DNA of 60,558 nt. Source: Clostridia bacterium. GTDB lineage: Bacteria > Bacillota > Clostridia > Christensenellales > Aristaeellaceae. Below are positions 1 to 60,558 of this stretch, piece by piece. The DNA is taken from assembly GCA_017541205.1 (NCBI GenBank), contig JAFXZO010000111.1, forward strand, positions 1 to 60,558. Reading direction: 5' to 3'. Under the pieces are notes generated by a model. It was not told the origin of the DNA. It saw only the letters and a program-made list of their open reading frames with translations, and did not search any database. Each line of letters begins with the position of its first letter. Position 1 is the first letter of the stretch. A program made the translations under genes and the position numbers.

Positions 1-452
1 CTTACGACGATGAAAACGGCGTGCGCCACGGGGCCAATCCGGAGCGCGAGTTCGTGGGCGATCCCCGGAGCGAATATTCCTACGGCGTGTTCAACGAGCC
101 CATTGCCCAGGTGGCGGAGCAGTTCATGCCGGGCGCCCAAACCAAAGAAGGCGCGTCCATGGACGAAATCAAGGCCATTCTGGACACCGGCAACCCGGTG
201 CTGGCCTGGTACGTTTCCGCGCCCATGCGGGACATCATGTACCGCTGGAGCTGGCTGGACGAAAACGGCGAAACGGTGCATTGGCCGGGCGGCGAACACG
301 CCGTGGTCGTCTGCGGGTATGACGATGGTTCCGTCACCTACCGCGATCCCAACGCGGGCACGACAGTGGTGATCGACGACGCTACCTTCGCCAGGAGCTT
401 TGCGGAGCTCGGCGGCAGGATCGTTTATTACACCGTTCAATCCGAGAAATGA
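1..452 (+). CDS. C39-like cysteine peptidase, C-terminal part (5' truncated)
   Basis: The reading frame is open from the left edge to a TGA at 450-452, so only the last ~149 residues are seen. The visible part matches the end of the C39-like (Peptidase_C39_2) papain-fold family. It has a conserved His in GGEHAVVVCGYDD and a conserved Asp in YRDPNAG, followed by a short closing strand (RIVYYTVQ). The catalytic Cys should lie upstream, outside the window. Proteins of this family are usually secreted or surface anchored, but the signal region is not visible. The gene converges on the exporter cluster that ends at 536. C39 domains also process NHLM-type leader peptides, but this domain is free-standing, so a link to the exporters is only a guess. 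Confidence 0.75.
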   Translation, partial: YDDENGVRHGANPEREFVGDPRSEYSYGVFNEPIAQVAEQFMPGAQTKEGASMDEIKAILDTGNPVLAWYVSAPMRDIMYRWSWLDENGETVHWPGGEHAVVVCGYDDGSVTYRDPNAGTTVVIDDATFARSFAELGGRIVYYTVQSEK

Positions 453-535
453 GGAAGCTCTGCTATAGCAGGCTGTCTGTCGGCAGCTCGTAGATGCGGC
501 GTGACCTGATCGTTTGATTCCCGGTCCCGGCTGTT

Positions 536-1975
536 TTATCCCTTGTACCGGATGCACAGCATCGTCAGATCATCGAATTGCTCTGCGTCGCCCGTGAAAG
601 CGGCGACGCTTTTTTGCACCGCGGAAAGGAGCGCTTCCGGTTCCGCTTTCGCGGATGCGTTCAGCGCATCGAGCAGCCGCTGCGCCCCATAACGCTGATG
701 GCTTGCGCCGTTTGCCTCCGGTACGCCGTCCGTATAAACAAAGAGAATGTCTCCATGCTTCAAGCGGATCTCATAATCGGTATACTCTGTCCGCGCGAAG
801 GCTCCGAGGACCAGGCTGTGACGATCGTGCACCAGCTCAAAAACGCCGCCGCTCCGGAGGATCGGTTCCTCATGGCCGCCGTTGCTCGCTGTCAGGATGC
901 CGGCCGCAAGGTCGAAAATCCCAAGCCATACGGTGACAAACATTTTCGCCTTGTTGTTTCTGCACAGCTGTTTATTGACGTCCGCAAGGATTTCGGCCGG
1001 AGTTCCGCCTGCCTGCGCACGGCTGCTGATCCTGTCCTTGGCGGTCATCATGAAGAGCGCGGCGGGAACGCCCTTGCCGGACACGTCCGCGATCACCAGG
1101 GCCAGACGCCCATCATCCAGGAAGAAGAAGTCGTAGAAGTCGCCTCCCACCTCTTTCGCGGGCGTCATGGAAGCGCTGAGCTCAAAGGCGCCACAGCCGG
1201 TGAATTCCGGGGCGGCCTGCGGCAGGGCCGATGCCTGGATCTGGGCGGCAAGGTCCATCTCCGTCCGAATCCTCTCTTTCTCCGCCGTGGCTTTTGCCAG
1301 CTCTTCCGTATGCTGGACGATGCTGGTCTGCATGGTCCGAATCTCCTGGTACAGATCGCCGATCTCGTCCCGGTTCGGGGTGTTCAGGTTCATCACGTCG
1401 TCCATGGTATACAGGCTGCCCGCGTCATTCCCATTCTTTTTTATCACAAAGTCCAGGGCGCCCCGCCGCAGTTGGCAAAGAGGCATCACGGCGATCCTGC
1501 GGACGACGCGCATCCCGATGAAAATAGCGGCAGCGGTCAGCGCGGCAATCAGGATGATACTATTGTACAGGAACCAGTGCCGCTGTTCCATGACATGATT
1601 CATATTGATGTCCGCGAAAGCATACGCGACAGCATAAAAGATGTTTTCATCTTCCGTGGGCAGAGAAATGAACTCAAAGGTATAACAGAGCCAGCCGGAT
1701 CCATCCGCGTGCACCGCGGAACCGTCTTCGACGTCAGGGTTTTCAGCGCCGATCTGCATTAGGCCCTTCTCCGGGTCTGCCAGCGTAAAAAAACCGTCTT
1801 TCCGCTCTTCCGCGACATACAGATGCGTCTGCGGAAACACGCTTTGAGAAGTCTCTATGTCCTGGCAGATGATCTGATAGTCGTCCAGAAGCGTCTCGCC
1901 AGGGATCACGTCACTGTAAAAACCGGGCTTGCTTTTCAGCCAGTCTTCGATCACGGCCGGATCGTTCGCGGCCAC
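536..1975 (-). CDS. SpoIIE/RsbU-type PP2C phosphatase, main part of a frameshifted gene
   Basis: This part carries the rest of an extracellular sensor region, a transmembrane helix (WFLYNSIILIAALTAAAIFIGM), a HAMP-like linker with a coiled coil, and a complete SpoIIE/PP2C catalytic domain. Metal-binding motifs are intact: GGDFYDFFFLDDG, IADVSGKGVPAALFM, VYTDGVPEA and FDDLTML. Family members dephosphorylate STAS anti-sigma antagonists, and a STAS gene lies directly upstream (2322-2621). The start at 1975 is only an in-frame GTG. The true N-terminus lies in another frame at 2017-2261, separated by one extra base in the run 2016-2019. No HATPase (RsbW/SpoIIAB-like) partner kinase is present in the window. 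Confidence 0.85.
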   Translation of the reverse strand: MAANDPAVIEDWLKSKPGFYSDVIPGETLLDDYQIICQDIETSQSVFPQTHLYVAEERKDGFFTLADPEKGLMQIGAENPDVEDGSAVHADGSGWLCYTFEFISLPTEDENIFYAVAYAFADINMNHVMEQRHWFLYNSIILIAALTAAAIFIGMRVVRRIAVMPLCQLRRGALDFVIKKNGNDAGSLYTMDDVMNLNTPNRDEIGDLYQEIRTMQTSIVQHTEELAKATAEKERIRTEMDLAAQIQASALPQAAPEFTGCGAFELSASMTPAKEVGGDFYDFFFLDDGRLALVIADVSGKGVPAALFMMTAKDRISSRAQAGGTPAEILADVNKQLCRNNKAKMFVTVWLGIFDLAAGILTASNGGHEEPILRSGGVFELVHDRHSLVLGAFARTEYTDYEIRLKHGDILFVYTDGVPEANGASHQRYGAQRLLDALNASAKAEPEALLSAVQKSVAAFTGDAEQFDDLTMLCIRYKG

Positions 1976-2016
1976 GGCGCGTTCCCGGGCCTCCCGGAAA
2001 CCGTCCGTGCCGATTC

Positions 2017-2261
2017 CCCTTCCGGAACCAATCCACGATCTCCGGGCTGATCAGGGCTGCCACATTCTTCGCGGCGCGGCGCGCTTCTTCAAGATACATT
2101 TGGTCCACTTGTCTGGCGTGAGTCCGGTAGGAGACCAGCAGCAGGCAAAAGGACGTGATCAGGATAACCGCCGCGATCAGCAGATTCATTTTGCCCCGGA
2201 GGGAAAAGCGGAAATGCTTTGCTCCCCGGTTCTTTCCCGCCTGTCCGCTCTGCCTGTCCAC
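2017..2261 (-). pseudogene. N-terminal fragment of the SpoIIE-type phosphatase (out of frame)
   Basis: This frame encodes a basic N-terminus, a first transmembrane helix (MNLLIAAVILITSFCLLLVS) and the start of the sensor region, ending in EIVDWFRKG. Removing one C from the CCCC run at 2016-2019 joins it to IGTDGFREARERAVAANDP, which runs into the ORF ending at 536. That restores one protein with the usual TM-sensor-TM-HAMP-PP2C layout. As given, this frame reads on into unrelated sequence to a stop near 1911. The start could be GTG 2261 or ATG near 2189; neither has a strong ribosome binding site. The shift may be a real mutation, a phase-variable run or an assembly error. Confidence 0.75.
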
Positions 2262-2321
2262 CGCTGTTCACCCCGATCTTTTTTTACGCATGTGTTCCCA
2301 GAAAGCGCCTGACTTCCGTTT

Positions 2322-2621
2322 TTACTCGATGATCAGGAATCCGCTGAAACCGGTAAAGCTGAACACTTCCATAATATCGTCATTCACCCGGCAAACCTTC
2401 AGGCTTCCGCCGCAATCGTCCATTTCCTGCTGGATGAAGAGGATCACACGCAGGGCGGCGGAAGTGAGATAGGTCGCTTTTTCCATATCGATGCATACTT
2501 CCCGGATATCCTCCCGGTTGTCCAGGTAGGCTTTCTCAAATTTCGGCGCGGCCATGTTGTTGATTTCCCCCTCCAGGGTGATCGTCAGGCTGCCGTTTTC
2601 TTTTTTCGCTTCAATGGTCAT
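2322..2621 (-). CDS. STAS-domain anti-sigma factor antagonist
   Basis: This is a 99-residue single STAS domain of the SpoIIAA/RsbV type. The conserved phosphorylatable Ser is present in YLTSAALRVIL (about S54), where a partner kinase would phosphorylate it. The gene overlaps the end of the upstream exporter gene by 11 bases, so translation is probably coupled. The SpoIIE-type phosphatase that would dephosphorylate it follows about 60 bases downstream. Exporter, antagonist and phosphatase together suggest that a partner-switch signal is tied to export, but the anti-sigma kinase and sigma factor are not in view. The family call is firm; the role is inferred. Confidence 0.88.
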   Translation of the reverse strand: MTIEAKKENGSLTITLEGEINNMAAPKFEKAYLDNREDIREVCIDMEKATYLTSAALRVILFIQQEMDDCGGSLKVCRVNDDIMEVFSFTGFSGFLIIE

Positions 2622-4833
2622 CTTCCTTTATCCTTTCCTGCGCATTGCTTTGCTGATCCAGCCGCTGGCGTTCCACCAGCTGCGCGAAGAAGCCTCCCTG
2701 CGCAATGATCTGGTCATAGGTTCCGTCTTCAATGATTTCGCCCTTGTCCAGCATCAGGATGCGGTCGCAGTTCCGAATGGTGGAAAGGCGATGGGCCACG
2801 ACGATGCGGGTGCATTTCAATCGGTCGAGCGCATCGGATACCTGCTTCTGGGTCTTATTGTCCAGGGCGGAGGTGTCTTCGTCAAAGATCAGGATATCCA
2901 GCTTGGGCGCCACGGCGCGGGCAATCATCAGCCGCTGTTTCTGACCTCCGGAAATACCGCCCTGTCTTTCGGAAATGATCGTCTGCATCCCCATGGGCAT
3001 ATCCCGGATGTCGTCCGCGATGCCGGCGATCTCCGCCGCTTCCCAGGCGCCCTTCATTGTCAGCTGCGGCGCGGAGATCACGATGTTGGAGTATATATCC
3101 CCCTGAAACAGCTTTCCATTCTGGGTCACAACGCCCATTTTCCTGCGCAGGGAACGGGGATCGATCCGGGCCAGATCCTTTCCGTCGTAGTACACCGCGC
3201 CTTTTTCCGGTTTCTCAAATCCCAGCAGCAGCCGGATCAGCGTGGATTTTCCGCAGCCTGTGCGCTCCACGACGGCGACGTACTCGCCCGCCTTGATTTT
3301 GATCGAGAGGTCGGTGAAAATATAAGGCGTGTTTTCTTCATAACGGAAGGATACATGGCTTAGTTCGATGCTTCCCGATACGCGGGTCAGCACTTCCTTT
3401 TCCTCCGTGACCTCCGGCTCTGCTTTCAGGATGGGTTCCGCCATTTTGAGGACGGGCCGGAAGGCAGCAATCGAAGCGGCGATGGAAGCCAGGGCGGCAA
3501 AAGCGCCCATGACCTGGCCGTATGCGATATTAAAAGCGTAATAACCGGATTCGCCAACGCCGCTTTTAACGGCCAGATAATACAGCACGATATTGCCAAT
3601 GAGGGAGATGGCGGACAGAAAAACCCGGTTCATCTTCAGGATCGTGGGGGGATTATACGCCATTTCCGCATTTCGGGCGTACAGGTTCGCCCAGCGGGCG
3701 AAGGCGCGCTTTTCCGCGCCGGACAGCCGGATCTTCTGGATGCCGCTGACAGTGGCATAGGTCATACCGGCTTCCTGCGCGGCCAGCTTCATCTTCCGCT
3801 CGGAGAGCTTTACCTGCATCAGGGAAAAGACCGCGCCGAGAATGACCGTGCTCAGGATGATGACGATGGAAGGCCATACCAGCAGCGGCGCGAAGGAAAA
3901 GATCTGCGAGATATACAGCAGGGAAATCAGCGAAGTGAGCCCTGTGGACATGATCTGCGATACCAGCATTTCGCAAAGGGACTTTACGGAGCCGACACGG
4001 CTGGCCAGGTCGCCGGAAGCATAGTTCCGAAAGAAGCTGACCGGCAGGGACAGCACCCGCGTCATCACCGCCGCCTCCACCTGCAGGGAGGTTTTCGTGT
4101 TGATCCTGCTCATCATCAGTTGGCGCACCACGGAAAGCAGCTCGGCGGAAAAAGCCGCCGACAGCAGGAAGAAGGCCATGCCGACGAGCATGGAGGTGCT
4201 CCCGCTTTTCAGCACCGGCCCCGTGATGGCTTTGGAAGCCTGCGTCACAAGCATGCCGACCAGCGTCACCGCCAGCGTCGCCAGAGCGATGAGCGCATAG
4301 TCATTGCTGAACAAACAGTTTTTCATATACAGCAGCAGATCCGGAATGCCGAGCTTTTTTGGGGGCAGCGGCTTATAAAAACAGATGGCCTCCGCGTCAA
4401 ACAGCGCGGCGGTCTTCCGGCTGAGGCGCACATGGCGCGCGGTTGCCGGGTCCTTGAACCAATATCCGTGCAGCGGATGCGGAAGCAGCGCCACAGGCGT
4501 GCCGCCCTCCTTCAGAAAGCCCATCATGGGGCCGAAAGCGTCCTTGTACCAGCCTTCCTCCAGTACGACGGTACGGGTCATGATGCCAAGGGGCCTTAAG
4601 AGGTATTCCATCTGCTCGTCGGCGTTCCTGACAGAATCGGGAACCTCCGCTGCCTTGCAGTGATAGAATTTCAGGATTTCTTCCAGCGCTTCCCGGGCAA
4701 TCAGGAAATGATCTTCCAGCTGCTTTTCGCTCCTGCCGCCCAATACAGCGCCTGCCAAACGGACAAAGGATTCCTCAAATACATGCTGGTCGCTCTGCAT
4801 CCGCTGGCGAATCTGCCTGTCGAACCAACCCAT
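2611..4833 (-). CDS. NHLM/NHLP bacteriocin-type ABC exporter (permease-ATPase)
   Basis: The protein is 740 residues. It has a soluble N-terminal region of ~180 residues, an ABC membrane domain of about six helices, and a C-terminal ATPase. This is the layout of the second, peptidase-less exporter of NHLM (nitrile-hydratase-leader microcin) systems. The signature ISGGQKQRL, Walker B ILIFDEDTSALD and the H-loop VAHRLST are present. Walker A reads ERTGCGKS: the first glycine is replaced by Glu (codon GAG at 3265-3267, about E523), which may weaken ATP binding. ATG 4833 is chosen because AAGGGAG lies 8 bases upstream; an in-frame ATG at 4863 lacks this. The start is 27 bases past the end of the previous exporter gene. 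No precursor peptide gene was recognised nearby. Confidence 0.85.
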   Translation of the reverse strand: MGWFDRQIRQRMQSDQHVFEESFVRLAGAVLGGRSEKQLEDHFLIAREALEEILKFYHCKAAEVPDSVRNADEQMEYLLRPLGIMTRTVVLEEGWYKDAFGPMMGFLKEGGTPVALLPHPLHGYWFKDPATARHVRLSRKTAALFDAEAICFYKPLPPKKLGIPDLLLYMKNCLFSNDYALIALATLAVTLVGMLVTQASKAITGPVLKSGSTSMLVGMAFFLLSAAFSAELLSVVRQLMMSRINTKTSLQVEAAVMTRVLSLPVSFFRNYASGDLASRVGSVKSLCEMLVSQIMSTGLTSLISLLYISQIFSFAPLLVWPSIVIILSTVILGAVFSLMQVKLSERKMKLAAQEAGMTYATVSGIQKIRLSGAEKRAFARWANLYARNAEMAYNPPTILKMNRVFLSAISLIGNIVLYYLAVKSGVGESGYYAFNIAYGQVMGAFAALASIAASIAAFRPVLKMAEPILKAEPEVTEEKEVLTRVSGSIELSHVSFRYEENTPYIFTDLSIKIKAGEYVAVVERTGCGKSTLIRLLLGFEKPEKGAVYYDGKDLARIDPRSLRRKMGVVTQNGKLFQGDIYSNIVISAPQLTMKGAWEAAEIAGIADDIRDMPMGMQTIISERQGGISGGQKQRLMIARAVAPKLDILIFDEDTSALDNKTQKQVSDALDRLKCTRIVVAHRLSTIRNCDRILMLDKGEIIEDGTYDQIIAQGGFFAQLVERQRLDQQSNAQERIKEDDH

Positions 4834-4859
4834 GGATGTTTCTCCCTTCCGCAGAAGAA

Positions 4860-5714
4860 TCACTCGGACGTGATCAGCTCCGTATAATACCCGCTTTTGG
4901 CATACAGTTCTTCATGCGTGCCGCGTTCCACGACCTGGCCTTTGTTCATCACGATGATCTCATCACAGTCGCGGATGGTGGAAAGACGGTGCGCGATAAC
5001 GATGCAGGTAATGCCCCGGCGCTGGATGGCTTTCACCACGTCGTATTCCGTCCGGGCATCCAGCGTGCTGGTGGCCTCGTCCAGAATAATGACGGAAGGA
5101 TCCTGGGCCAGAACCCGGGCGATTTCCAGCCGCTGGCGCTGGCCGCCGGAAAGGTCGTCTCCGTTTTCGTTCAGTTTGCCCTGGTATCCGCCGGGGCGCT
5201 GCAGGATATCGTCGTGGATCTGCGCGTCCCGCGCGGCCATAAAGATTTCAAAATCCGCGATGGATCCGTCCCACATTCGGATATTGTTGGCGATGGTGTC
5301 TTCAAACAGGACAATGTCCGGATCCACCACGGCCACCGAGTCGGTGAACACGCCCCGGGGAATTTCCCCGATGGGTTTTCCGTCAAATAAGATCTCGCCC
5401 GCCCAGGGCTTATACAGCCCGGAGATCAGCTTGGACAGGGTGCTTTTCCCGCATCCGCTCGCGCCGACGAACGCTACCCGGCTTCCGGGCTTCAGCGTCA
5501 TGGAAAAGTCCCGGATCAAGGGCTTTTCCAGCCTGGAGTATCCGAACGTGATGTTCTTTAGTTCCACCTGCCCGGACAGCTTGGAATAGTCCACGTCGTC
5601 CCGGATCGCCTCTTCCCGGACGTAGGGATCGTCCGGATACTGCATCACGTCCTCCACCCGCTCCATCTGGGTCCTCATTTCCTGGATGGTCTGGCCGGCG
5701 CCGATCAGGGTCAT
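4860..5714 (-). pseudogene. NHLM-type peptidase/ATPase exporter, ATPase part (frameshifted)
   Basis: This frame encodes the end of the membrane domain and a complete ABC ATPase: Walker A GASGCGKST, signature LSGGQRQRL, Walker B VIILDEATSTLD and H-loop IAHRLSTIRDCD. It is the C-terminal half of the first exporter of an NHLM-type pair, the one that normally starts with a C39 leader peptidase. Deleting one G from the run 5718-5723 joins it to the upstream frame (YMGAFLSPAMTLIGAGQT). Read as one gene, the product would be about 600 residues, against roughly 700 or more for intact relatives. An internal ATG near 5714 could yield a free ATPase domain. It ends 27 bases before the next exporter start. 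Confidence 0.8.
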
Positions 5715-6660
5715 GGCGGGGGGAGAGGAACGCCCCCATATAGCCCTGGAAGATCGTGATCATGCCCAGGGTAAAGCTGCCCCGCATGGCATACTGGACG
5801 CCCAGGAACATCACCAGGTAATTTGCGGTCTTGCCGATGAACGTGGGGATGATCCCGAAACGGGCGTTCATCCGTTCAAACTTCCGGTCCGCCGTATTGA
5901 CGGACGCCTGGTAGCCCGCCCATTTTTGAAAGAAACCGTTCTCCGCACCGGTCGCCTTGATGGTTTCCGTCATGCTGATGCCTGCTATGGTGGCGGAGGC
6001 CAGCTTGCTCCGGTCCCGCATCTGGACGCGGGTCATATTCACCCGTTTTTTGCTCATCTGCCGGGCAATCAGCAGGGTCAGGAACACCGTGCCCAGGCCG
6101 ACGGCCGTCATCAGGGGGCTGAAGCGGAGCATGAAAACCAGGTAAACAAACATCATGACCGTGTTCAGCGCCAGGGGAGAGAGCGTAGACACGATCGTTC
6201 CCGCGATGGAAGCGTTGGTGGACTGGCGCTGGACGATATCGCCCGTCATGCGCTGGGTAAAAAACTCCATGAGAAGGCGCAGCACCTTCCACATAAAGCT
6301 TGTGTTGCCCATGACAGCCTTTATTTCACCGCCGAAAACAACGGGGATATATCCCAAATACAGTTTATGGCTCTTTCCCTGCTCATCAACAGACGTCACA
6401 TGGATATACCCGACATCAACAGGCTCGCCGTCGGTATATGCATGCGTTTTAAGCTGCGCCATCATCTTATCCTTGGCATCGCTGCTATGCTCGATATAGA
6501 TGGCATCGTTGATAGATTCAGCATCCCTGTTCGGTGCGTACTCATTGTAGTAATTTCCGATCGTGTTTTCCCGAATGCCGGTCATCGCAGCAAGCTGCTT
6601 CCGGGTGATCCGAAGCTCACCCATCTTCCGTGAGAGAGTAATCCTAATCGTCAACATCAT
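5410..6660 (-). pseudogene. HTH domain joined to truncated ABC-exporter membrane domain (chimeric, frameshifted)
   Basis: The first ~45 residues look like an XRE-type helix-turn-helix (MGELRITRKQLAAMTGIREN). About 70 residues of unknown type follow (to about GGEIKAVMG). At roughly 6315 the sequence becomes an ABC-exporter membrane domain (FMWKVLRLLMEFFTQRMTGD and onward) with no stop at the join. The C39 peptidase and first helices expected of this exporter are missing. Bases from about 6315 to 6660 look richer in A/T than the exporter part, which suggests a deletion fused two genes. AAGGAG sits next to the ATGs at 6660/6657. The exporter frame continues to the G run at 5718-5723, then shifts; the remaining frame to 5410 is nonsense. 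Whether the product is made or works is unknown. Confidence 0.7.
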
Positions 6661-6767
6661 GCTCCTTCGTGCCGAATATTATCATTTTTTGAAATTACTG
6701 TCGTTGGAAATGCCAAATAATAGCGGATAACGATATTTTTCGGCAGATGATGGAGGAGCACGCGCAA

Positions 6768-6812
6768 AGAAAAAGGGCCTATGCTTCATGAACGAAGTAT
6801 AAGTCCTTTTTT
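6768..6812. terminator. Bidirectional hairpin terminator
   Basis: A long imperfect stem (arms around AGGGCCTATGCTTC and GAAGTATAAGTCCTT) has a run of T on both strands. It would end the tRNA-Ser transcript on the minus strand and insulate the exporter cluster. Confidence 0.6.
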
Positions 6813-6904
6813 GCTGCCGGTCATCTCTTGCCGACATTTTTGTTCACCAGTACGAACAGCCCGCAGATCAGATAGACCCTAATGGGGTTCGTATAAGGTG
6901 ATTC

Positions 6905-6996
6905 TGGCGGAGAAGGAGAGATTCGAACTCTCGAACCGTTTTACCGGTTACACGATTTCCAGTCGTGCGCCCTCGACCAAGCTAGGCGACTTCTCC
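6905..6996 (-). tRNA. tRNA-Ser (anticodon GGA)
   Basis: The acceptor stem is GGAGAAG/CTTCTCC, with discriminator G and an encoded CCA. There is a long variable arm, as expected for tRNA-Ser. The anticodon stem CACGA/TCGTG closes the loop CTGGAAA, giving anticodon GGA (reads UCC/UCU). The T arm GAGAG-TTCGAAT-CTCTC is intact. A consensus promoter lies at 7029-7057. Confidence 0.95.
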
Positions 6997-7028
6997 ATCG
7001 TCGCAAGCATTGCTCTACAACGAAAGGT

Positions 7029-7057
7029 ATTTTAACACAGTTTTTCCATGCCGTCAA
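7029..7057 (-). promoter_or_regulatory. Sigma-A promoter of tRNA-Ser
   Basis: Read on the minus strand: -35 TTGACG, 17-base spacer, -10 TAAAAT. It ends about 33 bases before the tRNA 5' end. Confidence 0.75.
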
Positions 7058-7106
7058 GCCAAAAATGGACAAATATTCGCATTAACCCAAATTTCGCATC
7101 GGCTGG

Positions 7107-7129
7107 ATCGGGTATGCCCGATACCCGAT
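7107..7129. repeat. Perfect inverted repeat with 9-bp arms
   Basis: Arms ATCGGGTAT and ATACCCGAT flank a 5-base loop. It lies upstream of the tRNA-Ser promoter and past the 3' end of the dehydrogenase gene. There is no T run, so it is not a clear terminator. A second hairpin without a T run (arms GAAGCGCGG/CCGCGCTTC) follows at 7148-7185. These two may end the minus-strand gene or bind a protein; their role is unknown. Confidence 0.5.
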
Positions 7130-7196
7130 AGAAGCAGGTGATGGAACGAAGCGCGGAGGGTGCGGTTTGCCCCTTGCCGCGCTTCCTAAACGTGGC

Positions 7197-8237
7197 TTAA
7201 TCTGCATTGATAAGCATCGGATACGTCAGATATCGCGCATACGGCAGCTTTTCCATGGTGAAATAGCCTGAAGGGGCGTTCAGCACATCGGGCAGACGGT
7301 TTACAATGGTCGCGCAGGTGTGGATCACGGTATCGGGCTTATCAACAGAAAAGCGGGTTTCGGGCTCGCCGTGGATCGTAAACTTACACAGATCGCCTTC
7401 GTCTTTTTCATAGATCTTGCCGATGCATTGGGTTTCCACAACGATGCCCTGGTGCGTTACGGTGGTTACGACTGCGCTCATCCCGATCGCCCGGCCCTTT
7501 GGGATCGTTTCGCCCAGCGTCTCACTGTGGACATCGTGTTCCGCCAAGACCGGGATCGCCTTTTGCCGGGTCTTTTCAATGCTCAGGCCCAGCTTCATAC
7601 AGAGCGCCTCGTTGCTCATCCATACATAGGCCGGAACATCCAGGGTATGGGCGATGGTCTTATCGAATTCTTCCTTTGTCAGGCCGACGCCGTGCGCATG
7701 GGCGAGGGCGACGCCGTAATCCTCCACATTGTAGCTGACTGCGCCTTCTATTTCGGATACTTTGTGCACGCCGCCCAGGATGCACGCGGGCAGATTGACC
7801 CAGAAAACATCCTGCATTCCGCTGCCGACGATCGTACAGCCGGCGCGTTTTGCAAGCGCGTCCAACTGGTTGGCGATTGCAGGGGCGGTGGTCCAGGCGT
7901 AGAGTGCTTCTTCTGATGTGGTGATCACATTGATCCCGCGCGTCACGCATTCCAAAATGGGCTTATGCATATCGGCAAGATAGCTTTGCAAAGCCAGGAT
8001 GGCAATATTTGCGTCACAGTTATCCAGGACGGCATCCGGGTCTTTTTTGATTTTTACGTTCAAAGGACGCTGCAGGCCGGCAACTTCGCCGATATCCTGG
8101 TCCACCAATTCTTCGTTCCGATCGATCGCCCCGACGATCCGCGCGCCTTTATCCGCCAGATACCGCGCGATCACCCGTCCCATTTTGCCGCATCCGTACA
8201 AGACCACCCGCACCTGATCCCATGTTCCTTGATTCAA
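7197..8237 (-). CDS. 2,4-diaminopentanoate dehydrogenase-like (DapB-fold) oxidoreductase
   Basis: The protein is about 346 residues with an N-terminal Rossmann fold (VVLYGCGKMGRVIARYLADKG) and a DapB-like C-terminal domain. Length and motifs (ITTSEEALYAW, IVGSGMQDVFWVNLP) best match the 2,4-diaminopentanoate dehydrogenase (Ord) group. In amino-acid-fermenting Clostridia, Ord oxidises the product of D-ornithine 4,5-aminomutase. No other ornithine-degradation gene is nearby, so the substrate is uncertain. The TTG at 8237 is chosen as start because GGAGGTGA lies about 7 bases ahead of it; the GTG at 8246 would overlap that site. It looks monocistronic. Confidence 0.75.
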   Translation of the reverse strand: MNQGTWDQVRVVLYGCGKMGRVIARYLADKGARIVGAIDRNEELVDQDIGEVAGLQRPLNVKIKKDPDAVLDNCDANIAILALQSYLADMHKPILECVTRGINVITTSEEALYAWTTAPAIANQLDALAKRAGCTIVGSGMQDVFWVNLPACILGGVHKVSEIEGAVSYNVEDYGVALAHAHGVGLTKEEFDKTIAHTLDVPAYVWMSNEALCMKLGLSIEKTRQKAIPVLAEHDVHSETLGETIPKGRAIGMSAVVTTVTHQGIVVETQCIGKIYEKDEGDLCKFTIHGEPETRFSVDKPDTVIHTCATIVNRLPDVLNAPSGYFTMEKLPYARYLTYPMLINAD

Positions 8238-8397
8238 TTGAATCACCTCCGTTGACAGTGTGCCAGGAGATTTCCTTTTTCATACGGAATTTTTGAATGG
8301 ATTACAAAAAAATTGTAAAAACATGCTGTCCCATGTTTTTTATTTGTTTCGGGCATGCTATACTACAATTGAAAATCTGTTCAGGGAGGGAGCGAAT

Positions 8398-9585
8398 TTG
8401 AAGAAACGGATCGCATGCTTATCGCTTGTTTTCTTTTTGTTCGGCTTAATATGCCTGGCCTTGCCCGGATCGGTTTCGGGGGAAGATAAAGAAGTCCGCC
8501 TGCTGTGCCTCAATATCGGCAAGGCGGATTGTATGCTTTTGACTTATGGGGATGAGAACTATTTGATCGACACGGGATACGCGCATACCTACGCCGCATT
8601 GAAAACCGCGCTGGAGCAGTTTCAGGTGGAGCGGCTGAACGGCGTGTTTTTGACCCACTGCCACCAGGATCACCAGGGCGGATTAAAAGCGCTGGCCGAG
8701 AGCGGCATTCAGGTGGACGCCTGGTACGCGGCAAAAATCTATTATCATGTAGACGGCGGGATACACGCCGCCGTTCAGGCAGCCGCAATACGCGGCGAAA
8801 AAGTGACCTGGCTGGAAGCGGGGGAGACGATCCCCGTCGGATCAGACGCGTCCTTTGCCGTGCTTGGTCCGATCAGGGTGGATGAAGAAAATGAAAACAA
8901 CAATTCTCTTGTTATGCGTTTTTCTTCTCCAGCCGGCAGCATCCTGCTTTCCGGAGACATGAAAAAAGACGAAACGGACAGCATCCTTGCGGCGGGCGGA
9001 TTCACATCTTGTGATTTATTCAAGGTGGGGCACCACGGAGACAATAAATCCGCAACCAAGGATATGCTCCGGATCGTAAAGCCGAAGGCCGCCGTCATCA
9101 TGACCGACAGCCGAGAGGAAGCGGACACGCCCGCGCCATCCCTCCTGTCGAATCTTGCGGATTTAGGCTGCGCCGTTTATGTGACCCAGAATGCGCACGA
9201 CGCCTTCCTCTTTACCCTGCGCGGCGGCGAAATCATATCCGTGCTCGACGTTGAATGGGATCATGTGCCAAGCCGGACAGAGGGCTTGCAAATATCAATC
9301 GATCTGGATAATGATACGCTGAGCGTGGTCAATACGGGCAAGATGGACGTGCAATTAGAAAACTGCATTCTGTATTCTTCCAAGGGGGACGAGACGCTTA
9401 TCATTCCCAGCATGGATCTGAAAGCCGGGAAAACCTTTGTGATCGGCACGCGAAAATCGGAAGGACAGATCGATTGTTTCTGGGATACCAAACGGGTATG
9501 GAATCGAACCAAGCTGGACACAGCCATTCTCTATGATGCCTATGGGCGCATCCTGGCCGTCACCAATAACGGGATGCCGGAATAA
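8398..9585 (+). CDS. Secreted ComEC-like metallo-beta-lactamase-fold hydrolase with lamin-tail-like domain
   Basis: A signal peptide of about 28 residues (KKR, hydrophobic core, SVSG) is followed by an MBL domain of the ComEC/Rec2 C-terminal type. Its metal motif is THCHQDH (H87, H89, D91, H92), with later SGD and VGHHGD motifs. The C-terminal ~110 residues (from about LQISIDLDNDTLSVVNTG) resemble a lamin-tail beta-sandwich, common in secreted nucleases. The protein is soluble and lacks the ComEC channel, so it is probably an extracellular nuclease or phosphodiesterase rather than an uptake protein. The TTG at 8398 is chosen as start because GGGAGG lies 8 bases upstream. An extended -10 TGCTATACT is near 8355. 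Confidence 0.8.
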   Translation: MKKRIACLSLVFFLFGLICLALPGSVSGEDKEVRLLCLNIGKADCMLLTYGDENYLIDTGYAHTYAALKTALEQFQVERLNGVFLTHCHQDHQGGLKALAESGIQVDAWYAAKIYYHVDGGIHAAVQAAAIRGEKVTWLEAGETIPVGSDASFAVLGPIRVDEENENNNSLVMRFSSPAGSILLSGDMKKDETDSILAAGGFTSCDLFKVGHHGDNKSATKDMLRIVKPKAAVIMTDSREEADTPAPSLLSNLADLGCAVYVTQNAHDAFLFTLRGGEIISVLDVEWDHVPSRTEGLQISIDLDNDTLSVVNTGKMDVQLENCILYSSKGDETLIIPSMDLKAGKTFVIGTRKSEGQIDCFWDTKRVWNRTKLDTAILYDAYGRILAVTNNGMPE

Positions 9586-9697
9586 GATGATAGGGGTGAG
9601 CGGCTTGCCGGTCATCCAAGATCATTGACGCGGCGGCCTGCCGCCAGGCTGTGTTTTTCTTCCCGGGCAGCGGGCCGACGCAAGGGAGGAATCCAGC

Positions 9698-10324
9698 ATG
9701 AATCCAATCCGTCATCCACTGCCCTGCGGCTGCGGAAGCAAAGGCAGGGATTATCACCCCAGGCCGGAACCCTTTCAGCCGCCCCCGAAAAACGGCCCTG
9801 ATTGCTGCGGCGGATACTTGATGCAGCGCGTGATCGCCTTTGGACGGCTGTACCGCCGCAAAGCCTGCTATCCGATATGCTTAAGCTGCCTGCCGTCCCA
9901 AGCCAGGCCGCCGTTTACCGTGATGGAAGCAACCCCCTGTGGCTTGCCCAGGTGGGAAGAAGGCGCAAGGCGTGATAGGCGGGGCATGACGCTGCTCGTT
10001 ACCGTTCCTTTGCAGGCGCGGGTACGGGACCAAACGGGCTGTATGTACGTCGTTTCAACGCAGATCGAAGAAGAATTGACGCTGCGGTACGCCTGCCAGC
10101 CGGCGGAATACTGGCGCGGACAGCCTTTCGTGCAGGCCGCCGTGCGCCTGGCCGGCCGCGCGTGCCCCTGCGATGGAAGCGAATGTGAAATCCCGCTCGA
10201 GGTTTCGCTGGAAGGATATATGCTCTCGACCTGCATGGTGAATCCGCCATTTTCATCCTCCTGCCCGCCGCCTGACCGGCCGTGGTATCCGCCGCCGATC
10301 GGATACGGCGCGGATTGCTGGTAA
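9698..10324 (+). CDS. Cys- and Pro-rich protein, possible spore coat or exosporium protein
   Basis: I do not recognise a named family. The 208-residue product has 16 cysteines, a Pro-rich N-terminus with CGCG and PDCCGG clusters, and a Pro-rich tail ending in CW. The middle (about residues 97-175) reads like a beta-rich domain: MTLLVTVPLQARVRDQTGC, then IEEELTLRY, then FVQAAVRLAG. It has no signal peptide or membrane segment. AGGGAGG lies just before the ATG, and a terminator follows at 10327, so it looks like a single-gene unit. The composition resembles disulfide-linked coat proteins, and the window holds other sporulation genes; the role is inferred. Confidence 0.6.
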   Translation: MNPIRHPLPCGCGSKGRDYHPRPEPFQPPPKNGPDCCGGYLMQRVIAFGRLYRRKACYPICLSCLPSQARPPFTVMEATPCGLPRWEEGARRDRRGMTLLVTVPLQARVRDQTGCMYVVSTQIEEELTLRYACQPAEYWRGQPFVQAAVRLAGRACPCDGSECEIPLEVSLEGYMLSTCMVNPPFSSSCPPPDRPWYPPPIGYGADCW

Positions 10325-10326
10325 AA

Positions 10327-10382
10327 AAACAGGAAGCGCATCGCACCTGATAAAGGCGATGCAGCTTCCTTCTTTTTTTATT
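10327..10382. terminator. Bidirectional hairpin terminator
   Basis: Arms around AGGAAGCGCATCGC and GCGATGCAGCTTCCT are flanked by A7 and T7 runs. It serves the convergent genes ending at 10324 (+) and 10386 (-). Confidence 0.85.
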
Positions 10383-10385
10383 TGA

Positions 10386-11033
10386 TTAAAAATGCAGCGT
10401 GAGCTGAACCAGTTCATCCGGCGCTGAAATAAGCCGGCCGGCGCCGTTTGAAACCAGCTCTTCCCTTGGCCGATAGCCCCACAGCACGCCCACGGTCGCC
10501 ATACCGGCGGCGTTTCCGCATTGCATATCCGTGGCCGTATCGCCTACATACCAGCATTCCTGCGGAAGGACGTTCATGCGGCGCGCCAGAATGAGCGCGC
10601 CTTGAGGATCAGGCTTCAGCCTGATTCCTTCCTGACGGCCCAGGATCTCGGCAAAGGAAACTTCCGGGAAATAGTGATGAAGCACGTTTTCCGCGTCGGA
10701 CTGATCCTTGTTGGTGAGCACGGAAAGGAGCAGGCCGTTTTCATGCAGACGCAGGAGCATCTCTGTTACGCCCTGAAACGGGACGGAATTCACCTGGCTG
10801 TTTTGCGCGTAATCTTGTTTATAAGCGTTCAATACCTGATCGAACATTTCCCTGCGCTCTCCGATCACGCGCTCCGTCAGCTTCAGCACGCCGTTTCCAA
10901 CCTTATACTTATATTCTTCTTCCGGAAAAACGGGCAGGCCAAACCGCTTCAGCGTCCTGTTCATGGCGGCGGCGATATCCGGCAGCGAATGGATCAGCGT
11001 GCCGTCCAAATCAAAAATCACGGCTTTTTTCAA
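10386..11033 (-). CDS. HAD-family phosphatase, phosphoglycolate phosphatase-like
   Basis: The protein is 215 residues, the usual length for the Gph/PpaX group. Motif I FDLDGTLIHS carries the nucleophilic Asp. Motif II is VLTNKDQ, the motif III lysine lies in RLKPDP, and motif IV is YVGDTATDMQCG. A helical cap (residues ~15-80) suits small phosphate monoesters; the substrate cannot be told from sequence. A TTG at 11033 is the likely start, with AAGGAGG about 12 bases upstream. A longer frame to 11144 runs through the divergent gene's leader and lacks family similarity. It lies head to head with the BofC-like gene. Confidence 0.8.
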   Translation of the reverse strand: MKKAVIFDLDGTLIHSLPDIAAAMNRTLKRFGLPVFPEEEYKYKVGNGVLKLTERVIGERREMFDQVLNAYKQDYAQNSQVNSVPFQGVTEMLLRLHENGLLLSVLTNKDQSDAENVLHHYFPEVSFAEILGRQEGIRLKPDPQGALILARRMNVLPQECWYVGDTATDMQCGNAAGMATVGVLWGYRPREELVSNGAGRLISAPDELVQLTLHF

Positions 11034-11124
11034 TAGAAATAGACGCCTCCTTTTCGCGATGATTGTAACACAGGTATGGTTTTTCCGCAAGAAGGGCAAG
11101 CTAAGGAAAAAGGAGGAAGACAGC

Positions 11125-11694
11125 ATGAGAGCGTACCGTTTCAAGCGGTTTTTGAAAGCGATGGCGATCCTTTTTGCCGCGCTCGCGGTGTATTTTTACG
11201 CGAACCATCCGGCGCAGGCCCCGGTCGATCCTGGCGCGGCTGATCCGGAAAGCACCCAGGTCCCGTCCGCGAGCGTCTTGAATCAAAGCGATCGGGTGAC
11301 GGCCGGCTGCGATATCCTGCAAACAATGGGTTTTTCCCGCTGCGGTCACAGCGTAACCAGGCGGATCGAAACGCCAAATCATCTGATCGGCGCGGATTTT
11401 GCCGCGGTACAAGCCTATTATGAGCTTTGGCAGATCGACAGCTTTTCCAAAGACCATATCGCCATGAGCCGGGAAATCCCTTTGTTTTGCCCGATGCATA
11501 CCGTGATCTCCGTGGATGACGCGGGAAACGCGGTTCTCTGCCAAAATATGTATGGGGATGGGATGGCGATCATAAAAACGACCGATTTATCGATCGATCA
11601 ATTCGATGCGGAAACGCGGGAAGCGCTGCTGCTCGGGATCGGGTTTGACAGCCAGACGGACGCCGAGGTTTATCTGAATGGGCTAAGTTCATAA
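11125..11694 (+). CDS. Membrane-anchored protein with BofC-like C-terminal domain
   Basis: The protein is 189 residues. An N-terminal anchor (FLKAMAILFAALAVYFYA) is followed by a short Pro-rich linker and an exported domain. The end of the protein (HTVISVDDAGNAVLCQNMYGD through FDAETREALLLGIGFDSQTDAEVYLNGL) follows the pattern of the BofC C-terminal domain. BofC helps control SigK activation between forespore and mother cell in Bacillus. The middle is divergent, and I rate BofC only as the best guess. AGGAGG lies 8 bases before the ATG. The next gene, a VanY peptidase, starts 78 bases downstream on the same strand. Confidence 0.6.
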   Translation: MRAYRFKRFLKAMAILFAALAVYFYANHPAQAPVDPGAADPESTQVPSASVLNQSDRVTAGCDILQTMGFSRCGHSVTRRIETPNHLIGADFAAVQAYYELWQIDSFSKDHIAMSREIPLFCPMHTVISVDDAGNAVLCQNMYGDGMAIIKTTDLSIDQFDAETREALLLGIGFDSQTDAEVYLNGLSS

Positions 11695-11772
11695 ACTGCC
11701 GCGGCGCGCCGCATTGACACACAGGGCAAAAAACGGTATAATCTCCCTGCAATCAAACGCTGGGAGGGCCGT

Positions 11773-12873
11773 ATGCCGCAAAAGCATGGAACGCGAGGAC
11801 GAAAAAAACGCTCCCCGTATCTGTTTATGATCCTGGCCGCCATTCTGATGACCGCGCTGGTCATCGTCGGCGCAAGGGCAATGAACGCGTGGAACCTGTA
11901 TGAAACGGAGGCCGCCGTTACGCCGACTCCTTCTTCGACCGTTCGGCCGATCAGCGTAACGCCCGATCCGAACCGCGCAACGCCCGCCCCGACGAATACG
12001 CCGGCGCCGACCCCATCGCCGGTGCCGACCGCAACGCCCAGCGTGCTGAGCGTAGGATCCCAGGGCCAGATGGTGAAAGACCTGCAAACGCGGCTGAAAG
12101 AATTGGGCTATTACGAAGGGAATATAGACGGAGATTACGGGAGCGGCACAAAGGCTGCCGTCGAAGCGTTCCAGCAGGTGAACGGCCTGGACGCAGACGG
12201 CATCGCCGGCCAGAAAACGTTGTCCGTGCTTTATTCCGAAAGCGCGCTGCCCAAGCCCGGCCCGGTGGATACCCTGGAAAGCGCGATTCCGCTTTTGGTC
12301 AACAAATGGAATTCTTTGCCCGCGGCATTTGAGCCAAAGGATCTGGTGACGGTCAAAAGCGTAGTGGGCAGCCTGATGACCTATGAGCGCAACGATATTC
12401 AGGGCGTCCGGGAGGCGGCGGAAGCCCTCGCCCGGATGATCCAGGCTGCGATAAACGACGGCGTTTCGCCCTGGAAGCTTCGGGAAGGATACCGCACCAT
12501 TGCCGATCAGCGCCGCATCTTCAACAACCGGGTCAATACGTATATGAAAGAAAACGAATTGACCCGGTCCCAGGCCATCGCGCGAACCAGACAGAGCGTT
12601 GCGGACCCCGGACAGAGCGAACATCATACCGGCCTGGCGTTTGATCTCAACGTGCCGGGACAGTCCTTTGGCGATACCGCGCAATATATATGGCTGAAGC
12701 AGAACTGCTGGGATTACGGCTTCATCATGCGCTATACGGATGAAAAGGACGATATTACCGGCATCGTCGGCGAAGAATGGCACGTAAGATACGTGGGCGT
12801 CAACCACGCCCAGCGCATGCGCGATCTGGATATGTGCCTTGAAGAATACGTGGAATATTTATCCAAGCAATGA
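11773..12873 (+). CDS. VanY-type D-alanyl-D-alanine carboxypeptidase with peptidoglycan-binding domain
   Basis: The 366-residue product has a basic N-terminus, a membrane anchor (residues ~16-34) and a PT-rich linker (50-90). A PG_binding_1 repeat (about 93-153) precedes an M15B/VanY catalytic domain (about 215-360). Zinc and catalytic residues are visible in SEHHTGLAFD (H284, D291) and EEWH (E334/E335, H337). It should trim D-Ala from stem peptides at the outer face of the membrane. GGGAGG precedes the ATG and a terminator follows at 12888. No vanR/S/H/A genes are nearby, so this looks like housekeeping wall remodelling and not glycopeptide resistance. Confidence 0.9.
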   Translation: MPQKHGTRGRKKRSPYLFMILAAILMTALVIVGARAMNAWNLYETEAAVTPTPSSTVRPISVTPDPNRATPAPTNTPAPTPSPVPTATPSVLSVGSQGQMVKDLQTRLKELGYYEGNIDGDYGSGTKAAVEAFQQVNGLDADGIAGQKTLSVLYSESALPKPGPVDTLESAIPLLVNKWNSLPAAFEPKDLVTVKSVVGSLMTYERNDIQGVREAAEALARMIQAAINDGVSPWKLREGYRTIADQRRIFNNRVNTYMKENELTRSQAIARTRQSVADPGQSEHHTGLAFDLNVPGQSFGDTAQYIWLKQNCWDYGFIMRYTDEKDDITGIVGEEWHVRYVGVNHAQRMRDLDMCLEEYVEYLSKQ

Positions 12874-12887
12874 TCTGATTCATGGAG

Positions 12888-12917
12888 CGAAATCCGCACG
12901 GCGGGTTTCTTTTTTAT
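12888..12917 (+). terminator. Intrinsic terminator after vanY-like gene
   Basis: Stem GAAATCCGC / GCGGGTTTC with a 3-base loop, followed by a T6 run. Confidence 0.8.
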
Positions 12918-14974
12918 TGGGCGGGCTTTGCTTCGGTGATGCCGGCGATGCGAAGCATTTCATCGCGAAGATAGGCGCATAGACGCTCTTTTTCTTCATT
13001 GGCGCTGATCTGGGCGTTATAGCGGGTCGGTACGCCGAAGGTTATGGTGCGCTTGCGTTTATTGGCGTAAATGGGAATGAACAGAGGACACTTGCCCGTT
13101 TTGCTGCTGTACATTTGGCCGATCATGGTAAACCCGGTAAAAAACTCGCTGACTCCCTCGCGCATATAGCGGTGATCGGCGGAGGTTTCGGCGTTTTCAG
13201 GAAAAAGGAGGATGTTGTCGCCCGCCTGCATGGAGGTCACGGTTTCGCGGAAGGTCTGCATCAGTTTTCTCGGATTATCGTGATAGACCGGAATGCAGTT
13301 CACGGATTTCATGATCCAAGCCAGGAACGGCGCGCCGAGCTTGCCCATGATTGCGTTCAGCAGCTTTCTGCCTCTTTTCACATTCTGGAACACGCCGTTC
13401 ATCGTTCTGTCCAGAATTTCGTTTTTATCCGTCATTTCATAAGCAACCCAAGGGCGGAACCAGAACGGCACATACAGGGTCGCCACGACGGGGCCGTATA
13501 TTTCCCCGTGGTTGCATACGAATACGCAGGGGATATCTTTATCCAGGCGGACGTTTTCCTTGCCTCGGACTCTGTGATAGCACAAGGGTGTCAATATCCA
13601 AATGATCGCCTTGATGCCGTAGCGCTTCATGCTTTTTTGAACGACGACCCGCTCCAGTTGCTCGCGCAGCGGGACGTTCTCGCCGCCGGATTCCCGGATT
13701 TCCATGTACCGACGAAGCTTTTCCAAGTGCTGGCAGGTCAAGGGGAATTTGACGGTGAACACGATCGCCAAGCCGACCAGGATCAGGGCGGGCAGCGTCA
13801 AAAACGGGCTGAAGGAACGGAAAACCGTATCCCAATCTTTGGGGGAATCCTGAGCAGTGAATAGGCAGATCAGGGTCAGTCCGATCAAAGACACGATCTG
13901 CCCGCCCAGGGAAGAAAGGAGAATGCGCAGCTTCTGCGCCCTATCGATCGCGTCGCCGGGCTCATGGCCGACGGTGAAGGACGCCGCCCGGCGCATATCG
14001 TCCTCCATGCGGATCAAAACCCTTGCGCACACCGTCGCGCCGGCCGTACACAGCGCGAGGGAAATATAGCTGAATACGGAACCGGGCGTATTCAAAAAGA
14101 TGACAAAAAGCACCAGGGCGCACATCCACATCGCCAGGCCGATCATCAACAGAAAATTGGGGTCTGTTTCCCGCGCCGCTTTCCCGCGCAGCACGGCTTC
14201 CGCGGCCAGGCTCGCCGCAAAGGTGCACAGCAGCGCGATGCCCATACATGGGATCAACACGCTCGCCGTCATCGCGATATAGGTAAAGCACAACACCTGG
14301 GTAGCCTGGACCCCGGCGATAACAAACAGCATCATGAATTTATACATTTTATAGGCATGCGCGCCCCGAATGGCTTCCAATTCAGTCCGGTCTTCCCGGG
14401 AAAACGCGCGCGTCCTTTCGTGCATCCGGTCCGGCGGAAAAGATTCCAGGACGCCGCAGAGCAAGTATCCGCCGATGAGCGCCCAAACAGCGCCCCGGCT
14501 CAACGGGCTCGAAAGGAGCAATAATAAAAGCGGCAGAAGGAACAGAACCTGCAAGAAGAGAAAACACAGCAGGCTATTTCCTGTTTTTTTCTGGCTTATC
14601 AGACCTTTATCCATGAAATACCAGGCGAAGACGGGACGCAGCGTGAGGCAGAAAACGATCCCGGCCAGCCGCCAAAAATCTGTGGTATTCAGAGGGATAT
14701 AATAAATTAAATAGAAAAAAAGCAGAATCAGCAGGAAGATGAGAATCGCAGCAAATCCCCTTCGGAAAGCTTTCGGCAAAAGGTTTTCCCGGGCGGGAAG
14801 CAGCATGACGCCGAGCCTCAAAGCCGTTAGGCCCGCCAAATACAACGCGCCTCCCAGGATCGGCATGGAAAGAAGCGCATTGGAAGTCAGCATACAAAAG
14901 AAACAGGAATAAAGCGTTCCGATCGTCAGAAAAGCCCGCACCGAAGGATTCGCTTCCATTTCATGCTGCCGCAA
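12914..14974 (-). CDS. Polytopic membrane protein fused to a PlsC-like acyltransferase
   Basis: The protein is 686 residues. Residues ~1-440 hold about 12 hydrophobic segments with MFS-like spacing, and the last ~230 form a lysophospholipid acyltransferase (PlsC) domain. The layout recalls LplT-Aas-type transporter-acyltransferase fusions that flip and reacylate lysolipids. Motif I is NHGEIYG (about 488-494), where the canonical NHX4D Asp is Gly. Motif III is FPEN instead of FPEG. Either the catalytic set is altered or this is a divergent subfamily. The TTG at 14974 is chosen as start because GGGGAGGAG lies just upstream; a longer frame to 15217 crosses the trigger factor promoter and is not credible. 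Confidence 0.75.
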   Translation of the reverse strand: MRQHEMEANPSVRAFLTIGTLYSCFFCMLTSNALLSMPILGGALYLAGLTALRLGVMLLPARENLLPKAFRRGFAAILIFLLILLFFYLIYYIPLNTTDFWRLAGIVFCLTLRPVFAWYFMDKGLISQKKTGNSLLCFLFLQVLFLLPLLLLLLSSPLSRGAVWALIGGYLLCGVLESFPPDRMHERTRAFSREDRTELEAIRGAHAYKMYKFMMLFVIAGVQATQVLCFTYIAMTASVLIPCMGIALLCTFAASLAAEAVLRGKAARETDPNFLLMIGLAMWMCALVLFVIFLNTPGSVFSYISLALCTAGATVCARVLIRMEDDMRRAASFTVGHEPGDAIDRAQKLRILLSSLGGQIVSLIGLTLICLFTAQDSPKDWDTVFRSFSPFLTLPALILVGLAIVFTVKFPLTCQHLEKLRRYMEIRESGGENVPLREQLERVVVQKSMKRYGIKAIIWILTPLCYHRVRGKENVRLDKDIPCVFVCNHGEIYGPVVATLYVPFWFRPWVAYEMTDKNEILDRTMNGVFQNVKRGRKLLNAIMGKLGAPFLAWIMKSVNCIPVYHDNPRKLMQTFRETVTSMQAGDNILLFPENAETSADHRYMREGVSEFFTGFTMIGQMYSSKTGKCPLFIPIYANKRKRTITFGVPTRYNAQISANEEKERLCAYLRDEMLRIAGITEAKPAQ

Positions 14975-15071
14975 CGCCGTCTCCTCCCCATAATTCCCTA
15001 TTCTGCTTGCTATTGTACCCCTAATTTCCAAAAATCGCAAGTGGGGAGAGGTTTTTGGCGCGGAGTGGTGC

Positions 15072-15100
15072 TTGCATTTCAATAAAAACTGTGTTATTAT
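15072..15100 (+). promoter_or_regulatory. Sigma-A promoter of tig
   Basis: -35 TTGCAT, 17-base spacer, -10 TATTAT, about 70 bases before the tig start. Confidence 0.7.
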
Positions 15101-15170
15101 ATAGGATAGTGCTTTATGCGCTGCATGAAGCGCTTTGAAGTCAACAAGATGAATTTGGAGGGTGTTCCAT

Positions 15171-16553
15171 ATGGGCTGCACGGTTGAAAAAATTTCTGGT
15201 AACCAAGTAAAAATCACGTTCGAGATCGCTTCCGAAAAATTTGACGAAGCGGTTCAGAAGGCATATCTCAAGCTGCGCGGCAGGCTGAATGTGCCCGGCT
15301 TCCGCAAAGGCAAGGCTCCCCGCAAGCTGATCGAAAGCATGTATGGCGAAAACGTATTTTATGACGAAGCCTTTGATATTGTTTTCCCGGACGAATATGA
15401 AGCCGCTGTGAAGGAAAACAGCCTGCAGGTGGTTGACCGCCCCGAAGTGGACGCGCTGGATCAGATCGGCGTCGGCAAGGACCTGAAATTCTCCGTCAAG
15501 GTGTTTGTGAAGCCCGAGGTGGAGCTTGGCAATTACAAGGGCCTCAAAGCCACGAAGTACGTCCATCAGGTGACGAGCGAAGAGATCGACGCCCGTATTC
15601 AGGAAGACGTCGATAAGGCCACCACCATGGCGGATGTGACCGACCGCGCCGTGGAAAACGGCGACAGCGTGAACCTCAATTATCTGGGCACTGTGGACGG
15701 CGTTGCCTTTGAAGGCGGCACCGCGGAAAACCAGACCTTAGTGATCGGCTCCGGCCACTTTATCCCCGGCTTTGAAGAGCAGATGATCGGCATGCAGATC
15801 GGCGAGGAAAAAGACCTGAACGTGAAATTCCCCGAAGAATACCATGCCGAGAATTTGAAGGGCAAGGACGCCGTCTTCCATGTGAAGGTAAACGGCATCC
15901 AGGCCAAGGTGACGCCCGCCCTGGACGATGATTTCGCCGCTGACGTGAGCGAATTTGATACCTTCGCCGAATACCGCGAAAGCATCGAAAAGGAATTGAC
16001 CGAACGCGCCAAAAAGAACGCGGATACGCAGCTGGAAAACGAGCTGGTTCAGCAGGCGGTCGACGCCGCGGACTGCGACATCCCCGAAGCCATGATCGAT
16101 GACGAAATCGACGTCATGATGCGCGAAATGAAGCTCCGCATGATGTATCAGGGCCTGAAGTTTGAGGATTATCTCAAGTACACCGGCCAGAGCGAAGACC
16201 AGGTGAAGGAAATGTACAAGCCCGAAGCCAAAAACCGCGTGAAGATGCAGCTGGTGCTGGAAGCGCTCGTCAAGGCCGAGGGCATTGAGCCCACGGAAGA
16301 AGAAGTGGAAAAGGTCACCGCCGACGAAGCCAAGCGCTCCGGCCGCGATGTGGAAGAATTCAAGAAGGGCCTCAACGACCGCCAGAAGGAATACCTGAAG
16401 GAAAACGCCGCCATTCGCAAGGTGGTCGATCTGATCGTCGCCAGCGCAAACGTCGAAGAAAAGGACGAAAGCGAGCGCGTGGACGCCGCGGATACCCTGA
16501 AGGCTGTGGAAGAAGCGGTGGAAAACGCAGGGCTGGACAAAGAAGAAGAATAA
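15171..16553 (+). CDS. tig: Trigger factor
   Basis: The protein is 460 residues and matches the three-domain ribosome-bound chaperone. The N-terminal ribosome-binding domain carries [12 protein letters not shown] (canonical signature). A FKBP-type peptidyl-prolyl isomerase domain follows (about 150-245; [25 protein letters not shown]), then the helical C-terminal chaperone arms. ATG 15171 is chosen because GGAGG lies 9 bases upstream; the in-frame GTG at 15162 overlaps that spacing. The tail is acidic and Lys/Glu-rich. It heads a tig-clpP-clpX cluster, a conserved order linking folding of nascent chains to ATP-dependent proteolysis. Confidence 0.97.
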
Positions 16554-16690
16554 CGCCCTTTGAAAAGCAGGCGCGCGGAATAAACCAAGCCGCTTTGTCA
16601 TATCCTATGAAGGACCTGCCTCGCCGCCCTATGTGCGGCGGGGTCTGCCTTACCAGGAGGGCGGGAGGAAAACAGGAGGAAACTAAACCG

Positions 16691-17278
16691 ATGTCTTTGA
16701 TCCCTTATGTGGTAGAACAGACCGTGCACGGCGAAAGATCATACGATATTTATTCCCGCTTGCTCAAGGACCGGGTCGTGTTCCTTGGCAGCGCGATCGA
16801 CGATCAGGTTGCCAACGCGGTCGTTGCTCAGTTGCTGTTCCTGGAAACGGATAACCCGGACGCGGATATCAACCTGTATATCAACAGCCCGGGCGGCTCC
16901 GTGACCGCGGGCATGGCGATCTTTGATACCATGAATTATATCAAGTGCCCGGTGCGTACGGTTTGCATCGGCATGGCTGCGTCCATGGGCGCGTTTTTGC
17001 TGATGGCGGGCGAAAAAGGCAAGCGCCTGGCTCTTCCCAACAGCGAAGTCATGATCCATCAGCCTTCCGGCGGCGCGTCCGGCCAATCCACGGATGTGAC
17101 CATTCACGCAGAATGGCTGCTGCGCACCAAAAACAAAATGAACGGCCTGATGGCCAAGATGACCGGACAGCCCCTGGAAAAAATCGCGCACGACGTAGAG
17201 AGAGACTATTTCATGTCCGCCCAGGAAGCGCTGGAATACGGCATCATCGACGAAATCTATCAGCCCCGTCAGAAATAA
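16691..17278 (+). CDS. clpP: ATP-dependent Clp protease proteolytic subunit
   Basis: The protein is 195 residues. The catalytic triad is at the canonical positions: S98 in GMAASMG, H123 in MIHQP and D172 in ERDYFM. The N-terminus [10 protein letters not shown] is the usual mature end, so little or no propeptide is predicted. It forms the 14-mer proteolytic chamber that docks ClpX. AGGAGG lies 11 bases before the ATG. clpX follows 12 bases downstream and is surely co-transcribed. The 137-base gap after tig contains a possible GGCGGGGTC-type hairpin but no T run. Confidence 0.98.
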
Positions 17279-17290
17279 GTAGAGGTAAAC

Positions 17291-18592
17291 ATGGCGAAGG
17301 ACGATCTTACATCCCGGAAACTGCGCTGCTCCTTCTGCGGGAAAACCCAGGACCAGGTGCGCCGGATCATTGCCGGCCCGGGCGCCTATATCTGCAATGA
17401 ATGCGTAGCGCTCTGCCAGGAAATCGTGGCGGACGACATGGATTTGATGACCCCCGTTTCCGAAATGGGGCAGATCCCCACGCCTTCCGAAATGAAGGAA
17501 GTGCTGGATGAATACGTGATTGGCCAAGAAAAAGCCAAGCGCACGCTTTGCGTCGCGGTATACAATCACTATAAGCGAATCGGCGCGCCGATCAAGAAAG
17601 ACGGCGTGGAGCTGCAAAAATCCAATATCCTGATGATTGGCCCGACGGGCTGCGGCAAAACCTATCTGGCCCAATCTCTGGCAAAGATCCTGAACGTTCC
17701 CTTTGCGATCGTGGACGCGACGGCCCTGACAGAAGCGGGCTATGTGGGCGAGGATGTCGAAAACATCCTGCTGCGCCTCATCCAGGCGGCCGGCAACGAT
17801 ATTCAGGCCGCACAGCGCGGCATCATCTACATCGACGAAATCGATAAGATTGCCCGCAAAGGGGAAAACGTGTCCATCACGCGCGACGTAAGCGGCGAAG
17901 GCGTGCAGCAGGCGCTGCTGAAGATCCTGGAAGGCACGCTGGCCAACGTGCCCCCGCAGGGCGGACGCAAGCATCCGCACCAGGAATGCCTGCAGATCGA
18001 TACCACCAACATCCTCTTCATCTGCGGCGGAGCGTTCGACGGCCTGCCGCGGATCATCGAACAGCGAACCGGCAAAAAAGCGCTGGGCTTTGGCGCTGAT
18101 CCCATTGGGAAAAAGCAGCAGAACGTCGGCGACGTGCTGCGGGAATTGCGGCCGGAGGATCTGCTCAAATTCGGCCTGATCCCGGAGTTTGTGGGACGTT
18201 TGCCCGTGAGCGTCACCCTGGACGCGCTGGACGAAGACGCGCTCATGCGGATCCTGACCGAGCCGCGCAACGCGCTGGTCAAGCAGTACCAGAAGCTGGT
18301 GGAATTGGACGGGGCTGAGCTGGAGTTTGAGCCGGATGCCCTCAAAGCCATCGCAAAGCAGGCCATCGACCGGAAGACCGGTGCGCGCGGCCTGCGTACC
18401 ATCATCGAAAACGCGATGCTCGATACGCTTTTTGATCTTCCCGGGCGCAAGGATGTACGCAAGTGCATTATCACCAAGGAAGTGATCGAGAGCGGGCAAA
18501 AGCCCAAGCTGGAGCTCGGCGAGCCCGCGCCTAAGCTGGCTCACCGCACCAGACGTCCAAAATCCATTTCAGACGAACCGACAGCCAGCTGA
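17291..18592 (+). CDS. clpX: ATP-dependent Clp protease ATPase subunit ClpX
   Basis: The protein is 433 residues. An N-terminal C4 zinc-binding domain (C13, C16, C35, C38) is followed by an AAA+ module. Walker A is GPTGCGKT, Walker [10 protein letters not shown], and the sensor and arginine-finger regions include PEFVGRLPV and TGARGLR. The ClpP-contact loop has the form ALGFGAD where IGF is usual. The protein unfolds tagged substrates and feeds them to ClpP. It starts 12 bases after clpP and is followed by a strong terminator. Confidence 0.98.
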
Positions 18593-18599
18593 TAAAACA

Positions 18600-18647
18600 A
18601 ACGGCCGCGCAAGGACATATACGCCTCGCGCGGCCGCGGTTTTTTGA
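18600..18647. terminator. Terminator between clpX and galE
   Basis: A GC-rich stem (CGGCCGCGC / GCGCGGCCG) is followed by T6 on the plus strand. The convergent galE end at 18661 probably shares it. Confidence 0.85.
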
Positions 18648-18660
18648 ATTGATTACAAGG

Positions 18661-19668
18661 TCAATACCCGTTTGGATTCTGCTTTTGCCAGTTCCATGCG
18701 TCTTTGCACATGGCGGTCAGATCGCGTTGGGCCGTCCAATGCAGCAGATCTCGGGCCCGGGTGGCGTCGGCATAGCAGACGGCGATATCGCCGGGGCGGC
18801 GCGGCGTGATCTCGTAGGGAATTTTAACGCCGTTCGCCTTTTCAAAGCTGCTGACGATGTCCAGAACGCTGTACGGCGTTCCGGTGCCCAGGTTGAAGAT
18901 CTCCACGCCGCTATGGTGTTTGGCGTAATTCAAAGCGGCCAAATGCCCTTCCGCCAGATCCATCACATGGATATAATCTCTTTCGCCGGTACCGTCGCGG
19001 GTGGGATAATCGTTGCCAAATACCCGCAGGTGATCGAGCTTGCCGGAGGCGACCTGACAGATAAAGGGCATTAGGTTGTTGGGGATGCCGGACGGGTCTT
19101 CGCCGATCCGGCCGCTCTCATGGGCGCCGATGGGATTGAAATACCGGAGCAGCACGAAGGAACGGGTTGGATCGGCGGCGGCGACGTCGGTCAATATCCG
19201 TTCGCTGATCCATTTGGTCCAGCCATAGGGGTTGGTGCAGCCGGTGGGGAAATCCTCCCGCAGCGGCATTTTCTGGTTGGTGCCGTACACGGTGGCGGAT
19301 GAAGAGAAGACCAGCACCCGGCAATCATACTTTGGCATCACGCGGCACAGGGTCATGGTGGCGTCCAGATTGTTCTGGTAATAGTTCAGGGGCTTTTGCA
19401 CGGATTCGCCGACGGCCTTGAGGCCGGCGAAATGGATCACCGCATCCGGCCTGAATTGCTCAAAAACGGAGGCGACCGTTTTTTCATCCGTACAGTCTCC
19501 CACGATCAAGGGGGCTTGCCTGCCGGTCAGCTCCTCCACGCGTCGAAGAGATTCCGGATTGGAGTTATCCAGATTATCCAGCACAACGATATCCAGGCCA
19601 TTCTCAAGAAGCACCAGGGCGGTATGGGAGCCGATATAACCCGCTCCGCCGGTCAGCAGTACGCGCAT
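18661..19668 (-). CDS. galE: UDP-glucose 4-epimerase
   Basis: The 335-residue protein belongs to the extended SDR family. The NAD motif is GGAGYIGSHTA. The catalytic Ser lies in SSSATVYG and the catalytic Tyr/Lys pair in YGWTK. Downstream signatures YFNPIGAHESGRIGED, ERDYIHVMDLAEGH and RRPGDIA are typical of GalE. It interconverts UDP-glucose and UDP-galactose for the Leloir pathway and envelope sugars. No other gal genes are adjacent, so it may serve polysaccharide synthesis. The promoter at about 19737-19766 (minus, TTGACA) lies back to back with that of the phosphoesterase gene. Confidence 0.96.
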   Translation of the reverse strand: MRVLLTGGAGYIGSHTALVLLENGLDIVVLDNLDNSNPESLRRVEELTGRQAPLIVGDCTDEKTVASVFEQFRPDAVIHFAGLKAVGESVQKPLNYYQNNLDATMTLCRVMPKYDCRVLVFSSSATVYGTNQKMPLREDFPTGCTNPYGWTKWISERILTDVAAADPTRSFVLLRYFNPIGAHESGRIGEDPSGIPNNLMPFICQVASGKLDHLRVFGNDYPTRDGTGERDYIHVMDLAEGHLAALNYAKHHSGVEIFNLGTGTPYSVLDIVSSFEKANGVKIPYEITPRRPGDIAVCYADATRARDLLHWTAQRDLTAMCKDAWNWQKQNPNGY

Positions 19669-19736
19669 GAAAGCATCCTCCTCCTATTGCGGCAGACTGT
19701 TTCCGTCAGCATGAAACAACCTTGTTCCCGCATATA

Positions 19737-19766
19737 ATAATATACGTTATTGCGCGCCCGTGTCAA
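19737..19766 (-). promoter_or_regulatory. Probable sigma-A promoter of galE
   Basis: On the minus strand, TTGACA (19761-19766) is followed after 16-18 bases by an A/T-rich -10 (TATATT or TATTAT). Confidence 0.6.
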
Positions 19767-19785
19767 TACGGAAAACCGGTTTCAA

Positions 19786-19814
19786 TTGCGGTTTTTCTTT
19801 TTTTGTGGTAAAAT
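19786..19814 (+). promoter_or_regulatory. Probable sigma-A promoter of the phosphoesterase gene
   Basis: -35 TTGCGG, 17-base T-rich spacer, -10 TAAAAT, 32 bases before the ATG. Confidence 0.6.
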
Positions 19815-19845
19815 AGGAGGGAAGAATCCCGAGAAGGAGAGCACA

Positions 19846-20733
19846 ATGAAAAAACATGGCGTAAGCAGCAAAGAAAGCCACAAAAAACCCAAAGATATTG
19901 GTTTGATTGGAAGGCTGATGGCGAAGCTGCCTTCCTCCTCGCCGGTGTTTTATCCGCTGTATTTGGCGAAGCAGCTATATACCGTGGAGGAGGTGTATCC
20001 GTCTTCTCAGCTTCCCAAGGAGTTTAACGGCCTCAGGATCGTTTTCGCTTCGGATATCCATTATGGCAAGCTGTTTGGGGAGGAGCGGGTGCGCCTGCTC
20101 TCCAAGCGGATCAACGATCTCAAAGCCGATATTGTGATCCTGGGCGGCGATTACGGGGAGCACTCGGACGGCGCAATCCGTTTCTTTCAGCTTAAGCCCG
20201 GTTTTCAGGCAAATCAGATGGTGCTTGGCGTGATGGGCAACCATGACAGGATGTACCCGGAAGAAAATTTTCCGCTGCTTCTTGACGCCATGCGCAGCGA
20301 TGGCGTAACGCCCCTGGTAAATGACGCGGTTACGATCGAAAGGGAAGGGAAACGCCTCGTCATTGCCGCGACGGACGACTTTTTTTCCGGCAATCCGGAT
20401 TTAAGCTATACGGCCTATCGCTGCCGGAACGCCGATTTTGTGATCTATGTTTCCCATATTCCCGATATCCTTCCGGAAACATACCGCATGCCGGGCGGCC
20501 CATTTTATCAATTGGCCCTGTGCGGGCATACCCATGGGGGACAGGTAGCCATTGCCGGCAAGGCGATCAAATCCTCCAGCGGATATGGCAACCGCTTCCT
20601 TTCCGGCTGGTATCATGAAAACGGCGTGGATATTATGGTCAGCAACGGCGTGGGAACCTCCAGCCTTCCCGTCCGCTTTGGCGCAAAACCGCAGATTCAT
20701 TTGATTACCCTGCGCTCCACCCAATCACCCTGA
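19846..20733 (+). CDS. YkuE-like calcineurin-type metallophosphoesterase
   Basis: The protein is 295 residues. Metal motifs appear in the expected order: SDIHYGK (DXH), GGDYGEH (GDXX), GNHD, a His in YVSHIPD, and GHTHGGQ. The family hydrolyses phosphodiesters at or near the membrane. Homologs act on UDP-diacylglucosamine-like lipids or on phosphorylated wall carriers; the substrate here is unknown. A basic N-terminal stretch (KKHGVSSKESHKKPK) precedes a mildly hydrophobic segment, but there is no clear signal peptide. AAGGAGA precedes the ATG, and a terminator follows at 20738. Confidence 0.85.
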   Translation: MKKHGVSSKESHKKPKDIGLIGRLMAKLPSSSPVFYPLYLAKQLYTVEEVYPSSQLPKEFNGLRIVFASDIHYGKLFGEERVRLLSKRINDLKADIVILGGDYGEHSDGAIRFFQLKPGFQANQMVLGVMGNHDRMYPEENFPLLLDAMRSDGVTPLVNDAVTIEREGKRLVIAATDDFFSGNPDLSYTAYRCRNADFVIYVSHIPDILPETYRMPGGPFYQLALCGHTHGGQVAIAGKAIKSSSGYGNRFLSGWYHENGVDIMVSNGVGTSSLPVRFGAKPQIHLITLRSTQSP

Positions 20734-20737
20734 AAGC

Positions 20738-20790
20738 AAAATCCCCTGCAGGTGCAAATCGCACGCCCGCAGGGGATTTGATATATAAAC
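20738..20790. terminator. Hairpin terminator
   Basis: Arms AAATCCCCTGC / GCAGGGGATTT enclose an 18-base loop that itself contains GTGC/GCAC. A T-rich tail follows on the plus strand, and the minus strand also carries T. Shared by the convergent genes. Confidence 0.7.
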
Positions 20791-20825
20791 GCCGTTAAGG
20801 CGGTCTTCATAAAGTGGCTTGCGCT

Positions 20826-21110
20826 TTAGGAAAGCGCAGCGGTCGCTTCGCCGTCGTCCGCATAATCAGTCTGTACCAGATAGGCGCTGATGGATGTGAG
20901 AAAACGGGATAGTTCCGTTTTCTCCAGGCTGCCCGTATCCAGGTACATTTGATTTCTTGCGGAATACATCAAAGCCAGAATACCCAGGAGAGATTTTGAA
21001 TCGACATTGTAATTGCCGGAGCGCAGCTGAATGTCTACCGGATATTCCTTGCAGATGCTGCACAAATGCTCGGCGGCTTTCATGGAATCCACATGAATGT
21101 GAATGTTCAT
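20826..21110 (-). CDS. HPr-like protein without the phospho-accepting histidine
   Basis: The 94-residue product aligns with the HPr fold. VDIQLRSGNYNVDSKSLLGILALM matches the HPr segment around the regulatory-serine site (S in SKSLLGIL). Where PTS HPr carries the GLHARPA active-site histidine, this protein has VDSMKAAEH, so it cannot carry phosphate from enzyme I in the usual way. It may be a Crh-like regulator acting through the Ser site, or a repurposed HPr fold. ATG 21110 is chosen because AAGGAGA lies 8 bases upstream. The longer frame to 21293 adds an implausible leader. Confidence 0.7.
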   Translation of the reverse strand: MNIHIHVDSMKAAEHLCSICKEYPVDIQLRSGNYNVDSKSLLGILALMYSARNQMYLDTGSLEKTELSRFLTSISAYLVQTDYADDGEATAALS

Positions 21111-21326
21111 CGAAAGCTTCTCCTTCCGGGCGGCACGTTTGGCGCTGCCCTTTGCACTGCGAGCGTAAGTATACCATAACGGTTCAAAAAGAACAAGTAG
21201 AAAGAACACACACACTTTATTGCCGAAAATTGTGCAAAATGTATATATTGGTATAGAATAAAACAATGCATGATTTGGAGCGCATTTATACATTGCCCGA
21301 TAATATAGAAGAAATTAAATAAAGCC

Positions 21327-21355
21327 TTGCAAGGCGGGAAGCGAAATGCTATAAT
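21327..21355 (+). promoter_or_regulatory. Sigma-A promoter of the DtxR-type regulator
   Basis: -35 TTGCAA, 17-base spacer, extended -10 TGCTATAAT. Confidence 0.8.
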
Positions 21356-21435
21356 ACCCATGGAGAAAAAAACAAACTGGGAATGAAAGAACGGTATTAT
21401 GATCCTGGAACATGTTTTCGGAAAGGGAGAGCCTC

Positions 21436-21810
21436 ATGAATATACATAAATCCGCGGAAGATTATTTAGAAATGATCCTGATGCTTCAGGAACAGAAGGG
21501 CTATGTTCGCTCGATCGATATCGCAAACGCTCTGGGCGTTACCAAGCCTTCTGTCAGTTTCGCCATGAAAAGGCTGCGCGAAAACGGCTATATTCTGATG
21601 GATGAAGGAAACTGTATTACGCTTACGGAAAAAGGCATGGAAATCGCCCGCCGGATCTATGACCGGCATAAGGCGCTCACCAGGTTTTTGATCCAGATAG
21701 GCGTGGACGAAAAAACAGCCCGGGAGGATGCCTGCAAGATCGAGCACGATATTTCGGATACGACTTTCCGCGCCGTACTCAGCCAGCTGCCGGGGGATCA
21801 GGAAGCCTGA
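21436..21810 (+). CDS. DtxR/MntR-type metal-dependent transcriptional regulator
   Basis: The protein is 124 residues. It has an N-terminal winged helix (SAEDYLEMILML, then DIANALGVTKPSVSFAMKRLRENGYI) followed by the metal-binding and dimerisation helices (RHKALTRFLIQIGVDEKTAREDACKIEHDIS). It is short and lacks the C-terminal SH3/FeoA-like domain, like MntR and the small clostridial regulators. The likely effector is Mn or Fe. No metal transporter is adjacent, so targets lie elsewhere. ATG 21436 has GGGAG 6 bases upstream. A terminator follows. Confidence 0.88.
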   Translation: MNIHKSAEDYLEMILMLQEQKGYVRSIDIANALGVTKPSVSFAMKRLRENGYILMDEGNCITLTEKGMEIARRIYDRHKALTRFLIQIGVDEKTAREDACKIEHDISDTTFRAVLSQLPGDQEA

Positions 21811-21830
21811 TCGGCCGGCTTCAAAGCTCA

Positions 21831-21868
21831 GCGCCTTTTTCCCGTACAGGAGAAAGGGGCTTTTTTAC
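21831..21868 (+). terminator. Intrinsic terminator after the DtxR-type gene
   Basis: Imperfect stem from AGCGCCTTTTTCC to GGAGAAAGGGGCT, followed by T6. Confidence 0.7.
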
Positions 21869-21917
21869 ATATAATAAAGCCCGTCGCATCGTGCGCCCGG
21901 GCAGGAAAAACGTTCCT

Positions 21918-22664
21918 TTATGCAGACAGCTGTTTCAGCATCCATTGTTTGACCGTATCCACCATCCGTTCCAGATGATTGTCGTAGCAATGCGTATCGC
22001 CCTCGATCATGGCAAACTGGCAGTGCCGATAGCGGGCCGCGGCATCCTTGGCGGATTGGATCAGCTCCGGTCCGTCCAATTCGCCCTGCACGATGAGGAC
22101 GGGACCGGCATAACGGTCAATCGCTTCCTCAACGTGAATGGTCTGCGCCACGCGGATATAATTATTTCCAAGCTTCCAATCGTTCCAGACGGTCAATTCT
22201 TCCGGGAGGTTATTCGGGTCAAAATCCGTGCCGAGCAGATTGCCGCTCCTGGCCAGATCAGGGATCATGCAGGCGGGAGAAAGGGGAATGATCCCCTTGA
22301 TCCTGTCATGCTCCAGGCCGCCCGTCAGGATCACGGTCAGCCCGCCCTGAGAATGCCCGAGCAAATATAGATCCGTCACAAAATCCAGGCTCCTCGCGTA
22401 ATCGACCGCAGTCATGGCGTTTGTGAGCCATTTATAGAGGGTATGGTCGCGAAACTTTCCTTCGCTTTTTCCATGGCCGTACATGTCCACCCGCAGGGTC
22501 GCGCAGCCGATTTCATTGAGCATATGCGATACGGCCAGCAGATGGCGTTCCTCGCTGTGCCCCGTGAAGCCGTGAATGATGATGACCAGGGGATGCTTTC
22601 CTGCCGCTTTGGCCGGCATTTCCAGCGCCGCGTTCAGCTTGATACCGTCGTCGATCAGATACAT
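21918..22664 (-). CDS. Alpha/beta hydrolase, cinnamoyl/feruloyl-esterase-like
   Basis: The protein is 248 residues with a standard alpha/beta hydrolase core. The oxyanion loop is IIHGFTGHSEE, the nucleophile elbow GHSQGG, the acid Asp lies in VQGELDGPE and the His in EGDTHCYDNH. It is cytosolic with no signal peptide. The closest familiar group is the small cinnamoyl/feruloyl esterases of gut Firmicutes, which release plant phenolic acids; the substrate is inferred only. GGAGG lies 8 bases before the ATG. Confidence 0.82.
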   Translation of the reverse strand: MYLIDDGIKLNAALEMPAKAAGKHPLVIIIHGFTGHSEERHLLAVSHMLNEIGCATLRVDMYGHGKSEGKFRDHTLYKWLTNAMTAVDYARSLDFVTDLYLLGHSQGGLTVILTGGLEHDRIKGIIPLSPACMIPDLARSGNLLGTDFDPNNLPEELTVWNDWKLGNNYIRVAQTIHVEEAIDRYAGPVLIVQGELDGPELIQSAKDAAARYRHCQFAMIEGDTHCYDNHLERMVDTVKQWMLKQLSA

Positions 22665-22821
22665 CGTATTTCCTCCGCGTTATAAACAGAATAATTGCTT
22701 CGTTCAAGGTCTCCTTTTTCTTCCTGCCTATCATATTGTTTTTTTCGTTCCTTGTCAAGAATAACGGAAAAACCTTTTTCCCTTGGTCTTTTTGAACAAA
22801 TAGGATTTCGCGATCCGATGC

Positions 22822-22850
22822 TTTACAGCGCAAAACAAACATGCTATAAT
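22822..22850 (+). promoter_or_regulatory. Sigma-A promoter of trpS
   Basis: -35 TTTACA, 17-base spacer, extended -10 TGCTATAAT, 36 bases before the ATG. The leader is too short for a T-box. Confidence 0.8.
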
Positions 22851-22885
22851 TTGACGGAAAGCTATAAACGAAGGGGAAGAGGACG

Positions 22886-23899
22886 ATGGATCATACGACG
22901 GAAAACCAGGAAAAACGAAAGGTTGTGTTTTCGGGCATTCAGCCCTCCGGCAATATTACATTGGGCAATTATATCGGCGCGCTTCGGAACTTTTCTTTGT
23001 TTGACGATGCGGACTGTCTGTACTGCCTGGCCGATCTGCATACCTTGACCGTGCGGCAGAACCCCGCCGAGCTTCGCAAGCGCACGGCGTCCCTTGCCGC
23101 CGTGTACGTTGCCTGCGGGCTTGACCCGGACAAAAACATCATCTATTGCCAGAGCCATGTTCCCGCCCACGCGGAGCTGGCCTGGAGCTTGAATTGCTAT
23201 ACCTACATGGGCGAGCTTTCCCGCATGACGCAGTTTAAGGATAAATCCGCTAAGCACGCCGATAATATCAACGCGGGTCTGTTTGATTACCCGGTGCTGA
23301 TGGCGTCCGATATCCTGCTGTACCAGACCAACCTGGTTCCCGTGGGTGTGGATCAAAAGCAGCACGTGGAAATCTGCCGTGATATCGCCCAGCGCTTCAA
23401 CAGCATTTACGGCGATGTGTTCGCGATCCCCGAGCCTTACATCCCCAAGGCGACCGCGAAAATCATGAGCCTGGCGGAGCCTGCCAGGAAAATGAGCAAA
23501 TCGGACCCTGACGATACCTACATCGCCATTTTGGATAAGCCCGACGATATCCGCCGCAAATTCAAGCGCGCCGTGACCGACAGCGACGGCGAGATCCGCT
23601 TTGATCCCGAAAATAAGCCCGGCGTCAGCAATCTGCTTACGATCCTGTGCGTACTCAAAAAAGAAAGCATGGAAGATACGGTTGCTTCCCTCCAGGGCCT
23701 TGGCTATGGCGCGCTGAAGGAAGCGGTCACCGAGGCCGTGATCGCGGAGCTGACGCCCATTCAGGAACGCTATAACAGCATCATCGCCGATAAGGACGGC
23801 TTGAACGCCATGCTCAAGCGCAACGCGGAGCGGGCCGCCTGTCTGGCGCAGAAGACGCTTAGGAAGGTGTATAAAAAGGTCGGGCTGTACCAGGTATAA
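22886..23899 (+). CDS. trpS: Tryptophan-tRNA ligase
   Basis: The 337-residue protein is a class I synthetase. The HIGH-type motif is PSGNITLGNYIG and the KMSKS loop is intact (RKMSKSDPDD). Tryptophan-pocket segments such as YPVLMASDILLY and VPVGVDQKQHVE are present. It charges tRNA-Trp in the cytosol. Length and motifs are complete. It is followed after 39 bases by a P1 peptidase on the same strand, which may be co-transcribed. Confidence 0.97.
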   Translation: MDHTTENQEKRKVVFSGIQPSGNITLGNYIGALRNFSLFDDADCLYCLADLHTLTVRQNPAELRKRTASLAAVYVACGLDPDKNIIYCQSHVPAHAELAWSLNCYTYMGELSRMTQFKDKSAKHADNINAGLFDYPVLMASDILLYQTNLVPVGVDQKQHVEICRDIAQRFNSIYGDVFAIPEPYIPKATAKIMSLAEPARKMSKSDPDDTYIAILDKPDDIRRKFKRAVTDSDGEIRFDPENKPGVSNLLTILCVLKKESMEDTVASLQGLGYGALKEAVTEAVIAELTPIQERYNSIIADKDGLNAMLKRNAERAACLAQKTLRKVYKKVGLYQV

Positions 23900-23938
23900 C
23901 CCCACAGACGGAAACCGGAAATCAAGGAGGTGATTCCC

Positions 23939-24892
23939 ATGCATCCTTATCCCGGCGATATTACCGACGTGCACGGCATCCGTGTCGGCCATGCCCAAAG
24001 CGGGCGCGGAAAAACAGGGGTGACCGTGGTGCTTTGCCGCAAAGAAGGGGCGATGGGCGGCGTATCTGTGCGCGGCGCCGCTCCCGGCACGCGGGAAACG
24101 GATCTGCTGCGCCCCGGCAACCTGGTAGAGAATGTGAACGCCATCGTTTTATCGGGCGGCAGCGCGTACGGGCTGGACGCGGCGGGCGGCGTGATGCGGT
24201 ATCTGGAACAAATGGACTGCGGCATGGACATGGGCGCCGTGCGCGTACCGATCGTGCCCGCAGCCGTGCTGTTTGATTTAGCGGTCGGCGATCCTTCCAT
24301 CCGCCCCGACGCGGCCATGGGCCGCAGCGCCTGTATGGCGGCGGCAAAAGGAATGGCGCAGGGCAAGGTCGGCGCGGGAACCGGCGCGACCGTCGGAAAA
24401 CTGGTTCCCGGGGCCGTGCCGCAGGACAGCGGGCTCGGCTCCGCCTCCATCACGCTGCCCGAAGGCGTCACCGTCGGCGCGGTGGTTGCCGTCAACGCGG
24501 TTGGGGATGTCTACCACCCGGAAACGGGCGAGGTGCTCGGCTGCGCGCACATGCCGGATGGCACACAGGTGCTTGCGGAAGGGCTCTTGTACGGCCATGC
24601 GCCGGTGCCGCAGCAGATTCGCATTCCTGCGCCCGGCAGCAATACCACCATTGGGGTCGTGGCCGTTGACTGCAAGCTGACCAAGGAACAGGTAAACAGG
24701 CTGGCGGATGTATCGCACGACGGCCTGGCCCGGACCATCCGTCCGGTGCATACGCAAATGGACGGCGATACGCTGTTTTCCGTTGCGACGGGCCGGACGG
24801 ACGCGGAAGTGAATTTCGTCAAGCTGTGCGCCGCCGCCGCGGAAGTGACCGCCAGGGCGATCGCGAACGCCCTTTTTTATGCAAGGCTATGA
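23939..24892 (+). CDS. P1 family (DmpA-like) peptidase / aminopeptidase
   Basis: The protein is 317 residues of the DmpA/P1 fold, Ntn-hydrolase-like enzymes that cleave themselves to expose a Ser/Thr nucleophile. Signature segments include DVHGIRVGHAQ, ENVNAIVLSGGSAYGLDAAGG, GAGTGATVGKL and the autocleavage region GSNTTIGVVAVD. Members act as L-aminopeptidases/D-esterases or beta-peptidases. A very strong AAGGAGGTGA lies just ahead of ATG 23939; the in-frame GTG at 23930 overlaps that site and is unlikely. The stop codon overlaps the acpS start (ATGA), so the two are translationally coupled. Confidence 0.9.
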   Translation: MHPYPGDITDVHGIRVGHAQSGRGKTGVTVVLCRKEGAMGGVSVRGAAPGTRETDLLRPGNLVENVNAIVLSGGSAYGLDAAGGVMRYLEQMDCGMDMGAVRVPIVPAAVLFDLAVGDPSIRPDAAMGRSACMAAAKGMAQGKVGAGTGATVGKLVPGAVPQDSGLGSASITLPEGVTVGAVVAVNAVGDVYHPETGEVLGCAHMPDGTQVLAEGLLYGHAPVPQQIRIPAPGSNTTIGVVAVDCKLTKEQVNRLADVSHDGLARTIRPVHTQMDGDTLFSVATGRTDAEVNFVKLCAAAAEVTARAIANALFYARL

Positions 24893-25266
24893 TTACAGGA
24901 ATTGGATTGGATTTGTGCGAAATCTCGCGCATGGAAAAGCTGCTTGAGAACAATCGTTTTCTGATGCGGTATTTCAGCGACGAGGAGCAGCAGTATATCC
25001 TCGAAAAAGGGAAAACCGGCGCGCAGACCATGGCCGGTATCTTCGCCGCCAAAGAAGCCCTCATCAAAGCGCTGGGCTGCGGCATTACGGGCGGCGAACT
25101 CAATCATATTACGATTGCGCATGACGCTTACGGCGCGCCGCATTATTCCCTGATGGGTGAATTTGCGAGGTTTGCCGAAGATCAGCGCGTTTCCAGCTTT
25201 TCTCTTTCCATTACCCACGAAGCGGGGATCGCGGCGGCTGTATGCATCGCGGAAAGGAATGATTGA
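24889..25266 (+). CDS. acpS: Holo-[acyl-carrier-protein] synthase
   Basis: The protein is 125 residues. The Mg/CoA-binding signatures GIGLDLCEISRM and FAAKEALIKALG are intact, as is the C-terminal strand pattern SLSITHE. It transfers 4'-phosphopantetheine from CoA to apo-ACP. The ATG overlaps the stop of the P1 peptidase. nnr follows immediately, an arrangement seen in many Firmicutes. Confidence 0.96.
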   Translation: MITGIGLDLCEISRMEKLLENNRFLMRYFSDEEQQYILEKGKTGAQTMAGIFAAKEALIKALGCGITGGELNHITIAHDAYGAPHYSLMGEFARFAEDQRVSSFSLSITHEAGIAAAVCIAERND

Positions 25267-26855
25267 TTTCCATGCTGTATGACGATTCCATGCTGGGTTT
25301 TCATTTCGTTCTTACGCCGGAGGATGCGCGCCGCACGGAACAGAAAGCCTTTGATTTGGGCGTGCCCAGCTTACTGCTGATGGAGCACGCCGCAATCGCC
25401 GTGGTGGATGAGCTGGAAAAAACGCTTGGCGGATGCAGTGGCAGGCGAGTCTTGTTCCTGTGCGGCACAGGCAATAATGGCGGGGACGGCTTGGCCGCTG
25501 CCCGCCTTTTTCAGATGCGGGGCGGATTCGCGGAGGTATGGCTGTCGGGCGGCCCCAAAACCCCGGACGCCAATACGCAATTAAAATGGGCGCAAGCGCT
25601 GGGCATTGAGATAACCAATCTCAGGGAAGCATGCGGGGATGATTTTCCCCTCGAATACTGCGATACACCCAAGAAATGCTATGACGCTTATGTGGACGCG
25701 GTTTTGGGCACCGGTTTCCGCGGCGTCCCGGATGAAATAACAGAACGCATGATCATGGCCCCCCGGCATGATCGAGAGATACCGATCAAAGGGGAAAAGC
25801 CTGTGATCGCCGTGGATATCCCCAGCGGGATCGACGGGAAAACGGGAAATACGCCCGGCGCGTTCATGTATGCCGATGTGACCGTCACCTTCAATGCCCC
25901 CAAGCCCGGCCTGTACCTGACGCAGGAGCGGGAGGCGGTCGGCAAAATCGTTATTGCGGACATCGGGCTTTGGCACATGATGCCATGGAACAGCGATGCG
26001 CTCCTGCTGGACGAACCCGAATTGAAATGCGAAATGCTGACGCCCAAAGCGCTGCGCCTGATGGAAAAAAGACAGCTGAATGCCCACAAGGGCGATTGCG
26101 GGCGGGTGCTGATTTACGCGGGGAAGGAGGGCATGGCCGGGGCAGCCGCCATGTGCGCCAAGGCCGCCGTCACCGCGGGGGCCGGGCTCGTCACCGTTGC
26201 CTGTGAAAAAGAGATCCTTCCCATCCTGCAAACCCTGGTGCCAAACGCCATGTGCATGGAGATCGCGCAGGCGGTCAAGCGCTCGCCCGCCTACGATGTG
26301 TTTGCCGTTGGCTGCGGCCTGGGCCAGGAAGAAACGATCTGGCAGAATATCCTTGCGCTGTGGAACCCGGAAAAGAAATCCGTCTGGGACGCGGACGCGC
26401 TGAACCTACTCGCAAAGCATGGCATGAAGCTTGGCTCGAACGCCGTGATGACGCCGCACCCCGGGGAAGCGGCGCGGCTGCTGAACAAGCCGACGGAAGA
26501 GATCCTCTCAGACCGGATCCATGCCGCGCGCGAACTGGCGCAGCGGTACGGCTGCACGGCGGTGCTCAAAAGCGACGTATCCGTTCTATGCAGCATCGAA
26601 GAAGAGGGCCCGGCATTCATGCTCAATACCGTTGGCACCCCTGCGTTAGCCAAGGGCGGCAGCGGCGACGCGCTGACGGGCATCCTGAGCGCGCTTCTGC
26701 CGTACGACTTGCCGCTGTACAGCGCGGCGACGGCCTGCCTCTGGCACGGTCTGGCCGGGCTTTCAGGGGAGAAAAAATACGGGCAAAGAGAATTGACCAC
26801 CGATCAATTGATTTCCTGCCTGTGGGACGCTGAAAGGAACGCGGTCACGGAATAA
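25263..26855 (+). CDS. nnr: Bifunctional NAD(P)H-hydrate epimerase / ADP-dependent dehydratase
   Basis: The protein is about 530 residues. The N-terminal YjeF domain (to ~240) has the GTGNNGGDG motif and DIPSGIDG, giving the epimerase. The C-terminal ribokinase-like domain (about 260-525) has NAHKGDCGRVLI, TPHPGEAARLL and the nucleotide motif LAKGGSGDALTGI, giving the ADP-dependent dehydratase. Together they repair hydrated NAD(P)H. An insertion of about 20 residues (MMAPRHDREIPIKGEKP region, near 160-180) interrupts the N-terminal domain. The start is TTG 25263, overlapping acpS, or ATG 25272. Confidence 0.95.
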   Translation: MISMLYDDSMLGFHFVLTPEDARRTEQKAFDLGVPSLLLMEHAAIAVVDELEKTLGGCSGRRVLFLCGTGNNGGDGLAAARLFQMRGGFAEVWLSGGPKTPDANTQLKWAQALGIEITNLREACGDDFPLEYCDTPKKCYDAYVDAVLGTGFRGVPDEITERMIMAPRHDREIPIKGEKPVIAVDIPSGIDGKTGNTPGAFMYADVTVTFNAPKPGLYLTQEREAVGKIVIADIGLWHMMPWNSDALLLDEPELKCEMLTPKALRLMEKRQLNAHKGDCGRVLIYAGKEGMAGAAAMCAKAAVTAGAGLVTVACEKEILPILQTLVPNAMCMEIAQAVKRSPAYDVFAVGCGLGQEETIWQNILALWNPEKKSVWDADALNLLAKHGMKLGSNAVMTPHPGEAARLLNKPTEEILSDRIHAARELAQRYGCTAVLKSDVSVLCSIEEEGPAFMLNTVGTPALAKGGSGDALTGILSALLPYDLPLYSAATACLWHGLAGLSGEKKYGQRELTTDQLISCLWDAERNAVTE

Positions 26856-26872
26856 GGGGGAGGGAAGATCGT

Positions 26873-27259
26873 ATGCTTGTCATGAAGCTCAAGATCAATA
26901 TAACGGGCGTTCAGGAGGTCGTCGGCGCCAAGCAGACCGCCCGGATGATCCTGTTTGACGGCACGGCTGAGAGCGATTTCTTCAACGGCGTGATCGAGCC
27001 CGGCGGCGTCGATACCCAGATCGACAACCGGGACGGCACGGGCACCCTCTCCGCGCGCTATTCCCTTCATGGCACAGACAGGGAGGGAAACGCCGCCCGC
27101 GTCTTCATTGAGAACAACGCGGAATACGGAAAGGCGACCAACCCGCGCGTCTGGACGGACAGCCCCGCGCTCCGTTTTCTGGAGACCGCTCCTCTTCGGG
27201 GGCACATCATGGACGAAGACGGACAACTGACGATCCTGATCGAAACCGTGGAAGCATGA
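26873..27259 (+). CDS. DUF3237-family protein
   Basis: The protein is 128 residues with the DUF3237 beta-barrel pattern: FNGVIEPGGVDTQI, LSARYSLHGTD, an asparagine-rich turn IENNAEYG, and a closing TAPLRGHIMDEDGQLTILIE. Its function is not established. The ATG lies 18 bases after nnr, with GGGGGAGGG upstream, so it is probably in the same transcript. A terminator follows. Confidence 0.75.
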   Translation: MLVMKLKINITGVQEVVGAKQTARMILFDGTAESDFFNGVIEPGGVDTQIDNRDGTGTLSARYSLHGTDREGNAARVFIENNAEYGKATNPRVWTDSPALRFLETAPLRGHIMDEDGQLTILIETVEA

Positions 27260-27266
27260 ATGAAAC

Positions 27267-27310
27267 AAAGGGCTGCCTCCTTTTTCCGGGAGACAGCCCC
27301 TGCTTTTTGC
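27267..27310. terminator. Terminator between convergent genes
   Basis: Arms GGGCTGCCTCC / GGGAGACAGCCC with a T-rich tail on the plus strand. It also serves the minus-strand peptidase ending at 27317. Confidence 0.8.
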
Positions 27311-27316
27311 TTTCGC

Positions 27317-30187
27317 TTATTTTCCGATCACCGGCGTCCAATAAGCCTGGTTGTAGATATCGGTGAACCGATAGGTGACCAGCGTTTTGGTTTTTTCGGG
27401 CAGGTAGACGTTCGATACCTGGATCGCGCCGCTGACGGTGATGGGATTGCCGAACTCATAGCTCGCGGTATAGTTCTGGTCATAGTCATACAGGTCGGCC
27501 AGGAGCTGGATGGTATCGCCGTCCTGGATTTCGTCCAGGGCTTTGGCGACGGTTTCGGTTTCGTCGGTGTACACGTTCCGTGCGCCCGCCACATAGCCGT
27601 CTTCATTCTCGCTGTCGAACACGATCAGCAGATCGACCCGAACGCCGTTGAGCAGGGCGGGCACGCGGCCGGTAATGATCCACTTGCCATCCTCCAGATA
27701 CTGGGTTGTCTCGTGGTAATACGGCGCGACCTGTCCGTTCAGGGCCAGCCAGGTGCCGTCCATATCGGCGGTCATGCGGCCTTCCTTGTCCAGGGTAAAC
27801 AGGTTATCCAGGCCCAGGTCTACATAGCCCTTGCCGTTATCATAGAATACGTTCTGATCCACGCCTGTGACCAGCGCCCACTGCTCGGGGCTCAGGGCCA
27901 TCATCCAGGAGCCGTCCTGCTGCTGGGTAAAGACGAGCTTGGAGGTATCCAGGATATTGGCCGTCAGGTATTCCACGGTTTCTGCGTCGGAGAGGCTGCG
28001 GCCGGAGAGGAAGCTGATATTGCTGCTGTCCAGGCCGGAAACATTGCTGTATCCGCCGCCCAGGAAGGCGGACAGAAGATCGGAAATCATATCGCCGGAG
28101 GAAGCGCTGCTGGAAGTGGAAGCCCCAAGCCCGCCAAAGAGCGAAGGCATAGGCGAGGAAGCGCCGCCGGTCGCGGCCTGGCCGCTCACTTCCATGCCGG
28201 CGAAATCGCGGATCGCCTGGGCATAGCTGTCGTCCATGCCGATGGCTTCATAGGTCTTCACCGCCTTATCCACGTTGGAAACCTTCTTGTAGGGGAAGTA
28301 AATGGAAAGGCCGTGCGCGTCGGAAATGTTGTTGATGCGGTTGTATTTGACCGCTTCCTTAAGGACCTTGGCCAGGGCGTTGCTTTCCGTGGTGTTCAGG
28401 TTCAGGCACAGGTCGGTCAAATCCACCTGGTCGATCTTGTTGGAGGAAGCGAATTCGCGGGTGCCGTTGCGGGCGGTGGATACGGCCTTGTATTCCTTGT
28501 TCGCAAGCAGGCTGGATACGGATTTGGAGAAGGCCGTCAGCTTATCCGGCACGGTGTTGGAAAGCTCCGCCAGGTCGATCATGGACAGGGTGGTTTGCTG
28601 GCCGCGGCAAGAGGTGTTGCACTGCGTCACAAAATCGTCGATGATCATTTTGCCGATGTCCAGGGTCTCCATGGAGGTATTCTTGCCCCAGGCGGTGAGC
28701 CAGTTGGTATAATACCAGCCGATGCCGGGCTCGGTTTCCTCGGAGGCGATCAGGTAATCGGCATAATTGCTGGCCATCAGCGCGTTTTCGACGGTGGCCA
28801 TCAGGCAGGTGTCAAAGCCGATGAAATCAAACTTGACGCCGCCGTTTTTGAACGCGGTGTTGAGGCCCGCCAGGCTCATGGAGCCGGAAGACTGGTTGCG
28901 TTCGTCGTAGCCGTAACCGCTCACCGAGCCGGAGCCGTGGTCCCACAGGATCAAGGCATAGCGGTTGGCCTTGAAATTCTTGGCGCAGTATTTAATAAAG
29001 GAAGCGAGGGTTTCCGGATTGGTCATGGAAGCGGTGCCCGCGTTATCGTTGAGGCAGGAGAGCTTTCCGTTGCTGATCTGCCAGATCTGGTTGCATTTGC
29101 TGGAAATGTATTTGTTCTGCCAGGTTTTGGCGCCGCCGGTGAACACGATCAGGTTGATATCGCCGGTGGTAGCGTTGATCATTTCCTGCAGGTCCTTGGT
29201 TGCCATCGCGCTGCGGGATTCCAGGTCCGCGCCGCACATATACACCATCAGCGTTACCTTGTCCTTGCCGTTGCCGAGGATGTTGGTATATTTCGCGCGG
29301 CTTCCTTCGGCCACGCTGCGGTTCAGCACGCCGGAAAGGACGTTGGACAGGACGGAGGAAGCGGACGTCTGCGAGGAGGAAGCGGCGGAGGAAGAGGAAG
29401 TCGCATACCCCGTCTGGCTGCCAAACCAGCTGCCGCCCAGAATGGAATCAAGAGAGGATTCGCTGTATCCGCCAAACAGGCTGCTCAGCAAGGACGAGCC
29501 GGAATCGCCGTCCGCGCCAAGCAAGCCGCTCACCAGGGAACTGGTATCCGTTCCGGCAGAAGTGGAAGTATCGCCGCCGAGCAAACCGCTCAAAAGGGAT
29601 CCGCTGTTTTGTGTGCTGGTGCTGCTCGAAGAACTACTCGAATCGGAGCCGCCGCCAAACAAGCCGCTTAAGCCGCCGCCACCGCCCAGGAGCAGTACAG
29701 CCGCGACGACCAGGATGATCAGCATGGAGCCTTTGCCGCCGGCCCGGGTCGGTTGTCCGGCGGAGGAAGCGCGCTGCTGCTGTTGCTGGCCGGCTGAAGG
29801 ACGGCTTGCGCTTTGCTGCTGGGACGTCTTCTGCGCGGAAGCGCTTTGCTGGGGCCTGCCGCTGTTGCCAAGAAACGGATTGGGCTGCGCCGTGCCGCCG
29901 CCGACGGGCCTGTGCTGCTGCGATTGGGCGCTGTGCAGATTGCCGGTATTCATGCTGCCGCCGGCCTGGCCGGAGACGTTTTTCGGCCGTGAAATGGGGC
30001 TGCTTTGCGGAATGCCGGACGCCCCGCGGTCAGACGCGCCGGGAATAGATTGGGCTTTCCGATCCTGATACCCGTCCGGGCTGCCGACCGGGCCGCCCGT
30101 CTGCGCCTCCTGGTGGGTTTGCATGCTGCTTTCATCCGCAGTGCCGCTTACCTTCTTTTTCCGGTTCAAGGGGCCGTTTCCCTGCAT
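27317..30187 (-). CDS. Membrane-anchored clostripain-like (C11) cysteine peptidase
   Basis: The protein is 956 residues. A Gln/Ser/Pro-rich cytosolic N-terminus (1-150) leads to one membrane helix (about 155-168) and a low-complexity Gly/Ser linker (170-290) with repeats of the type SGLLGGD. The C11 domain then starts (about 308 onward). Catalytic His is H417 in LILWDHGSG and Cys is C461 in GFDTCLMA. The last ~250 residues form beta-rich exterior domains. Such proteins cleave after Arg or Lys outside the cell. A weak zinc-ribbon is not seen at the N-terminus. AAGAAGGGA lies 7 bases before the ATG. Confidence 0.88.
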   Translation of the reverse strand: MQGNGPLNRKKKVSGTADESSMQTHQEAQTGGPVGSPDGYQDRKAQSIPGASDRGASGIPQSSPISRPKNVSGQAGGSMNTGNLHSAQSQQHRPVGGGTAQPNPFLGNSGRPQQSASAQKTSQQQSASRPSAGQQQQQRASSAGQPTRAGGKGSMLIILVVAAVLLLGGGGGLSGLFGGGSDSSSSSSSTSTQNSGSLLSGLLGGDTSTSAGTDTSSLVSGLLGADGDSGSSLLSSLFGGYSESSLDSILGGSWFGSQTGYATSSSSAASSSQTSASSVLSNVLSGVLNRSVAEGSRAKYTNILGNGKDKVTLMVYMCGADLESRSAMATKDLQEMINATTGDINLIVFTGGAKTWQNKYISSKCNQIWQISNGKLSCLNDNAGTASMTNPETLASFIKYCAKNFKANRYALILWDHGSGSVSGYGYDERNQSSGSMSLAGLNTAFKNGGVKFDFIGFDTCLMATVENALMASNYADYLIASEETEPGIGWYYTNWLTAWGKNTSMETLDIGKMIIDDFVTQCNTSCRGQQTTLSMIDLAELSNTVPDKLTAFSKSVSSLLANKEYKAVSTARNGTREFASSNKIDQVDLTDLCLNLNTTESNALAKVLKEAVKYNRINNISDAHGLSIYFPYKKVSNVDKAVKTYEAIGMDDSYAQAIRDFAGMEVSGQAATGGASSPMPSLFGGLGASTSSSASSGDMISDLLSAFLGGGYSNVSGLDSSNISFLSGRSLSDAETVEYLTANILDTSKLVFTQQQDGSWMMALSPEQWALVTGVDQNVFYDNGKGYVDLGLDNLFTLDKEGRMTADMDGTWLALNGQVAPYYHETTQYLEDGKWIITGRVPALLNGVRVDLLIVFDSENEDGYVAGARNVYTDETETVAKALDEIQDGDTIQLLADLYDYDQNYTASYEFGNPITVSGAIQVSNVYLPEKTKTLVTYRFTDIYNQAYWTPVIGK

Positions 30188-30429
30188 AAATTGTTCCCTT
30201 CTTTCTTATCGCTCGATCCGGATCCATGAAAACGTGCCGATGATATAGAAGCAGCGCGTCCTGTACGCATGGATGGGATGACTGACTTTTCTGTATTATA
30301 GCACCTTTTTTTCATTTCGTCACCCCTCAATTGTTTTTGATCGGTACATTCATCGCGATGCTCTTGCAAATTGCGGATGAAAAAGGTATATTAGTCGATG
30401 GATCCAAGATCAAAATGGAGATGAAAGCG

Positions 30430-30999
30430 ATGCTGACCATTGAACGCGCGAAGGAACTGAACGATTCCATGGTGACCCAGGAGCACTTGCTGATCCACGC
30501 CCTGAACGTGGCATACGCCATGGCCGCCATGGCCCGGCACTTTGGAGAGGACGAAAAGCACTGGCAGGCGATTGGCATCCTGCATGACTATGATTATGAA
30601 AAATATCCCGATGAGCATTTGCAGCATACGCGCGAGCCGCTGCTCGCCGCGGGCGTGGATGAAATGGACGTGCGCGCGATCCTGTCGCACGGCTGGGGGA
30701 TCTGCTCGGATGTGAAGCCGGAAACGCTGATGGAAAAATCCCTTTATACCGTGGATGAGCTGACCGGCATTATCCAGGCCTGTGCGCGGATGCGGCCCAA
30801 GGGCATCACGGATCTGGAAATCAAGAGCTTCATGAAAAAGTTCAAGGATAAGCGGTTCGCCGCCAAATGCAATCGGGAACTGGTGCTTCAGGGCTGCGAA
30901 ATGCTGGGGATGGACGTCAAGGACGTTTCGGAAATCTGCATCGAGGGCATGAAAGAGCATGCCGCGGAAATCGGCCTGCTTGGCACGGATGAAGCGTAA
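30430..30999 (+). CDS. HD-domain (HDIG-like) metal-dependent phosphohydrolase
   Basis: The protein is 189 residues. The HD pattern is visible: H in HLLIHALNVAYAM, then GILHDYDYEKYP carrying the HD doublet, and a later H in ILSHGWG. The family hydrolyses nucleotides or other phosphates. The insert with YDYEKYPDEHLQHTR is typical of a small clostridial subgroup. ATG 30430 is chosen because GGAG lies 9 bases upstream; the open frame from 30331 is longer, but its extra part reads like leader sequence. A terminator follows. Confidence 0.75.
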   Translation: MLTIERAKELNDSMVTQEHLLIHALNVAYAMAAMARHFGEDEKHWQAIGILHDYDYEKYPDEHLQHTREPLLAAGVDEMDVRAILSHGWGICSDVKPETLMEKSLYTVDELTGIIQACARMRPKGITDLEIKSFMKKFKDKRFAAKCNRELVLQGCEMLGMDVKDVSEICIEGMKEHAAEIGLLGTDEA

Positions 31000-31007
31000 A
31001 AAAATGG

Positions 31008-31040
31008 ACGCTGCCTGGAAAAAGCAGCGCCTTTTTTCAT
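31008..31040. terminator. Bidirectional terminator
   Basis: Stem GACGCTGC / GCAGCGCC around CTGGAAAAA, with A7 before it and T6 after it. Shared by the HD gene (+) and rqcH (-). Confidence 0.8.
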
Positions 31041-32773
31041 ATCCTTTTGATCGCTTCGATCTCGCCCTCGGATACGGAAACGATCATCGTTTTCTGGTTC
31101 GTATAGATCACAAAGCCCGGCGCGGCGCCGCCCGGCTTTTTGACGTGCTTACGCAGCGTATAATCGACGGGGACGGAAACGCCTTTTCCCTTGGAATACC
31201 AGGCCGCCAAACGCAGCGCGGCGCTGAGTGCCTCTTTGGATGGGTTCTCGCTGCGGATAATCACGTGGGAGCCGGGCATGTCCTTGGCGTGCAGCCAGGT
31301 TTCGCCGCCCTTGGCGCTGCCGGTGACCCGGTCGTTCTGCGCGCTGTTTTTGCCGACGACGATCTGCGTGCCATCCGCCGCTTCAAAGCGCATAGGCTGG
31401 CTTTCCGGAAGCTTCAGCTTTTTCCTGGCATTTTTTTCAGGGGCTGATTTGAGGATGCCCGCGCCCTCCAGCGCTTTTCGCACATCGCCCATATCCTGCT
31501 CCGTTTCGCAGGCTTCCAGATCAAACAGCGCCTGCTCCAGAGCCGTCATTTCCTGCAATGTTTTTTCTTTTTGATCGCGGGCCAGGTCACGGGCGACGCG
31601 CGCCTTGCGATAGCGCTTGAAATATTTCTGCGCGTTTTGCGCGGGCGTCAGGGCTATGTCCAAGGCGATCTCCAGCATCCCGCCGGAAGGATCATAAAAA
31701 TTCGGAAGCCGCACCGATTCCGCGCCGCGCGGAACCAGGTAAGCCTGCGCCGTCAAAAGCTCGCCCGCAACGCGGTATTCCTCCATGCGCGCGCTGTCGG
31801 CCAATTCTTCCTCCTGCAAAGCAAGCTTTTTTTCGTCCCGTTCCAAATGGGTCTTGATGACGCGCTTTAAGGTCTGGCTTTTTTGGTTCATCCGATCCCG
31901 CCGGTCGCGGCCGAAATAGAACGCGTCGAACGCTTGGGACAGGGTAGGGAAGGGCCGCTGCAGCGCCGTTTCCAGGCTCAGATAGGGGAAAGGCAGCACG
32001 TCGCAGAGCAGGCCGTCGGCGTTCATCTGCGCGGCAGGCGCAAACAGCGACGGCATCCTCTCAAAGAAGGAGCAGATCACGCGCGCCAACTCATCGGTTT
32101 TCAAATCGCTGACCTCCGCCTTATGCAGCCCCGCCGCGCGGAAAGCGATTTCCTTCGCCGTGATGGGCGATAGGCCGCGGATCACGTTGGAAAGCGCTTT
32201 ATCCAAAGGGCCGGAAGCGGCGGACAGCTTTTCTGCCAATTCGTTTTCGTTCAAATAAGCCGGATCGATTTTGTCCTGAACGGGCGGAAGCACGAAGGGC
32301 AGACCGGGCAGCGCCTGGCGCACGCGGCTCATATCTCCGGACACATGGCGGATGGCGTCGATGATTTTTCCGTCCTTGACCAAGGTCAAGTTGCTGTGCC
32401 TGCCCATCAATTCCAGGTAGATTTCCCGCGGCGCGCTGTCACCCAATTCATCCTTGTTTTCGATGGTGATTTTGAGCACGCGGTCTCCGCCCAATTGTTC
32501 AAGCGCCATCATGCGCCCGCCTTGCAGGTGCTTTCGCATGAGCATGCAGAACATGGGCGCGTCCTGCGGGTTTGCATACGCGCCTTCCGTTAAATGCGCC
32601 CGGGCGAAGGACGGGGCGGCGGACAAAAGCAATTTATGGTTCTGTCCCTTGGAGCGGATCGTTAAGATCAGCATATCCTTTTCCGGCTGGCTTACCTTTT
32701 CGATCCGCCCATCGATCAAAGTATTTTGAAGCTCCCTGGCGATAAACCCAAGCGTCAGGCCATCCATCGGCAT
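31037..32773 (-). CDS. rqcH: Rqc2/RqcH-type ribosome quality control protein (NFACT family)
   Basis: The protein is 578 residues with the NFACT-N, helix-hairpin-helix, coiled-coil and NFACT-R layout. Signature pieces are MDGLTLGFIARELQNTLIDGRIEKVSQ at the N-terminus (N-terminal Pro/Met start), EIYLELMGRHSNLTLV, and WLHAKDMPGSHVIIRS near the end. In Bacillus the homolog binds 50S subunits blocked by peptidyl-tRNA and adds Ala tails that mark the chain for ClpXP. This window also encodes clpX and clpP. Formerly annotated FbpA, a fibronectin-binding protein. ATG 32773 has AAGGAG 10 bases upstream; the ATG at 32782 is too close to that site. Confidence 0.93.
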   Translation of the reverse strand: MPMDGLTLGFIARELQNTLIDGRIEKVSQPEKDMLILTIRSKGQNHKLLLSAAPSFARAHLTEGAYANPQDAPMFCMLMRKHLQGGRMMALEQLGGDRVLKITIENKDELGDSAPREIYLELMGRHSNLTLVKDGKIIDAIRHVSGDMSRVRQALPGLPFVLPPVQDKIDPAYLNENELAEKLSAASGPLDKALSNVIRGLSPITAKEIAFRAAGLHKAEVSDLKTDELARVICSFFERMPSLFAPAAQMNADGLLCDVLPFPYLSLETALQRPFPTLSQAFDAFYFGRDRRDRMNQKSQTLKRVIKTHLERDEKKLALQEEELADSARMEEYRVAGELLTAQAYLVPRGAESVRLPNFYDPSGGMLEIALDIALTPAQNAQKYFKRYRKARVARDLARDQKEKTLQEMTALEQALFDLEACETEQDMGDVRKALEGAGILKSAPEKNARKKLKLPESQPMRFEAADGTQIVVGKNSAQNDRVTGSAKGGETWLHAKDMPGSHVIIRSENPSKEALSAALRLAAWYSKGKGVSVPVDYTLRKHVKKPGGAAPGFVIYTNQKTMIVSVSEGEIEAIKRI

Positions 32774-32797
32774 AAAATACATTCTCCTTTATCTTTG

Positions 32798-33664
32798 TCA
32801 TATCCGGCAGCGCCCAACCGCGTCGCGCCAAGCGTCCAGGAAGGAGCGCATGGAAGGATAGCGATCCGCTTTGGATTCCCTGGTCGCCATCTTCGCCACC
32901 TCAAAAAGCTGCGAAGGGCCGATCCAGCTTTCGCGGGCGCGGTCTTCGTTATTCCCGTAAAACTCAAAGGCGAGGGCCGCCATATTATAAAGCGTCGTGC
33001 TCTCGTCCAGCGCGGCGCCCAGCACATATTCCTCCGGCGCAAGGAAACGGGAAGACCCCCACATTCTGCCCCGGTCGTTCACAGCCGGCTTTCTGCGGTA
33101 ATAATCGATATCCCACAGGAGCGCTTCGCTGCTTCCCAGATCGATCAGAATGTTGCCATCGCTGAAATTTACGGCCACGATGCCATCCTGCGCCAAGCTG
33201 AGGTGCAGATCAAACACCATATCCAGCATTTTGAGCGAACGGTGCAGCGGCAAACGCCGGACTTTTTCGCGGGCGGACAGTTGGTTGGGGGCGGACCTGA
33301 AAGGCAAGGCGTCCCGCCGGGGATAGATCGCCGCGTATCCTTCGTCTGCCTGGCCGTGCGCAAGCAGCTGGATCAGGGCGGGATGCTTCCTTTCATAAAG
33401 GGGGACCGCGTTTTTCAGCAGCAGCACGGCGTCCGAAGGCTTTCCCCGGTAATTGACCGTTTTGGCCCCGGCATATTTGATCAAAAGCCTTCCGTACGGG
33501 CCTTCTACGCCGAAGCACAGAAGCCCGGAATAAAGCTGATCGTTCACGAAGAATACGCGCCCATAAGGACGGAGCCAGGAAAGATCACATTCCTCCATCA
33601 ATTGATAGGGGATCCCGTCCGCCAAGAAAGAAAGCGCTCTTCTTTCTTCCTGTTCCCTTTCCAT
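32798..33664 (-). CDS. Divergent protein-kinase-like protein, catalytic Asp replaced
   Basis: The 288-residue protein has a recognisable kinase fold in degraded form: a P-loop-like GVEGPYGRLLIK (K63), a catalytic loop GIVAVNFSDGNILID, a metal loop WDIDYYR and an APE-type motif RFLAPEEY (209-211). Relatives read VAVDFYDG in the catalytic loop. Here the Asp is Asn (N166), so phosphotransfer may be lost or altered. No membrane segment or sensor domain is visible. The gene starts close behind rqcH's neighbour region and ends 25 bases before rqcH begins on the same strand, so the two may be co-transcribed. ATG 33664 is chosen because AAAGGAGG lies 7 bases upstream. Confidence 0.65.
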   Translation of the reverse strand: MEREQEERRALSFLADGIPYQLMEECDLSWLRPYGRVFFVNDQLYSGLLCFGVEGPYGRLLIKYAGAKTVNYRGKPSDAVLLLKNAVPLYERKHPALIQLLAHGQADEGYAAIYPRRDALPFRSAPNQLSAREKVRRLPLHRSLKMLDMVFDLHLSLAQDGIVAVNFSDGNILIDLGSSEALLWDIDYYRRKPAVNDRGRMWGSSRFLAPEEYVLGAALDESTTLYNMAALAFEFYGNNEDRARESWIGPSQLFEVAKMATRESKADRYPSMRSFLDAWRDAVGRCRI

Positions 33665-33843
33665 GGGCATGCCTCCTTTGCGCCGTCGTTCACTTCTGAT
33701 TATACAACAGATTTCTGTTTCCGGGTATGCGAAATCAGCCGGTTTTTGAAAAATAGCAAGAATATTTTTGAAAAATGTGGCATCTTTCCATTGAACATGC
33801 TATAATACCTCTGCGGATTTTGGGGCCGATAGGAGGAAGAACC

Positions 33844-34062
33844 ATGGCGCATACCGCTCAATGGAAGGTCATCTATATAGCGCACAGCGAAAAAAACGCC
33901 AAGGCGATCCTTTCTCTTTTGGAGCGGGAAGGCTTTATGGCCCGCAGCAAGCAGGTATATCGAACCGTCAGCTCCGAGGAAAACGACTACGAAATCATGG
34001 TGCTTGGGTCGGAAGCGATGGAGGCCCAGCAGCTTTTGATCGAAAACAATCTTTTGCTGTGA
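33844..34062 (+). CDS. Small DUF2007-like protein
   Basis: The 72-residue protein has a ferredoxin-like beta-alpha-beta pattern: WKVIYIAHSEKNAKAILSLLEREGF, then YEIMVLGSEAMEAQQLL. This fits DUF2007-type putative signal-transducing proteins. Function is unknown. GGAGGAAGAACC precedes the ATG, and an extended -10 TGCTATAAT lies at about 33801-33809. It precedes the endonuclease-helicase gene by 77 bases and may be in its transcript. Confidence 0.6.
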   Translation: MAHTAQWKVIYIAHSEKNAKAILSLLEREGFMARSKQVYRTVSSEENDYEIMVLGSEAMEAQQLLIENNLLL

Positions 34063-34139
34063 TGAATCCTTGAGCGCCCTTTCTTTTTTGCGGAAGAAGG
34101 GGCATTTTTTCATCGTGAGCATGGAAGGAAGACAAAGCG

Positions 34140-37100
34140 ATGACGTGGATAGCCGATCTGCATATTCATTCCAAATATTCCCGTGCGACCAGCCGCGATT
34201 GCGACGCGCCGCACCTGGCCTTGTGGGGGCAAAGAAAAGGGATCCAATTGATCGGCACCGGCGATTTCACGCATCCGAAATGGCGAAAAGAGCTAAAGGA
34301 GATGCTCCGCGAGGAAGACGAGGGCATATACAGCCTGAAAGCGGAATACCGCCTGCCGTCCGAAATGCCGGAGGATACTTTGCCGCGCTTTATCGTGACC
34401 GGCGAAATCAGCACGATATACAAAAAGGACGGAAAAACCCGAAAGGTGCACCATGTGGCGGTGCTGCCCAGCCTGGAAGCGGCCGAAAAGCTTTCCCACC
34501 GCCTGGAAGCCATTGGCAATATTCACAGCGACGGCAGGCCGATCCTCGGGCTGGACAGCCGCGATCTGTTGGAAATCATTCTGGAGAGCTGCCCAAACGC
34601 CATTTATTTTCCCGCGCATATCTGGACGCCGCATTTTTCCCTGTTCGGCGCGTTTTCCGGCTTCAATACCGTCGAAGAATGCTTTGGCGATATGACGCCT
34701 TACGTGCACGCCATGGAAACGGGCTTATCTTCCGATCCGCCCATGAACCGCCTGCTGTCGATGCTGGATTCGCATGAGCTCGTATCCAATTCGGACGCGC
34801 ATTCGCCGGCGAAGCTCGGCCGGGAAGCCAATCTGCTCTCCTGCCAAATGCGCTTTGAGGATGTGAAGGAAGCGCTGGATACCGGCAAGGGTCTGGACGG
34901 CACGGTGGAGTTTTATCCCGAGGAAGGGAAATACCATTTGGACGGGCACAGGCTGTGCCATTGCAGGCTTCTCCCCGGGGAAACCGCGCAGTACGAAGGA
35001 ATATGCCCCGTATGCGGCAAGAAGATCACCATTGGGGTTTTGAACCGTGTGCTTGCTTTGGCGGATCGAAAAACGCCGCAGCATATGGACAAGCCCTTTG
35101 AAAGCCTGATTCCGCTGCCCGAATTGATCGGGGAAACGCTGGGCGTCAGCGCGGAGAGTAAAAAGGCGCAGCAGGCATATTTCGATTTACTGAAAAACCT
35201 GGGGCCGGAATTCGCGATCCTGCGGGAAATCCCGATTCCCGACATCGAAAAGGCTGGAGGATACTTGCTGTGCGAGGCGATCCGCCGCATGCGAATCGGC
35301 CGGGTGATCCGCCAGGGCGGATATGACGGCGAATACGGCGTGATCCGGGTATTTGAGCCCGGCGAAAAAGAAACGCTGCTGGGGCAGATCACCCTGCTGG
35401 CCGGCCTTCCGATAACAGAACAAACGAAAAACAATAAGGAAGGAAAAAAGACCGGAAAGCAGGAAAGCAGATCGGACGCTAAGATAGATTTGATCCACGC
35501 GCCCGTGTTCCAGCCGAATATCGAGCAGGAAACAGCCATTAAAACACAGAGCAGGACCGTCGCCGTCATTGCGGGCCCGGGCACCGGGAAAACGGGCACC
35601 CTGGTTCAACGGATCAGGCATCTGATCGAAACAGGCGTTCCGCCGCAGGAAATAACCGCCGTCACCTTCACCCGCCAGGCGGCGCAGGAAATGACGGAAA
35701 GGCTGGAAGCTGCGCTCGGAAAAAAGGCGATCCGCGGCCTGACGGTTGGCACGTTCCACGGCATCTGCCTTTCCATGATCGAGCAAAAGCCCTTGATCGA
35801 GCGGGCCGACGCGCTGAATATCGTCGAAGAAATCCTGCGGGAGCGCAAAGAAGCAATTTCTCCCGCAAGCGCCCTTTCCATGATTTCCATGCGGAACAAT
35901 GCGCTTGAAGCGCCCAGCCTTCCCGCCGGCGTATTTGAAGCGTATCATGAGCGCCTTTCCGAAAAAGGCCTGCGCGATCTGGACGATATCCTCCTGGACG
36001 CGCTGAGCATGCCGGAGCGACAAAAAAGGATGTTCCGCCATGTCCTGGTGGATGAATACCAGGATATCAACGCGCTTCAAAGGCAATTGGTGGAAAAATG
36101 GAGCAGGGAAGGCACGCTCTTTGTGATCGGCGATCCGGATCAATCCATCTACGGCTTTCGCGGCGCGGATGCAGCATGCTTCCATGCCCTGAAAGCCTCG
36201 CGCCCGGATACGGAAGAAATCATACTCCGGCAGAATTACCGTTCTTCGCCGGAGATCCTGCGCGCCGCGCTTTCCGTGATCGGGAAGAATCCCGGCGGGA
36301 AACGCAGCCTTGCGGCCGTTTGCCCGTCCTCTGGGCCCGTGCGCCTGATAAAAACGGAGGATGAGCTTGCGCAGCACATCTGGATCGCCAAGGAAATCTC
36401 GAACCTGACCGGCGGCATCGACATGCTGGAAGCCAGGGAAGGGGAACGCGCAGCATACGCGTTTTCCGAAATCGCCGTGCTCTGCCGTACCCACCGCCAG
36501 CTGGAAAGCGTGGAAAAGTGTCTCAGGCACGACGCCATCCCCTGCGTGGTCTCCGGGCGCGGCACGTTCCTCGAATCAGAAAAGAATCAAGCGATCCTCG
36601 CGTTCTTTTCGCTTCTGCTGGATCCCGGGCTGCCCCTGGCCGCCGATCGGGCGCTGCGAGGCCTATGGCATTGCCCGGATGGGCTGATCCAGCGGGCGGA
36701 AGCCGCCTTAAAGCAGGAGGATATCGAAAGCGAAGCGTTTGAAAACGCGTTATCTTCGTTTGACGCGCTGTCTCCCTTTGTGCGCGCGGCTCGCGTCCTC
36801 AAGCCAAGAATGCAAAAAGACCCTCCCCGCACGCTGATCGATCTGCTGCTTAAGGAAACCGGCCTCAACGGAAAGGATATAGAGCAATTGCAGAACACGG
36901 CGGTGTTCTTTGATTCCATGACCGATCTGCTCCGTACGCTCCAGACGGGCGAGGAATGCGACATCAGGCGCCTGAGCGGGGGAAAGGCGTCCGGCGCGGT
37001 GCGGCTGATGACGCTGCACGGGGCTAAGGGCCTGGAGTTTCCGGTGGTCATGATCGCTGGAATTGACGAGGGAATGCTGCCGCTGCAAAATACGAAGGAA

Positions 37101-37295
37101 GCGGCGGACGAGGAAGAGGAACGCAGGCTCTTTTTCGTCGGCATGACGCGCGCAAAAAAGGAATTGATCCTGCTGACCAGTGAAGGAAAGCCTTCCAAAT
37201 TCACCCAGGATCTGCCCAAGGATGTGAAAATCGAAAAAGCGAAACGCTTCGTATCCAGACCGTCGTTCCGGCAAGTCAGCCTATTTGATGTTTGA
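34140..37295 (+). CDS. Endonuclease Q-UvrD helicase fusion
   Basis: The 1051-residue protein joins two repair enzymes. Residues ~1-400 form an EndoQ-type PHP nuclease: DLHIHSKYS (6-14), GTGDFTH, PAHIWTPHFSLFG, SNSDAHSP (216-223), and a zinc site (C273, C275, C289, C292). A linker rich in Lys/Asn (about 425-450) leads to a UvrD/PcrA-type SF1A helicase. Its motifs are Walker A GPGTGKT (479-485), VDEYQD, GDPDQSIYGFRG, QNYRSS and late VGMTRAKKEL. EndoQ nicks DNA 5' of deaminated bases; a coupled helicase could unwind from the nick. Tandem activity is inferred. The RBS GGAAGG lies 9 bases upstream. Confidence 0.9.
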   Translation: MTWIADLHIHSKYSRATSRDCDAPHLALWGQRKGIQLIGTGDFTHPKWRKELKEMLREEDEGIYSLKAEYRLPSEMPEDTLPRFIVTGEISTIYKKDGKTRKVHHVAVLPSLEAAEKLSHRLEAIGNIHSDGRPILGLDSRDLLEIILESCPNAIYFPAHIWTPHFSLFGAFSGFNTVEECFGDMTPYVHAMETGLSSDPPMNRLLSMLDSHELVSNSDAHSPAKLGREANLLSCQMRFEDVKEALDTGKGLDGTVEFYPEEGKYHLDGHRLCHCRLLPGETAQYEGICPVCGKKITIGVLNRVLALADRKTPQHMDKPFESLIPLPELIGETLGVSAESKKAQQAYFDLLKNLGPEFAILREIPIPDIEKAGGYLLCEAIRRMRIGRVIRQGGYDGEYGVIRVFEPGEKETLLGQITLLAGLPITEQTKNNKEGKKTGKQESRSDAKIDLIHAPVFQPNIEQETAIKTQSRTVAVIAGPGTGKTGTLVQRIRHLIETGVPPQEITAVTFTRQAAQEMTERLEAALGKKAIRGLTVGTFHGICLSMIEQKPLIERADALNIVEEILRERKEAISPASALSMISMRNNALEAPSLPAGVFEAYHERLSEKGLRDLDDILLDALSMPERQKRMFRHVLVDEYQDINALQRQLVEKWSREGTLFVIGDPDQSIYGFRGADAACFHALKASRPDTEEIILRQNYRSSPEILRAALSVIGKNPGGKRSLAAVCPSSGPVRLIKTEDELAQHIWIAKEISNLTGGIDMLEAREGERAAYAFSEIAVLCRTHRQLESVEKCLRHDAIPCVVSGRGTFLESEKNQAILAFFSLLLDPGLPLAADRALRGLWHCPDGLIQRAEAALKQEDIESEAFENALSSFDALSPFVRAARVLKPRMQKDPPRTLIDLLLKETGLNGKDIEQLQNTAVFFDSMTDLLRTLQTGEECDIRRLSGGKASGAVRLMTLHGAKGLEFPVVMIAGIDEGMLPLQNTKEAADEEEERRLFFVGMTRAKKELILLTSEGKPSKFTQDLPKDVKIEKAKRFVSRPSFRQVSLFDV

Positions 37296-37306
37296 TCCGC
37301 TTCCCA

Positions 37307-37462
37307 TCATCCGCAGGACAGCCAATGCTGCAGTTGGATCTCATCCAGGGCGGTGGAAAGGCGGAATGCCTCATCGTCGTTTTCGCTGCAAAAAGCATCG
37401 CAAAGCTGCTTCCTTAAGGCAAGAATCGTGTCCCATTCCGTCGGATATTTCTGCATGTTCAT
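37307..37462 (-). CDS. Spo0E-like aspartyl-phosphate phosphatase
   Basis: This is a small 51-residue helical-hairpin protein. The end, with RLSTALDEIQLQHWL, fits the Spo0E family signature (S-x-x-L-D). Spo0E proteins remove phosphate from Spo0A~P and delay sporulation. ATG 37462 is chosen because GGAGG lies 7 bases upstream (in TGGAGGTTATGCG). A longer frame to 37654 has no family similarity. It converges on the helicase gene, ending 11 bases from it. Confidence 0.75.
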   Translation of the reverse strand: MNMQKYPTEWDTILALRKQLCDAFCSENDDEAFRLSTALDEIQLQHWLSCG

Positions 37463-37667
37463 CGCATAACCTCCATAAATCGTTCGTATTTTTGGATTCA
37501 GCGTTCCTATGCTGTCCAAAGAAAGGATACGGCGTCGAGAAGAAAAAAGCAATGAAAGATTTTGTCGAATCCAGTCAAAACCACAATATTTCGTTCGACA
37601 CGATTTGACAGCCACAAGATATAGTGTTTGTTCGGAGACATTAGAATTCTTCAAACAGTTTCTGACG
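37463..37667. other. Intergenic leader region with no recognised gene
   Basis: The stretch holds the likely promoter of the minus-strand Spo0E-like gene and short open frames without family similarity. I see no structured RNA that I can name. Confidence 0.4.
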
Positions 37668-37705
37668 GCAGAAAAAACACGATTGTTTTTCTGCTGTTTT
37701 TGTTT
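37668..37705 (+). terminator. Hairpin terminator ahead of the serC promoter
   Basis: Stem CAGAAAAAACAC / GTTTTTCTG followed by CTGTTTTTG. It lies upstream of the serC promoter, so it ends leftward-origin transcripts and does not attenuate serC. Confidence 0.6.
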
Positions 37706-37715
37706 CTGATCTCTC

Positions 37716-37744
37716 TTGCCTTTTTCTGAAAAACATGGTATCCT
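37716..37744 (+). promoter_or_regulatory. Sigma-A promoter of serC-serA
   Basis: -35 TTGCCT, 17-base spacer, -10 TATCCT, 67 bases before the serC ATG. Confidence 0.65.
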
Positions 37745-37811
37745 ACCGTCACGGTCAAATGCCGCCCGGCGGGCGAAAATTGACCCAATATTAGAAAGGC
37801 GGATCTTTCAA

Positions 37812-38882
37812 ATGGATCGAGTATACAATTTTTCTCCCGGACCCTCCATGCTGCCCCTGCCCGTCCTGGAAAAGGTCCAGGCTTCTGCCCTTGCTTATGA
37901 AAGCACCGGCATGAACGTCATGGAAATGAGCCATCGCAGCCCCATGTATCAGGCGATCATCGACGATACTTCGTCCAGGCTTCGCGATCTGATGCACATT
38001 CCGGAAAACTATGCGGTTCTTTTCCTGCATGGCGGCGCGACGATGCAGTTTGCTTCCGTCCCGATGAATCTGGGCGTGAAGGGCCAGGCGGATTATATCG
38101 ACAGCGGCAATTTCGCGCACGGCGCGGCGGGGGAGGCCGCCAAGTACCTGAAGGTCAACGTGGTCGCTTCTTCCCGGGATGATAACTATACCTATATTCC
38201 CGATTGGGAAGGCAAATTGAACGCCGATGCGGATTATCTGCATATCACCACCAACAACACCATCTACGGCACCCACTATGTAAAGCTGCCCGAGGGGAAC
38301 GCGCCGCTCGTCGCGGACATGAGCAGCAACATTCTGGGGGAAGTATACGATGTGAACAAGTTCGGCGTCATCTATGCCGGCGCGCAGAAAAACATCGGTC
38401 CCGCCGGCCTGTGCGTGATGATCGTCCGCAAGGACCTGCTCGGCAACGCTTCTCCCATCTGCCCCAAGGTGCTCAACTGGGCCACCCAGGCGGATAACGG
38501 CAGCATGCTCAACACGCCCAATACCTTCGCGATCTATGTGGCCGGCCTGTGCATGGCATGGCTTCAGGAGCAGGGCGGCGTGGAAGGCATTGAAAAGGTC
38601 AACCGGGAAAAGGCCGCGATGCTCTATGATTTCCTCGACAACAGCAATCTGTTCAAGGCTACCGCGCAGAAGGAATTCCGTTCCATCATGAACGTGACTT
38701 TCATCACCGGCGATAAGGATAAGGACGCCGCGTTCGTCAAGTTTGCCGCCTCCAAGGGCCTTGTCAACCTCAAGGGCCACCGCAGTGTCGGCGGCATGCG
38801 CGCCAGTATTTACAACGCTATGCCCATCGAAGGCGTGAAGGCGCTGGTGAACACCCTGAAAGAATTTGAGCTGAACGGCTGA
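37812..38882 (+). CDS. serC: Phosphoserine aminotransferase
   Basis: The protein is 356 residues, class V aminotransferase fold. NFSPGPSMLP opens the protein, HGGATMQFASVPMNL lines the cofactor pocket, and the PLP Lys lies in AGAQKNIGPAG. It converts 3-phosphohydroxypyruvate and glutamate to phosphoserine. serA follows 15 bases downstream, so two of the three serine-synthesis steps are coupled here; a serB phosphatase is not in the window. Confidence 0.97.
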   Translation: MDRVYNFSPGPSMLPLPVLEKVQASALAYESTGMNVMEMSHRSPMYQAIIDDTSSRLRDLMHIPENYAVLFLHGGATMQFASVPMNLGVKGQADYIDSGNFAHGAAGEAAKYLKVNVVASSRDDNYTYIPDWEGKLNADADYLHITTNNTIYGTHYVKLPEGNAPLVADMSSNILGEVYDVNKFGVIYAGAQKNIGPAGLCVMIVRKDLLGNASPICPKVLNWATQADNGSMLNTPNTFAIYVAGLCMAWLQEQGGVEGIEKVNREKAAMLYDFLDNSNLFKATAQKEFRSIMNVTFITGDKDKDAAFVKFAASKGLVNLKGHRSVGGMRASIYNAMPIEGVKALVNTLKEFELNG

Positions 38883-38897
38883 TAAGGAGCAATCGCC

Positions 38898-40067
38898 ATG
38901 TTTAAGATTCAAACGCTGAATTCCATTTCCCCGATCATTCATGATACGCTTTCCGCCGGGCAGTATGTGGTTTCCGCCGAAGAACCCACGCCCGACGCCA
39001 TCCTGGTGCGCAGCGCGTCCATGCATGAAATGAACCTGCCCGATTCCCTGCTCGCCATCGCCCGCGCCGGCGCCGGCGTCAACAACATCCCGATCGATAA
39101 GTGTTCTGAAAAGGGCATCGTGGTGTTCAACACCCCCGGTGCGAACGCGAACGCCGTCGCCGAGCTGGTGATCGCCGGTCTGCTCCTTTCCAGCCGCGAT
39201 ATCGCCGGCGGCATTCAGTGGGTCAAGGAATCGAAGGATGAACCGGACCTTGCCAAGCTGGTCGAAAAGAAAAAGAGCCAGTTTGTCGGCCCCGAGCTCA
39301 AAGGCAAAAAGCTGGCCGTGATCGGCCTTGGCGCGATCGGCGCGCTGGTCGCGAACATTGCCGCGCAGGGCTTTGGCATGGACGTTGTCGGCTATGATCC
39401 CTACATTTCCGTCGCGCATGCCTGGGCGCTTTCCCGCGCGATCCACCGCGCGGATACCCAGGAGGAAGCGATCAAGGACGCCGATTATATCACGGTGCAT
39501 ATCCCGCTGATGGACAGCACAAAGGGCATGATCAACAGCGCGTTCCTGCATTCGCTCAAAAAGGGCGCTCGCCTGATGAACTTCTCCCGCGGTGAATTGG
39601 CCGTATATGACGACGTAAAGGCTGCGATCGCCGAGGGTCAGCTCAGCAGCTATGTGACGGACTTTGCCACCGCCGAGCTGGCTGACACCCCCAAGGTGAT
39701 CTGCCTGCCGCATCTTGGCGCGTCCACCCCTGAAAGCGAAGAGCGCTGCGCCGAAATGGCCGCGCAGGAGATCCGCGATTATCTGGAGCGCGGCGTGATC
39801 CGCAACAGCGTTAATTTGCCGGAAATCACCCTGGGCGTTCCCGAGGGCAGCCGCGTGCTTTTGATCCACAAAAACCTGCCCGGCATCGTGAACAGCATTT
39901 CCGGCCTGATCTCCGGCCGCGGCATCAACATCCAGTACATGCTCAACAAGAGCAGGGGAGAGATGGCCGTGACGGTGCTGGAGCTCTCCCAGGAGCCGGA
40001 CGATACGCTGCTCGCCGCGCTGGGCAAGCTGAACAACGTGGTCCGCGCGAGGCTGGTGCATCAATAA
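38898..40067 (+). CDS. serA: D-3-phosphoglycerate dehydrogenase
   Basis: The protein is 389 residues. It has a D-isomer 2-hydroxyacid dehydrogenase core (NAD motif VIGLGAIGALVANIA) and a short C-terminal ACT domain (SRVLLIHKNLPGIVNSISGLI). Catalytic Arg (FSRGEL) and His (LPHLGAST) are clear. The region that usually holds the catalytic Glu (about ATAELADTP) is altered, as in other short clostridial SerA proteins. The ACT domain may give serine feedback. GGAG lies just ahead of the ATG. Confidence 0.95.
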   Translation: MFKIQTLNSISPIIHDTLSAGQYVVSAEEPTPDAILVRSASMHEMNLPDSLLAIARAGAGVNNIPIDKCSEKGIVVFNTPGANANAVAELVIAGLLLSSRDIAGGIQWVKESKDEPDLAKLVEKKKSQFVGPELKGKKLAVIGLGAIGALVANIAAQGFGMDVVGYDPYISVAHAWALSRAIHRADTQEEAIKDADYITVHIPLMDSTKGMINSAFLHSLKKGARLMNFSRGELAVYDDVKAAIAEGQLSSYVTDFATAELADTPKVICLPHLGASTPESEERCAEMAAQEIRDYLERGVIRNSVNLPEITLGVPEGSRVLLIHKNLPGIVNSISGLISGRGINIQYMLNKSRGEMAVTVLELSQEPDDTLLAALGKLNNVVRARLVHQ

Positions 40068-40079
40068 AGCTGATAATAC

Positions 40080-40109
40080 TTGACAAAAATGCCTGCTTGG
40101 GCATATAAT
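40080..40109 (+). promoter_or_regulatory. Strong sigma-A promoter of glnA
   Basis: Perfect -35 TTGACA and -10 TATAAT with an 18-base spacer. It lies 12 bases after the serA stop, so glnA has its own promoter. Confidence 0.9.
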
Positions 40110-40118
40110 CCATGCATC

Positions 40119-40152
40119 AAGCGCTGCGCAGAGTGTATGCGCGGCGCTTTTT
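40119..40152 (+). promoter_or_regulatory. 5' hairpin with T run in the glnA leader (possible attenuator)
   Basis: A 12-bp stem (AAGCGCTGCGCA with TGCGCGGCGCTT, one G-T pair) has a 7-base loop and a T run at 40148-40152. It starts within a few bases of the predicted transcript start and ends 27 bases before the ATG. It has terminator form but sits at the extreme 5' end, so it may regulate elongation or stabilise the RNA. Confidence 0.6.
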
Positions 40153-40179
40153 ACGTCAATGCGTTTGGAGGATGGGGCA

Positions 40180-42267
40180 ATGAACCTTCAGGAAACCTTT
40201 GGAAGCCTGGTATTCAACGATGCTGTGATGCGTCAGCGCCTGCCCAAGGAAACCTACCGCGCTCTGCACCGTACCATCGCGGAAGGAAAATCCCTGAATC
40301 CCCAGGTGGCCAGCGTCGTTGCCAATACCATGAAGGATTGGGCGATCGAAAAAGGCGCGACGCACTATACGCATTGGTTCCAGCCCATGACGGACATTAC
40401 CGCCGAAAAGCATGATTCCTTCCTTTCGCCCATCGACGGCGGCGGGGCGATCATGGAATTCAGCGGCAAAGAATTGGTGCGCGGCGAGCCGGACGCCTCC
40501 TCCTTCCCTTCCGGAGGCCTGCGCGCCACCTTCGAGGCCCGCGGCTATACGGCCTGGGACCCGACCAGCTACGCCTTTATCAAGGACGGGACGCTCTGCA
40601 TCCCCACCGCTTTTTGCAGCTATGGCGGCCAGGCGCTGGATAAAAAAACGCCGCTGCTCCGTTCCAATGAAGCGCTCAACCAGCAGGTCAGGCGTATCCT
40701 TCGCCTGCTTGGGCATCCGGACATCAAAAAGGTGACGTCCACCGTAGGCCCCGAGCAGGAATATTTCCTGATCGACCGGGATCTTTATTATCAGCGGCAG
40801 GATCTGATCTATACCGGGCGCACGCTCTTTGGCGCGCGTCCGCCCAAGGGGCAGGAGCTGGACGATCATTACTTTGGGAACTTAAAGCCGCGCGTGGCCG
40901 CGTTCATGCGGGAAGTGGACGAAGAGCTTTGGAAGCTGGGCGTTTCCGCCAAGACCGAGCACAACGAGGCCGCGCCCTGCCAGCATGAGCTTGCGCCCAT
41001 TTTTACCACTTCCAATATCGCCACCGACCACAACCAATTGACCATGGAAATCATGAAGCGGGTCGCGCCCAAGCACGGCTTTGCCTGCCTTTTGCATGAA
41101 AAACCCTTCGCCGGCGTGAACGGCTCCGGCAAGCACAACAATTGGTCGATCTCCACGGATACCGGCTTAAACCTCCTGGAGCCCGGCGAGACGCCCGCGG
41201 AAAACGCGCAGTTCCTTCTGTTCCTGGTCGCGGTCATCAAGGCGGTCGATCTGCATCAGGATCTGCTGCGCATTTCCGTCGCCAGCGCGGGGAACGACCA
41301 CCGCCTGGGCGCCGGCGAAGCGCCGCCCGCCATCATTTCCATGTTCCTGGGCGATGAACTGCAAGCCATTTTGGACGCCATCGAGCATCATAATGCCTAT
41401 GTTGCGGGCGAAAGAACGGAAATGAATATCGGTGTCAAGACCCTGCCGCGCATCCCCAAGGATACCACAGACCGCAACCGCACTTCGCCCTTCGCTTTTA
41501 CCGGCAACAAATTCGAGTTCCGGAGCCTCGGCTCCTCCATGTCCATTGCCGAGGCCAACGTGGTCATCAATACCATTGTGGCCGATGTGCTCAGCGAATT
41601 TGCCGATCAGCTCGAAGCGGCCGTGGATATCCGCGCCACGGTGGAGCAGATCATCGTGGATACCATCACCAACCATAAACGCATCATTTTTAATGGTAAC
41701 AACTATGCGCCCGCCTGGCGCGAGGAAGCAAAGCGGCGCGGCCTGCTCAATCTGCCCAGCACGCCGGACGCCCTGCCGTATTTGATTAAGGAACAAAACG
41801 TTGCGCTCTTTGAGCGGCAGCACGTCTATTCCCGGGAAGAATTGCACAGCCGCTACGAGATCCAGCTCGAAAACTACTGCAAGATCCTCTCCATCGAAGC
41901 GCATACCATGCTGGATATGGTAAACCAGAAAATCATTCCGGCAATCATCGCGTACGCGGGCGAGGTGTCCGCCTCCGCGCTCAAACGAAGGGAATTCCTG
42001 CCCGAGCTGAAGCTGAAGCCGGAAGAAAAGCTGGTGCGGCGTCTGTCCCTTCTGCTCGAAGGCATCGATGAGAAAAAGGAGGCCCTGCAAAGCAGCATGG
42101 ACGCCCTGGACGATTCCTGGGACCACTTGAGGCGCGCGCGCCATTTCCGGGATCAGGTGTTTGAAAGCATGCAGGCGCTTCGATCGCTGGTGGACGAGGC
42201 GGAAATGATCGTGGATCAAAAGCTCTGGCCCTTCCCGGGCTACGGCGAGCTGCTGACCACCAAATAA
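40180..42267 (+). CDS. glnA: Type III glutamine synthetase
   Basis: The 695-residue length is typical of GSIII, against ~440-470 for GSI. GSIII-type segments include GGAIMEFSGKELVRGEPDASSFPSGG-like N-terminal strands, VGPEQEYFLI, AGNDHRLGAGEAPPAIISMFLGD and KTEHNEAAPCQHELAP. It forms glutamine from glutamate, ammonia and ATP. GGAGG lies 8 bases before the ATG. It has its own promoter and a leader hairpin, and a terminator follows. No GlnR or amtB gene is adjacent. Confidence 0.97.
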   Translation: MNLQETFGSLVFNDAVMRQRLPKETYRALHRTIAEGKSLNPQVASVVANTMKDWAIEKGATHYTHWFQPMTDITAEKHDSFLSPIDGGGAIMEFSGKELVRGEPDASSFPSGGLRATFEARGYTAWDPTSYAFIKDGTLCIPTAFCSYGGQALDKKTPLLRSNEALNQQVRRILRLLGHPDIKKVTSTVGPEQEYFLIDRDLYYQRQDLIYTGRTLFGARPPKGQELDDHYFGNLKPRVAAFMREVDEELWKLGVSAKTEHNEAAPCQHELAPIFTTSNIATDHNQLTMEIMKRVAPKHGFACLLHEKPFAGVNGSGKHNNWSISTDTGLNLLEPGETPAENAQFLLFLVAVIKAVDLHQDLLRISVASAGNDHRLGAGEAPPAIISMFLGDELQAILDAIEHHNAYVAGERTEMNIGVKTLPRIPKDTTDRNRTSPFAFTGNKFEFRSLGSSMSIAEANVVINTIVADVLSEFADQLEAAVDIRATVEQIIVDTITNHKRIIFNGNNYAPAWREEAKRRGLLNLPSTPDALPYLIKEQNVALFERQHVYSREELHSRYEIQLENYCKILSIEAHTMLDMVNQKIIPAIIAYAGEVSASALKRREFLPELKLKPEEKLVRRLSLLLEGIDEKKEALQSSMDALDDSWDHLRRARHFRDQVFESMQALRSLVDEAEMIVDQKLWPFPGYGELLTTK

Positions 42268-42280
42268 GCACGGCTTACAT

Positions 42281-42312
42281 TCAGGATGGGGGAAAGCCTC
42301 ATCCTTTTTTAT
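42281..42312 (+). terminator. Intrinsic terminator after glnA
   Basis: Stem AGGATGGGGG / CCTCATCCT followed by T6. Confidence 0.8.
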
Positions 42313-42448
42313 GCTTTCACGAAAAACGAAACATGCATTCTATCATGTATATAAAGATTTCCCATATTCCATGTTTATATTTATTTGCAAACAAAGTATA
42401 ATGAAGCAGGAAACCTCCCATACTATCAGAAGAAAGAGGAACGAGACC

Positions 42449-43396
42449 ATGAAGAGCAGGGGCTTCTACCGGGGCGTAAACTTGGGCGGATGGCTTTCTC
42501 AATGCGATTATTCCCATGATCGGCTTTACAATTTCATCACCGAAAAGGATATTGAGGTGATCGCCGGCTGGGGCCTGGATCACGTGCGGATCCCGGTGGA
42601 TTACAACATATTTGAAAACGAAGACGGCACCTATAAGGAAGAAGGCTTCGCGTTGCTGGAAAAGGGCGTAGGCTGGGCCTTGAAGCATGGGCTCAACGCC
42701 GTGATCGATCTGCATAAAACGGCTGGTTTTTCCTTCGACGCGGGGGAAGAGGAAGCGGGCTTTTTCGACAGCGAAAAGTACCAGGAGCGTTTTTACGCTC
42801 TATGGGAACAAATTGCCCGCCGCCATGGAGAAAAGTATGAGCACGTTGCCTTTGAGCTCCTCAACGAAGTGACCGATCCCGCGTTCATTACCGCCTGGAA
42901 CCGTATTTCCGCCGAATGCATCCGCCGTATCCGCTCGATCGCGCCCAAGGTCCTGATCCTGGTGGGCAGCTATCACAACAACAGCGCCGCCGCCGTGAAG
43001 GATTTGAATCCTCCTGCGGATGAAAACGTTGTATACAATTTCCATTGCTATGATCCCTTGGAATTTACCCACCAGGGCGCGTACTGGGTGCCATGGCTGC
43101 CGCGCGAAAAGCGCATGAGCTTTGAAGAAGCCAATATCCCCGCGGTTTACTTTGAACAGCAATTCAAGCCGGCCATTGAAACCGCGAAAAAATACAACGC
43201 GATGCTCTACTGCGGCGAATACGGCGTGATCGACCTGGTACAGCCGGGGGATGCCTTAAAATGGTTCCGCATGATCCACGATACCTTTGAAAAATTCGGC
43301 ATTGCGCGCTGCGCGTGGAGCTACAAGCAAATGGACTTCGGTCTGACGGACGAAAGATTGGACCAGGTTCGGGATGAATTGATCCAGCTCCTGTAA
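42449..43396 (+). CDS. Glycoside hydrolase family 5 enzyme
   Basis: The protein is 315 residues, a (beta/alpha)8 GH5 domain with no signal peptide or carbohydrate-binding module. The acid/base Glu lies in FELLNEVTDP and the nucleophile Glu in LYCGEYGV. YRGVNLGGWLSQ and HVRIPVDY are typical early motifs. Being cytosolic, it probably acts on imported beta-linked oligosaccharides. ATG 42449 has GAGG about 9 bases upstream; the open frame extends back to 42311, but that part is A/T-rich leader. Confidence 0.9.
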   Translation: MKSRGFYRGVNLGGWLSQCDYSHDRLYNFITEKDIEVIAGWGLDHVRIPVDYNIFENEDGTYKEEGFALLEKGVGWALKHGLNAVIDLHKTAGFSFDAGEEEAGFFDSEKYQERFYALWEQIARRHGEKYEHVAFELLNEVTDPAFITAWNRISAECIRRIRSIAPKVLILVGSYHNNSAAAVKDLNPPADENVVYNFHCYDPLEFTHQGAYWVPWLPREKRMSFEEANIPAVYFEQQFKPAIETAKKYNAMLYCGEYGVIDLVQPGDALKWFRMIHDTFEKFGIARCAWSYKQMDFGLTDERLDQVRDELIQLL

Positions 43397-43417
43397 AAAA
43401 GCGATTCCATTTTGCTT

Positions 43418-43446
43418 GATGCCCGGGAGGACCGGGCATTTTTGCA
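43418..43446 (+). terminator. Intrinsic terminator after the GH5 gene
   Basis: Stem GATGCCCGG / CCGGGCAT around GAGGA, then T5. Confidence 0.8.
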
Positions 43447-43520
43447 TCGAAAAAGGAGACGGATGCAGCGGAGGGGAAAGGCCGTTTCCTGCCGATTCCC
43501 TGACCCGGACAGATTTAGAA

Positions 43521-43550
43521 CTATTCGTAAAAGAAAACTTTTACGAATAG
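43521..43550. promoter_or_regulatory. Perfect palindrome abutting the recombinase promoter
   Basis: Two 13-base arms (CTATTCGTAAAAG and its complement) flank AAAA. It ends 2 bases before the -35 box and has no T run, so it looks like an operator. Its core ATTCGTAA recurs in the palindrome at 48762-48806. Confidence 0.65.
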
Positions 43551-43552
43551 TA

Positions 43553-43581
43553 TTGACCCGGAAACCGGATTTTGCTATAAT
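43553..43581 (+). promoter_or_regulatory. Sigma-A promoter of the tyrosine recombinase
   Basis: -35 TTGACC, 17-base spacer, extended -10 TGCTATAAT; the leader is about 115 bases. Confidence 0.85.
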
Positions 43582-43703
43582 AGCTGTAATCACGGCGGCG
43601 CCTGGGTTTGCGGCCCTCTCCGGGCTTCAAAACGCTGACGTTTTACGCAAGCATTCTTTTGCTTACGATTCGCTGTGAATTCTATTTTTTCTGTGAGGTT
43701 TTT

Positions 43704-44804
43704 ATGGCTGACAGCCTGAATTATCATGCGCAGGCAACGATCAAACGCATGAACCGACTGCGCGCGCTGGAAAAAGAATTGCCCCTCGTCTGCACGGATT
43801 TTTTTCGCTCCATCTCCCAAACCACCAGCTCCCTCACGCGTCTTGCCTACGCCTATGACTTTCGCCTGTTTTTCCAATACCTGACGCGGGAAAACCCGTT
43901 TTTTGCGGATACAGAGCCGCGGTTCATGACGGATAAGCACCTGCAAATGATCCAGAAACGCGATATCGATGGATTCCAAGAATATTTGATGCAATATTAT
44001 AATAATAATGAAGAAACAGGCGAAACCTCCGTCGTTCAGAACCACGAGCTTGGGATCATGCGAAAGCTGTGCTCCTTGCGCTCCTTGTTCGATTATCTCT
44101 ATAAAAACGGGCATATCGACGGCAACATCGCCACGCTCGTGGAATTGCCCAAGATCCACGATAAACCCATCCTGCGCCTGGAACGCGACGAAATGCAGAA
44201 GATGCTGGACGCCGTCTCTTCCGGCGAGGGGCTCACCCCGGCGCAGCAGCGGTACCTGAATTATACCCGGGTGCGCGATACGGCCATCTTGCTTTTGTTC
44301 CTGGGCACAGGCATCCGCGTGAGCGAATGCGTCGGGCTCAACATGGACGATCTGGATTTTGAGCTGAACGCTTTCCTTGTCACGCGCAAAGGCGGCGATC
44401 AGAGCATCCTGTATTTCCCGGATCAGGTGGCGGATGCGCTGAAAGCGTATCTTGTGCAGCGCAAGGAAATCGTGCCGGTCAACGACCAGGATAAGGACGC
44501 CCTCTTTCTATCCCTGCAAAAAAAGCGCATGACACAGCGGGCCATCGAAAATATGGTAAAAAAATACGCGCTGATCGCCGCGCCGCTCAAAAAACGCATC
44601 AGCCCGCATAAGCTCCGCAGCACCTTCGGCACCAATCTGTACCAGGAAACAGGCGATATTTATCTGGTTGCGGACGTGCTCGGGCATTCCGACGTGAACA
44701 CCACGCGCCGCCATTACGCCGCCATGTCCGACGCCAATAAGCGCAAGGCGTCCCGCATGGTGCCGCTGCCGGTTACCGAGAATCCGCCTGAAAGCAAGGA
44801 ATGA
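43704..44804 (+). CDS. XerC/D-like tyrosine recombinase
   Basis: The 366-residue protein has an N-terminal SAM-like core-binding domain (about 15-150) and a C-terminal catalytic domain. The catalytic residues are present: Arg in GTGIRVSE, Lys in TRKGG, HKLR (His/Arg) in ISPHKLRSTFGT, His in LGHSDVNTT and Tyr in RRHYAAM. It may resolve chromosome dimers or act on a local site, though no dif-like sequence was recognised nearby. No phage or transposon gene flanks it. It has its own promoter, with a palindrome just upstream. Confidence 0.88.
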   Translation: MADSLNYHAQATIKRMNRLRALEKELPLVCTDFFRSISQTTSSLTRLAYAYDFRLFFQYLTRENPFFADTEPRFMTDKHLQMIQKRDIDGFQEYLMQYYNNNEETGETSVVQNHELGIMRKLCSLRSLFDYLYKNGHIDGNIATLVELPKIHDKPILRLERDEMQKMLDAVSSGEGLTPAQQRYLNYTRVRDTAILLLFLGTGIRVSECVGLNMDDLDFELNAFLVTRKGGDQSILYFPDQVADALKAYLVQRKEIVPVNDQDKDALFLSLQKKRMTQRAIENMVKKYALIAAPLKKRISPHKLRSTFGTNLYQETGDIYLVADVLGHSDVNTTRRHYAAMSDANKRKASRMVPLPVTENPPESKE

Positions 44805-44827
44805 TCGGGCCCGTTCAGGCGATCATA

Positions 44828-45004
44828 TCACAGTGTCTTCGCATTTTCGTCCAGCCGGACTTCATCAATCAGGATGGAGCGGTATTCCTGATCGCCGTTG
44901 ACGCACTTCATGCAGTTATCGCAGATTTTGTTCGGATCAAGATCGCACCGGTCGCATTCCCCGCATTCGATGCATTCCCTGTCATACAATACACATTTCT
45001 TCAT
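44828..45004 (-). CDS. Small Cys-rich metal-binding-like protein
   Basis: The 58-residue protein has eight cysteines in two clusters, CxxCxxCxxC (C11, C14, C17, C20) and CxxCxxC (C28, C31, C34), plus C4. The spacing suggests an iron-sulfur or zinc centre. The C-terminal half (YRSILIDEVRLDENAKTL) has no cysteine. It is divergent from lexA, and the LexA box at 45054-45067 lies between the two starts, so SOS control of both is possible. The start ATG 45004 is preceded by a weak GGGGCAAAGG. Function is unknown. Confidence 0.65.
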   Translation of the reverse strand: MKKCVLYDRECIECGECDRCDLDPNKICDNCMKCVNGDQEYRSILIDEVRLDENAKTL

Positions 45005-45049
45005 ACGCCTTTGCCCCGCTTTCTCAGGAAATCTTGTTGGATTTGGGTA

Positions 45050-45078
45050 TTGCCAAACACACGTTTGCATGATATAAT
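45050..45078 (+). promoter_or_regulatory. lexA promoter with LexA box
   Basis: -35 TTGCCA and -10 TATAAT are spaced 17. The LexA box CAAACACACGTTTG (45054-45067) overlaps the -35 and spacer and matches 13 of 14 positions of the Bacillus consensus CGAACRNRYGTTYG. This indicates autorepression. Confidence 0.85.
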
Positions 45079-45116
45079 TTTTCTGTAAAATCTTATCAGA
45101 AAGACGGTGCTGCGCG

Positions 45117-45743
45117 ATGCCCAGGCGGCCCAACGGCGACACACAACAACGCATCCTTGATTATATCGAAAAATACATCGATGTCAATGGGTATCCGCCC
45201 TCGGTGCGCGAAATCGGCCAGGCGGTGGATTTGAAGTCTACCTCCACGGTGCATGGGCACCTGAACCGGCTGGAAAAAAAGGGGCTGCTGCACCGGGAAG
45301 CCATGAAGCCGCGCACCATCGACGTCAAAAGAGAGGATAAGCCCCAGATGGTGAAGCTGCCGCTGCTTGGCAGGGTCGCCGCCGGCGTCCCGATCCTGGC
45401 GGAAGAGGACGCGGAGGGCTATATGCAGCTGCCCGATTCCATGGTCGGCCAGGGCGAGCACTTTATCCTTGAAATCAGGGGCGACAGCATGATCACCGCC
45501 GGCATCATGAACGGCGATTTCGTGGTGGTCAAACGGCAGCAGACCGCCCAAAACGGCGAGATCGTGATCGCCATGATCGATGATGAGGCCACCTGCAAAC
45601 GATATTTTAAGGAGCCGGACAGGATCCGCCTGCAGCCTGAAAACCCGCGCATGCGGCCTTTATACACCCGCTCCGTCACCATTCTGGGCAAGGTCGTCGC
45701 CGTCTATCGGGTGTATAACGGCAATTACAAAACCAGCCACTGA
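45117..45743 (+). CDS. lexA: LexA SOS repressor
   Basis: The 208-residue protein has a winged-helix DNA-binding domain (GYPPSVREIGQAVDLKSTSTVHGHLNRLEKKG). The S24 self-cleavage domain follows, with the scissile Ala89-Gly90 in GRVAAGVP, catalytic Ser124 in RGDSM and Lys161 in ATCKRYF, 37 apart as in E. coli LexA. It represses SOS genes until RecA filaments trigger cleavage. Its promoter carries a LexA box. Confidence 0.97.
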   Translation: MPRRPNGDTQQRILDYIEKYIDVNGYPPSVREIGQAVDLKSTSTVHGHLNRLEKKGLLHREAMKPRTIDVKREDKPQMVKLPLLGRVAAGVPILAEEDAEGYMQLPDSMVGQGEHFILEIRGDSMITAGIMNGDFVVVKRQQTAQNGEIVIAMIDDEATCKRYFKEPDRIRLQPENPRMRPLYTRSVTILGKVVAVYRVYNGNYKTSH

Positions 45744-45763
45744 CATAAATGATGCCGTATATC

Positions 45764-45801
45764 AAAACCGCCTCGGGGAACAAGCCTCGGGACGGTTTTC
45801 G
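45764..45801. terminator. Bidirectional terminator between lexA and rnpB
   Basis: Stem AAAACCGCCTCGG / CCTCGGGACGGTTTT with T-rich tails on both strands. Confidence 0.75.
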
Positions 45802-45805
45802 TTTG

Positions 45806-46154
45806 CTGTGGCTAAGCGTGGCCTGTAAGCCGGGTTCTGTTGAAAATGGCCATCTATCTAAGCGCGAAGTCGCCAGCGCGCTTGAGCGGTACTGCGGGAA
45901 CAGGACGGGCCGCCCTGTGCGTTCCCTACACCTTGCACCGGATGGGGTTTACATAACGGCACAGTCGCCAGGCCGCTGGTGCGCTCTTACCGCACCTTTC
46001 CACCCTTACCGGGGTTTCCCCCGGCGGTATCTCTCTGTTGCACTTGCCTTGGAGTCGCCTCCACCTGCCGTTAGCAGGCATCCTTGCCCTGTGGTGCCCG
46101 GACTTTCCTCATGCCCTTGCGGGCCCTGCGGCCATTCAGCCACCTCAGCCACAG
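45806..46154 (-). ncRNA. rnpB: RNase P RNA, class A type
   Basis: On the minus strand the conserved core is visible: GAGGAAAGTCCGGGC near the 5' end, CAGGGTGCCTG-type helices, ACAGAGAGATACCGCC, GGTAAGGGTGGAAAGGTG, and near the 3' end ACAGAACCCGGCTTACAGGCC. The terminal P1 stem CTGTGGCT/AGCCACAG closes the molecule. It is the catalytic RNA that matures tRNA 5' ends. A promoter sits right at the 5' end (46159-46187). Confidence 0.96.
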
Positions 46155-46158
46155 AGAA

Positions 46159-46187
46159 ATTATAGCGCGGTTTGCGCTTTCCGTCAA
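46159..46187 (-). promoter_or_regulatory. Sigma-A promoter of rnpB
   Basis: On the minus strand: -35 TTGACG, 17-base spacer, -10 TATAAT, placing the start about 6 bases on, at the RNA 5' end. Confidence 0.85.
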
Positions 46188-46189
46188 TA

Positions 46190-46222
46190 AAAACAAGCTA
46201 TCGGACGAGCCGATAGCTTGCA
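46190..46222 (-). terminator. Terminator of the zinc-ribbon gene
   Basis: On the minus strand, stem CAAGCTATCGG / CCGATAGCTTG followed by T5. Confidence 0.85.
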
Positions 46223-46229
46223 GGCTTTC

Positions 46230-46514
46230 TTAGAACTGCGGACGGTTCTTGGCGAAGCAGTCACGGCAGTACACAGGCCGATCGCCGCGGGGCTGGAAGG
46301 GCACCTGGGTGGTGCAGCCGCAGCCGTCGCAGATCACTTCGTACATCTGGCGTTCGCCACGGTTGCCGCCATTCTGACGACGGGCGGCACGGCAGGCGGG
46401 GCAGCGGCCAGGCTCATTCTGGAAGCCCTTTTCGGCGTAGAAGGCCTGTTCGGAAGCGGTGAACACGAATTCGTTGCCGCATTCACGGCAGGTGAGGGTC
46501 TTGTCCTGATACAT
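46230..46514 (-). CDS. Zinc-ribbon protein
   Basis: The 94-residue protein has paired CXXC knuckles: CRECG (C9, C12), CPAC (about C38, C41), CDGCGC (about C62, C65, C67) and CRDC (about C82, C85). This fits the CxxC-x-CxxC probable zinc-ribbon family, found widely in Clostridia, often with unknown role. AGGAGGTACATACC precedes the ATG. It is a single-gene unit with its own terminator. Confidence 0.85.
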   Translation of the reverse strand: MYQDKTLTCRECGNEFVFTASEQAFYAEKGFQNEPGRCPACRAARRQNGGNRGERQMYEVICDGCGCTTQVPFQPRGDRPVYCRDCFAKNRPQF

Positions 46515-46799
46515 GGTATGTACCTCCTGATTTTTATCGCCAAACCGCGTGATACGTTCCGGTAGTTTCCGCGGGCTCTACGCATCCGTCACTTGACGAT
46601 GAACAAAACCGGGAGGAATACCTGTGATCGAATGGGCTTGGACTTCTTGCGTATTATAACACAGGAAATCTCGCTTGTATAGCGTTTTTGAAAAATTTTC
46701 TAATTATTCTCGCGCAGCTGCCCGGTATTGCGGCGTGATTCTCCTTTTTGACCTTGTACTTCCGATTTATCCGCTTTTTCAGGGCGCTGCTCTCCCCTA
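46515..46799. other. Intergenic region, no gene seen
   Basis: It holds the likely promoter of the zinc-ribbon gene (minus-strand -10 TATAAT near 46655). I see no structured RNA or credible ORF. Confidence 0.4.
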
Positions 46800-47978
<1,179 letters not shown>

Positions 47979-48021
47979 ATTCTCGCTCCTTTGTAAATAA
48001 TCTGAACACCGTCCGGGCCGC

Positions 48022-48181
48022 AAAAAACCGCTTATCTATTTACAGACAAGCGGCAAGATGTATTCTCTCAATTGCGCCTTATCTGTCAGCGCGGCATACG
48101 CGCTGCTGGAATTAGCACCTTGCGTTCGCACGCCGGTTGCCGGGCTTCATTGGGCCAGTCCCTCAGCCGCTCTGGATAAGG
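48022..48181 (-). ncRNA. SAM-I (S-box) riboswitch with terminator, upstream of metK
   Basis: The aptamer (48077-48181) contains the conserved S-box pieces: CTTATCCAGAGCGG, TGAGGGACTGGCCC, ATGAAGCCCGGCAACC, AAGGTGCTAATTCC and closing GACAGATAAGG. A terminator (48022-48053; CCGCTTGTCT stem, T6) follows before metK. High SAM should favour termination. Confidence 0.97.
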
Positions 48182-48197
48182 TATTCAGTTCATATAT

Positions 48198-48226
48198 AGT
48201 ATACACGGATCGGGACGCTCCGTCAA
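48198..48226 (-). promoter_or_regulatory. Sigma-A promoter of the metK riboswitch transcript
   Basis: On the minus strand: -35 TTGACG, 17-base spacer, -10 TATACT. Confidence 0.8.
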
Positions 48227-48271
48227 TCCTTGATAAAAAAATCTTCCATACGATAACAGCAGTTCATCCGT

Positions 48272-48628
48272 TTAATACTCGATTTCGTCCCGATACTTTT
48301 CCGAAACGAATTCCTCGGGTTCCGCATCCGCATAATCCAGCTCCGCCATCCGATCCCGCAGATACCGGGACAACACCTTGATTTCATTCGCGGAAAGCTT
48401 GGAGGAAGCGTTGGTCAGGCTGTCCGCCAGCAGGAAATCCAGCCCAACATCCAGCGTATTGGCGATTGCGACCAGCGTATCGATGCTCGGCACGCGGCTG
48501 CCCCGCTCCAAATTGCCAAAATACGAGGCGGAAATCTGGACGGCTTTGGCAAGCTCCTGCTGGGACATTCTTCTTTCCCGCCGCTTCATTTTGATCCTGC
48601 GGCCCATCGCCTCATAATCCACCAGCAT
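48272..48628 (-). CDS. XRE-family transcriptional regulator
   Basis: The 118-residue protein has an N-terminal helix-turn-helix of the Cro/C1 type (MSQQELAKAVQISASYFGNLERGSRVPSIDTLVAIANTLDVGLDFLL). An acidic tail follows with no recognised domain. ATG 48628 has GGAAGGA upstream; the frame to 48649 adds 7 residues. It is divergent from the SH3b protein gene, with a long palindrome (48762-48806) between the two. Confidence 0.85.
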   Translation of the reverse strand: MLVDYEAMGRRIKMKRRERRMSQQELAKAVQISASYFGNLERGSRVPSIDTLVAIANTLDVGLDFLLADSLTNASSKLSANEIKVLSRYLRDRMAELDYADAEPEEFVSEKYRDEIEY

Positions 48629-48761
48629 GCAAATCCTTCCTTCCTGCAAGAAATAACGCGCTTGCTTCGTTCATTATACAGACAGACGCAAAATTTGTAA
48701 AGTTCTGTCGAATTGGGATTCTCCCCCACGGTTTCCAAACGCTGTGATCGATGGTAATTTG

Positions 48762-48806
48762 TAACACATTCGTAATATTTGTTTACTTTTGATTACGAAT
48801 GTGTTA
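48762..48806. promoter_or_regulatory. Perfect 15-base inverted repeat around a promoter
   Basis: Arms TAACACATTCGTAAT and ATTACGAATGTGTTA are separated by 15 bases. A likely promoter lies in it: -35 TTTACT (48782-48787), 17-base spacer, -10 TAAGAT (48805-48810). The arms flank the -35 and touch the -10, as an operator would. The core ATTCGTAA is shared with 43521-43550. Confidence 0.65.
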
Positions 48807-48905
48807 AGATGGCTTCCGATCCGATCTGAAAAGATCCGTATAGAAAGCGCATACATAAAGCAATGCATCTGCGGAAAGCACACAAGCAAGGAGGCGAACA
48901 GCCGA

Positions 48906-51473
48906 ATGAAGCGCGCACTGATCCGATTCGTTTCCGTGGTCCTGATCCTGATCCTGATAACGCCTGCCGGCAGGGCTTCTGAAAAGCTCAAGCAGGGGGA
49001 TTCGGGAAGCACGGTGCTGCAAATGCAGTTAGCGCTGCAATCGCTTGGCTATTCTATCAAGACGGATGGGAAATACGGAAAGGACACCGTGGCCGTCGTC
49101 AAGGAATTCCAGCGGGATTATAAGCTGACTGCCGACGGCGTGGCGGGCAGCAACACGCTGTCGCTGCTTTCTATCCTGGCCCCGGCCTATTTTTCGGGTA
49201 CAAGTTCTTCTGCCCCCTCCCCTACGCCTGTTCCGACGAATGCAAACGGCATTACTTCGGCCCGGGTGATCGGCGGCTCGCTGAACCTGAGAACCGGGGC
49301 TGCCGAAACCGCCTCCATTGTGACCGAAATTCCAAACGGCGCGCAGGTCACGGTCGTTTTCCGCGGGGATATGTGGTCTTCGGTGATTTATAAAGGCATG
49401 GCCGGATACGTCATGACGGCTTATCTTTCCTTCGACAATTCGCCTGTTCCGCAGCCGACCGCCGCGATCCTCCTTCCGACGGCGGCTCCGACGGTCCTTC
49501 TTCCAAATACCGGCAATGTGCGGGCGATGGTGCTCACCACGGGCGGCAGCCTGAACCTCCGCCAAAGCCCGAACAGCACTTCCAAGATCCTTACGACCAT
49601 CCCTTATGGCACATGGCTCGCCGTTACCGCGCGCGGCGCCGAATGGTGCCAGGTGCAATACAACGGGATCGTCGGGTATGTGATGAGCAAGTTTCTGTCC
49701 TTTGACGCCTCTTCGGTCAATACTCCCGTCCCGACTGCGACGCCCTTCGTGCTTCCAACCCAAGCGCCTTATTCCCAGACCCAGGAAACGGCGATCGTGA
49801 CCACCACGGGCGGCAGCCTCAACCTGCGGCAGAGCGCTGATGCGAACGCCAAAGTCATTGCCGCCATTCCAAACGGCACCGCCATCCAGGTGCTGTCCCG
49901 GGGAACGATTTGGTGTTCGGTGCTGTACATGGGCACGTACGGCTATGTCATGACCTCGTTCCTGCGCTTTCCTGGTTCTTTGGCAACGCTGGTTCCGACC
50001 GCGACGCCGACTTATCCGCCCGTGCAGGGCAATCCGCTGATCGCGTACGTGACCACAAGCGGCGGCTCGCTGAACCTAAGGGAAGAAGCGCAGAATAACG
50101 CGCGCATTCTTTTCAGGATCCCCAACGGCTCGCAGCTGATCGTGACCCAGCAGGGCAGCGTGTGGTGCGCCGTACAGTATCAAAGCATGAGCGGCTATGT
50201 CATGACCTCGTTTTTGAGGTTCGCCCCAAACAATGCGAATCCTTCCACCCCAACGCCCGCGCCGACGCCGCAAAGCAATACGCCCGTCGGCACAGCCCTG
50301 GTGACCACCTCAGGCGGCACCCTGAACCTCCGTTCGGAAGCTTCCTCGAACGCAAAGGTTTTGCTTGCCATGCCAAACGCGTCTTCCGTCACCGTCTATG
50401 CAAGGGGCGAAACCTGGAGCCAGGTTTCCTACAACGGCACGAAAGGCTATTGCCTGACCCAATACTTAACCTTCCTGACCGGCAGCGTACCCGTGCAGAA
50501 AGCCGATTCGGAGGATGACGACCCGTCCAAATATACCCGTACCCTGAAAAAAGGCATGACCGGGAGCGACGTCACCTGGGTGCAGAACCGGCTGATCGAA
50601 TTGGGCTATTCTCTTACGCTGACGCATCTTTATGACGACGCGACGTTCGCCGCCGTGAAGGCGTTCCAGACGCAAAACGGCCTCACCGCGGACGGCCTCG
50701 CAGGCGCGCAGACCTTTGCCATCCTCAAAAGCGACAGTGCGCGAAAGGCCGAGGACGCCAAGCTGAGCTATTCCACGCTCCGCATCGACGATACCGGCGA
50801 CGGCGTCAGGCAGATCCAGAAGGATCTGAAAGCGCTTGGTTATCCGGTCACGGTGAGCGGCACATACGATGAGAGTACCCATAACGCGATCGTGGCGTTC
50901 CAGCAGCGAAACAGCCTTGTCATCAGCGGCATCGCCGATTCCCTGACCCGGCAAACCCTGCATTCCGGCAATGGCAAACCCTATTCCACACCGGTGGAAA
51001 GCCTTCCCGCGAACGAAGGCTGGATCCAAGGGCCGAGCGTTTCCCAGCTCAAGCTTTTGCATTGGGTGAACGATATCAAGCCCACCGTGAAAGCCGGGCA
51101 GACCTTTACCGTGTTTGATCCCAATTCCAATCTGAGCTGGAAGCTCGTGTTTTATTCCCTTGGCCGTCACGCGGACAGTCAGCCGGCCTCCTGGCGCGAT
51201 ACGCAGATCATGAACCGCGCCTTTGGCTCTACCTCCTGGACGATCCATCCGGTGTATGTGCAATTGCCAAGCGGACAATGGACGCTCGCCACCATGCACA
51301 ATCGCCCGCATCTTTACGGCTCCATTATGGATAACGGCTTTGGCGGGCACCTGTGCGTGCATTTCCTGCGCGACATGGCGGAAGCGAAGAAGAACGATCC
51401 CAATTACGGCGTCAACAACCAGGTAACGCTCCGAAACGCCTGGAAAGCCCTGACAGGCGAAACGGTCAATTGA
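48906..51473 (+). CDS. Secreted cell-wall protein with five SH3b and three peptidoglycan-binding repeats
   Basis: The 855-residue product starts with a signal peptide (MKRALIRFVSVVLILILITPAGRAS). In order it carries a PG_binding_1 repeat (about 28-92), five SH3b domains (near 117-175, 202-267, 293-357, 377-440, 460-523) separated by PT-rich linkers, and two more PG_binding_1 repeats (about 547-610, 625-687). A C-terminal domain (about 707-855) is of unknown type and contains TMHNRPHLYGSIMDNGFGGH and LCVHFLRD. It probably binds and may cleave peptidoglycan. ATG 48906 has AAGGAGG 11 bases upstream; the open frame starts earlier, at 48789. Confidence 0.85.
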   Translation: MKRALIRFVSVVLILILITPAGRASEKLKQGDSGSTVLQMQLALQSLGYSIKTDGKYGKDTVAVVKEFQRDYKLTADGVAGSNTLSLLSILAPAYFSGTSSSAPSPTPVPTNANGITSARVIGGSLNLRTGAAETASIVTEIPNGAQVTVVFRGDMWSSVIYKGMAGYVMTAYLSFDNSPVPQPTAAILLPTAAPTVLLPNTGNVRAMVLTTGGSLNLRQSPNSTSKILTTIPYGTWLAVTARGAEWCQVQYNGIVGYVMSKFLSFDASSVNTPVPTATPFVLPTQAPYSQTQETAIVTTTGGSLNLRQSADANAKVIAAIPNGTAIQVLSRGTIWCSVLYMGTYGYVMTSFLRFPGSLATLVPTATPTYPPVQGNPLIAYVTTSGGSLNLREEAQNNARILFRIPNGSQLIVTQQGSVWCAVQYQSMSGYVMTSFLRFAPNNANPSTPTPAPTPQSNTPVGTALVTTSGGTLNLRSEASSNAKVLLAMPNASSVTVYARGETWSQVSYNGTKGYCLTQYLTFLTGSVPVQKADSEDDDPSKYTRTLKKGMTGSDVTWVQNRLIELGYSLTLTHLYDDATFAAVKAFQTQNGLTADGLAGAQTFAILKSDSARKAEDAKLSYSTLRIDDTGDGVRQIQKDLKALGYPVTVSGTYDESTHNAIVAFQQRNSLVISGIADSLTRQTLHSGNGKPYSTPVESLPANEGWIQGPSVSQLKLLHWVNDIKPTVKAGQTFTVFDPNSNLSWKLVFYSLGRHADSQPASWRDTQIMNRAFGSTSWTIHPVYVQLPSGQWTLATMHNRPHLYGSIMDNGFGGHLCVHFLRDMAEAKKNDPNYGVNNQVTLRNAWKALTGETVN

Positions 51474-51492
51474 TCTTTTCGCATAAATGCCG

Positions 51493-51528
51493 TCCCCTCC
51501 GCCCATATTAACATGGAAGCGGAGGGGA
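51493..51528 (+). promoter_or_regulatory. Hairpin sequestering the gpr ribosome binding site
   Basis: A 10-bp perfect stem (TCCCCTCCGC / GCGGAGGGGA), extended by CCAT/ATGG inside the loop, contains the GGAGGGG Shine-Dalgarno of gpr. Only 6 bases separate it from ATG 51535. It has no T run, so it is not a good terminator. Confidence 0.65.
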
Positions 51529-51534
51529 TGTTTT

Positions 51535-52461
51535 ATGCAGTTTCGCACAGACCTCGCCATGGAAAGCAGGGATTGGGCCGGAAAACCGTCGGGCGTCATG
51601 ACCCGCACCCGCGTACACGGCACAATAGAGGAAACTTTCGTCTGCATCGAAACGGAGGAGGCGGCCAAAGCGCTCGAAAAACCGGCAGGCGCTTATATGA
51701 CCATATCCCACCCGGATCTGTACCGGGCCGAAACCCGGGATAGGATGGAATTGTCACGATGCCTTGCAAAAGCGCTGAAAACGCTTTTGCCGCAGGATGG
51801 GGATCTGCTGGTTGTCGGCCTCGGGAACCGGCATATGACGGCGGACGCGCTTGGCAGCCGCGTGCTCGAAAGCCTCCTGATAACCCGCCACATCAAGGAT
51901 GCGGCGCGGGACGAAATCAAGGATCGGCTGCGCGGCGTATGCGCCGTTGCGCCCGGCGTGCTGGGCATCACGGGCATGGAAACAGCGGAAATGGTGCATG
52001 GTATCGTGGAACATGTACGCCCCGCCGCGGTGATCGCGATCGACGCCCTGGCCGCCCGGGAATGCAGCCGCATCTGCACAACCATCCAGGTGACGGACAC
52101 CGGCATCCGCCCGGGAAGCGGCGTCGGGAATCATCGGGCGGGGCTTACCAAAGATACGCTCGGGGTGCCTGTGATCGCGATCGGCGTTCCGTTGGTGGTG
52201 TACGCGTCCGTCATCGCGAGGGACGCCCTGTCCCTGCTCTTCCATGATATGGATATGGATGAGGACGCGCACGCGCAGGCCATCGACGCGCTTCTGGACA
52301 AAGTCTCCAGGCAGGGATTGGGGGAGCTCGTCGTAACGCCCCGAGAGGTGGACGAAATGGTGGGAAGGGTGGCCCGCATTCTGTCAGACGGGCTGAACAT
52401 GGCCCTGCAGAGCCGACTGAGCGAGGAAGAAATCTTGTCCCTTTCGCATGACAGCCTGTAA
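51535..52461 (+). CDS. gpr: GPR germination endopeptidase
   Basis: The 308-residue protein is the A25-family endopeptidase that degrades small acid-soluble spore proteins at germination. FRTDLAMESRD opens it and matches the mature N-terminus of GPR. DLLVVGLGNRHMTADALGS, GVLGITGMETAE and QVTDTGIRPGSGVGNHR are family signatures. No propeptide precedes FRTDLA when the start is ATG 51535, the only start with a ribosome binding site (GGAGGGG). An ATG at 51487 would add 16 residues but has no such site. spoIIP follows, as in Bacillus. Confidence 0.93.
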   Translation: MQFRTDLAMESRDWAGKPSGVMTRTRVHGTIEETFVCIETEEAAKALEKPAGAYMTISHPDLYRAETRDRMELSRCLAKALKTLLPQDGDLLVVGLGNRHMTADALGSRVLESLLITRHIKDAARDEIKDRLRGVCAVAPGVLGITGMETAEMVHGIVEHVRPAAVIAIDALAARECSRICTTIQVTDTGIRPGSGVGNHRAGLTKDTLGVPVIAIGVPLVVYASVIARDALSLLFHDMDMDEDAHAQAIDALLDKVSRQGLGELVVTPREVDEMVGRVARILSDGLNMALQSRLSEEEILSLSHDSL

Positions 52462-52490
52462 AAACGCATAGAATATCCCGAGGTGATCGG

Positions 52491-53309
52491 ATGGAGGATA
52501 CCGGATTTCGCTTTCGGGATGCCGCGTTCCGGATGGCCCTTTGGCTGCTTGCCATGCTGGCCGTCCGGTTCTGTTTGCTGCTTTCTTTTCCGCGGGCCGC
52601 TGCGGCGTCGGCCGCAAGCGAAGGAACAATGGATTCGGATTTTACCATGGAGGTGATCTCCGTCTCCTACCCGGCCCAAACCCAAAAGAGGGTATTTATT
52701 TATCATACGCATACCTATGAAGCGTATGAAATGGATCCGGACAACCGATACAAACAGACGGAAAAATGGCGGACTTCGGATCAAAACTATAATGTCGTCC
52801 GGGTTGGGGAGGAATTGGCGTCCTATCTTCGCAACGCGGGGATCTTCGTTACGCACGACAGGACCGATTATGAGCTGCCCCGGCTCTCCACCGCTTATTC
52901 CCGTTCCTTGCAAGGATTGCAGACGGCCGTGGCGGACGGATACGATCTGTATATTGACCTCCATCGCGATTCCTACTCCAAAGGGAACGGCGCGAACGTC
53001 GTTTCTTTTGACGGCAGAGAGACGGCGCGGCTTTTGTTCCTGATCGGCCAGGGCACGGGCAGCAGTCTGGAAGATAAGCCTGATTGGGAAGCCAATCAAA
53101 AAGCCGCGGAAGCCCTATCGAACGCGCTCAACAGCCGCGCGGACGGGCTGAGCCGCGGGGTGAAGCTGAAATCCGGCAGATATAACCAGCAGGCCGCCGT
53201 TCCCTGCATTTTGATCGAAGTCGGAAACAACCTGAACACCTTGCCGCAAGCGCTGAGCGCCATGGAACCGCTCTCAGGCGCGATTTGCCAGTTCTTCGAC
53301 GCTCCGTAA
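52491..53309 (+). CDS. spoIIP: Stage II sporulation protein P
   Basis: The 272-residue protein has an N-terminal anchor (LWLLAMLAVRFCLLLSF) and a SpoIIP amidase/endopeptidase domain. Signatures include IYHTHTYEAY (zinc His), DLYIDLHRDSY and a closing CILIEVGNNLNTLPQAL. It strips septal peptidoglycan with SpoIID/SpoIIM during engulfment. Its length is less than the ~400 of Bacillus, with a short linker. It starts 29 bases after gpr, with GAGGTGATCGG upstream. This gpr-spoIIP order is conserved in Firmicutes. Confidence 0.95.
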   Translation: MEDTGFRFRDAAFRMALWLLAMLAVRFCLLLSFPRAAAASAASEGTMDSDFTMEVISVSYPAQTQKRVFIYHTHTYEAYEMDPDNRYKQTEKWRTSDQNYNVVRVGEELASYLRNAGIFVTHDRTDYELPRLSTAYSRSLQGLQTAVADGYDLYIDLHRDSYSKGNGANVVSFDGRETARLLFLIGQGTGSSLEDKPDWEANQKAAEALSNALNSRADGLSRGVKLKSGRYNQQAAVPCILIEVGNNLNTLPQALSAMEPLSGAICQFFDAP

Positions 53310-53325
53310 GCGAAACACATATAAA

Positions 53326-53354
53326 TTGAAAAAAAAGCCTTTCTGTGCTATACT
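53326..53354 (+). promoter_or_regulatory. Sigma-A promoter ahead of the membrane-protein gene
   Basis: -35 TTGAAA, 17-base spacer, extended -10 TGCTATACT. Confidence 0.75.
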
Positions 53355-53381
53355 TGGCTGGCAGAGAAAGGACGGAGGGGC

Positions 53382-53975
53382 ATGAAGGATTTTTCAGTGC
53401 GTCAAATGCGCCGGGAATACCGCGGCGTGTTTCGGCTGCTGCTCAGCGTGTTCACGGTGCTCATGCTCTGCTGTGCGACGCTGGGAGCCATTCTGGCCGC
53501 GAAAGGCACGGATGAAAAGATCCTGCTGATTGCTTCCGGCATCATGGCCGCTTTGGCGTTATCGTTCCTGGGCTTGTATCTGATCGTCAGCGATCCCAGG
53601 AAGCTGCTGCAGAAAACGCCCTATGGACAAGCCCTCACCCGCCTTGGCGATCCTGTTGCCCTGATGGCGGAAATCGATCGTGAAGCGCTCAGGCAATGCG
53701 AACAGCACGGGAGCTTTACGCTGCTGAACCGCTGGCTGGTCCTGTATCAGCCAAACGGCTGGTACTATGAGCCCAAGCGGCAATGCGCCATTCCCCTTCC
53801 CCGGGAACGCATCGGCGCCGTCCACGCCCTGCCGCCGGATAACCCGTATGATCCGCAGGAATTTCGCGTCTGCCTTGTATGCGGAAGTGAACAATACGTT
53901 TTCCGCTGCTATCAGAAGCAAGATCTGAACGCGCTGATTTCCTGGATCGGAAATAAGGAGGAAAGAAACCCGTGA
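53382..53975 (+). CDS. Two-helix membrane protein of unknown function
   Basis: I do not recognise a family. The 197-residue protein has two membrane helices (about 18-40 and 46-68), then a cytosolic domain with strands such as LLNRWLVLYQPNGWYYEPKRQ and RVCLVCGSEQYVFRC. The second half looks like a PH-like or small beta domain. It overlaps murI (GTGA), so translation is coupled, but a functional link is not evident. GGAGGGGC precedes the ATG. Confidence 0.7.
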   Translation: MKDFSVRQMRREYRGVFRLLLSVFTVLMLCCATLGAILAAKGTDEKILLIASGIMAALALSFLGLYLIVSDPRKLLQKTPYGQALTRLGDPVALMAEIDREALRQCEQHGSFTLLNRWLVLYQPNGWYYEPKRQCAIPLPRERIGAVHALPPDNPYDPQEFRVCLVCGSEQYVFRCYQKQDLNALISWIGNKEERNP

Positions 53976-54736
53976 ACGCGCATTCTTCTGCTCCCATCGG
54001 CATTTTTGACAGCGGCGTTGGCGGGATCAGCGTGCTGAAAGAAGCGGTTCGGCAGATGCCAAGGGAGCATTTTATTTTTTTCGGAGATACAAAAAACGCT
54101 CCTTACGGCACAAAGAGCAAGGAAGACGTGTTGAATTTATGCCGCGGGATCGTGGAAATGCTGCTGCAAAAAGGATGCAAAGCCATCGTGATCGCCTGCA
54201 ATACCGCCACCAGCGCCGCGGCGGCGTTTCTCCGGGCCGAATACGCGTCCCTTCCCATCATTGGGATGGAGCCCGCGCTCAAGCCGGCCTCCCTGATCCG
54301 TCAGGATGGGATCGTGCTTTCCCTTGCGACGCCCGGCACCATAGCGGGCGAAAAATATGCCCATCTTTATGCGCTCTACGGCGAGGGCGTGGCGTCTCTC
54401 CCCTGCCCCGGGCTGATGGAATTTGCCGAGCGCGGGGAATTGGCGGGAGAAAGGCTGAACCGCTACCTGCGAGAGCTTTTTGCACCTTACAGCGATCAAA
54501 AAGTGGAAGCGGTCGTGCTCGGCTGCACGCATTATGTGTTCCTGAAAGACGCCATCCAGGCATTCTTCCCAGGCGTTCCCCTGATCGACGGCAATGAAGG
54601 CACGGTTCGCCAATTGATACGCCGCCTGGACGCGCTGAACCTCCTGGCCCCGCCGGACGCGGCGGGAAAGGTCGAATTGCTTTCCTCAGGCGGGCCGGAA
54701 GCGATCGCGCAAATGAAAGCGCTGTTGGAATTATAA
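53972..54736 (+). CDS. murI: Glutamate racemase
   Basis: The 254-residue protein has both catalytic cysteines: ACNTAT (N-terminal) and GCTHY (C-terminal). IGIFDSGVGGISVL and GDTKNAPYG are typical substrate-loop motifs. It supplies D-glutamate for peptidoglycan. The start is GTG, with AAGGAGG upstream; the codon overlaps the stop of the preceding gene. A terminator follows. Confidence 0.96.
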   Translation: MNAHSSAPIGIFDSGVGGISVLKEAVRQMPREHFIFFGDTKNAPYGTKSKEDVLNLCRGIVEMLLQKGCKAIVIACNTATSAAAAFLRAEYASLPIIGMEPALKPASLIRQDGIVLSLATPGTIAGEKYAHLYALYGEGVASLPCPGLMEFAERGELAGERLNRYLRELFAPYSDQKVEAVVLGCTHYVFLKDAIQAFFPGVPLIDGNEGTVRQLIRRLDALNLLAPPDAAGKVELLSSGGPEAIAQMKALLEL

Positions 54737-54752
54737 CCATATAGGATGCTGA

Positions 54753-54788
54753 ACGGGCAGCGGCTTTCGCCGCTGCCCGAAGCTTTTT
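54753..54788. terminator. Terminator after murI
   Basis: Stem CGGGCAGCGGC / GCCGCTGCCCG with a 4-base loop, then a T5 run. Also useful for the convergent lipase gene. Confidence 0.85.
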
Positions 54789-55779
54789 AATCGCATTTCA
54801 GGAACGATAAAACCTCATGCCACCAGGGAAACAGCACTTCATCGTTGGAACGGTAGATTTCATGGCGCGCGCCCTGCACGAAGAGCCGTTTGCCCTGCTT
54901 GACGCGGGAGATGAATTCGCCCTGCGCTTCCGGCATGACGCTGCTATCATGCTGCGCGGTGCTGAGCAGTACGGGGCACTGTATTTTTTCCACTTCGCCT
55001 TTTTTGAGGATCTTATCCGTCACCCGGATCGCTTGCCTGGTCCAGCTGAAGGTAGGGCCGTTATTCTGGTAGACGGGGTTTTCGTCTTTCACGCGGTTGT
55101 ACCAGTCAAACCGCTCTTTCCCCGTTGCGCAGGAGGTTTCAAAGTTTTCCGGTCCATCATAGGGCTTAGAGCCGATGATCCTTTCTTTCCCTCTTCCCAG
55201 GGCGACGGACCCAGCGCACAAGATTTTCGCGGCTGCTTTCGGAATGCTGCCCAAATTCGGCGCGATCATCGGCGCGCAGAAGGATGCGCGGCTGAAGACC
55301 TCCGGGTGCCGCTCTATGTAGAGAGCAGCCACCGCGCCGCCCATGGAATGGGCAAAAACGACCCACGGCTTGGGCATGGAAAACAGCGTTTCCCGGGAAA
55401 TGCATGCAAGGTCCGTTACATATTCCTCGAAGCTGCCCACGTGCGTGAGCGACAGATCCTTGATTTTTTCATCCCGCCAGGAGCGGCCATGACCTCTTTG
55501 ATCGTACGCGACCACGGAAAAGCCGTTTCGCAAAAGGGAATGGATGATTTCGGAATACTTATACGCGTTTTCCGTGAAGCCGTGAACGATCATCGCGGTG
55601 CCCTTCGCCTGTTCGCATCTGAAGACGGAACAAAACAGCGGCTTTCCGCCGTCTCCGGGAACGGTTTTATCCTCCTGGCGTTCCTGAATGTACGGAAGCA
55701 CGGCGGTTTCCATGGTCCGCTCATATTGATTTGACAGGATCAAGCCGTCCTGATTCAGCAATTCATTCATTTTGTTCAT
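54787..55779 (-). CDS. Alpha/beta hydrolase, monoglyceride lipase/lysophospholipase-like
   Basis: The 330-residue protein has an alpha/beta hydrolase core. The nucleophile elbow is FAHSMGGAV, the oxyanion loop is IVHGFTENAYKYSE, the Asp lies in STAQHDSSV and the His in ARHEIYRSND. It resembles PldB-type lysophospholipases and monoglyceride lipases. It has no signal peptide. The ATG overlaps the last base of the upstream transporter's stop, so the two form an operon, perhaps for uptake and cleavage of a glycoside or lipid-linked substrate. Confidence 0.82.
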   Translation of the reverse strand: MNKMNELLNQDGLILSNQYERTMETAVLPYIQERQEDKTVPGDGGKPLFCSVFRCEQAKGTAMIVHGFTENAYKYSEIIHSLLRNGFSVVAYDQRGHGRSWRDEKIKDLSLTHVGSFEEYVTDLACISRETLFSMPKPWVVFAHSMGGAVAALYIERHPEVFSRASFCAPMIAPNLGSIPKAAAKILCAGSVALGRGKERIIGSKPYDGPENFETSCATGKERFDWYNRVKDENPVYQNNGPTFSWTRQAIRVTDKILKKGEVEKIQCPVLLSTAQHDSSVMPEAQGEFISRVKQGKRLFVQGARHEIYRSNDEVLFPWWHEVLSFLKCD

Positions 55780-57167
55780 CAGCCTTTATTAATGATTTTC
55801 GCGTAAATCTTCTTTTCGTCGTACATCATAAACAGCAGCCCGCCGATCACGCATACCGCCGCGGCGCAGATCGCCACGATGCGGTACCCGAGGCCGATGT
55901 CCTGCCGGATGGTGCCCAGGGAGGTGACCAGCAGCATGGCGACGGCCTGGCCCATCTTCATGGAAAAGGTACGGGCGGCGTAAAACATGCCGCTGCGGTT
56001 TTCTTTGGTTTGGATCTCGTCATACTCCGCGATATCCGCGACGACGGCCTGCGGCAGAATGCCGAAAATCGCCATGGCGGGCGCGGCAAGGAAGCACAGG
56101 ATGTAGCCCTGGAGCTCCGGGGCAATGGGCAGGAAAGAACCGAGGGCGGCGGTATACGCGAAGGCGAACGTGAAAATGCAGAAGGCGACCAGAATCAGCT
56201 TCTTCTTTCCGAATTTGGGCGTCAGCTTGCTCACGACCGGATAGAACAGCACGGAAAGCGCCGTCATGCCCACAAAGTAGATCGTGCTCATGCCTTCGTC
56301 GAGCTTCAGCAGTGCCGTCACAAAATACAGCATAGCGGTCTGGAACATGGTAATGCCAAGGAAATAGACGATATCCGACGCGACGAAGATGCGGAAATCT
56401 TTGTTGCGGAACGTGGCGGCCAGAGATTTTAGGGCAGTGGATTCGCTGGGCTGGGCCGTCACATAGTCCTTTTCCCTGATCGTAAAAACCGGAACGAACA
56501 TACACAGTAAACCAATCAGGCTCATGACGGTGAACGTCAGGCGGATCGCCAGGATCCTGTTCCCTACCATCCCTTCCACCATGCCCCACACCATGGGCGC
56601 CGTATAAGCGATGGCCATGCCGGCGATGAAGGTAAAGGAAATGGCGGTCGAAATGGCCATGCGGGTTTTCTGGTCCGTGCCGAGCTCCGGGATCAAGGCG
56701 TTATAGGGCGTGCAGTACATGGTCATAAACAGGTAAAACAGCGTCAGCATCACAAACAGGAATACGGCGTTGATCCAGCTTTCCCCATTGATGGGCGACC
56801 AGAACGTGAACACCGTTGCGAGCGCGAAGGGAACGGCCGCGAGACGCATAAAAGGAATGCGGCGTCCGGCCTTGGATTTGCAGCGGTCGGATTTTGAGGC
56901 GATCCAAGGGTCGGTCACCGCGTCAAAGATGCGGCCAAACCAGGTGATCGCGCCCAGGATGGTCAGAATCCCGAAAATGACCAGGCCCTGGGGAATAAAG
57001 ATCGTCTGCCCCGCCGCCTGCGCGGTCGGATCAGGCTGATAGTAATTCACCAGGAAATTGGAAATAAGCGCGCTTTGAATGGACCAGCCGAATTGCCCGA
57101 TGGCAAAGCACCAGACCTTGCCCGTGGACAGCTTCTTTTTCGCAACCGTGTACGCTTGTTGGCTCAT
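55779..57167 (-). CDS. GPH-family glycoside-pentoside-hexuronide:cation symporter
   Basis: The 462-residue protein has about 12 membrane helices and GPH/MelB-like motifs: FGRIFDAVTDPWIASKSDRCKSKAGRRIPFM near the start and a matching PYNALIPELGTD in the middle. It imports sugars with Na+ or H+. Substrate is not predictable. ATG 57167 has GGAGGG 9 bases upstream; the longer frame to 57245 reads through the promoter. The stop overlaps the lipase start. Confidence 0.88.
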   Translation of the reverse strand: MSQQAYTVAKKKLSTGKVWCFAIGQFGWSIQSALISNFLVNYYQPDPTAQAAGQTIFIPQGLVIFGILTILGAITWFGRIFDAVTDPWIASKSDRCKSKAGRRIPFMRLAAVPFALATVFTFWSPINGESWINAVFLFVMLTLFYLFMTMYCTPYNALIPELGTDQKTRMAISTAISFTFIAGMAIAYTAPMVWGMVEGMVGNRILAIRLTFTVMSLIGLLCMFVPVFTIREKDYVTAQPSESTALKSLAATFRNKDFRIFVASDIVYFLGITMFQTAMLYFVTALLKLDEGMSTIYFVGMTALSVLFYPVVSKLTPKFGKKKLILVAFCIFTFAFAYTAALGSFLPIAPELQGYILCFLAAPAMAIFGILPQAVVADIAEYDEIQTKENRSGMFYAARTFSMKMGQAVAMLLVTSLGTIRQDIGLGYRIVAICAAAVCVIGGLLFMMYDEKKIYAKIINKG

Positions 57168-57249
57168 GGTTTTATTCCCTCCGTACGGCAGGATCGACGC
57201 CGTGTTCTTTTTTTGTATTTTATCACATTTTTCCCATGATAGCAAGTAA

Positions 57250-57282
57250 AGAGGGGCATTTCTTCTTGTGAAAAGCCCCTCT
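57250..57282 (-). terminator. Hairpin after pmbA
   Basis: Stem AGAGGGGC / GCCCCTCT with a 17-base loop and TTTACTT on the minus strand; a modest terminator. Confidence 0.5.
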
Positions 57283-57304
57283 TGTCAAAGATGTATTCAG
57301 TCGG

Positions 57305-58669
57305 TTACTTCCCGGCCACGGCGATTTCGCCAACGTCCACGCTGGGACTGCCAACGGAGCTCCCGGGGAAGCAAAGGTCACTGCCCACGGCGCGGATGTT
57401 TTTAAGCAGCTGATAGAAATTCCCGGCTACGGTGATCTGCTCGACCGGCTGATCCTTCCTGCCGTCTTTTACCGTATAGCCCTGGGCGATCAGGGAAAAA
57501 TCGCCGCTGATGGGGTTCGCGCCGGCGTGCAGGCCGCTCACCTCGGTGATGACAAGCCCGTTTTTCATATCCTGCATGAGCTGCTCCGGCGTTCTTTCGC
57601 CGGGAGCGAAATAGAAATTGCTTGGGCTTACGTTTACCGCGCCTGCGTATCCGGCGCGGGCTGCGTTGCCCGTCGTTTTGACGCCGGCCTTCCGGGCGGT
57701 TTTGAGGTTATGGAGCAGCGTGGTCAGCCTGCCCTTTTCGATGACCGCCTTGGTGCGCGTCGCAACGCCCTCTGCGTCGAAGGGCTGGCTGCCAAGCCCG
57801 CCGGGCAAAAGCGGATCGTCCATCAGCGTAACGATTTCGGAAGCGATCGTTTCCCCCTCTTTTCCTGCAAGGAGGCTTAAGCCCTTCTGCGCGCTCTCCG
57901 CGGAGAAAACGCCCGAAAATACGCCCAGCAGATCGGGCATGCATTTGGCGTCGATGATGGCGCGGTAGCTTCCGCTCGGAACAGGCGCGGCTTTCAGCAT
58001 GAAAAGCGCCTCATCGACCGCTTCCCTGGCGATCTGCTCCGCGTCCAGCTCGTCAAAATCCCTTGTCGCCTTGAACCCGCTGCCGGTGGATACGCGGTCG
58101 CCTTCCTTGGCGGTGGCGCTCACAAAGCAGACGGCCATATTGTCCCGATAGCGAAGATCGAGGCCGGGTGCGTCGCTTCCGGAAAAAATGCGGTTCACAA
58201 TGCGGGTTTCAGAGCTGGCGGTGGAAATCATGTTGTAATTCAGGGCCGTGATCCTTTCGTCCATGGCGAGGGCTTTCTTTTCAATGTCCTGAATCAATTG
58301 AAGCTTTTTCTTTTCCTCCACCTGATCCAAAGCCGGGCTGTAATTGTCGATCTTCGGATACTCCCCGTCGCCCGGATAAATCTCCTGGATATCCTCGTCC
58401 TCCGTGAGTATCGCGCTCTCCTTCACGGCTTCCACCAGGCTGCCGACCGCATCCTCGTCAAACGCTTCCGTCGCCGCATAGCCCATTTTTCCCTGGTAAA
58501 GCCCGCGCAGGCTCAATCCGCGGGTGGCATACACGGTATAATTGGTGATATCGCCCTTCACGCACATGGCGCGAAAGCTGTCCGTGGAATTGAGGTAGAT
58601 TTCCGCGCTCTGCATACCCTGCTTCCGGGCCTCATCCAATAACGCCTGAATGAATTGATCTGCATTCAT
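57305..58669 (-). CDS. pmbA: PmbA/TldE-type subunit of the TldD-TldE metallopeptidase
   Basis: The 454-residue protein has the TldD/PmbA fold but not the HEXXXH motif, so it is the non-catalytic partner. Typical pieces are SLRGLYQGKMGYAATEAFDED, LDLRYRDNMAVCFVSATAKEGD and SGLHAGANPISGDFSLIAQGY. It pairs with TldD, whose gene lies 18 bases upstream. In E. coli the pair matures microcin B17 and degrades CcdA; in Clostridia the target is unknown. Confidence 0.92.
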   Translation of the reverse strand: MNADQFIQALLDEARKQGMQSAEIYLNSTDSFRAMCVKGDITNYTVYATRGLSLRGLYQGKMGYAATEAFDEDAVGSLVEAVKESAILTEDEDIQEIYPGDGEYPKIDNYSPALDQVEEKKKLQLIQDIEKKALAMDERITALNYNMISTASSETRIVNRIFSGSDAPGLDLRYRDNMAVCFVSATAKEGDRVSTGSGFKATRDFDELDAEQIAREAVDEALFMLKAAPVPSGSYRAIIDAKCMPDLLGVFSGVFSAESAQKGLSLLAGKEGETIASEIVTLMDDPLLPGGLGSQPFDAEGVATRTKAVIEKGRLTTLLHNLKTARKAGVKTTGNAARAGYAGAVNVSPSNFYFAPGERTPEQLMQDMKNGLVITEVSGLHAGANPISGDFSLIAQGYTVKDGRKDQPVEQITVAGNFYQLLKNIRAVGSDLCFPGSSVGSPSVDVGEIAVAGK

Positions 58670-58687
58670 TTTTTCTGTCCGCCTTTC

Positions 58688-60067
58688 TTATCGTCCGCCC
58701 ACGGTCATGGAGCTGACACGGATCATGGGCTGGCCCACGTTGGTGGGGATGCTGCCGCTGATGGAGCCGCACATTCCCTGCGCCATTTGCATATCCTTGC
58801 CCACCCGGTCAATTTTGAGCAGGATTTCGCTGCCGCGCCCAATCAGGGAAGCGCCGCGCACAGGATGCTGGATCTTGCCGTCCTTCACCAGATATCCTTC
58901 CGCCACTGCGAAGTTGAATTTGCCGGTTGTGGGCGTCACGCTGCCCCCGCCCATCTTTTTGGCGTACAGGCCGTCGCCCATCGTGGAAATCATTTCTTCG
59001 TTCTCGTCGTTCCCCGCGGCGATATAGGTGTTGCGCATGCGGGAGGTCGGCGCGAACATATAGCCCTGACGCCTTCCGCTGCCGGTAATGGGCATTTGCA
59101 TGCGGCGGGCGTTCAGTTTATCGATCATGTAGTTTTTCAGGATGCCGTTTTCGATCAGGACCAGTTTGGTCGTCGGCGTGCCCTCGTCGTCGATGTTCAG
59201 GCTGCCCCATTCGTTCGGGATGGTGCCATCGTCGATCGCGGTCACGCAGTCCGCGGCGATTTTTTGCCCAAGCTTGCCGCAGAATTCGCTGTTGCCGACC
59301 GCAACGGCTGTCGCTTCCAGCGAATGCCCGCACGCTTCATGGAAAATAACGCCCCCGAAACCGCTGTCGATCACAACGGGCATGACGCCCGCCGGGCATA
59401 CGGGCGCGTGCAGCATGGTCACGGCGCGCTTTGCCGCCGTTTTCGCGCACGCTTCCGGATCGATCCGGGAATCAAAGATTTCAAAGCCCTGCATCGCGCC
59501 GGGGTTTTCGCCGCCAGTCTGGTTTTCCGTGCCGTTGGAGGCGATGGCGGAGACGCTGAAGCGCGTATAGACCCGCGTATCGCCCGTGAACAGCCCTTCG
59601 CTGTTGGCGATCCAGACCCGCTGCACGCTGTCCATATAGTTGATGCTGCCCTGCACAATTTCCGGCGCTTCTTTGAGGATCGCCTGGGCGGCCTTCATTT
59701 TTTCCACCTTGCGGGCGGTTTTCACCTGATCGGGCCTTTCCTTGATGGCGTGGATGCTGGGCGTATCCTGCCAGGCCAAGCCTTTGGCGGCGATTTTATC
59801 CGCGCCACGGATCGCGGAGGCGGCCCTCCGGGCGCATTGCATCAGGCCCTCCATTGAGGTGTCGTTCGTATAAACGTATACGCCCTGGAAGCCGTGGAAC
59901 ACACGTACGCCCGCGCCGTGCAGCCGCCTGCTGTTTACGCTTTCCACCTTGCCGGAAAGCATGGAGACATTGTTGTTCTGTCTGTCCTCCAGAAAGATTT
60001 CGGCAAAATCGCCGCCCGTTTTCAGCGCTTCGGCGATCACTGCCTGGGCTATTTCTTGTTTCAGCAT
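58688..60067 (-). CDS. tldD: TldD metallopeptidase
   Basis: The 459-residue protein contains the catalytic zinc motif HEACGH (in GGVIFHEACGHSLEA). Other TldD pieces are GAGVRVFHGFQGVYVYTND and IDDEGTPTTKLVLIENG. It cleaves unfolded or modified peptides as a heterodimer with PmbA/TldE. GGAGG lies just before the ATG. The pair looks like a two-gene operon. Confidence 0.95.
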   Translation of the reverse strand: MLKQEIAQAVIAEALKTGGDFAEIFLEDRQNNNVSMLSGKVESVNSRRLHGAGVRVFHGFQGVYVYTNDTSMEGLMQCARRAASAIRGADKIAAKGLAWQDTPSIHAIKERPDQVKTARKVEKMKAAQAILKEAPEIVQGSINYMDSVQRVWIANSEGLFTGDTRVYTRFSVSAIASNGTENQTGGENPGAMQGFEIFDSRIDPEACAKTAAKRAVTMLHAPVCPAGVMPVVIDSGFGGVIFHEACGHSLEATAVAVGNSEFCGKLGQKIAADCVTAIDDGTIPNEWGSLNIDDEGTPTTKLVLIENGILKNYMIDKLNARRMQMPITGSGRRQGYMFAPTSRMRNTYIAAGNDENEEMISTMGDGLYAKKMGGGSVTPTTGKFNFAVAEGYLVKDGKIQHPVRGASLIGRGSEILLKIDRVGKDMQMAQGMCGSISGSIPTNVGQPMIRVSSMTVGGR

Positions 60068-60130
60068 GGATAACCTCCTATTTTTTCAAATCATCTATTC
60101 AACAGGATAGCCTGATGAAAAGCAGTATAT

Positions 60131-60558
60131 TTATCTTTTTTCCGATTCAGGCTCATAAAGAAGCCTGGAAAAATCAATATCGCTGAGCGACGGGTAAATT
60201 TTCTTTGCCGAAAGCTCTTTTACCGAGCCGTCCACCATCACGGCCCGCATGCCGGCATCCTTCGCCGCCGTCATGCCCGCTTCCGAATTTTCGATCACCA
60301 GGCATTCCCGGATCGGCGTGGAAAGCCGCCTGGCGGCCAGCAAAAAGGCCTCCGGATCGGGCTTGCCGCGCTCGATATCGCCGCCGTCCACGATCGCGTC
60401 AAAATACGTGCGGATCTTAAATTGCCGAAGGATGCCGTTCGCGTTTTCGCTGGAGGAGGCGACGGCGGTTTTGACGCCCATATCCCTGAGGCTTTTTACG
60501 GTCTCCAGCGCGCCGGGCAGAATGCTTTCCGGCCCTAATTCGTCGATCAGGCTGTTGA
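60131..60558 (-). CDS. HAD-family phosphatase, 5' truncated by the window edge
   Basis: The frame is open from the right edge (60558) to the stop at 60131, so the N-terminus with the DXDGT motif is not visible. The visible part contains motif II (AVASSSENANGI), the motif III Lys in GKPDPEAFL and motif IV (VIENSEAGMTAAKDAGM), typical of beta-phosphoglucomutase-like HAD enzymes. The substrate is unknown. It is 64 bases downstream of tldD on the same strand, counted in the other direction. Confidence 0.82.
   Translation of the reverse strand, partial: NSLIDELGPESILPGALETVKSLRDMGVKTAVASSSENANGILRQFKIRTYFDAIVDGGDIERGKPDPEAFLLAARRLSTPIRECLVIENSEAGMTAAKDAGMRAVMVDGSVKELSAKKIYPSLSDIDFSRLLYEPESEKR

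Follow-up and report, generated by a model that had tools for sequence, protein, structure and literature searches.

The gene at positions 34140 to 37295 raises the question of whether an endonuclease Q (EndoQ) and a UvrD-type helicase are truly joined in one protein in this Clostridia bacterium, and what such a protein would do. All features given below lie on the plus strand of the window, by which we mean the whole stretch of 60,558 nucleotides that was analysed. The gene is a single uninterrupted open reading frame from ATG to TGA, encoding 1051 amino acids with no internal stop, and gives Pfam, NCBIfam and PDB matches. It consists of an EndoQ half with PHP nuclease, zinc and C-terminal subdomains (residues 1-405, 34140..35354; TIGR00375 model positions 2-374, PfuEndoQ 5zb8), a linker between the domain matches without conserved columns in the alignment (residues 421-457, 35400..35510), and a UvrD/PcrA-type SF1A helicase half (residues 458-1030, 35511..37229; PF00580, PF13361; 1pjr, 9dci). 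The fusion proposed in the initial annotation is thus borne out by an intact frame carrying both halves. Since 51 further complete proteins share this architecture, an assembly error or a chance joining is excluded. An intrinsic-terminator-like hairpin (34076..34103, 12-pair stem and T-run) separates the fusion gene from the 72-aa frame before it; the region contains 5 terminator-like sites compared with 5.7 in shuffles, and this stem is the longest.

In a profile search residues 5-402 matched nearly the whole TIGR00375 model (152 bits, 2.9e-44), below the curated cut-off of this hypothetical equivalog (326.6 bits), a score reached in 0 of 391 class genomes and in 2 of 14 control genomes. PfuEndoQ (5zb8) matched at 3.6e-48, residues 5-406 of the fusion aligning with Pfu residues 5-384, zinc region included. 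An N-terminus lacking the EndoQ metal ligands had been named beforehand as a possible refutation; in the alignment of 100 EndoQ rows the ligands are intact. Both histidines of the PHP motif DLHIHSKYS (H8 and H10, 34155..34181) are found in 100 of 100 rows, as are the equivalents of the catalytic E76 of PfuEndoQ (E89, 34398..34412; function according to the accessible part of PMC8307549), of H84 (H104, 34443..34460), of H139 concerned with metal and base discrimination (H160, 34611..34631), and of the base-pocket residues G169/S171 (G195/S197, 34716..34739). In the PHP motif SNSDAHSP (34785..34808) D219 is present in 99 and H221 in all 100 rows. The EndoQ half therefore lacks none of the catalytic and base-pocket residues that the accessible parts of the EndoQ literature name.

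The EndoQ layout described initially holds for both PHP motifs and for the metal and pocket residues but not for the supposed four-Cys zinc site. The zinc-site-type residues are H270, C273, C289, and C292 (34947..35015), each present in 56 of 56 fusion rows, and H270, which replaces C249 of PfuEndoQ, also occurs in 11 of 12 separate-gene rows; the clade is HCCC, not CCCC. C275 of the window protein is outside the majority consensus, and the fourth zinc-site Cys is also missing from 19 of 29 stand-alone EndoQ rows. The archaeal enzymes PfuEndoQ and TkoEndoQ belong to the same nuclease family by sequence and share the catalytic and base-pocket residues, but their first zinc ligand is Cys and they lack H45 and C181 of the fusion clade. 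Stand-alone bacterial EndoQs (Bacillus and 30 Clostridial copies) are of the same family as well, the Clostridial 30 at 25-29% identity, but have no in-frame helicase and fall on the other side of the tree.

In the helicase half, PF00580 and PF13361 of Pfam and the PcrA/Rep/UvrD models of NCBIfam match residues 460-1014. By motif inspection and alignment consensus we located AGPGTGKT (residues 478-485, 35571..35594) and VDEYQDIN (residues 637-644, 36048..36071), which we take to be Walker A and Walker B/motif II; the segments presumed to be motifs III (664-675), V (956-968), and VI (999-1007) are all present. The Pfam domains and motifs I to VI confirm that the SF1A helicase is complete and its motifs intact. 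The core and these motifs are common to PcrA, UvrD, and Rep, but the fusion helicase forms a separate clade and ends in a clamp-type peptide; PcrA-type proteins have a Tudor-like C-terminal end. Against the PcrA equivalog model TIGR01073 the fusion scores 257.7 bits, short of the curated cut-off of 911.2, and the genome of the window contains a separate canonical PcrA (924.5 bits).

The occurrence of the two halves was then surveyed in other genomes. Complete fusions number 52, from about ten phyla judging by record titles; in 12 further cases the two genes are neighbours, and in 5 genomes they lie apart. Adjacency is over-represented in the scan that used the whole fusion as query, which supplied 37 of these fusions and every one of the 12 pairs. 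A survey of Nitrospirota starting from EndoQ alone found a helicase close by for 14 of 57 EndoQ genes; it covered 57 of 63 EndoQ genomes (G430 and G432 already counted as L077 and L079; partial hits G706, G724, G741, and G746 omitted), 3 of the 57 loci stop less than 0.9 kb from the EndoQ gene, and score alone did not distinguish helicases of the clade from the remaining UvrD-like helicases. Outside Nitrospirota four clade-type EndoQs have no adjacent helicase (L120, L122, L207, L208), and therefore the nuclease can dispense with an adjacent helicase. Lone helicases with the C-terminal motif described below have an EndoQ elsewhere in the genome in 5 of 6 cases, the sixth (L096) being cut at its start; for lone motif-less helicases an EndoQ was found in 0 of 4 genomes. 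That the halves occur as separate genes had also been named as a possible refutation of the fusion. Such genes were indeed found in other phyla, as neighbours, and this state rather supports a joint function of the halves.

In the EndoQ tree the 70 partner EndoQs form one clade (99* SH-aLRT), set apart from 30 stand-alone rows, of which PfuEndoQ is one. This tree includes 29 of the 30 stand-alone loci and omits the duplicates L001, L139, L141, L142, and L143, L115 at a contig end, L075, L076, and rows below 330 aa. In the helicase tree, likewise, fused, adjacent, and apart helicases come together as one clade of 70 (99* SH-aLRT), to which none of 30 other UvrD-like helicases belongs. The same duplicates were omitted here, together with L115, L144, rows below 400 aa, the contig-end-cut L052, L057, L058, and L072 and the interrupted L048 and L076; L096, which is cut at the start and has no visible EndoQ, was scored as a fusion. 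Loci L145-L217 are in neither tree. A single clade of fusions within the helicase tree was rejected (p-AU 1.5e-8) in a test whose group was set by gene architecture and which was run after inspection of the tree. Since the fusions are not monophyletic, either fusion occurred repeatedly, or a working fusion was split repeatedly with the genes remaining neighbours.

The initial annotation had missed a clamp-binding-type peptide at the C-terminus, QVSLF (residues 1045-1049, 37272..37286), and at the junction QITLL (residues 416-420, 35385..35399), which in the alignment appears as a degenerate copy of the clamp motif found at the C-terminus of EndoQ. The consensus used was QL[S/D]LF or QxxLF, as given in the accessible part of PMC12309361. 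A looser form, defined after the C-termini had been seen, occurs within the last 15 residues of 52 of 52 complete fusions and the exact QxxLF in 39, duplicates and fusions cut at the 3' end being left out of the motif counts. Among the neighbouring-gene pairs it is present in 12 of 12 EndoQs and 12 of 12 helicases, and among lone helicases of the clade in 5 of 5. The motif was found at the C-terminus of 0 of 30 stand-alone Clostridial EndoQs (the best-scoring 30 of 33 in the class) and 0 of 30 other UvrD-like helicases. The background amounts to 99 of 3622 15-aa windows and to 2.2 of 52 shuffled C-termini. At the junction 33 of 52 fusions have the loose motif, 18 of them in the exact form, and 19 lack it.

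The C-terminal tag of the fusion probably docks the protein on the DnaN sliding clamp. According to the available text of PMC4858679, PCNA binds and stimulates archaeal EndoQ via a C-terminal PIP box; the authors also point out that bacterial EndoQs have beta-clamp motifs. The fusion and the archaeal enzyme thus both have a C-terminal clamp peptide, of QxxLF type in the former; the sources, as far as available, describe no helicase partner for the latter. EndoMS/NucS is a precedent for an endonuclease that a C-terminal peptide anchors to the clamp, with a PIP in archaea and a DnaN motif in Actinobacteria (PMC8228993, accessible part), but its nuclease domain is unrelated, its target is a mismatch, and it has no fused helicase. 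Because of the C-terminal peptide and the degenerate junction copy it is doubtful that the fusion is a self-contained unit, as had been suggested; probably it works on the sliding clamp together with a polymerase.

Clamp binding could also explain the association without any coupled reaction: the helicase would be an accessory motor for replication or transcription conflicts, and EndoQ would come along only through shared clamp binding. Separate and orphan states do occur, and separate partners each bear their own clamp-type motif. We nevertheless consider this distinctly unlikely, as the pairing recurs and the fusions are not monophyletic in the helicase tree by the test given above.

We next asked what the gene content of the carrier genomes implies. 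The initial annotation saw a possible excision route alternative to uracil-DNA glycosylase. Its basis stands, as the EndoQ residues and helicase motifs are intact, but a stand-in for the glycosylase was rejected: UDG-superfamily genes (PF03167) are present in 63 of the 67 carrier genomes searched (orphan genomes G243 and G261 included, genomes of L052, L054, L057, L058, L072, and L076 excluded), two of them in the genome of the window. Within the class, family-1 ung gave a strong match in 5 of 16 fusion genomes, with a weak one in 1 more. EndoV was found in 5 of 391 class genomes and 0 of 16 fusion genomes, which is uninformative on compensation for EndoV loss.

With ordinary deamination already covered by these genes, the clamp-held EndoQ might instead nick the new strand, mainly at dUMP or other non-standard residues incorporated by the polymerase; the helicase would open that strand from the nick, which would both mark the strand and begin the excision in mismatch correction. 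The clamp-type motifs on both partners fit this reading, and a review proposes, in its accessible part, that archaeal EndoQ may sit at newly synthesised DNA (PMC7690668). The scanned neighbours, in contrast, are mixed and mostly non-repair genes, and we regard this role as unlikely. The nearest of those scanned are an NFACT gene, two frames without Pfam match, and serC-, serA-, and glutamine synthetase-type genes; the scanned neighbours vary between lineages, so that a conserved repair operon was rejected. At L034 an OGG-type glycosylase gene lies 50 nt downstream; no similar gene was seen at the other loci then examined. SOS control was also rejected. The lexA gene reported downstream was confirmed at 45117-45743, and the reported absence of a LexA box before the fusion gene was upheld: the sole exact GAACNNNNGTTC match in the window, at 50324, is far off and at chance level.

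A nuclease is also combined with a motor, UvrD-like or of another kind, in Gabija GajA/GajB, AddAB/RecBCD, and DNA2/Bad, but their nucleases are not PHP/EndoQ; they are of OLD/Toprim or RecB type. A Gabija-like defence against phage DNA containing uracil or modified bases was weighed. Against the PADLOC GajB model the helicase half reaches 251 bits, and PMC8307549, in the part available, considers an antiviral role of bacterial EndoQ possible. The PcrA model score is at the same level, however, the EndoQ half matched no PADLOC model at E 0.01, and a GajA-like gene is absent from the scanned neighbours. Rows from the same phylum mostly cluster together in both the EndoQ and the helicase tree. 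No phage record matched the EndoQ half at 1e-5, and no plasmid match extends over 80% of the fusion. Of 507 viral-contig hits, seeded with helicase peptides, 80 were retained, and none of these extends to the EndoQ half. We judge anti-phage defence very improbable; carriage in defence islands or on mobile elements is unsupported by the neighbours and by the PADLOC, plasmid, phage, and viral-contig searches.

We consider it reasonably likely, judging from sequence, that the fusion is a distinct-clade bacterial EndoQ joined to a partner helicase and working on the sliding clamp. First, the QxxLF-type peptide, which is seen, would tether the protein to DnaN. Second, the EndoQ half would flip out a uracil, hypoxanthine, xanthine, or abasic residue and cut the bond 5' of the lesion, by analogy with the archaeal and Bacillus EndoQs of the literature, as the residues are present. 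Third, the helicase half would translocate 3' to 5' along the intact strand, as UvrD and PcrA do, and unwind away from the nick, and the damaged strand would leave as a 5' flap; a polymerase extending the upstream end would travel the same way. Finally, a polymerase, a flap nuclease or ssDNA exonuclease, and a ligase would complete the repair. The helicase would thereby take over the displacement of the strand, a task that falls to PolB in the archaeal model in the accessible text of PMC4858679. Tight coupling of nuclease and helicase is less likely, given the helicase near only 14 of 57 Nitrospirota EndoQ genes and the four helicase-less EndoQs.

More tentatively, we propose a conserved excision-repair machine, fused or paired in about a dozen phyla, in which EndoQ and a dedicated UvrD-like motor with their own clamp-type peptides might nick and peel the new strand behind the fork, tying the excision of deaminated or misincorporated bases to the polymerase clamp without glycosylase, AP endonuclease, or UvrABC. 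No description of such an EndoQ-motor machine was found in the searchable literature. The expectation that similar fusions exist elsewhere without study also agrees with the results: the fusion is widespread, and literature searches gave no paper on it. Labelling by the helicase half only, as generic UvrD or GajB-like, would conceal it.

EndoQ has mainly been studied as an archaeal enzyme, and its downstream steps have been proposed rather than shown. A bacterial EndoQ that is joined to a motor and carries clamp-type peptides suggests the next step and offers one protein for testing it. The EndoQ-helicase pairing looks like an undescribed way of removing damaged DNA letters. If this is true, many uncultured bacteria and gut Clostridia would possess an alternative, replication-tied excision route beside uracil glycosylase.

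The gene at 34140–37295 (+) is a single intact frame of 1051 aa. The first 405 residues match EndoQ over its length (TIGR00375, model positions 2–374), and the archaeal reference PfuEndoQ (5zb8) aligns with this half at E 3.6e-48. Matches to UvrD/PcrA helicases extend over residues 460–1030, so that the reading of EndoQ and a UvrD-type helicase in one frame was borne out. The genome, a MAG of 84.9% completeness in 121 contigs, contains one TIGR00375 match. A canonical PcrA is encoded separately in the same genome (924.5 bits); the housekeeping helicase is thus a different protein, of which the fused motor is a paralogue.

To assess the EndoQ half, 100 sequences were aligned: 56 fusions, 12 partners encoded by separate genes, 29 stand-alone Clostridial EndoQs, two fusion-type EndoQs without adjoining helicase (orphans) and PfuEndoQ. 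The positions of PfuEndoQ E76, H84, H139, G169 and S171 are invariant in all rows; in PMC8307549 the first three are each described as essential and the last two as pocket residues. The N-terminal metal ligands are present. The four-Cys zinc site of the initial annotation is better described as His-Cys3, as the first Cys is replaced by His in 56/56 fusions and in 11 of the 12 separate-gene EndoQs; Cys occupies this position in 29/29 stand-alone rows and in PfuEndoQ. Two extra clade residues, H45 (34272–34274; 55/56 fusion rows) and C181 (34680–34682; 56/56), are absent from the 29 stand-alone rows and possibly constitute an additional metal ligand set.

A survey of the architecture across Clostridia, as the initial annotation had proposed, gave any TIGR00375 match in 73 of 391 genomes: 33 with stand-alone EndoQ, 16 with fusions (one interrupted by a contig end), two with fusion-type EndoQ lacking the helicase, one fragmented and 21 with solely weak matches (≤26 bits). 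The helicase half of these fusions was verified separately from the TIGR00375 search. In a Clostridial relative (L048:5895–9215) the fusion is present as two overlapping frames of 537 and 627 aa, which is a frameshift or assembly error. Among Spirochaetota 44/247 genomes showed a match, 30 of the 44 in frames of at least 980 aa, most of which were scored by length and TIGR00375 match.

Genome contigs were also scanned widely with the full fusion as query. By record, the best 80 loci comprise complete fusions from Bacillota, Spirochaetota, Thermodesulfobacteriota, Myxococcota, Bacteroidota, Chloroflexota, Planctomycetota, Zixiibacteriota, Latescibacterota and KSB1, one from a MAG titled Proteobacteria, and a Calditrichota frame interrupted at a contig end. 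As nearly all records are MAGs, an individual assignment could be in error; the spread across phyla is less in doubt. A published description was not found in the open-licence literature, and one may exist elsewhere. The suspicion that such fusions exist without study fits these results, with about ten phyla and no paper found. A figure in PMC4357722 shows how the domains are arranged in bacterial homologues of EndoQ (Bacillus, Desulfovibrio); the passages of the EndoQ literature consulted make no mention of the helicase partner, of its own clamp motif or of the fusion.

The two halves also occur as neighbouring same-strand genes. Twelve such pairs, with stop-to-stop frames −82 to +886 nt apart, were found in Omnitrophota, Nitrospirota and two 'deltaproteobacterial' loci by the wide scan, which favours adjacency because its query was the full fusion. 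The EndoQ and helicase partners each form a clade of 70 rows (99* in both trees), and the two clades match. Fusions are not a single clade in the helicase tree; hence fusion or splitting occurred more than once. Five further clade helicases lack a neighbouring EndoQ in the available DNA, and EndoQ is encoded elsewhere in 5/5 of these genomes, compared with 0/4 for related helicases without the clamp motif. For a sixth motif-bearing helicase, incomplete at its start (L096), no EndoQ was found in the genome.

The surveys starting from EndoQ alone count against a tight pairing of the two proteins. In Nitrospirota a helicase is near 14 of 57 EndoQ genes (12 within 1.5 kb, L182 at 1574 nt and L203 overlapping) and 43 have no near helicase, three of them for lack of room; at two Nitrospirota loci (L155, L189) a UvrD-like frame lies 2.7–3.5 kb downstream. 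None of ten Spirochaetota EndoQ-only loci has an adjacent helicase; eight are of another type (29–33% identity), and the remaining two, L207 and L208, belong by their identity to the fusion type. The Clostridial orphans L120 and L122 are fusion-type EndoQs and also lack the clamp motif.

The window protein ends in RQVSLFDV, and PMC12309361 gives the bacterial clamp-binding consensus as QL[S/D]LF, more generally QxxLF. A loose motif (Q, two residues, one of LMIF, one of FLYWI) was scored in the last 15 residues. It is present in 52/52 complete fusions (exact QxxLF in 39), in 14/14 Clostridial fusions found from EndoQ alone (exact in eight), in 12/12 separate EndoQs (nine), 12/12 separate helicases (11) and 5/5 lone helicases (five), although these counts are not independent trials, since the loose form was defined after inspection of the C-termini and the rows are related. 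The argument for a putative clamp motif is instead the contrast of partners with non-partners: 0/30 Clostridial stand-alone EndoQs and 0/30 other UvrD-like helicases carry the loose form. The background amounted to 99 of 3622 15-residue windows elsewhere in the fusions, 2.2/52 for shuffled C-termini and 10/567 for other frames of at least 250 aa in the loci, many of which are not genes. Of the 56 complete EndoQs in the EndoQ-based Nitrospirota survey, 42 have the loose motif, and the 14 without it have a helicase within 1.5 kb in 0/14 cases. A further copy at the junction, where EndoQ would have ended, is retained in loose form in 33/52 fusions (exact in 18/52), is mostly lost in Treponema and reads QITLL in the window. 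The motif on EndoQ is not new, because the archaeal EndoQ–PCNA paper already remarked on C-terminal beta-clamp motifs in bacterial homologues (PMC4858679).

Upstream of the window fusion are an NFACT gene and two frames that match no Pfam family, with a terminator-like hairpin between the fusion and the preceding small frame; downstream follow serC-, serA- and glutamine synthetase-type genes, a cellulase and an integrase. The phage-type integrase gene, about 6 kb downstream, is followed by lexA (43608–45743). The relatives scanned have different neighbours, and among the neighbours scanned nothing pointed to a defence island. The top PADLOC match of the helicase half (35430–37292) is GajB (254 bits; 251 for the whole protein), and no GajA-like gene lies near the fusion; such a match could lead to Gabija being called wrongly. 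A Clostripain-family peptidase of 956 aa is encoded at 27320–30187 (−), and the long plus-strand frame over it (27260–29671), without Pfam match, is probably spurious.

The fusion had been considered a possible alternative to uracil-DNA glycosylase (UDG). A role as its replacement was not supported: UDG-superfamily genes stand alongside the fusion or its partners in 63/67 carrier genomes. Family-1 ung was strong in five and weak in one of the 16 Clostridial fusion genomes and over the cut-off in 218/391 across the class, a contrast that is unreadable because it is confounded by kinship and genome completeness. Two UDG-superfamily genes adjoin in the window's genome (G000:C69:26682–27827), and similar tandem pairs occur in several carrier genomes, e.g. 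G072, G261 and G325. Very few genomes of the class (5/391) encode endonuclease V (PF04493). In a Clostridiales relative an OGG-type 8-oxoguanine glycosylase gene (L034:9201–9983) begins 50 nt downstream of the fusion gene; nothing similar was detected in the other loci searched by tblastn.

The nick of EndoQ leaves an extendable 3'-OH, and UvrD-type motors travel 3'–5'. According to PMC4858679, EndoQ cuts 5' of the lesion, PCNA binding stimulates cutting, and in the archaeal model PolB then displaces the strand and a flap nuclease acts. Going beyond the sequence features, we infer that the order of nicking and then unwinding, as proposed initially, can be kept, with the addition that the motor must load on the uncut strand. 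Moving 3'–5' along this intact strand it would travel in the direction of the polymerase and would therefore separate the strands ahead of the repair polymerase, the lesion being lifted as a 5' flap.
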